DNA of 22,821 bases from a virus, in IMG/VR virus record IMGVR_UViG_3300042554_001072, positions 1-22,821 of that record. One strand, given 5' to 3'. This document shows, piece by piece, positions 1-22,821 of this stretch (the stretch's first letter is position 1; every line of letters starts with the position of its first letter). Below the pieces are notes generated by a model. It had not been told where the DNA came from, did no database searches, and saw nothing but the letters and a program-made list of their open reading frames with translations. The position numbers and the translations under genes are program-made.

Positions 1-2
1 GC

Positions 3-21
3 GGGGGGGGGGGGGGGGGGG
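3..21. repeat. Homopolymer of 19 G
   Basis: Nineteen consecutive G on the + strand at the extreme left of the window. It abuts, one base away, the -12 end of a leftward sigma-54-like element (23-39), so a leftward start site about 12 bases further on would lie inside the tract. A similar tract sits in the same relation to a second motif at 951-971. Its true length is uncertain because such runs are error-prone in sequencing and assembly. Confidence 0.85.
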
Positions 22-22
22 T

Positions 23-39
23 AGCAAGTTCTATGCCAA
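23..39 (-). promoter_or_regulatory. Sigma-54-like -24/-12 element, pair A, leftward
   Basis: On the minus strand this reads TTGGCATAGAACTTGCT, close to the sigma-54 consensus (TTGGCAC, four or five bases, TTGCW). The GG and GC landmarks are exactly 12 bases apart. It is the left arm of an imperfect palindrome with 47-63 and points out of the window. No activator site or transcript is visible, so promoter function is inferred. Confidence 0.5.
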
Positions 40-46
40 GGGGGAC

Positions 47-63
47 TTGGCACACTTCCTGCT
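47..63 (+). promoter_or_regulatory. Sigma-54-like -24/-12 element, pair A, rightward
   Basis: TTGGCACACTTCCTGCT has the -24 half intact and one mismatch in the -12 half (CTGC instead of TTGC), with correct 12-base GG-to-GC spacing. With 23-39 it forms a back-to-back pair; the inner arms TGCCAAG and CTTGGCA (34-40 and 46-52) could form a hairpin. Transcription from it would run antisense to the small gene at 98-280, so it may be a protein-binding or RNA-structure element rather than a promoter. Confidence 0.4.
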
Positions 64-69
64 GCGACC

Positions 70-106
70 CTGTACTACTACAAGGTCGGCGGCTGTATTA
101 GTACAG
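70..106 (-). repeat. Inverted repeat at the 3' end of a small gene
   Basis: CTGTACTA (70-77) and TAGTACAG (99-106) are perfect 8-base arms with a 21-base loop, overlapping the stop codon of the leftward gene at 98-280. It could be a 3'-end or termination hairpin for that gene, but no U-run follows on the minus strand. Confidence 0.35.
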
Positions 107-280
107 CTTGTTTAACAGTGTTGTATGTTTATCTAATGACTCTTCCCAGTATTTAGCACTAATGGGTTGTTGTAAATCATTAGACATTTGTATGTAAGTT
201 TTAATGTTATCAATCTTATCTAACAAAGCAATGCGAATAGTGGCGATTTCGTTAGCGTCAATGTCTTTGAGGTTATTCAT
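98..280 (-). CDS. Small KYW-motif protein, copy 1 (unknown function)
   Basis: A 60-residue, charged, probably all-helical protein with no recognised function. The main support that it is real is its paralogue at 1024-1227. Residues 13-59 align without a gap to residues 11-57 of that protein, with about 12 identities in 47, including the R-x-A-L pair, I-x2-I-K and S-x-K-Y-W. No signal peptide, membrane segment or cysteine is seen. It is the last gene of a leftward three-gene cassette (744 to 98), 15 bases after the stop of the preceding gene. There is no Shine-Dalgarno before the ATG at 280. Base composition is AT-rich like the phage genes to the right (about 27% GC over 181-240 by hand count), in contrast to the GC-rich gene at 556-744. 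Confidence 0.65.
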   Translation of the reverse strand: MNNLKDIDANEIATIRIALLDKIDNIKTYIQMSNDLQQPISAKYWEESLDKHTTLLNKLY

Positions 281-295
281 GTATTGTCTATTTGT

Positions 296-508
296 TTAGA
301 GTTGATTCAAGCGATACCCAGTACGAATACAAACTTGACCATACTGCTCTTGTATTGCGAGCCAGTATCTAGTGTAGTCTCCAACTGACAAACCCTTCGG
401 ATAAACGATAGGCGTGTTGTTTTCGTTCTTGCCCTTGAACACAGTAAGAACATATTTACGAATACCGCTCTTGTCAGTAAAACTAATAACTTTAGTAGTT
501 TGAGTCAT
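296..508 (-). CDS. Hypothetical 70-residue basic protein
   Basis: A small leftward gene with AT-rich coding, between the GC-rich gene at 556-744 and copy 1 of the KYW protein. The protein alternates beta-prone stretches (KVISFT, KYVLTVFKG) with a polar, aromatic C-terminal half and has one cysteine. I recognise no family. The ATG at 508 is preceded by an AT-rich leader without a ribosome binding site. The 47-base spacer between it and the upstream gene contains an AACAACAAC stretch, matching the spacer after the equivalent gene of the second cassette. This gene is absent from the second cassette. The tight packing makes it a likely gene, but nothing shows what it does. Confidence 0.5.
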   Translation of the reverse strand: MTQTTKVISFTDKSGIRKYVLTVFKGKNENNTPIVYPKGLSVGDYTRYWLAIQEQYGQVCIRTGYRLNQL

Positions 509-555
509 GTTATTTATAAAAAAGGTTTTAGTAGTATTTCTACTACTGTTGTTGT

Positions 556-744
556 TTAGTACTTCCTGTTGAACTCCAATTCGTAGATCTCACGACCGTA
601 CTTCGCAGTGACCGCCTCGCACTCGTCCTCGGTGAGTTCCCGATCCAACACCGTGCTGAATGCGCTGGTCACATACGCCACCGTCGAGGTGCCGCCGTCC
701 ACTTCGATGTCCACCAAGTCCGTCCAATCAATTTCAATCTTCAT
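556..744 (-). CDS. Acidic GC-rich small protein, ELTE motif, copy 1
   Basis: A 62-residue acidic protein with a beta-prone N-terminus (MKIEIDW, VDIEVDGG) and a helical C-terminal part containing ELTEDE and KYGREIYELEF. The type is reminiscent of short phage orphan proteins, but I cannot assign a family. Composition is strikingly different from its neighbours: about 62% GC over 601-660 by hand count, with C or G at most third positions. The 14 bases at 627-640, encoding the ELTE segment, recur exactly at 1329-1342 in the gene of the second cassette, suggesting common descent. It is probably the first gene of a leftward cassette with 296-508 and 98-280. The ATG at 744 lacks a clear ribosome binding site. 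Confidence 0.55.
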   Translation of the reverse strand: MKIEIDWTDLVDIEVDGGTSTVAYVTSAFSTVLDRELTEDECEAVTAKYGREIYELEFNRKY

Positions 745-769
745 GCGTACAGCTTACAGGCGGAGTCGC

Positions 770-821
770 GACTGGTCAACATCTTTCGATCAGTTTTTTT
801 TGGAAATCTTTGACTAGTCAA
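770..821. repeat. Paired palindromic GACTRGTCAA sites
   Basis: GACTGGTCAA (770-779) and GACTAGTCAA (812-821) are direct repeats 42 bases apart, and the second is the core of a perfect palindrome TGACTAGTCA. They lie just upstream of the leftward gene starting at 744, where an operator for its promoter would be expected. A further palindrome, ACCTAG-ACG-CTAGGT, is at 846-860. Binding function is inferred only. Confidence 0.3.
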
Positions 822-885
822 TGGGCGGTACTAACTACAGCCTGGACCTAGACGCTAGGTACTCAAAAATAGTTTGCGAAAAGCG

Positions 886-915
886 TTGACGCCGCGCACG
901 GGTCGAGGGTACAAT
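886..915 (+). promoter_or_regulatory. Sigma-70-like rightward promoter
   Basis: TTGACG at 886-891 and TACAAT at 910-915 are separated by 18 bases, a plausible -35/-10 pair. A 10-base-arm palindrome begins immediately after (916-939), where the start site would lie. No convincing rightward gene follows, so any transcript would be antisense to the cassette at 1024-1473. Confidence 0.35.
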
Positions 916-939
916 GGGGTATCCCAAGGGGGATACCCC
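916..939. promoter_or_regulatory. Perfect palindrome (possible operator)
   Basis: GGGGTATCCC (916-925) and GGGATACCCC (930-939) are perfect 10-base arms around a 4-base AAGG loop. Its position directly downstream of the sigma-70-like -10 element suggests an operator or a 5' hairpin. It runs into the C15/G21 tract. Confidence 0.45.
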
Positions 940-971
940 CCCCCCCCCCCGGGGGGGGGGGGGGGGGGGGG
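936..971. repeat. C15-G21 homopolymer junction
   Basis: Fifteen C (936-950) are followed directly by twenty-one G (951-971). The block is self-complementary and could fold on itself or form a G-quadruplex. The G side ends one base before the -12 end of a leftward sigma-54-like element (972-988), as at 3-39. It may be a natural slippage tract or a false join between two assemblies that each ended in a homopolymer. Confidence 0.8.
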
Positions 972-988
972 AGCAGCTTCCATGCCAG
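972..988 (-). promoter_or_regulatory. Sigma-54-like -24/-12 element, pair B, leftward
   Basis: On the minus strand this reads CTGGCATGGAAGCTGCT: the -24 half matches except for the T after GGCA, the -12 half has CTGC for TTGC, and GG-to-GC spacing is 12. It faces the leftward cassette that begins at 744. The predicted start site lies within the G21 tract. Promoter function is inferred. Confidence 0.45.
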
Positions 989-993
989 CGAGG

Positions 994-1010
994 TTGGCAC
1001 GGATCTTGCT
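994..1010 (+). promoter_or_regulatory. Sigma-54-like -24/-12 element, pair B, rightward (consensus match)
   Basis: TTGGCACGGATCTTGCT matches every fixed position of the published sigma-54 consensus (TTGGCACGRNNNTTGCW) with the correct spacing. It is back to back with 972-988. It would transcribe antisense to the small gene at 1024-1227, so either an antisense or leader RNA is made, or the motif serves another DNA-binding role. The flanking GGCAC and GTGCC (996-1000 and 1011-1015) could also pair as a hairpin. Confidence 0.55.
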
Positions 1011-1023
1011 GTGCCTTATTGTA

Positions 1024-1227
1024 TTACCATACAGGCTTACTGTTATTATCTAGTACATCAACAGCATTTGTCACTGATGCCATCTCGTCTTGCCAGTATT
1101 TAACAGAATCTTCTGCATTATGCTGTCGTGCAACAGCCAATTCTCTTTTGATAAACTCAATTCGATGTGACAAAGCAAAGCGCAAAACAAACTTAGTTTC
1201 GCTGTCGAGTTCGATATTGTATTTCAT
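1024..1227 (-). CDS. Small KYW-motif protein, copy 2 (unknown function)
   Basis: A 67-residue helical, charged protein, paralogous to the product of 98-280 over 47 gap-free positions, with R-x-A-L, I-x2-I-K and S-x-K-Y-W shared. Function is unknown, and there is no membrane segment or metal-binding motif. It follows the GC-rich gene at 1252-1473 after a 24-base spacer made largely of CAA repeats on the minus strand. Such an unstructured leader, without Shine-Dalgarno, ends at the ATG at 1227. The stop lies 14 bases from the pair B rightward motif. Recurrence of the same gene type in a second cassette is the best evidence that this block is coding. Confidence 0.65.
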   Translation of the reverse strand: MKYNIELDSETKFVLRFALSHRIEFIKRELAVARQHNAEDSVKYWQDEMASVTNAVDVLDNNSKPVW

Positions 1228-1251
1228 GTTGTTACTGTGTTGTTGTTGTTG

Positions 1252-1473
1252 TTAGATAGTGCCAACCAATTCCATCATCCAAGAGTCGCGACGTTCGTCA
1301 AACCAGATGTTCGCCTCGGCCTTCTCGGCCTCGGTGAGTTCCATCGGCTCGCCGCCCCAAGACTCAGGGATCGGTCCCGTGAAGTCTTCGATGCGGAGCG
1401 CGATCATGTCGCTCAGGTTGCTCTCGGCGCTGATGTTGGCGAAGTCGTTCGTCATGGAATTAAAGTAGGGCAA
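1252..1473 (-). CDS. Acidic GC-rich small protein, ELTE motif, copy 2
   Basis: A 73-residue acidic protein. The N-terminal half is polar. The C-terminal half contains ELTEAEKAEA followed by a tryptophan-rich helix (WFDERRDSW). Composition is GC-rich (about 67% over 1321-1380 by hand count), unlike the AT-rich KYW gene next to it. The 14 bases at 1329-1342 are identical to 627-640 in the first cassette and encode the same ELTE residues; the rest of the two proteins is barely similar. I assign no function. The start at 1473 is the first ATG; a second in-frame methionine (residue 7) is an equally possible start. A leftward sigma-54-like element sits at 1590-1606, about 117 bases upstream. Confidence 0.55.
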   Translation of the reverse strand: MPYFNSMTNDFANISAESNLSDMIALRIEDFTGPIPESWGGEPMELTEAEKAEANIWFDERRDSWMMELVGTI

Positions 1474-1540
1474 AACAGCTTTTCCGTCTAGAACTTTTCG
1501 CGTTTTTTTGCAGATTTTTTTCGCGCCTGAGCAGCGCAGG

Positions 1541-1557
1541 TTGGCACAGAACGTGCT
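1541..1557 (+). promoter_or_regulatory. Sigma-54-like -24/-12 element, pair C, rightward
   Basis: TTGGCACAGAACGTGCT has an intact -24 half, a -12 half with one mismatch (GTGC for TTGC) and 12-base GG-to-GC spacing. It points toward the endonuclease and glycosylation operon, whose first start codon is at 1948. It also contains GCAC-N5-GTGC, a small palindrome that could instead be a repressor site. Confidence 0.45.
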
Positions 1558-1589
1558 TGACAGGGGGGGTTTAATTTCACACTACACCT

Positions 1590-1606
1590 AGCACAAACCG
1601 TGCCAA
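1590..1606 (-). promoter_or_regulatory. Sigma-54-like -24/-12 element, pair C, leftward
   Basis: On the minus strand this reads TTGGCACGGTTTGTGCT: consensus -24 half with the following G, one mismatch in the -12 half, correct spacing. It lies upstream of the leftward gene starting at 1473 and faces 1541-1557; the two together form a long inverted repeat. Promoter activity is inferred from motif and position. Confidence 0.5.
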
Positions 1607-1688
1607 GGTGGGGGGAGGGGGGGTCAATCTCCCCCGTTTTTCTAAAAAAAAAGTTCTTGTTTTTTCTGCTGTAACGGCAGGGGGAGGG

Positions 1689-1847
1689 TATTCTCAATCT
1701 CTCAACTCATTTTATTCTATCTTATATATCCTCCAATATATCTAACTTACATATTATATCTATTATTCATATCTACTCTTTCTTATATCAATAACAACAC
1801 AACCCATACCCCCCTCTCCCCTATTAAAAAAAACAAAACAAAAACAA
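1689..1847 (+). other. G-free tract on the + strand
   Basis: There is no G on the + strand across 159 consecutive bases, and only three (1848, 1883, 1885) up to 1921. The first half is T/C/A-rich and the second is A-rich with C runs. A rightward transcript through it would have an almost unstructured leader. The sequence on its left is the opposite, with runs of six or more G, so strand asymmetry switches abruptly at 1688. Confidence 0.8.
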
Positions 1848-1947
1848 GCCATAATCCCCTATAAAAAACACAAAAAAAATCCGAGCCATATATTTTCTAA
1901 AACAAAAAAATAAAAAACAAAGCTTTTACATATACAATATACTATAA

Positions 1948-2304
1948 ATGTGTACAAAAGTCTGCCGCAATTGTAAAAACGAAAAAGACATAAGTGAATT
2001 CCCATTCTTTTCCACAAGTGACGCTGGCAGAAAGAACACTTGCAAGTCATGCAATAACGAACTCAGTTCATTGCGCCGAAACCTACGGTCTCAAAACCCC
2101 CCACCTCCTCCCGGCAACTGCCCGATATGCAAAAAACATACAACATCATGGATATTAGATCATTGTCACTTTGATAACACATTTCGCGGCTATATATGTA
2201 ACAGTTGTAATTTAGGAATTGGTAGATTCGATGATAATATTTCTATTCTTTATAACGCTATTGAATACTTAAATACGGAAAATAACATAGAATACAATAT
2301 ATGA
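1948..2304 (+). CDS. Recombination endonuclease VII-like HNH protein
   Basis: A 118-residue protein with two parts. Residues 6-35 hold C-x2-C and C-x2-C pairs (C6, C9, C32, C35), probably a zinc finger. After a proline run (51-55), residues 58-109 match the endonuclease VII/His-Me finger core: C58-x2-C61, LDHCH at 70-74, then RGYICNSCN at 80-88, giving the second cysteine pair C84/C87, and a helical tail ending NAIEYL. T4 endonuclease VII resolves branched DNA, but most phage relatives are uncharacterised and many are mobile HNH nucleases. Its stop overlaps the next start as ATGA (2301-2304), so it heads the coupled operon. The position at the junction between the odd left region and the operon would suit a mobile nuclease, but no flanking repeats or split host gene were seen. 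Confidence 0.85.
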   Translation: MCTKVCRNCKNEKDISEFPFFSTSDAGRKNTCKSCNNELSSLRRNLRSQNPPPPPGNCPICKKHTTSWILDHCHFDNTFRGYICNSCNLGIGRFDDNISILYNAIEYLNTENNIEYNI

Positions 2305-3116
2305 GAATATTGATTACTGGCGGCAGCGGCTTTATCGGCACTCATTTAATAAATAGGCTATTGAATGATGGACACGAAATATACAATCTAGATAAAATTC
2401 CCAGCCCCGCACTCCCTGATCATCGGCAAAAAATCATAGACATATTAGATATCGACATTAACGATAGTATATTTAATGATAAAGATTGTATTATTCATCT
2501 TGCTGCAATGGTAAGTGTGCCGAAATCATTCGACGATCCAGTAAACTGTTTTGGCAATAATACATTCTTGACTATAAAAATGTTATCAGCCGCCAAACTC
2601 CACAATATAAAGAAATTTATATTCTCATCTAGCGCAGCAGTATATGGTAATAAAGAAGGCGCAGTTAGTGAAACAGATGTTACAGAACCGAATAGCCCTT
2701 ACGGATTAGATAAGTTAGTGTCCGAAAAGTATATACAAATGTATTGTCAGTTGTGGGGCATTGATTATTTAATACTGCGATTCTTTAATGTATATGGCGC
2801 TGGACAGAATCCGCAATATGCTGGAGTGATAACTGCATTTAATATCGCCGCTCAGAAAAAAGAACCGCTGGTTATCTATGGAGACGGCGAACAAACTAGA
2901 GATTTTATAAGCGTAAATGACGTATGTAATTATATCTCTAGACTATCTATTCTTATGGTTAAGAACGAGATATTTAATATCGGAACCGGCAACTCTATTT
3001 CTATAAATTCTCTTGCAAAACAGTTTGGCAATAATATAATATACAAGGAAGCAAAGAAAGAAGTGCGTCATTCTTGCGCGGATATAAATAAATTATCTAA
3101 ATTATTAAATCAATGA
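2301..3116 (+). CDS. NAD-dependent sugar-nucleotide epimerase/dehydratase (short)
   Basis: An extended short-chain dehydrogenase/reductase of the GalE/UDP-sugar epimerase type, expected to convert a nucleotide sugar for the glycosyltransferases that follow. Visible features: Rossmann GGSGFIG at 7-13, a following acidic D31, the SSSAAVYG strand at 109-116 with the catalytic Ser/Thr region, Y134-x3-K138, and GDGEQTRDFISVNDV at 194-208, typical of UDP-hexose or UDP-HexNAc 4-epimerases. At 271 residues it is about 40 short of the usual 310-330. It stops inside the C-terminal substrate-binding part, just after the HSCADINKL segment, without the final helix. It overlaps both neighbours by ATGA (2301-2304 and 3113-3116). 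The exact substrate cannot be read from the sequence, and dehydratase activity is not excluded. Confidence 0.9.
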   Translation: MRILITGGSGFIGTHLINRLLNDGHEIYNLDKIPSPALPDHRQKIIDILDIDINDSIFNDKDCIIHLAAMVSVPKSFDDPVNCFGNNTFLTIKMLSAAKLHNIKKFIFSSSAAVYGNKEGAVSETDVTEPNSPYGLDKLVSEKYIQMYCQLWGIDYLILRFFNVYGAGQNPQYAGVITAFNIAAQKKEPLVIYGDGEQTRDFISVNDVCNYISRLSILMVKNEIFNIGTGNSISINSLAKQFGNNIIYKEAKKEVRHSCADINKLSKLLNQ

Positions 3117-6100
3117 ATTATTACGTTACTCATTGCGATTCTACATTTTTGAAATACGCCGAAAGACTGTTTGAAACATTATCTATCTTCAGTGATTATA
3201 AAATAATCTTTTATACAGTTGATTTTGATTATAAGTCTAAATTTAATAATGTAATTTGTATCAGATATGATTCCAGAAAAAACAATAGATTATTTGATGA
3301 TTATTCTTTAAATACCGCAAAAGACGATTCTTATAAAGCATTTAATGTTTTTTTTAAGCCGTTTATTGTTGATCATTTATTAAATATTCAAAAATATAAT
3401 AATGACAATTTTTGTTATCTTGACGCGGATTGTTTAGCGACTCTTAATTGCGATAACATATTTAAACAAGCTGATAACATAATTGATTATCCGTTAATGA
3501 ATAGATGTTGTTATGAATATTTGATAATGAATGGAGCTGGAGATCCTTTTATAGGTAATTCACTTGATCTAAATTTAACTTTAGAAAGTAAATTAATAAA
3601 ATTTCTAAATTATGATTTAAATTCAAGAAAACAATATGTTCAAACTGGCGTATTTTTATTTAATAATAAGTGTTTAGATTTTATTAAGCAATGGTGCGAA
3701 ATATGTTCTATTCCAGAGATAATAAAAAATTGGAAAATTTATACTCCATTTCATGAAGAAACAGTTGCCAATTGTATATTGTGGAAGAAAGATAAATTGA
3801 TTGATTTAAGTCAAAGCTTAATAAATTTGCCATATAATACAGAAAACTATGATTTATCTTTTCAGAAAATAAAAGAAATGATGGAATGTTTGAGTAACGC
3901 AAGATATGAAAAATATTTCTTGCAAACGTGGTGTTTGATTCCTGCGAAAAATGATTTAAAAAATTTATTTTTTTATCATGGTAAAGTTTCAGACAATGAA
4001 TATAATTATATCAAAGACTACATGACTAATAATTATTTATTAAAAATACATTCTCAATCTTTAGGTGATACTATTGCCGCAACTCCTACATTACGAAAGT
4101 TATATAACTCATACAATAAAAAAATAGATGTTATAACTCATCATCCTGATCTTTTTAAAAATAATAAATATGTAGATAAAATATATTCTTTTTCAGATTC
4201 GATAAATGAAAAATTTTATAAAGAAACGTTTAATACTTTTCTAGGAGTTGGTGGTGAAAAGAATAAATATGGAGTCGAAAAGAAACACAATACAATTGAT
4301 ATTCGGCAATTTCATGCGATAGATTTAGGCTTCACATTAAATGAAAAAGAAATGGAATATGATTATATTCCTGATGCTTATATTGAAATAGAAAACTTAC
4401 CGAACGATTATGTATGTCTACACGTTGCAAACACTTGGCCTTCTCGTACATACTCTGATGAAAATTGGCAAATTTTAATAAATAAATTAAATAATAAAAA
4501 TATACCTGTTGTTTTAATAGGAAAAAACGGTAATGAAACTGGTTTTTTCAATGTGGACAAGCCTACGAAAAAATTAAATTTTAAAAAGGGTTTGGATTTA
4601 ACTAATAAACTGTCTATTTCACAATGTTGGCATGTTATAAACAAATCAAAATATTTTGTGACTATGGATTCTGGTTTATTACATTTAGCTGGTACTACTG
4701 ATACTGAAATATTACAATTAGGTTCTTCAATAAATAATAAGTTACGCGCACCATACAGAAACAACTCTCAATCTTATAAATATAAATATATAAGTGGTTC
4801 GTGTGATATATTTTGCGCTTCTGATATTAAATATGGTGTTAAAGAATGGAAAACTATCCAAGGAATTCCTCCTCTTATAAAATGTTTAGAAGATAAAAGT
4901 AGTTTTGAATGCCATCCAAGTCCGCAATTAATTATTGATTGTATTTCGTTTGATGAAATGAATAATTCAAAAAATGAAAAAAAGAAATTTCTTTTTATTA
5001 CGCCGCATTTATCAACCGGAGGTAGTCCAAAATATTTAGAGTGGCTCATCTCCGATAAAATTAAAGAAAGTTATGAGATAAAAGTAATTGAATGGAATTT
5101 ATATAGTTGGCAATATAATGTTCAAAGAAATTCTGTAATTGAATTAGTTGGTGAAGATAATTTTATATCTTTAGGATCTTATGAAAATGACTCTTATTAT
5201 TTTTCACAAAAAGAAAAAGAAGTTATTGAGTTAATAAATAAATTTCAGCCAAATTATATTCACTTGAATGAAGTGGCTGAAAATTTTGCTATCAAAGGCA
5301 TGTCTGATAATTTCTTATCTCTTTTATACGATAAAAACAGAAAATATGAAATATATGAAACTTCTCATGCTAAAAATACAGTTTTTAAAGACAAGCGTTT
5401 TATGCCTGATGAGTTTTGGCCTGTAATTCAATATCATTATGATATAATTAAATCTTTCACAGATAATGTAAGATTAGTTGAATGTGATTTATCAAAAAAT
5501 ATAAGACCCGATAGAAATAAAACTTTAATTTCTTTAGGATTAAATCCTAATTATTTTCATGTTTTGCAGGTTGGTTTATTCAATAAAAATAAAAATCAAA
5601 AATATACATTTGATTTAGCTAAAAATCTAATTGATAAAAAAGTTCAATTTCATTTCGTAGGAAATTTATGTTATATTGATGAATGTAACATAGATAAACA
5701 ACAAATAAATTGTAAAATATGGGGCGAAAGAAATGATGTTGATATTTTTATGTCATGCATGGATTTATTTATTATGCCGTCTTTCGAAGAATTGAATCCG
5801 ATAGCTTTAAAAGAAGCTATTTCTTGGGACATGAAATGTTTTATAAACGATTGGCCTACAATTCAAAATAAATATAGAAACATAAATAATGTAGAATTTA
5901 TATCGAAAAATAATGTTCAAGATCATATAAATTCTAAAGCTAAACCTTTATTAAATAATTTTAAATTTACTGATGTAGAAAATAATAATATCATTTGTAC
6001 TTACTTTCCAACTCCCAAAATAGAAATTTTAGGCAATGATGATTGTTTTTATAATATAAAATTTTTAGATAAAGATACTGGTATTTTACATTATGAAACT

Positions 6101-7093
6101 AATTTAAATGTAAATATGTGGACAAGTTGTTCTATTGAATACTATTGTAATTGGAAAATTATTGTAAAAAATTTAAATACAAATTTAACATCAGAATTTA
6201 ATCACGATTTAGATGGTAAAAGAGTTAAAATAGTCAATGAATCTGCTAGTTTAGGAGATTCAATATCTTGGATTGCTGCCATCAATGAATTTCAAAAAAA
6301 TCATAATTGTAAAATTGATTATTATGGTCCTAGAAAGTTTTTATTCAAATCGGAATATCCAAATATAAATTTTTATAATTACTCTGATGTAATAAATGCT
6401 GATTATTATTCTCAATATAAAATTGGATGTTTTGCGCCTGATAATAAAAATTTATCTAGAACTGATTGGCGTAATTCAAATCTTCAAGAAATTGCTTTTG
6501 ATATTTTAGGATTAACTTGGAAAGAAGTTAAAACAAAAATTAAAATACCTAATAAATTAAAATTACCTTTTGATAAATATGTATGTATAGCTATACAATC
6601 CACATCTCAATCAAGATATTGGAATAACGATGATTGGAAAACAACAGTATCGTATTTAAAATCTTTAGGATATAAAGTGGTTTGTGTCGATAAAAATTAT
6701 AGTTTTGGTATCGAAAAATATTTTAACGTTTGCCCAGATAATGTTGATTATTTTGCTGGAGAGCATTCTCTTGATGAAATCATAGACATAATAAATAATT
6801 GTGAATTTTTTATTGGTTTAAGCTCGGGTTTATCATGGATATCTTGGGCATTAAATAAAAAAATAATTAAAATTAATAATTCTGTAAATCCAAATTTTGA
6901 GTTTTCTAATGACTATATAGTTCAGAATAAATTTGTTTGCACTAATTGCTTTACTAATAAAAAATATATTTTCAACGCTAAAGATTGGGCGTGGTGTCCA
7001 GAAAATAAAAATTTCGAATGTTCTAAATCAATTAGTTTTGATATGATGAAGACTCAAATCGATTTATTAATTAATAATATAAATGCACTATGA
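3113..7093 (+). CDS. Four-module glycosyltransferase with C-terminal TibC/BAHT-like domain
   Basis: A 1326-residue cytoplasmic-type protein without membrane segments. Modules, in order: (1) residues 1-300, a GT-A domain resembling GT8, with the D-x-D motif at 104-106 (YLDAD); (2) about 306-590, a GT9/heptosyltransferase-like GT-B domain with LGDTIAATPTL near 318 and a C-terminal half containing DSGLLHLAGT at 519-528; (3) about 625-945, a GT4-like domain with a donor-side half (HVLQVGLF at 816-823, then MPSFEELNPIALKEA at 888-902); (4) about 960-1320, a module starting YFPTPKIEIL that resembles the autotransporter O-heptosyltransferases TibC/Aah. Module 4 has SLGDSISW at 1046-1053, STSQSRYW at 1163-1170 and a cysteine quartet C1276, C1279, C1295, C1303 matching the iron-binding finger of that family. 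The product could add several sugars in sequence, the last module acting on a protein. It is translationally coupled to both neighbours. Module assignments rest on motif memory; which sugars are used is unknown. Confidence 0.85.
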   Translation: MNYYVTHCDSTFLKYAERLFETLSIFSDYKIIFYTVDFDYKSKFNNVICIRYDSRKNNRLFDDYSLNTAKDDSYKAFNVFFKPFIVDHLLNIQKYNNDNFCYLDADCLATLNCDNIFKQADNIIDYPLMNRCCYEYLIMNGAGDPFIGNSLDLNLTLESKLIKFLNYDLNSRKQYVQTGVFLFNNKCLDFIKQWCEICSIPEIIKNWKIYTPFHEETVANCILWKKDKLIDLSQSLINLPYNTENYDLSFQKIKEMMECLSNARYEKYFLQTWCLIPAKNDLKNLFFYHGKVSDNEYNYIKDYMTNNYLLKIHSQSLGDTIAATPTLRKLYNSYNKKIDVITHHPDLFKNNKYVDKIYSFSDSINEKFYKETFNTFLGVGGEKNKYGVEKKHNTIDIRQFHAIDLGFTLNEKEMEYDYIPDAYIEIENLPNDYVCLHVANTWPSRTYSDENWQILINKLNNKNIPVVLIGKNGNETGFFNVDKPTKKLNFKKGLDLTNKLSISQCWHVINKSKYFVTMDSGLLHLAGTTDTEILQLGSSINNKLRAPYRNNSQSYKYKYISGSCDIFCASDIKYGVKEWKTIQGIPPLIKCLEDKSSFECHPSPQLIIDCISFDEMNNSKNEKKKFLFITPHLSTGGSPKYLEWLISDKIKESYEIKVIEWNLYSWQYNVQRNSVIELVGEDNFISLGSYENDSYYFSQKEKEVIELINKFQPNYIHLNEVAENFAIKGMSDNFLSLLYDKNRKYEIYETSHAKNTVFKDKRFMPDEFWPVIQYHYDIIKSFTDNVRLVECDLSKNIRPDRNKTLISLGLNPNYFHVLQVGLFNKNKNQKYTFDLAKNLIDKKVQFHFVGNLCYIDECNIDKQQINCKIWGERNDVDIFMSCMDLFIMPSFEELNPIALKEAISWDMKCFINDWPTIQNKYRNINNVEFISKNNVQDHINSKAKPLLNNFKFTDVENNNIICTYFPTPKIEILGNDDCFYNIKFLDKDTGILHYETNLNVNMWTSCSIEYYCNWKIIVKNLNTNLTSEFNHDLDGKRVKIVNESASLGDSISWIAAINEFQKNHNCKIDYYGPRKFLFKSEYPNINFYNYSDVINADYYSQYKIGCFAPDNKNLSRTDWRNSNLQEIAFDILGLTWKEVKTKIKIPNKLKLPFDKYVCIAIQSTSQSRYWNNDDWKTTVSYLKSLGYKVVCVDKNYSFGIEKYFNVCPDNVDYFAGEHSLDEIIDIINNCEFFIGLSSGLSWISWALNKKIIKINNSVNPNFEFSNDYIVQNKFVCTNCFTNKKYIFNAKDWAWCPENKNFECSKSISFDMMKTQIDLLINNINAL

Positions 7094-8250
7094 ATCTTAA
7101 ATTTTGTTTATTAACTTCATTTTTTAATTCGGAACAATACATAGATTCATGCATAAAAAGCGTAATCAATCAAACTTATAAAAATTGGATTTGGTTTGTC
7201 TCAGATGACGGAAGTAGCGACAACACTAAAGAAATATTATTAAAATATTGCAAGGAAAATAATAATATTTTATACTTCAATCAAGCTTATAAATCTGAAA
7301 TAGTCAAAGATATAAATAAATTTGTTCCAGTCGATTGTGATTATTTTATGATGATGGACTCAGATGACAGACTTTTGCCTAATTGTTTAGAAGTGTATAA
7401 TCAAATACTACTAGATCATAAAGATGATAATATAGTTTTTGCTTCTTGCGAAGCTAGTTGGGTTTTTAACGAAGAGAGAAAATATCCTTCTTTATTATAT
7501 TTAGACACTTATGCTGATTTAGACAATAATAAAAAATTACATGATGGTTGTAATGTTTGGGGTAATCTCAGGGCTATTAAAAATTTACCAAATTTTAGAT
7601 TTATGGCTTTAGATTTACCTGATCAAGAGAAATATTATTGTTATCTTGAAGATCATATGTTTTACGTTCAGATGCAGAAATACGGCAATTACTTAAATAT
7701 AAAAAGAAATTTATATGATTTTATTCGCAGAGATGGCAGCACAAGTTCATCGACTGACATTTATTCTAATAGGAAAAATTTAGCTTTAGAACTCAGTAAA
7801 GATTTTATTAATCAAAACGATTTAATAGGAAAATCAGTAAAGACATGGGAAAAAAATTTATTTGATGATGCAAATTCTTTTTTAATGAGCGCATTTAATT
7901 TTGATTCCAAATCTAAAAAAATTAATTTTTTTACAAATTCAAAAAATGATTTTACTGATTTATATAAATTATATTATGATAAGTATTTAACAATTAATAA
8001 TATAGATCATTATTTTGAATACTGTATAATAAATACATGTTTTTATGATTTATCTGAGATAAAAGAGCTTTTTAAAATCATAAGATCAAAAAAACCTTTA
8101 GAGGTCGTTATTTACATAAATCATAATCATAAAAAAATTCAAAATCAAGATTTAATAGATGCAATTTATTCTGATTTATCTTTATGTTATTACTGGTCTG
8201 CTCATGGTCCATATACATATTATATTATAAATAAATATAATATTTATTAG
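7090..8250 (+). CDS. GT2 family glycosyltransferase
   Basis: A 386-residue GT-A fold glycosyltransferase. Evidence: N-terminal strand LLTSFFNSEQYI; SVINQTYKNW near 24-33, the classical GT2 helix and strand; DDGSSDNT at 39-46, for nucleotide binding; and MMDSDD at 88-93, the metal-binding D-x-D region. A long C-terminal part (after about 230) is lysine- and asparagine-rich with no recognised domain. There is no membrane segment, so it is probably soluble. It overlaps the preceding giant glycosyltransferase gene by ATGA (7090-7093), making it the last member of the coupled operon, and likely contributes one linkage to the same glycan. A 48-base AT-rich gap without a visible terminator separates it from the next gene. 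The donor sugar is unknown. Confidence 0.88.
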   Translation: MNLKFCLLTSFFNSEQYIDSCIKSVINQTYKNWIWFVSDDGSSDNTKEILLKYCKENNNILYFNQAYKSEIVKDINKFVPVDCDYFMMMDSDDRLLPNCLEVYNQILLDHKDDNIVFASCEASWVFNEERKYPSLLYLDTYADLDNNKKLHDGCNVWGNLRAIKNLPNFRFMALDLPDQEKYYCYLEDHMFYVQMQKYGNYLNIKRNLYDFIRRDGSTSSSTDIYSNRKNLALELSKDFINQNDLIGKSVKTWEKNLFDDANSFLMSAFNFDSKSKKINFFTNSKNDFTDLYKLYYDKYLTINNIDHYFEYCIINTCFYDLSEIKELFKIIRSKKPLEVVIYINHNHKKIQNQDLIDAIYSDLSLCYYWSAHGPYTYYIINKYNIY

Positions 8251-8298
8251 ATATATTAATCGTATTTATTAGTATTATTACGATAATAATTTTTTATT

Positions 8299-8682
8299 AT
8301 GATTTCACTTCAAGTCGATGAAGCTTATGCTTTTGATTATCTAAGTATTCTAGAAGTAAAAAAACAAAAATCTTCTAATAACAATCAAGCTTGGTTAAAT
8401 TGTTGGTCACATTTACAAAATCAATTCGAATCAGAAAAATGGTTATCCATGATATACTCAGAAGAATATAAAAACATGGTCAAAGCTAATTTATTAACTT
8501 TTGAAGCCGTAGATAAAGCTAAAAATGACGAAGTGACCGCTCGTTATGTCGATTATTGTAATTATCAAAGACACATAGCTAAAGAAAATTTTCAAAAGAA
8601 ATTCTTTAATACTAATTTGTCTGAGTTGAAGATAGGTTACGAAAAATATACTGATAATAATCACATTGCTTTTCTAATGTAA
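8299..8682 (+). CDS. Small helical protein of a glycosyltransferase-associated type
   Basis: A 127-residue, mostly helical protein. The first segment, with FDYLSILEVKKQK at 12-24, weakly recalls DUF6165-like proteins that accompany glycosyltransferase genes; a C-terminal helix with RYVDYCNYQRHIAKENF fits that pattern. I would not assign a function on this alone. It begins after a 48-base AT-rich gap following the GT2 gene, with no Shine-Dalgarno, and is probably cotranscribed with the glycosylation operon. Its last 71 bases overlap, tail to tail, the 3' end of the leftward GT4 gene (8612-8682), so both stop codons lie within the opposite gene. Confidence 0.65.
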   Translation: MISLQVDEAYAFDYLSILEVKKQKSSNNNQAWLNCWSHLQNQFESEKWLSMIYSEEYKNMVKANLLTFEAVDKAKNDEVTARYVDYCNYQRHIAKENFQKKFFNTNLSELKIGYEKYTDNNHIAFLM

Positions 8683-9670
8683 ATTTTAAAATAGCATTTT
8701 TATAGCAATTTTCTGGATTAATAAATTTACCTATATTTTGTATAGCGTAAATAATATCATTTGCGCTTGAACATCTTAGTCCAGTTTCTCCTTGCAATAC
8801 AGTCTCCGTAAAACCTCCAAAATTTGTAGTTATAGTTGGGGTTCCAGAAAATTGCGCTTCAATGATAGTCCAATTACACGGTTCAATAAATAATGAAGGA
8901 GCCAATAGAAACTTAGCCTCGCTGAGTAAATACATTCTCTTAATAGGATCAACGAAACCAACAAATTGACAATATTTAGTATCTTTTAAACCAAGTATGT
9001 TTGGGCCAGCAAAAATTATATCTTGTTTTAAATCGTTACATATATCATATACAAGTTTAGCCCCTTTTTCTTCTATAATTCTGCCGAGAAATAAAGCCGT
9101 ATTTGATTTTTCTTTTTTATATAAAAAATCATTAGGATCAAAACCTGGATAAACTACAAATTCAGATCCTAAACCTATGTGTGTGCATGAATGGCCGTGC
9201 ATTTTATGCATTTGACTATGTGTTTCAAATATTTTGACGGGCGCAAACATGCTATCATAACCAATACTTGGTTCTACTACAATCGCTTTATTATAAAAAT
9301 GTTTTACGCATGATTCGTGGGCAAATCCAAACCAGCATAATATAAATTCTTTATCTGATTTAATTCTTTTATTTAATTCTTTCGTACAATTTTCATTAAA
9401 AATTTTAACCGCGTTTGTATTTACGTTTTGATCAAAACCTTTATTCTTCCAATCATTTATGTTGCCATAACTCTGTTTTAATATATCATTATTAATAACA
9501 TTAATATGTTCTGTGCAATTAACACTAGAGTCTTCATGACCATAATGATAAACAGTATGACCTCTTTTAGTCATTTCTTCACAAAATTTATAAACCTTTT
9601 GAACGAAGGCGCACAAAGAAATATCTTTTCTTGTCGGTGAATATGGAACGCTCAAACAGTGAAAAACCAT
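8612..9670 (-). CDS. GT4 family glycosyltransferase
   Basis: A 352-residue GT-B glycosyltransferase, the only leftward gene in the right-hand 20 kb. The C-terminal half shows the GT4 signature: FLGRIIEEKG at 194-203, a donor-binding strand DIIFAGP at 217-223, and the E-x7-E motif at E263/E271 within IEPCNWTIIEA, followed by SGTP and GGFTETV. The N-terminal half is the acceptor side (VPYSPTRKD near 8-16; EMTKRGHTVYHYG at 32-44). The unusual CEEMTKRGH context is typical of enzymes that strip host or phage glycans with nucleotide-sugar donors, but the substrate is unknown. The start at 9670 faces the PhoH gene start at 9698; the 27-base divergent spacer contains ACAATATAGTGTAA, AT-rich on both strands. 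Its 3' end overlaps the small gene at 8299-8682. Confidence 0.88.
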   Translation of the reverse strand: MVFHCLSVPYSPTRKDISLCAFVQKVYKFCEEMTKRGHTVYHYGHEDSSVNCTEHINVINNDILKQSYGNINDWKNKGFDQNVNTNAVKIFNENCTKELNKRIKSDKEFILCWFGFAHESCVKHFYNKAIVVEPSIGYDSMFAPVKIFETHSQMHKMHGHSCTHIGLGSEFVVYPGFDPNDFLYKKEKSNTALFLGRIIEEKGAKLVYDICNDLKQDIIFAGPNILGLKDTKYCQFVGFVDPIKRMYLLSEAKFLLAPSLFIEPCNWTIIEAQFSGTPTITTNFGGFTETVLQGETGLRCSSANDIIYAIQNIGKFINPENCYKNAILKFTLEKQCDYYQYIFRNLSSTQTN

Positions 9671-9678
9671 ACAATATA

Positions 9679-9684
9679 GTGTAA
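9679..9684 (+). promoter_or_regulatory. GTGTAA element before the PhoH-like gene
   Basis: GTGTAA ends 13 bases before the ATG at 9698. Similar hexamers lie 8-11 bases before the ATG at 15452, 17503, 21082 and 21809. It could be part of a phage-specific promoter -10 region. It sits in the short divergent spacer shared with the leftward GT4 gene. Confidence 0.35.
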
Positions 9685-9697
9685 ATTCCTAAACAAC

Positions 9698-10447
9698 ATG
9701 TCAACCAAAAAGAAGAAAATTCAAAAAGAAAAAGAAGATCTTAACGAAATTATTGCTGATAATCATTTTAGATCGGTTAAATTAAATATTAGAAACTTCA
9801 ATTTAACAGACAAACAAAAAAGCTTCGCTCAGATAGCCTTCGATAAGAATACAAAGATTATTTTTATCAATGGTCCTGCTGGTTCTTCTAAAACATTTTT
9901 AGCTGTATATTGTGCGCTTCATATTCTTAATATGAATCCAAAGTCAGAGCTAAAATATATTAGAACAATCGCTGAATCAGGTGAAAGAGCGTTAGGTTCA
10001 TTGCCTGGAACTGTAGATGAAAAGTTCAATCCGTTTATGATGCCATTATATGATAAATTGGATGAGTTATTGCCAATGTCTCAATCTAAATACTTAGAAA
10101 CCAATGGTTTTATCGAAGCTCTTCCTATCAACTTCTTGAGAGGAGCTACTTGGAATGATAAGATTATTATTGCTGATGAATCTCAGAACTATAGTAGTAA
10201 AGAATTAATCACTCTTCTTACTCGTATTGGAGAAAACACCAAGATGTTTATTTGCGGCGATGCAATGCAATCAGATATTGGCAACAAATCTGGTTTCATG
10301 AGGGTGTATGATCTTTTTAATAATAAAGAAAGTGAAGAGCGCGGTATTTATTGTTTTCAATTTGATGAAGAAGATATTATGCGTAGCGAAATTCTGAAAT
10401 ATATCGTTAGCGTCTTCAAGAAATTAGATAAAACAAATATACACTGA
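9698..10447 (+). CDS. phoH: PhoH-like P-loop ATPase
   Basis: A 249-residue ATPase of the PhoH family, widespread in phages, with a helicase-like nucleotide-binding core and a poorly defined role (RNA metabolism or phosphate-stress response in bacteria). Walker A GPAGSSKT is at 59-66. The Walker B region KIIIADESQN has the DE pair and the Q-N typical of PhoH. A sensor region MFICGDAMQSD follows, then a C-terminal helix. The N-terminal 30 residues are lysine-rich and probably disordered. It starts the rightward late block after the divergent spacer, with the zinc-ribbon gene 12 bases downstream. No Shine-Dalgarno precedes the ATG. The family assignment is firm, the role in this phage is not. 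Confidence 0.92.
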   Translation: MSTKKKKIQKEKEDLNEIIADNHFRSVKLNIRNFNLTDKQKSFAQIAFDKNTKIIFINGPAGSSKTFLAVYCALHILNMNPKSELKYIRTIAESGERALGSLPGTVDEKFNPFMMPLYDKLDELLPMSQSKYLETNGFIEALPINFLRGATWNDKIIIADESQNYSSKELITLLTRIGENTKMFICGDAMQSDIGNKSGFMRVYDLFNNKESEERGIYCFQFDEEDIMRSEILKYIVSVFKKLDKTNIH

Positions 10448-10459
10448 TATAATAAACGT

Positions 10460-10864
10460 ATGAGTAATATTTACTGTTCAAGTTGCGGAACTAAGCATGT
10501 ACTAGGATCTAAATTTTGTACTAATTGCGGTAATTCATTAGGAGGATTTGCTAATATGACTAAACCATCTATTCAACAACAGCTATCCGCCAGAAATACA
10601 TCTAGGAATCAGTCAAGTGACGTTGATGAAGATGGTATTCCAACAACATTTGTAAGACCTTCTAAGTTGCACTATGAAATTGAAAAGCCAGCAGGTAATA
10701 AATATTCTGGAAAAGACTTATTTACTGCTCCTCCTGTAGATCCTAGTGAAAGAGTATCTGTAAGAGCAAATAATAATTATAGAAGACTGTCTAAAGAAGA
10801 ATTTTTAGCACAGTCTCTGAAAGAGTGCAGTTCGCGACCTATTCAGGATATTGATGAATCGTAA
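10460..10864 (+). CDS. Zinc-ribbon protein
   Basis: A 134-residue protein with a clear N-terminal zinc ribbon: C6-x2-C9 and C20-x2-C23 (YCSSCG and FCTNCGN). The rest is polar and low in hydrophobics, rich in serine, arginine and proline, and probably disordered, with a short C-terminal helix (SKEEFLAQSLKE). No enzymatic motif is seen. It lies between the PhoH-like ATPase and the sigma-like factor; its end overlaps the latter's likely start at 10854 by 11 bases, suggesting coordinated translation. A nucleic-acid or protein-binding adaptor for late transcription or packaging would fit its position, but this is inference. Confidence 0.8.
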   Translation: MSNIYCSSCGTKHVLGSKFCTNCGNSLGGFANMTKPSIQQQLSARNTSRNQSSDVDEDGIPTTFVRPSKLHYEIEKPAGNKYSGKDLFTAPPVDPSERVSVRANNNYRRLSKEEFLAQSLKECSSRPIQDIDES

Positions 10865-11567
10865 AAAGAAAAAATTTGAAGACATGTATGAAATAATCGA
10901 CCAAGTAATCAAGAAGCGAAAAAACAAATGGAAATTAAAAGCGATTACTTGGTTTGATTTTGAAGATATAGAGCAAATAATAAAGCTCCATATATATAAA
11001 AAATGGCATCTATGGGATCAATCGCGAGCGATAGAGCCTTGGGTAAATCGTATAGTTACAAATCAAATAAGAAACATCATCAGAAATAATTATACAAGTT
11101 TTGCTCGTCCATGTTTGTCTTGTCCATTCAATCAAAATAAAGAAGGCGACACAGGTGCAGAAATGTCTTGTGGATTTACTACTAGCGGTAAACAATGTAA
11201 CGAATGCCCTTTATACGCTAAGTGGGAAAAGATAAAGAAGTCTGCATATGATGTAAAAATAACAGTTAGCTTAGAAAATCATAAGAATTATTTCATGAAC
11301 TTCGAATCTAGCGCAAGTCATGATTATAAAAAAGCCGAAAATAAGCTGCACGATTTAATGAAAACCAATTTAAGCGACAAACACTTTTTTGTTTATAAAA
11401 TGTTTTTTATAGATAACTTAACGGATGATCAAGTAGCTAAAATCTTACGATTTAAAACTAGTGAAAAAGGTAGAAAAGCTGGCTATAAGCAAATAAAAAA
11501 TTTAAAAAAAATGCTATATATTAAAGCGCAGAATTTGCTGAAAGATAACGATATATTTTCTTCTTAA
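10854..11567 (+). CDS. Sigma-70-family-like factor with zinc-knuckle insert
   Basis: A 237-residue protein. Residues 31-78 resemble sigma region 2: a WFDFEDIEQ helix, then IYKKWHLWD, then AIEPWVNRIVTNQIRNIIRN. Residues 174-230 resemble region 4, with a helix-turn-helix-like LTDDQVAKIL. Between them is an insert with C87, C90, C106, C115 and C118 that could bind zinc. Similar short sigma factors are phage late-transcription regulators (T4 gp55 is the functional parallel). The TTG three bases earlier is in frame, but the ATG at 10854 is the more likely start. It overlaps the zinc-ribbon gene by 11 bases and is followed one base later by the next start. It probably drives the capsid genes downstream, perhaps through the GTGTAA elements. 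Confidence 0.75.
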   Translation: MNRKKKKFEDMYEIIDQVIKKRKNKWKLKAITWFDFEDIEQIIKLHIYKKWHLWDQSRAIEPWVNRIVTNQIRNIIRNNYTSFARPCLSCPFNQNKEGDTGAEMSCGFTTSGKQCNECPLYAKWEKIKKSAYDVKITVSLENHKNYFMNFESSASHDYKKAENKLHDLMKTNLSDKHFFVYKMFFIDNLTDDQVAKILRFKTSEKGRKAGYKQIKNLKKMLYIKAQNLLKDNDIFSS

Positions 11568-11568
11568 T

Positions 11569-12639
11569 ATGTTAACTGACGAAAACAAAGCATTTATTCT
11601 AAGAAAAATAAACGAAGGAACACAAGATTATGTTGTGTTGGCTAATCTAGTTTTTAATAAAGAAGATCTAACAGGTAGATCTAAAGAAGCTAAAGCGGTT
11701 AGAGATTTTTTAATTACAACTGGATTCACGAAGAAACAAGAAAAGCCAAAGCCTACCCAAACGATAGAAATACTATCAAAAGAAAACTGTGAATTCATTG
11801 ATCAAAATATAAAAACAGGAATTACCCCCAGACAAGTAACGGAATTAATATTTCATGAGAAATTTGTTGGACTAGAAAACATAAATATATTTATTACTCC
11901 AGAATACAGGGCAGTTCAAAAATATATAAAAGAAAAGTATCCTGATTTTCTTGTAGATAACGAGTCTGGAGTGGGAGACAAATATTCTGTTCCTCGTTCC
12001 ATCAAAACAGTAATTAATAAAGTAAATAAATGGGCGGGACAAAGTATATCAGAAGAAAAACTTTCTTTGCAGCACAGAAAATGCATGGAAAAATTATTAA
12101 CTTATTTATCAAGTCCCAGATTTGTTGGTAATTATGATTCTTATAATAGCTCTACAGACAAAGAGTTATTTGAAGCTGAGTTTGTTCGTTCAGTTTGGGA
12201 CAAGCCTGATCTAACAGTTGATGAAATAAATTTATACATCAATGTTTGCATGGATTATATTAATCTGCGCCAAATTGATATTAAAAAGAATAAAATCAAC
12301 GACATGTTTAATGAAACGCAGGATCAAAAAGATTTTACAATGCGTTTGACTGAAGTATTAAAGACTATTTCAGAAGAGTATAATCAATGTGCTGGTCGTA
12401 TTGACAAGAGTATCCAAAAACTAAACGGCGAACGCTCGAAAAGAGTCGAGCAAACTCATCAAAAGAATGCTTCTATTCTAAATCTTGTGGAATTATTTCA
12501 AGACGAACAAGAACGCAAAATGATGATTCAAATTGCAGATATGCAAAAGCGTACAATCAAGGAAGAAGCTGAACGTTTAGAGAATATGTCTGCATGGAAA
12601 GCTAGAATTTTGGGAATTTCTAAAGAAGATGCTATATGA
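11569..12639 (+). CDS. Helical protein with duplicated N-terminal module (possible packaging adaptor)
   Basis: A 356-residue protein of unknown family. Residues 1-50 and about 68-120 look like two copies of one module: each opens with L-[ST]-x-E-N-x2-F-I, has a helix, an LVF or LIF strand or turn, and ends in a K-A-V-R or R-A-V-Q helix, like paired winged or helix-turn-helix folds. The remainder, residues 160-356, is almost entirely helical, with a coiled-coil-like section (SEEYNQCAGRIDKSIQKLNGERSKRV) and a conserved-looking end. It lies two genes before the terminase large subunit, where a small terminase subunit often sits, and overlaps the nuclease gene by ATGA (12636-12639). DNA binding plus an oligomerising coiled coil would suit that role, but there is no direct evidence. 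Confidence 0.7.
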   Translation: MLTDENKAFILRKINEGTQDYVVLANLVFNKEDLTGRSKEAKAVRDFLITTGFTKKQEKPKPTQTIEILSKENCEFIDQNIKTGITPRQVTELIFHEKFVGLENINIFITPEYRAVQKYIKEKYPDFLVDNESGVGDKYSVPRSIKTVINKVNKWAGQSISEEKLSLQHRKCMEKLLTYLSSPRFVGNYDSYNSSTDKELFEAEFVRSVWDKPDLTVDEINLYINVCMDYINLRQIDIKKNKINDMFNETQDQKDFTMRLTEVLKTISEEYNQCAGRIDKSIQKLNGERSKRVEQTHQKNASILNLVELFQDEQERKMMIQIADMQKRTIKEEAERLENMSAWKARILGISKEDAI

Positions 12640-13595
12640 TTCAGTGTAAAATCTGTAGCGAGTCTTTCACAAATGATAAGTCTTTTCATGCTCATTTAAA
12701 AAAGCATAATCTTTATCAAGCTGAGTATTATTGCAAATATTATCCTAGACATTCTTTGTATTATAGGCAGCAAATACCATTTAAAAATAAAAAGCAATAT
12801 TTTGAAACAGAATTTATTGATTACGGCGAATTTCTTAAATGGGAAAAGTCAGAAAACGAAGAAACCGTTAAGATTAAATGTTTAAATATTCTAAAGAAAA
12901 GAATTGATGAAAAACAATATCATTTTGCGCCGTTTCATAATGAATTGATAACTTTAGATATGCCTAGTTTGAATATTTATAAGAAACATTTTAATTCTTA
13001 TACTTCAGCTTGTAAGTTATTAAATATTGAACCTTTATTTAATAAAAATTTACCAGAAGCTTTTAAGAATACCAATGTTTCGCATTTGCCAATTCTTGTG
13101 GATACGAGAGAACAAGATCCTTTAGAGTTTCCTAAGTCAAAGGTAGAAAAAATCTTTGTTGGTGATTATCTAATAGCAGACAGAAAATATTTTACTAATA
13201 CATTTGTGGATAGAAAAAGTGAATCTGACTTTTTAGGAACGATGGCTTCAGGCATTGAACGATTTGAAAGAGAATTGATAAAAGCTGTTGAGCTTGATTG
13301 TTATTTATTTGTAGTTGTAGAAAGCAATATTAATACAATTCTTTTCAATCAAAAGAAGTATAATAGAAAAACAAATTTAGAATACGTTTTTCATAATATG
13401 CGTAACTTATGCCATAAATATCCTAGACATATACAATTTATATTTACAGGTAGCAGAAATAAATCTTTAGATATTATACCTAAATTGTTGTATCATGGTA
13501 AGTCACTGTGGCAGGTAGATATTCAATACTTTTTAGACAATGAGTTGGGAAACAGGCAACCAAGTACCAAGGAAATCGCAGCTCATTTCCAATGA
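12636..13595 (+). CDS. C2H2 zinc-finger and ERCC4-type nuclease
   Basis: A 319-residue fusion. Residues 4-24 form a C2H2 finger (C4-x2-C7-x12-H20-x3-H24). A middle part up to about 150 is unassigned. Residues 152-270 match an ERCC4 (XPF/Mus81-type) nuclease: VDTREQ at 155-160, GDY at 176-178, and the catalytic signature VDRKSESDF at 191-199 in place of ERKxxxD. It may act on branched or flap DNA, for example cutting replication intermediates during packaging. The upstream boundary is an ATGA overlap. The 3' end overlaps the start of the terminase gene by 56 bases in another frame, suggesting linked expression. The finger may direct the nuclease to DNA or protein. The ERCC4 call is strong; the biological role is inference. 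Confidence 0.85.
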   Translation: MIQCKICSESFTNDKSFHAHLKKHNLYQAEYYCKYYPRHSLYYRQQIPFKNKKQYFETEFIDYGEFLKWEKSENEETVKIKCLNILKKRIDEKQYHFAPFHNELITLDMPSLNIYKKHFNSYTSACKLLNIEPLFNKNLPEAFKNTNVSHLPILVDTREQDPLEFPKSKVEKIFVGDYLIADRKYFTNTFVDRKSESDFLGTMASGIERFERELIKAVELDCYLFVVVESNINTILFNQKKYNRKTNLEYVFHNMRNLCHKYPRHIQFIFTGSRNKSLDIIPKLLYHGKSLWQVDIQYFLDNELGNRQPSTKEIAAHFQ

Positions 13596-15405
13596 GGAGT
13601 TAGCGAAGATTTCTGGTTATTTAGAAGAGCGAGAAGCGAAGTTATTATTTTATCAATTTCTTCGCAATAATACTACTTTCGCTACAGATCTAATAACTGG
13701 CGTAAAATTATTTCCTTTTCAACACATGGCTATCAAAGGCATGTTGGAAAGTGATTATTTTTTAGGAGTATGGTCGCGTGGTATGAGTAAATCTTATACC
13801 ACTGGTATTTATGCTGTGCTTGATGCAATATTAAATCAGGGGGTTGAGACTGGTATATTGTCACGCTCGTTTCGTCAGTCAAAAATGATCTTCAAAAAGA
13901 TAGAAGATATTGCAGCAAAACCAGAAGCGTATCTTTTAAAGCAATGTATCACAAAAATATCTAAGTCTAATGATGAATGGGTAATGGAGATTGGAAAAAG
14001 CCGCATTCGTGCATTGCCATTAGGTGATGGCGAAAAGCTGCGTGGATTCCGCTTTCATCGTATTATTATTGACGAGTTTTTATTGATGCCTGAACGTATT
14101 TATAATGAAGTTATTGTACCATTCTTATCTGTGGTACAAAATCCAACTCAGCGAGAAGAGTTGTATAACTTAGAAACACAATTGATTGCTAAAGGAGAAA
14201 TGACTGAGAACGATAGATATATATGGCCTAATAATAAATTGATTGCATTGTCTTCTGCGTCTTTTAAATTTGAATATTTATATAAGTTATATGAGCAATA
14301 TGATAACTTAATATTTAATCCTAAAAACAATGAAAAAACAAAGCGTTGCATCATGCAGTTTTCTTACGATTGCGCTCCAGTTCAACTGTATGATCAGAAT
14401 CTAATCAATCAAGCTAAAGCAACAATGAGTGAGTCGCAATTCTTGCGAGAATTTGGCGCACAATTTAGTGATGATAGTTCTGGATATTTTAAAATTTCTA
14501 AAATGGCTTTGTGTACAGTGCCAGATGGTGAATTACCTGCTGTTGAAGTCGTTGGAAATCCAGAAGATGAATATGTATTAGCGGTTGACCCTTCTTGGTC
14601 AGAAACTGAATCGTCGGACGATTTCGCTATTCAAGTATTAAAGATTAACAGAGAAAAACAAATCAATACATTAGTACATTCTTATGCTCTTTCAGGATCT
14701 GCGCTAAAAGATCATATTAAATATTTCTTATATCTATTGCAAAACTTCAATGTAGTAGGAATTTGTATGGACTATAACGGTGGTGTTCAGTTTATGAATT
14801 CTTGCAATGAAAGCGAACTATTCAAAGACGCTAAGATTAGTTTGAAATCAATAGTTACAGAATTTGAGCGTCCAGAAGAGTATGCTCAGAATCTTTATGC
14901 TGCAAAAAGTGAATATAATAAATCAGATTATAAATATGTATTCTTGAGAAAGCCAACTTCTGGTTGGATACGTTTGGCTAACGAGTTGCTGCAAGCAAAC
15001 TTTGATCATCGTCGCACATATTTCGCGAGCAGAGCTATTGATGACAACTTCAGAAGCCAAACTAAAAAACATATTGGCATTAGTGATCTCAAATTCTCTA
15101 ACGCTTTAGATAGTGAAAAAGAAAATGAAGAAGCTAAAATGATTGACTTTGTAGAACATTTATCAGATATGATTATGCTTACAAAAACAGAATGCGCTCT
15201 TATACAAATAACAACTTCTGCACAAGGTATGCAAAATTTCGATCTTCCAGCTAATCTTAAACGTAAATCTGGTCCAGATAAACCTAGAAAAGATAGTTAT
15301 TCAGCATTAGTATTAGGTAATTGGCTTTGTAAAATATATTTTGATATGGGTAATACTCAGGTTGATGATATTACAGAAACTTTTGAGCCTATGTTTATAG
15401 CTTAA
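13540..15405 (+). CDS. terL: Terminase large subunit
   Basis: The 621-residue DNA-packaging motor subunit, with ATPase and headful nuclease. The N-terminal ATPase contains LFPFQHMAIKGML (adenine-side region) near 57-69, Walker A-like SRGMSKS at 79-85, Walker B IIIDE at 175-179 and a coupling-type LSSAS at 237-241. The C-terminal RNase H-like nuclease contains a DPSWSE strand with D350 and MDYNGG with D411, followed by an acidic C-terminal helix region. The length fits T4-type large terminases (about 610). The ATG at 13540 lies 56 bases inside the preceding nuclease gene, and no Shine-Dalgarno is visible. A GAGGAG stretch at 13594-13599 lies within the gene, but no later in-frame start is favoured. 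Portal, protease and capsid genes follow. Confidence 0.93.
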   Translation: MSWETGNQVPRKSQLISNEELAKISGYLEEREAKLLFYQFLRNNTTFATDLITGVKLFPFQHMAIKGMLESDYFLGVWSRGMSKSYTTGIYAVLDAILNQGVETGILSRSFRQSKMIFKKIEDIAAKPEAYLLKQCITKISKSNDEWVMEIGKSRIRALPLGDGEKLRGFRFHRIIIDEFLLMPERIYNEVIVPFLSVVQNPTQREELYNLETQLIAKGEMTENDRYIWPNNKLIALSSASFKFEYLYKLYEQYDNLIFNPKNNEKTKRCIMQFSYDCAPVQLYDQNLINQAKATMSESQFLREFGAQFSDDSSGYFKISKMALCTVPDGELPAVEVVGNPEDEYVLAVDPSWSETESSDDFAIQVLKINREKQINTLVHSYALSGSALKDHIKYFLYLLQNFNVVGICMDYNGGVQFMNSCNESELFKDAKISLKSIVTEFERPEEYAQNLYAAKSEYNKSDYKYVFLRKPTSGWIRLANELLQANFDHRRTYFASRAIDDNFRSQTKKHIGISDLKFSNALDSEKENEEAKMIDFVEHLSDMIMLTKTECALIQITTSAQGMQNFDLPANLKRKSGPDKPRKDSYSALVLGNWLCKIYFDMGNTQVDDITETFEPMFIA

Positions 15406-15425
15406 AGTTAAAAAGTCACTTTCAA

Positions 15426-15442
15426 AGTTACAATGTGTAACT
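15426..15442. promoter_or_regulatory. Palindrome and GTGTAA element before portal gene
   Basis: AGTTACA (15426-15432) and TGTAACT (15436-15442) are perfect arms around ATG. The GTGTAA hexamer (15435-15440) ends 11 bases before the portal ATG at 15452, as at 17486 and 21793. The 46-base gap after terL is otherwise AT-rich. It is a candidate late promoter or operator. Confidence 0.4.
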
Positions 15443-15451
15443 ATTATTAAC

Positions 15452-17491
15452 ATGAGTCGCAAATATAATAAAAGATCAGATTATTGGAGTAAGTTTTCAA
15501 AGGCAGATGAGAATCAATCAGCACCTTTGGACGCTTTATTAAAGGATTACTCAGAACCTTCGCTTGTTGGCGACCCGTTTTACGAGCAAAGTACAGCTTC
15601 CACATACGAACGAACTGGAACTGGTGAAACAACCAATCTTCGTAGAAATCTAGCTTATGTAGGACCAAAGATATATAAATATGGTAACATTAGAGAAGGC
15701 ATGTTGCCATTTGAAATGTCTATTAATGGATACAATATCCGCGATGCTATCGAATTATGTCAGAAAGCTTATGCCAACGTAGCTATTTTCAGAAATGCAG
15801 TTGATATCATGTCTGAATTTGCTAACGCCGAAATTTATTTAGAAGGTGGAAGTCAAAAAGCTAAAGACTTCTTCACCAAGTGGATGAAGTATACAAGAAT
15901 GTGGAATGTAAAAGATCAATACTTTCGCGAATACTATCGTAGTGGTAACGTATTCTTTTATAAGATCAACGCTAAGTTTGAAATCGATGACTTTCAAAAG
16001 CTTTTGGAAACATACGCTTCGTATGATGGATCTTCGTATAATACAGATATTAAATTGTATAACTATCCAACACCATACGATGTAAAGAACTTAGTTCCTG
16101 TTCAATATATACTACTCAATCCATTTTATCTAACAACAAATCACACTAGCTCTTGGCATCAAGTTGTTTATCAGAAAATACTTTCTGAATATGAATTAGA
16201 AAGACTAAGATCACCAAAAAACGAACACGATAAAACTGTTTTTGAAAGTCTAGACGACGAAACAAAAGAAAAAATTAGATTAGGGCAATGGGCTAGAGAT
16301 GGTTTGAAGATTCAATTGAATCCTACTGATATTATTTATTCTTTTTATAAGAAACAAGACTATGAACCATTTGCCGTACCATTTGGTTTCGCGGTTCTTG
16401 ATGATATCAATTTTAAAATGGAAATGAAAAAGATTGATCAAGCTATTTGTCGCACAATTGAGAATGTAATCTTGTTGATAACTATGGGAACTGAGCCAGC
16501 TAAAGGCGGCATCAACCATAAAAACATAAAAGCCATGCAAAGTCTTTTAAGCAATCAATCTGTTGGTCGTGTTTTGGTTGCTGACTATACAACAAAAGCT
16601 GAATTCATTATTCCTGACATGAATAAAGTTTTGGGATATGAAAAATACAAAGTCGTTAACGAAGACATCAAAGAAGGATTACAAAATATTCTTATTGGAT
16701 CAGAAAAGTTTGCTAATACTACAGTAAAAGCTCAAGTATTTTTCGAAAGACTAAAAGAAGCTAGAAAAGCTTTCTTGAATGATTTCTTGCAACCTGAAAT
16801 GGAATTAATATTCCGTAATCTAGGATTTAAAGGTAAGTGTCCAATTGCTAAGTTCGAAGAAGTTTCTATCAAAGATGAAACACAGTTTAATCGCGTTGTA
16901 ACTCGCATGATGGAACTTGGAATATTGCCACCAGAAGAAGGTTTGAAGGTTATCGAAACAGGTATATATCCAACTCAAGAAGAATTAGGTATTGCTCAAC
17001 AAAAATTCGTCGAAGAAAGAAAGAAGGGGTATTACAATCCAATCGTTGGCGGCGTTCCTGTTATTCCTCCAGCTATGCCAGAAGTTCCAACTGGTGGAGG
17101 AACAAAGCCTCCAATGAAAAAGACAACCACTCCAACAGAAAGAGGTCGTCCTGTTGGTGCCAAAGCTTCTGTTTACGCTAAAGATGCAATTGCGAAGGTT
17201 ATGGAAAAGACAAAAGATTTATATTCTATTGTTGAAGCGGGGCTAAAAAAGAAATACGCCAAAAAGAATTTAAATTCAGAACAAAAGAAACTAGCTCAAG
17301 GAATTTCTGAAGCAATTATTTTAGCTTCCGAATCAGATAATTGGTCAAGCGTAGCTTCGGAAGTTTTAAACGATCCTAACAAATTAGACACATTAGGAAT
17401 ATTAACTGAAATTCAAAATACCGCTTCAGAACATGATTTAGATACATATGCTGCGGGTCTTTTATATCACAGCACTAAATATTCCGTGTAA
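15452..17491 (+). CDS. Portal protein
   Basis: A 679-residue protein forming the dodecameric vertex for DNA entry. Evidence: position directly after terL, size, alpha/beta layout, and a long central helix-rich core. Portal-like landmarks include the WMKYTRMWNVKDQYFREYYRSGNVFF segment at 144-169 (split here as WMKYTRMWN, then REYYRSGN) and a stem-type region near 325-345. It resembles the T4 gp20 type by context; I cannot verify this by alignment. After the core, residues 526-565 form a proline- and glycine-rich linker, followed by a separate helical C-terminal domain of about 110 residues (570-679) that ordinary portals lack. The start follows the palindrome-bearing gap. The stop is 11 bases before the protease start. 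Confidence 0.85.
   Translation: MSRKYNKRSDYWSKFSKADENQSAPLDALLKDYSEPSLVGDPFYEQSTASTYERTGTGETTNLRRNLAYVGPKIYKYGNIREGMLPFEMSINGYNIRDAIELCQKAYANVAIFRNAVDIMSEFANAEIYLEGGSQKAKDFFTKWMKYTRMWNVKDQYFREYYRSGNVFFYKINAKFEIDDFQKLLETYASYDGSSYNTDIKLYNYPTPYDVKNLVPVQYILLNPFYLTTNHTSSWHQVVYQKILSEYELERLRSPKNEHDKTVFESLDDETKEKIRLGQWARDGLKIQLNPTDIIYSFYKKQDYEPFAVPFGFAVLDDINFKMEMKKIDQAICRTIENVILLITMGTEPAKGGINHKNIKAMQSLLSNQSVGRVLVADYTTKAEFIIPDMNKVLGYEKYKVVNEDIKEGLQNILIGSEKFANTTVKAQVFFERLKEARKAFLNDFLQPEMELIFRNLGFKGKCPIAKFEEVSIKDETQFNRVVTRMMELGILPPEEGLKVIETGIYPTQEELGIAQQKFVEERKKGYYNPIVGGVPVIPPAMPEVPTGGGTKPPMKKTTTPTERGRPVGAKASVYAKDAIAKVMEKTKDLYSIVEAGLKKKYAKKNLNSEQKKLAQGISEAIILASESDNWSSVASEVLNDPNKLDTLGILTEIQNTASEHDLDTYAAGLLYHSTKYSV
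17486..17491 (+). promoter_or_regulatory. GTGTAA element before protease gene
   Basis: GTGTAA, which includes the portal stop codon, ends 11 bases before the ATG at 17503, the same spacing as before the portal gene. Because part of it is coding, coincidence cannot be excluded. Confidence 0.25.
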
Positions 17492-17502
17492 AATCTAATA
17501 TT

Positions 17503-19113
17503 ATGTTTCTTTATAAGACAAAATTTGACAATATTGTTACGGCTTCATTGAATTTTGATAAGAATATTCTCTTGTCACAAGCTTCATTGGAACCTCTCAA
17601 GTCAATTATTCCTTCTTCAGTTAATTTAGAAAAAAATGTTGACTTGGTTGGTGCTGCATTTAATGCTGCTGTTGTAAATCGTTTCAATAAGAACGGTGAC
17701 GGTATTGATACAAATACTGCAATTGCTTTTAAGAAATATTTTATTCATAAGCCAACGAATATTGAACATAAAAAGCAAAGAGTCGTTGGGCATATTGTCA
17801 ATTCTGCTTTTTCTTCTTATGGAGAAAATAAAATATTATCTGATGAAGATGTAAAAGACACTCTTAACCCATTTAATATTGCTTTAGCTGCCGTGGTTTA
17901 TAAAACAGTAGATCGCGACTTCGCTGATGCATTGATGGACTCAAATGATCCTCAGTCAGCTTTGTATGAAAAGATAAGTGCAAGTTGGGAAATTGGTTTC
18001 AACGAATACTTTGTTGCTGTTGGTAGTTTAGATCTCAAACAAGCTGAGATCATTACTAAAAAAGAGCAAATTGATGAATTTAAAAAATATTTGAAAGGCT
18101 TTGATGGACCTGGATTCATGAACGATGGTACTCCAGTATACCGTTTGGTTACTGGACGTATTTATCCATTAGGTATCGGATTCACTACTAATCCAGCGGC
18201 AGATGTTCAAGGAGTAGTAATTGATGATGGAACTTCAGCAATAAATTCAGACGATGATACTGAAGAAAATGAGGAAGAAGAAGAGATGGAGACTGAAGAA
18301 GCTGAATCTTATGAAGTTAATTCCATAGATTTACTAAGCTTTAACAATAAAATATTTTCACAAAAAGAAAAACAATCTGTAAATAATACCAAAACTAAAA
18401 CTATGGATTTAGAACAAATACTATCTGCATTAAAAACAGTTCTCGCTGAAAAGCAAGATTCTGTCAAGTTTAGTGAAGAAGCTGTTGCCTCAATTTCTGC
18501 TAAAATCGCTGAAAGCATTAAACTCAAGAACGACGAAATTAAGCTCGAAATGGAAAAAGCTGAAATCGCCAAGGCTGAAGCCGTCGCTCAAGCCGAACAA
18601 TTCAAGAAAGATCTAGAAGAGAATAATAAGAAACTTTCTGAAACCGCTGCCAAGCTCGCAGAACTCGAAAACACAATTTCTGCTCAGGCTGCTCAAGAAC
18701 TTTATAGTTCAAGAATGAACATACTAGATAGCGAGTACGATCTTGACGAAGTTGATCGTCAGTTCCTCGCTAAAGAAGTTTCTGCTCTAGCTAATAGTGA
18801 TGAAGCTTTCGCTTCTTATAAAGATAAGGTCGCCGTTCTATTCAGACACAAGAGCAAAGCATCAAAGCTAGATCAAGATAAGATTTTCCAAGAACGTTTA
18901 GAAGCTGAATTGGCTAAGAGAATGGGTCAAGTCAAGACTCAACCAACTGAAGTTGTCGAAAAGACAGTTGAGGTTGAAACAGCTTTGGCTAATGCCAAAC
19001 GCGAAGAGCCAGCTATTCCCGCTCAGTCAATTACTCCTTCTGAAACAAAGACTTCTTGGAAAGAAAGACTAGGTAAGGCTTTCAGCAAAGAAAATATAAC
19101 CGTTAAATTTTAA
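17503..19113 (+). CDS. Prohead protease fused to scaffold
   Basis: A 536-residue two-part protein. Residues 1-240 look like a prohead protease of the T4 gp21-like type: NGDGIDTNT near 64-72, NIEH with H89, VVGHIV with H97, and ISASWEIGF at 158-166 with S159 or S161 as likely nucleophile. An acidic linker follows (249-269, almost all D/E). Residues 301-440 are a lysine- and glutamate-rich coiled coil typical of scaffolding cores, then a short C-terminal end (KTSWKERLGKAF). An in-frame ATG at 18403 (M301) may give a separate scaffold. The fused order matches T4 gp21-gp22. The protease would cleave the capsid and remove the scaffold. It is followed six bases later by the next gene. The catalytic residues are tentative. 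Confidence 0.8.
   Translation: MFLYKTKFDNIVTASLNFDKNILLSQASLEPLKSIIPSSVNLEKNVDLVGAAFNAAVVNRFNKNGDGIDTNTAIAFKKYFIHKPTNIEHKKQRVVGHIVNSAFSSYGENKILSDEDVKDTLNPFNIALAAVVYKTVDRDFADALMDSNDPQSALYEKISASWEIGFNEYFVAVGSLDLKQAEIITKKEQIDEFKKYLKGFDGPGFMNDGTPVYRLVTGRIYPLGIGFTTNPAADVQGVVIDDGTSAINSDDDTEENEEEEEMETEEAESYEVNSIDLLSFNNKIFSQKEKQSVNNTKTKTMDLEQILSALKTVLAEKQDSVKFSEEAVASISAKIAESIKLKNDEIKLEMEKAEIAKAEAVAQAEQFKKDLEENNKKLSETAAKLAELENTISAQAAQELYSSRMNILDSEYDLDEVDRQFLAKEVSALANSDEAFASYKDKVAVLFRHKSKASKLDQDKIFQERLEAELAKRMGQVKTQPTEVVEKTVEVETALANAKREEPAIPAQSITPSETKTSWKERLGKAFSKENITVKF
18377..18405 (+). promoter_or_regulatory. Possible internal start for a nested scaffold protein
   Basis: TCTGTAAATAATA (18377-18389) resembles the GTGTAA leaders of late genes and precedes the in-frame ATG at 18403 (codon 301 of the protease-scaffold gene) by 13 bases. 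Codon choice changes here: downstream codons end in C far more often (for example GCC, ATC, CTC, AAG), as in the capsid genes, while upstream codons are T- and A-ended. This suggests a separately and more strongly expressed scaffold. Confidence 0.4.
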
Positions 19114-19119
19114 AAATAT

Positions 19120-19797
19120 ATGTCACTAAGATTATATCCATTCAGACAGTATAGCGATAATGATGTTATTAACATGTTCGCTAGCGACACTGTTGATGCC
19201 ACCCCATCTACAAATGGTAATGGTTCAGCCGGTGTTTTCGTTAAGGTATCTGCTGGTAACTTGGATCTAGATCCAATTCAATACACAGCTACCGATATCA
19301 CAAATACACTAGGTAAAGCAGATTATCCTTTCTTGGGAGCTGCTCAATATCCTGCTGTACCTCTACAATTTACTGCGGCTACCGCTGGTACTCCAGTTCT
19401 CGGTATTACGCTAAATCAAACTCTCGCCGCTGATGAAAATGGCGAAAGACTACTTTATAATCCTGTAAAGAGAGCTGAATTGCAAGCTGTTCTTACTGGA
19501 CAAGCCGTTCCTGTAGCTACTAAGGGTATCTTCACCTTGGCTGATACAGCTATCGATTGGGTAGATGGTAGCATGACTGTAAACAATCACCTCGTTATCT
19601 CTGCTAACGCTGGTAAGGTTTCTGGTCTATCTGCTGCTCTAGTATCACCAATCACTGGAACTACCAGCATCATTGGTAGAATTTTGGGAACTGGTCAACG
19701 TGTTTCTCAGAATGGTAAGAGCGATTATTTCGCTGGAACTACCACTGGCAAGTACGCTCTAGTCCAAATCGACTGTGTAACTTCCTACGTTGTCTAA
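19120..19797 (+). CDS. Probable head decoration protein
   Basis: A 225-residue protein, rich in glycine, threonine, alanine and valine, beta-prone, with no long helix and no signal peptide. Position is the main evidence: it lies between the scaffold and the major capsid gene, with short spacers of 6 and 19 bases. Its C-ended codon usage matches the highly expressed capsid genes. Sections such as GNGSAGVFVKVSAGN and TAGTPVLGITLNQTL resemble phage capsid decoration or stabilising proteins in style. It could instead be a head-fibre or second capsid component. No metal site or catalytic motif is seen. Confidence 0.55.
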   Translation: MSLRLYPFRQYSDNDVINMFASDTVDATPSTNGNGSAGVFVKVSAGNLDLDPIQYTATDITNTLGKADYPFLGAAQYPAVPLQFTAATAGTPVLGITLNQTLAADENGERLLYNPVKRAELQAVLTGQAVPVATKGIFTLADTAIDWVDGSMTVNNHLVISANAGKVSGLSAALVSPITGTTSIIGRILGTGQRVSQNGKSDYFAGTTTGKYALVQIDCVTSYVV

Positions 19798-19816
19798 TAT
19801 TTAAAAACTTAAAAAT

Positions 19817-20992
19817 ATGAAAATCGTTTTAAAGAGAACAGATGAACAAGTTGAGCTAATCAAAGCTCTAGCCTCAAAGAACCGTGAAGTAGCCTTCGAT
19901 GCTCAAGTAGCATTGGCTGAATTCATTGGACCAGTATTGGCTGAAGTAATTAATAACGCTCCAACTATCTCCAACTTGTTCACAAGTCTTCAGTTCAATG
20001 CTGAAGATAATCCTTCAATTCCTCTAGACCTCTATTATGATATCTTCGACGAAGATTACATCAAGGTCTATAGCCAAAGTGTCGCTGGTGGTCTTCCTCA
20101 GAACGTAGTTCAACCTTTGGCTTCTGAGTTAAAGATCGCTACTTATCGTCTCGACAGCGCTGTCGCTTTCGATAAGAAGTACGCCGCTAAGAGCCGCTTG
20201 GATGTAGTTAGCAAGTCTTTCACTCGCATTGCTCAAGAAGTCATGCTCAAGCAAGAAAGAACTTCTGCTAACCTCGTAATGACTGCTCTAGCTCAAGCTT
20301 CAACTGGTAATGATTCCGTTGCTGCTAATAATTATCACGTTTTCCGCTCTGCTGCTGCTGGTCGTTTCGTTCTTAACGACTTGAACAAGCTATTCACCAA
20401 GATTAAGCGTATCAACGCTTCATTCGTTGGTGGTACTCCTTCTGGCGCTCGTAGAGGTCTAACCGATCTTATCGTTTCTCCAGAAATCATCGAAGAAATT
20501 CGTGGTATGGCTTACAACCCAATTAACACCAAGGGAAGTTTGACCACTGGTAACGCTGCTTCACAGACAGCTTCAAACGCTCCTATCGCTGCTACTGACG
20601 AAATTCGTAATCAAGTTTTCAGTCAGGCTGGTATTCCTGAATTCTTCGGAGTTTCCATCATGGAAATCCTAGAGTTCGGTGTTGGTAAGAAGTTCACCAC
20701 TATTTTCGATACAGTCGCTGGTGCTACAGCTTATGCTGATAACTACGCTGTACAGTCCAATAGTGGTACTGCTCAACAATTCCTCGCTACTGAGCAGATT
20801 GTAGTTGGTCTCGACAGATCACGCGATTCACTCGTTCGCGCTGTAGCTGTTGATGCTGATTCTGGATCAGAATTCAATCTAGTCGCTGATGACCAATATA
20901 CTCTACGTCAGGGTAAGATTGGTTATTATGGCGCTCTTGAAGAGGGCCGTATGGTTCTCGACAATCGCGCTTTGGTTGGATTGATTGTCTAA
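19817..20992 (+). CDS. Major capsid protein
   Basis: A 391-residue protein expected to form the icosahedral shell (HK97-like fold by context). Evidence: position after protease-scaffold and decoration genes, size, an N-terminal helical arm (about 1-60; possible protease-cleaved delta domain), mixed alpha/beta body with many alanines and glycines, and strongly C-biased codon usage as in abundant proteins. Segments typical of such shells include SLQFNAEDNPSIPLDLYYD near 56-75 (T-loop or E-loop side) and a central GTPSGARRGLTDLIVSP near 207-223. A strong hairpin terminator follows at 21019. There is no Shine-Dalgarno; the leader is A/T-rich. An unambiguous fold match would need a structure search. 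Confidence 0.85.
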   Translation: MKIVLKRTDEQVELIKALASKNREVAFDAQVALAEFIGPVLAEVINNAPTISNLFTSLQFNAEDNPSIPLDLYYDIFDEDYIKVYSQSVAGGLPQNVVQPLASELKIATYRLDSAVAFDKKYAAKSRLDVVSKSFTRIAQEVMLKQERTSANLVMTALAQASTGNDSVAANNYHVFRSAAAGRFVLNDLNKLFTKIKRINASFVGGTPSGARRGLTDLIVSPEIIEEIRGMAYNPINTKGSLTTGNAASQTASNAPIAATDEIRNQVFSQAGIPEFFGVSIMEILEFGVGKKFTTIFDTVAGATAYADNYAVQSNSGTAQQFLATEQIVVGLDRSRDSLVRAVAVDADSGSEFNLVADDQYTLRQGKIGYYGALEEGRMVLDNRALVGLIV

Positions 20993-21018
20993 TATAAATA
21001 GTAGTTCGTCATAAATTA

Positions 21019-21048
21019 GGCGTTATCCGAAAGGGTAACGCCTTTTTT
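21019..21048 (+). terminator. Intrinsic terminator after the capsid gene
   Basis: GGCGTTATCC (21019-21028) and GGGTAACGCC (21033-21042), with one G-T mismatch-type pair, close over a GAAA tetraloop and are followed by six T (21043-21048). It separates the head block from the next gene. Confidence 0.9.
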
Positions 21049-21067
21049 ATTGAATATTATCAATTTT

Positions 21068-21073
21068 GTGTAA
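21068..21073 (+). promoter_or_regulatory. GTGTAA element before SAP-domain gene
   Basis: GTGTAA ends 8 bases before the ATG at 21082, directly after a terminator, where a new promoter is required. The following TATAGTAT is -10-like. Of the five copies this one has the strongest positional support. Confidence 0.45.
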
Positions 21074-21081
21074 TATAGTAT

Positions 21082-21501
21082 ATGGCTAAAAAGTCCACAA
21101 AAAATAAACCAACAAATGCAGCAAAGCCTGAACCTCAAAAGTCTGAGCTAGATAGTTTAAATCTTGCTGATGGAAAAGTTTATACTGATCCTGATATTGA
21201 AAAGGTAAAAAAGCTTGAAGAAATTCTTGGTATTAAAAAGATGAATCCATTTGGTACATCTAATATTGATATTTTTAAGGAAAAGTTAAATGAAATGACC
21301 ATCGTAGATTTGCAGCATATGTGCGAAAAAGTTGGTATTTTTGCTAGTGGCTCACGCCAGCAAATCAAAGAGAAGTTGTTGCGCGAATTTAAGTCTACTA
21401 ATAAAGGAACGATATCTATGTTGGTTCAAAATCCTTCTTTAGTTTTAGATCCTAATAATCCAAAGCATCAAAAAACTTTAAAAATTCTCCGCGAGATATA
21501 A
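21082..21501 (+). CDS. SAP-domain protein
   Basis: A 139-residue protein. The first 35 residues are lysine-rich and probably disordered. Residues 72-102 fit a SAP motif, a two-helix DNA-binding fold: MTIVDLQHMCEKVGI and then ASGSRQQIKEKLL. A short helix (KHQKTLKILREI) ends the protein. SAP domains bind DNA or chromatin. In phages they occur in several structural and packaging-linked proteins, so DNA binding at or in the head is possible. It begins a new transcription unit after the capsid terminator, at an ATG 8 bases after a GTGTAA element. The next gene follows after 20 bases. The domain call is good, the role uncertain. Confidence 0.75.
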   Translation: MAKKSTKNKPTNAAKPEPQKSELDSLNLADGKVYTDPDIEKVKKLEEILGIKKMNPFGTSNIDIFKEKLNEMTIVDLQHMCEKVGIFASGSRQQIKEKLLREFKSTNKGTISMLVQNPSLVLDPNNPKHQKTLKILREI

Positions 21502-21521
21502 TATATAGTACCTAATTAATT

Positions 21522-21728
21522 ATGGAACAGAACAATCAGAATCAAATTAATCTATCACAAGTAACCGATGTTCAGCTAAAGGCATTTGCCTATGATGAAC
21601 TAGGTAAGATCGAAGTAGCTCAGGCTAATCTTCGCGTCATCAATCAAGAACTCGCAAATCGTGCGAAGGCAACTTCTGGTGCGTCAAGCAATGGAGTTGT
21701 GAATCCAGATTTGCCAGTAGTTAAGTAA
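21522..21728 (+). CDS. Small helical protein
   Basis: A 68-residue protein, mostly one long amphipathic helix (residues about 10-50: SQVTDVQLKAFAYDELGKIEVAQANLRVINQELANRA), with glutamine- and asparagine-rich N-terminus and flexible, glycine- and serine-rich C-terminus. No known domain. Coding is supported by a clean frame from ATG to stop between the SAP gene and a terminator, and by C-ended codons like those of the late genes. A small head, neck or chaperone-like protein is possible from context, without direct evidence. No Shine-Dalgarno is seen. Confidence 0.65.
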   Translation: MEQNNQNQINLSQVTDVQLKAFAYDELGKIEVAQANLRVINQELANRAKATSGASSNGVVNPDLPVVK

Positions 21729-21744
21729 TATAAAAAATATCAAT

Positions 21745-21772
21745 AAACCCAAGCGAAAGCTTGGGTTTTTTT
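21745..21772 (+). terminator. Intrinsic terminator after the small helical gene
   Basis: AAACCCAAGC (21745-21754) and GCTTGGGTTT (21759-21768) pair fully over a GAAA loop and are followed by T's to 21772. It ends the SAP-gene unit, so a new promoter must lie between here and the gene at 21809. Confidence 0.9.
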
Positions 21773-21792
21773 GTCTCCAAATTTAATATAAC

Positions 21793-21798
21793 GTGTAA
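21793..21798 (+). promoter_or_regulatory. GTGTAA element before fibre-region gene
   Basis: GTGTAA ends 10 bases before the ATG at 21809, in the 36-base leader between a terminator and that gene. As at 21068, a promoter is required here and this is the only motif seen. Confidence 0.45.
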
Positions 21799-21808
21799 TA
21801 AATATCAA

Positions 21809-22141
21809 ATGGCGACACAGTTATCTATTATAAGAGGCGACACTTTTCCTACGCAGACAATAACTGTAACATCTGATAGTTTAGATTTTACAAATATAAC
21901 TTGCACTGGGCAAATTCGCCCACACCCAGATGGAACTTTATTATATACTTTTGTACCAACTGTTGTATCTGGAGTAAATGGCACCGGAGTCGTAGAATTT
22001 AATTTTCCAGCTAGTGTTACAAGAGGTTTTCCGCCAATTAATTTGTATGGTGATTTGCATTTTTATTCTACTGGCATTATGGATCGTACTCTTTTTGAAT
22101 TTAGATTAAATGTTTTACCTGATGTAACGCAATTATCGTAA
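21809..22141 (+). CDS. Beta-rich structural protein upstream of a fibre gene
   Basis: A 110-residue beta-rich protein. The ATG at 21809 is chosen; an earlier in-frame TTG (21761) would start inside the terminator hairpin and is rejected. The N-terminus SIIRGDTFPTQTITV and the alternating strands that follow (ITCTGQIRPH, VEFNFPASV, LFEFRLNVLP) recall baseplate or tail-tip proteins of the BppU N-terminal type, which anchor receptor-binding modules. There is no signal peptide or cysteine pair. Its stop (TAA) overlaps the start of the fibre gene (TAATG at 22139-22143), so the two are coupled and their products may act together. The BppU resemblance is from pattern memory only. Confidence 0.65.
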   Translation: MATQLSIIRGDTFPTQTITVTSDSLDFTNITCTGQIRPHPDGTLLYTFVPTVVSGVNGTGVVEFNFPASVTRGFPPINLYGDLHFYSTGIMDRTLFEFRLNVLPDVTQLS

Positions 22142-22821
22142 TGTCAAATATAAATGTCAATACTTCCTCTAATAACAATCAGATAAATGTAACCGTTGGA
22201 GGAGGATCGAATTCTACTGTTGTTGATAGCAGTAATAATAATTCTATTTTAGTTCAATCTGTAGCGCCAGCAGGTTCCACTTCTAAAATAGTCGAAAGAG
22301 GACCAGCAGGAACTTCAGGAACTAGCGGTACTTCTGGAACGAGTGGTACATCAGGCACTAGTGGAAGCTCAGGTACATCTGGGTCTTCAGGTACATCAGG
22401 GTCATCAGGCACAAGCGGCTCATCTGGAACTAGCGGTTCTTCAGGAACAAGTGGAAGTTCTGGAATTGATGGCACTTCTGGATCAAGTGGAACATCAGGA
22501 AGTTCAGGCACATCAGGATCATCAGGCACAAGTGGCTCATCTGGTACTAGCGGTTCATCAGGAACCAGCGGTAGCTCAGGAATAAATGGTACTTCAGGAT
22601 CTTCAGGAATAAATGGAACGTCAGGCTCTAGTGGAATCTCTGGTACTTCAGGAACATCTGGCTCTTCAGGAACCAGCGGTTCTTCAGGAACGAATGGGAG
22701 TTCTGGAATCGATGGAACTTCAGGTTCTTCAGGCATCAATGGAACTTCTGGTTCTAGTGGTATAAATGGAACTTCTGGGTCTAGCGGAACATCTGGAACT
22801 TCCGGTTCAACAGGAACAAGT
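22141..22821 (+). CDS. Collagen-like Gly-X-Y fibre protein (5' part)
   Basis: An open frame from the ATG at 22141 to the window end, 227 codons without a stop; the gene continues beyond. Residues 1-53 are asparagine-rich and polar (SNINVNTSSNNNQINV), likely the attachment domain. From residue 54 (GPAGTSG) the sequence is a continuous Gly-X-Y repeat, almost all GTS or GSS triplets, with GID, GIN and GIS triplets interspersed. There is no proline or hydroxylysine-type site, but threonine and serine are dense, suiting O-glycosylation, which can stabilise such triple helices. It is probably a tail or head fibre. Synonymous codons vary widely between repeats. It is coupled to the preceding gene by TAATG. 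The antisense frame is also open but is a by-product of the repeat. Confidence 0.85.
   Translation, partial: MSNINVNTSSNNNQINVTVGGGSNSTVVDSSNNNSILVQSVAPAGSTSKIVERGPAGTSGTSGTSGTSGTSGTSGSSGTSGSSGTSGSSGTSGSSGTSGSSGTSGSSGIDGTSGSSGTSGSSGTSGSSGTSGSSGTSGSSGTSGSSGINGTSGSSGINGTSGSSGISGTSGTSGSSGTSGSSGTNGSSGIDGTSGSSGINGTSGSSGINGTSGSSGTSGTSGSTGTS

Follow-up and report, generated by a model that had tools for sequence, protein, structure and literature searches.

To our knowledge, glycosylation of phage virions has been little explored. The closest described enzymes are the bacterial TibC/Aah glycosyltransferases (BAHT; TIGR04414; PDB accession no. 4rap), whose partner proteins are autotransporters. For TibC, the roles of individual residues have been described (PMC4358343): Arg286 contacts the adenine of ADP-heptose and is essential, and TibC without its N-terminal barrel no longer modifies TibA. 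Its dodecamer needs a hydrophobic thumb tip, Phe265-Val266. Among viruses, multi-domain glycosyltransferases (GTs) are known in chloroviruses. PBCV-1 encodes A111/114R, with three GT domains in 860 aa, and A064R, which performs two rhamnosyl additions plus a methylation, and these proteins build the virion glycan in the cytoplasm (PMC7826918). The phage protein described here (the chain) is likewise a viral multi-domain GT, in this case joined to a TibC-type protein glycosyltransferase. Unlike its host phage, PBCV-1 is a virus of eukaryotic algae that carries an N-glycan on its capsid protein, and no TibC-type module has been reported for it.

The initial annotation of this DNA stated that no phage enzyme was known with this exact order of modules, and none was found in the literature searched, which lay mostly outside subscription journals. 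Similar fusions have been deposited without remark, namely a 985-aa protein of Virus NIOZ-UU157 and WWT39291.1 of the isolated Microcystis phage Mel-JY01. The latter (1226 aa, annotated as "methyltransferase FkbM") has an N-terminal GT4 module and, at its C-terminus, a TibC barrel and a TibC GT, with a Pfam TibC_1st match below its cut-off. Unlike the chain, it has no detectable module A or B.

The multi-glycosyltransferase locus

The stretch analysed (the window) is an entire IMG/VR contig of 22,821 bases, belonging to a tailed phage from a metagenome. The ORF encoding the chain overlaps the epimerase gene on its 5' side and the GT2 gene on its 3' side by four bases each. The features of the locus are as follows:

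2301-3116, + strand: GalE-like NAD-dependent sugar-nucleotide epimerase/dehydratase, 271 aa (Pfam Epimerase, E=1.8e-54; PHROG 540)
3113-7093, + strand: multi-glycosyltransferase ORF, 1326 aa, ATG start, conserved over its full length in relatives
3113-3967, + strand: module A, aa 1-285, GT-A fold, retaining GT8/GT24/GT6-like (alignment, model, Foldseek against PDB)
3968-4972, + strand: module B, aa 286-620, GT9 heptosyltransferase-like, homologous to D (Pfam, alignments, hhalign)
4988-5887, + strand: module C, aa 626-925, GT4, GT-B (Pfam, alignments, Foldseek)
5888-6247, + strand: module N, aa 926-1045, eight predicted strands, counterpart of the TibC N-terminal β-barrel
6248-7090, + strand: module D, aa 1046-1326, TibC/Aah-type protein O-glycosyltransferase catalytic domain
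6938-7021, + strand: iron-finger cysteines C1276, C1279, C1295 and C1303 (TibC C339, C342, C358 and C370), invariant
7090-8250, + strand: GT2 glycosyltransferase, 386 aa (Pfam, E=5.5e-20)
8612-9670, - strand: stand-alone GT4 glycosyltransferase, 352 aa, a conserved gene bordering the variable locus

The epimerase, which matches NCBIfam models (GalE among them) only below cut-off, is the probable donor supply for the chain. The GT2 gene is followed by genes for the reverse-strand GT4, PhoH, a sigma-like factor, an ERCC4-domain nuclease and the terminase, then by the capsid region and a repeat protein. Judged by position and order, the genes after the terminase are probably those of portal, protease and capsid. 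The nearest named terminases are ~26% identical to that of the window. A chimeric origin of the window was considered and rejected, as the independent contig L002 matches positions 6-2400 at 99.6%.

The first part of the window (1-1950), which is also present in L002, has a GC content of 0.41-0.47 versus 0.25 in the GT operon and contains few plausible genes. A dispersed intergenic element was also noted, with several copies per contig. It consists, in order, of a sigma70-like promoter (TTGAC...TACAAT), the palindrome GGGGTATCCC-AAG-GGGATACCCC, a C-run and a G-run of ~14-25 bases each, and AGCAA...ATGCCAA. Copies are located at 1-64 and 885-987 of the window, at 977-1039, 1819-1907 and 2292-2385 of L002, and at 1218-1321, 2047-2127 and 2458-2541 of L006.

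Profile and structure searches bore out the proposal that four GT modules lie in series within this single ORF. They also showed a fifth domain that had been missed, the TibC-type N-terminal β-barrel at residues 926-1045. The families originally named (GT8-like, GT9-like, GT4-like and TibC-like) stand for B, C and D, and for A by fold alone. Alignments confirmed that each of A, B, C and D retains recognisable catalytic motifs; the modules did not prove to mismatch their families, nor were catalytic residues missing from most of them. For A, B and C, the roles of these residues follow from what is generally known of the GT8, GT9 and GT4 families. The chain as a whole found no match in a search of PHROGs. 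It appears to be soluble, the highest mean hydropathy over 19 residues being 1.1, and no membrane segment was predicted by hydropathy.

Module A gave no match to Pfam or to PDB sequences, and 13 of its members scanned singly gave no glycosyltransferase Pfam match at E-values up to 10; because the sequence libraries were silent, structure was used for this module. Its AlphaFold model (pLDDT 91) matched xyloside xylosyltransferase (GT8; E=3.6e-8), UGGT (GT24), GT6 enzymes and glycogenin (GT8) in a Foldseek search of the PDB. Module A has its fold and the DxD motif in common with xyloside xylosyltransferase 1, glycogenin and UGGT, with identities to GT8/GT24 enzymes of 7-15% and a TM-score of about 0.5, so that its sequence does not allow assignment to a CAZy family. 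In the alignment D104-x-D106 is invariant and QTGVFLFN, HEET and H289 are conserved. The call of "GT8-like" is thus upheld by the model as a GT-A fold with DxD, and is not matched by any sequence similarity to the GT8 family.

Module B was confirmed as GT9-like by Pfam Glyco_transf_9 (PF01075; E=5.3e-22, 78.8 bits against a cut-off of 22, best stretch 429-552), with D319, R445, D519, H524 and Cys 564, 568, 591 and 600 invariant in the alignments. An hhalign comparison of B with D (E=3.4e-12) showed homology spanning the catalytic domain and the Cys cluster, and the chain therefore contains two TibC/GT9-type modules. For module C, Pfam Glycos_transf_1 (PF00534; E=4.9e-8, 33.1 bits against a cut-off of 26.4) agrees with the GT4-like assignment. 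Its E893-x7-E901 motif is invariant in the alignments, and its portion of the C-N-D model matches the GT4 enzymes BshA and WaaG (Foldseek).

The TibC-type C-terminal end

The C-terminal end, originally described as TibC/BAHT-like, is matched by NCBIfam TIGR04414 (Aah/TibC) with E=1.7e-78 and 264 bits against a curated cut-off of 200, and this model was the best match, over its cut-off, in all 15 of 15 related records. Module D matches the sequence of TibC (4rap) with E=1.1e-46. The C-N-D model (pLDDT 82.5) aligns with the TibC structure over 381 alignment columns for a chain of 381 residues, barrel included (Foldseek; E=9.8e-27, TMt 0.85). Profile, alignment and model thus identify N and D together as a complete TibC homologue, sharing with TibC/Aah the barrel, the GT-B domain, the catalytic Asp, the iron-finger cysteines and the equivalents of Trp305 and Thr226. 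N and D differ from TibC/Aah in residing in a phage, behind three other GT modules. D1049 (TibC Asp110) and the four iron-finger cysteines are present in 14 of 14 aligned phage C-N-D sequences, down to 33% identity. T1164 (TibC Thr226) and W1242 (TibC Trp305) are invariant as well, and position 1168 (TibC Lys230) is K or R (R1168 in the window).

Two features of TibC are absent. The position of the adenine-contacting Arg286 is occupied by Ile, Val or Met in the 14 aligned D modules, and that of the thumb tip Phe265-Val266 by KY in the window. In the bacterial homologues from Paraburkholderia and Gluconobacter, Arg286 is retained and the thumb pair is hydrophobic, as MV and VV; the Paraburkholderia homologue adjoins an AIDA-repeat protein. 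With Arg286 replaced, ADP-heptose cannot be assumed as the donor, and D may use a non-ADP donor or be less selective for the base. A search of these phages for ADP-heptose synthesis genes gave matches resembling RfaE domain II in G001 and G002 only; being partial and below cut-off, they were rejected as evidence. The thumb residues required for the TibC dodecamer are not conserved in the window. Despite both absences, sequence and model place D among the TibC-type enzymes.

Relatives of the chain and module shuffling

Related phages were checked for the same architecture, and the chain was found at full length in independent contigs, so its arrangement is not a product of chance. It is present at the same locus in ~20 IMG/VR contigs, with 46-100% identity, and lies upstream of the GT4-PhoH-terminase block in each. 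The A-B-C-N-D form of the window is shared by L003, L008-L010, L026 and L028-L030, and is extended by a GT25-like module in L004-L007. An FkbM methyltransferase is inserted between B and C in L013 and L031, and L012 has gained both FkbM and a GT2-like module (these assignments were made with Pfam, those of GT2 and GT25 being weak in places). Module B has been lost in L035 and L036, A is duplicated in L014, and L016 encodes the chain as three ORFs in module order. The chain is also split in L014 and L015, where a homologue of the window's GT2 is fused to D; in all three contigs the splits fall exactly on module borders. Genes for a carbamoyltransferase (L026, L040), a sulfotransferase (L039) or a methyltransferase (L014) are found next to the chain in relatives. 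In L013 (7028-7888), L014 (10483-11307), L015 (10546-11394) and L031 (14926-15762), the chain is followed by a further D-type TibC domain that stands alone.

The chain diverges faster than its surroundings: the window and G004 share 90-99% identity in their capsid-region proteins (83% in one small protein) but 45-80% in the chain modules, and the N barrel is the fastest-diverging module. The first 100 residues of L003 and L006 are identical and are followed by divergent sequence, a pattern that we interpret as the trace of recombination. Only one GTDB contig carries the chain, the 6.4-kb L040 (RDOE01000149.1) of a Lokiarchaeota MAG, which encodes a carbamoyltransferase and an A-B-C-N chain of phage-like identity. 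It is most likely a mis-binned phage contig, and the idea that the chain as a whole is of cellular origin was rejected. Plasmid relatives among the matches listed cover the TibC part only, and none of the records reaches 80% coverage of the query.

The chain had also been likened to an assembly line. In other, unrelated phages the modules are separate adjacent genes in one cluster (L192, L196, L198, L199); together with the splits at module borders, this makes a single pathway likely, and to that extent the comparison is sound. It would fail for the linear order of the modules as the order of assembly if D, like TibC, is the module that attaches the first sugar, since synthesis would then begin at the C-terminal end.

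Candidate acceptor and proposed function

A candidate acceptor is encoded at the end of the window, in the slot after the capsid genes:

22141-22821, + strand: collagen-like G-[ST]-[ST] repeat protein, truncated where the contig stops (Pfam Collagen)

Ser and Thr make up 58% of its repeat part, and a G-[ST]-[ST] repeat protein occupies the same slot in 8 of the 8 contigs that reach it, the window included. In the distant phage L039/G020, the cluster that contains an A-C-N-D chain also encodes, a few genes upstream, a repeat protein of 2237 aa. Repeat ORFs lie close to the chain in L191 and shortly upstream of the GT4...TibC protein in Mel-JY01. The strict repeat pattern was absent from 50 random IMG/VR records and present in 9/22 and 5/11 module-bearing records, many of them fragmentary, counts that are not independent, as they come largely from one related phage group. 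Proteins with G-[ST]-[ST] repeats are common among phages, and a B- or D-type module was present in the fetched stretch at 7 of 120 pattern loci among the matches listed; the repeats thus do not need the chain enzyme. The association is one-way, with many repeat-bearing phages having no such module in the fetched stretches.

In Mel-JY01 (PP395634.1, 739-2298; L264, 1-1759), WWT39287.1 is annotated on the minus strand of the G-[ST]-[ST] repeat. The + frame there is open and continues into WWT39288.1, and WWT39287.1 was probably called on the wrong strand. The window has an antisense open frame of the same kind at 22254-22820.

With a TibC-type end on the chain and a repeat protein in all relatives that could be checked, the chain probably sugar-coats the phage particle. 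From the architecture, the conserved motifs, the module shuffling, the fast divergence and the co-occurrence with the repeat protein we infer an activity, an acceptor, an order of action and a biological role. The most likely role, and in our judgement a probable one, is that the chain O-glycosylates a Ser/Thr-rich virion protein of the phage itself. That the chain builds and attaches a short glycan, as first suggested, is plausible, since D belongs to a family of protein O-glycosyltransferases. In the host cytoplasm, D with its N barrel would place the first sugar on Ser/Thr of the protein, as a TibC/Aah-like enzyme, and A, B and C would lengthen it to a short oligosaccharide. The adjacent epimerase and GT2 would assist, as would methyl-, carbamoyl- or sulfotransferases in relatives. 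The partner of TibC/Aah is an autotransporter; none was seen for the phage chain, and the likely acceptor is instead the G-[ST]-[ST] repeat protein encoded right after the capsid genes. Through gain, loss and recombination of modules, the glycan would differ among otherwise near-identical phages. A stronger form of this proposal, in which Ser/Thr of the phage's collagen-like fibre receive a single sugar or decoration from each module and recombination switches the glycan coat of near-identical phages in a manner resembling serotype switching, is offered tentatively.

The GT9 and GT4 families are typical of LPS, and it has to be weighed whether the glycan modifies the surface of the host (its O-antigen, its capsule or one of its surface proteins) and excludes competing phages. 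Such a role is the usual proposal for GT clusters of aquatic myophages, GT8-rich ones included (PMC7029224), and for jumbo cyanophages (PMC7824862). We consider it unlikely for this locus, which adjoins packaging and capsid genes: the chain is without a membrane segment, no flippase, polymerase or ligase was recognised among the neighbours scanned, and D is in a protein O-glycosyltransferase family.

The modules might instead share a polypeptide for co-expression only, as several GTs each with a different acceptor and no concerted chain. Fusion alone is no proof of concerted action, and modules that are freely lost, duplicated and split imply that no fixed set is required. Against this, the order A-B-(FkbM)-(GT2-like)-C-N-D-(GT25) is kept in all main-lineage fusions and likewise in the split ORFs of L016, and we hold the explanation to be quite improbable. 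Phage GTs acting on DNA are known. Glycosylation of phage DNA bases, or of a small metabolite as in some cyanophage carbamoyltransferase clusters interpreted as secondary-metabolite systems (PMC7824862), is nevertheless very improbable here, given the TibC-like D and, for DNA, no DNA glucosyltransferase match and no base-hypermodification genes in the window.

In O-glycosylation of the virion, the proposal we prefer, a single polypeptide joins a protein-directed TibC-type GT to chain-extending and decorating modules, varies by shuffling and travels with a Ser/Thr-rich candidate acceptor. If true, this would explain the cargo of some of the collagen-like G-[ST]-[ST] proteins that abound in phages and would provide a genetic read-out of phage glycan diversity. 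Mel-JY01, an isolated phage with a similar pairing, makes the glycosylation reading testable now.
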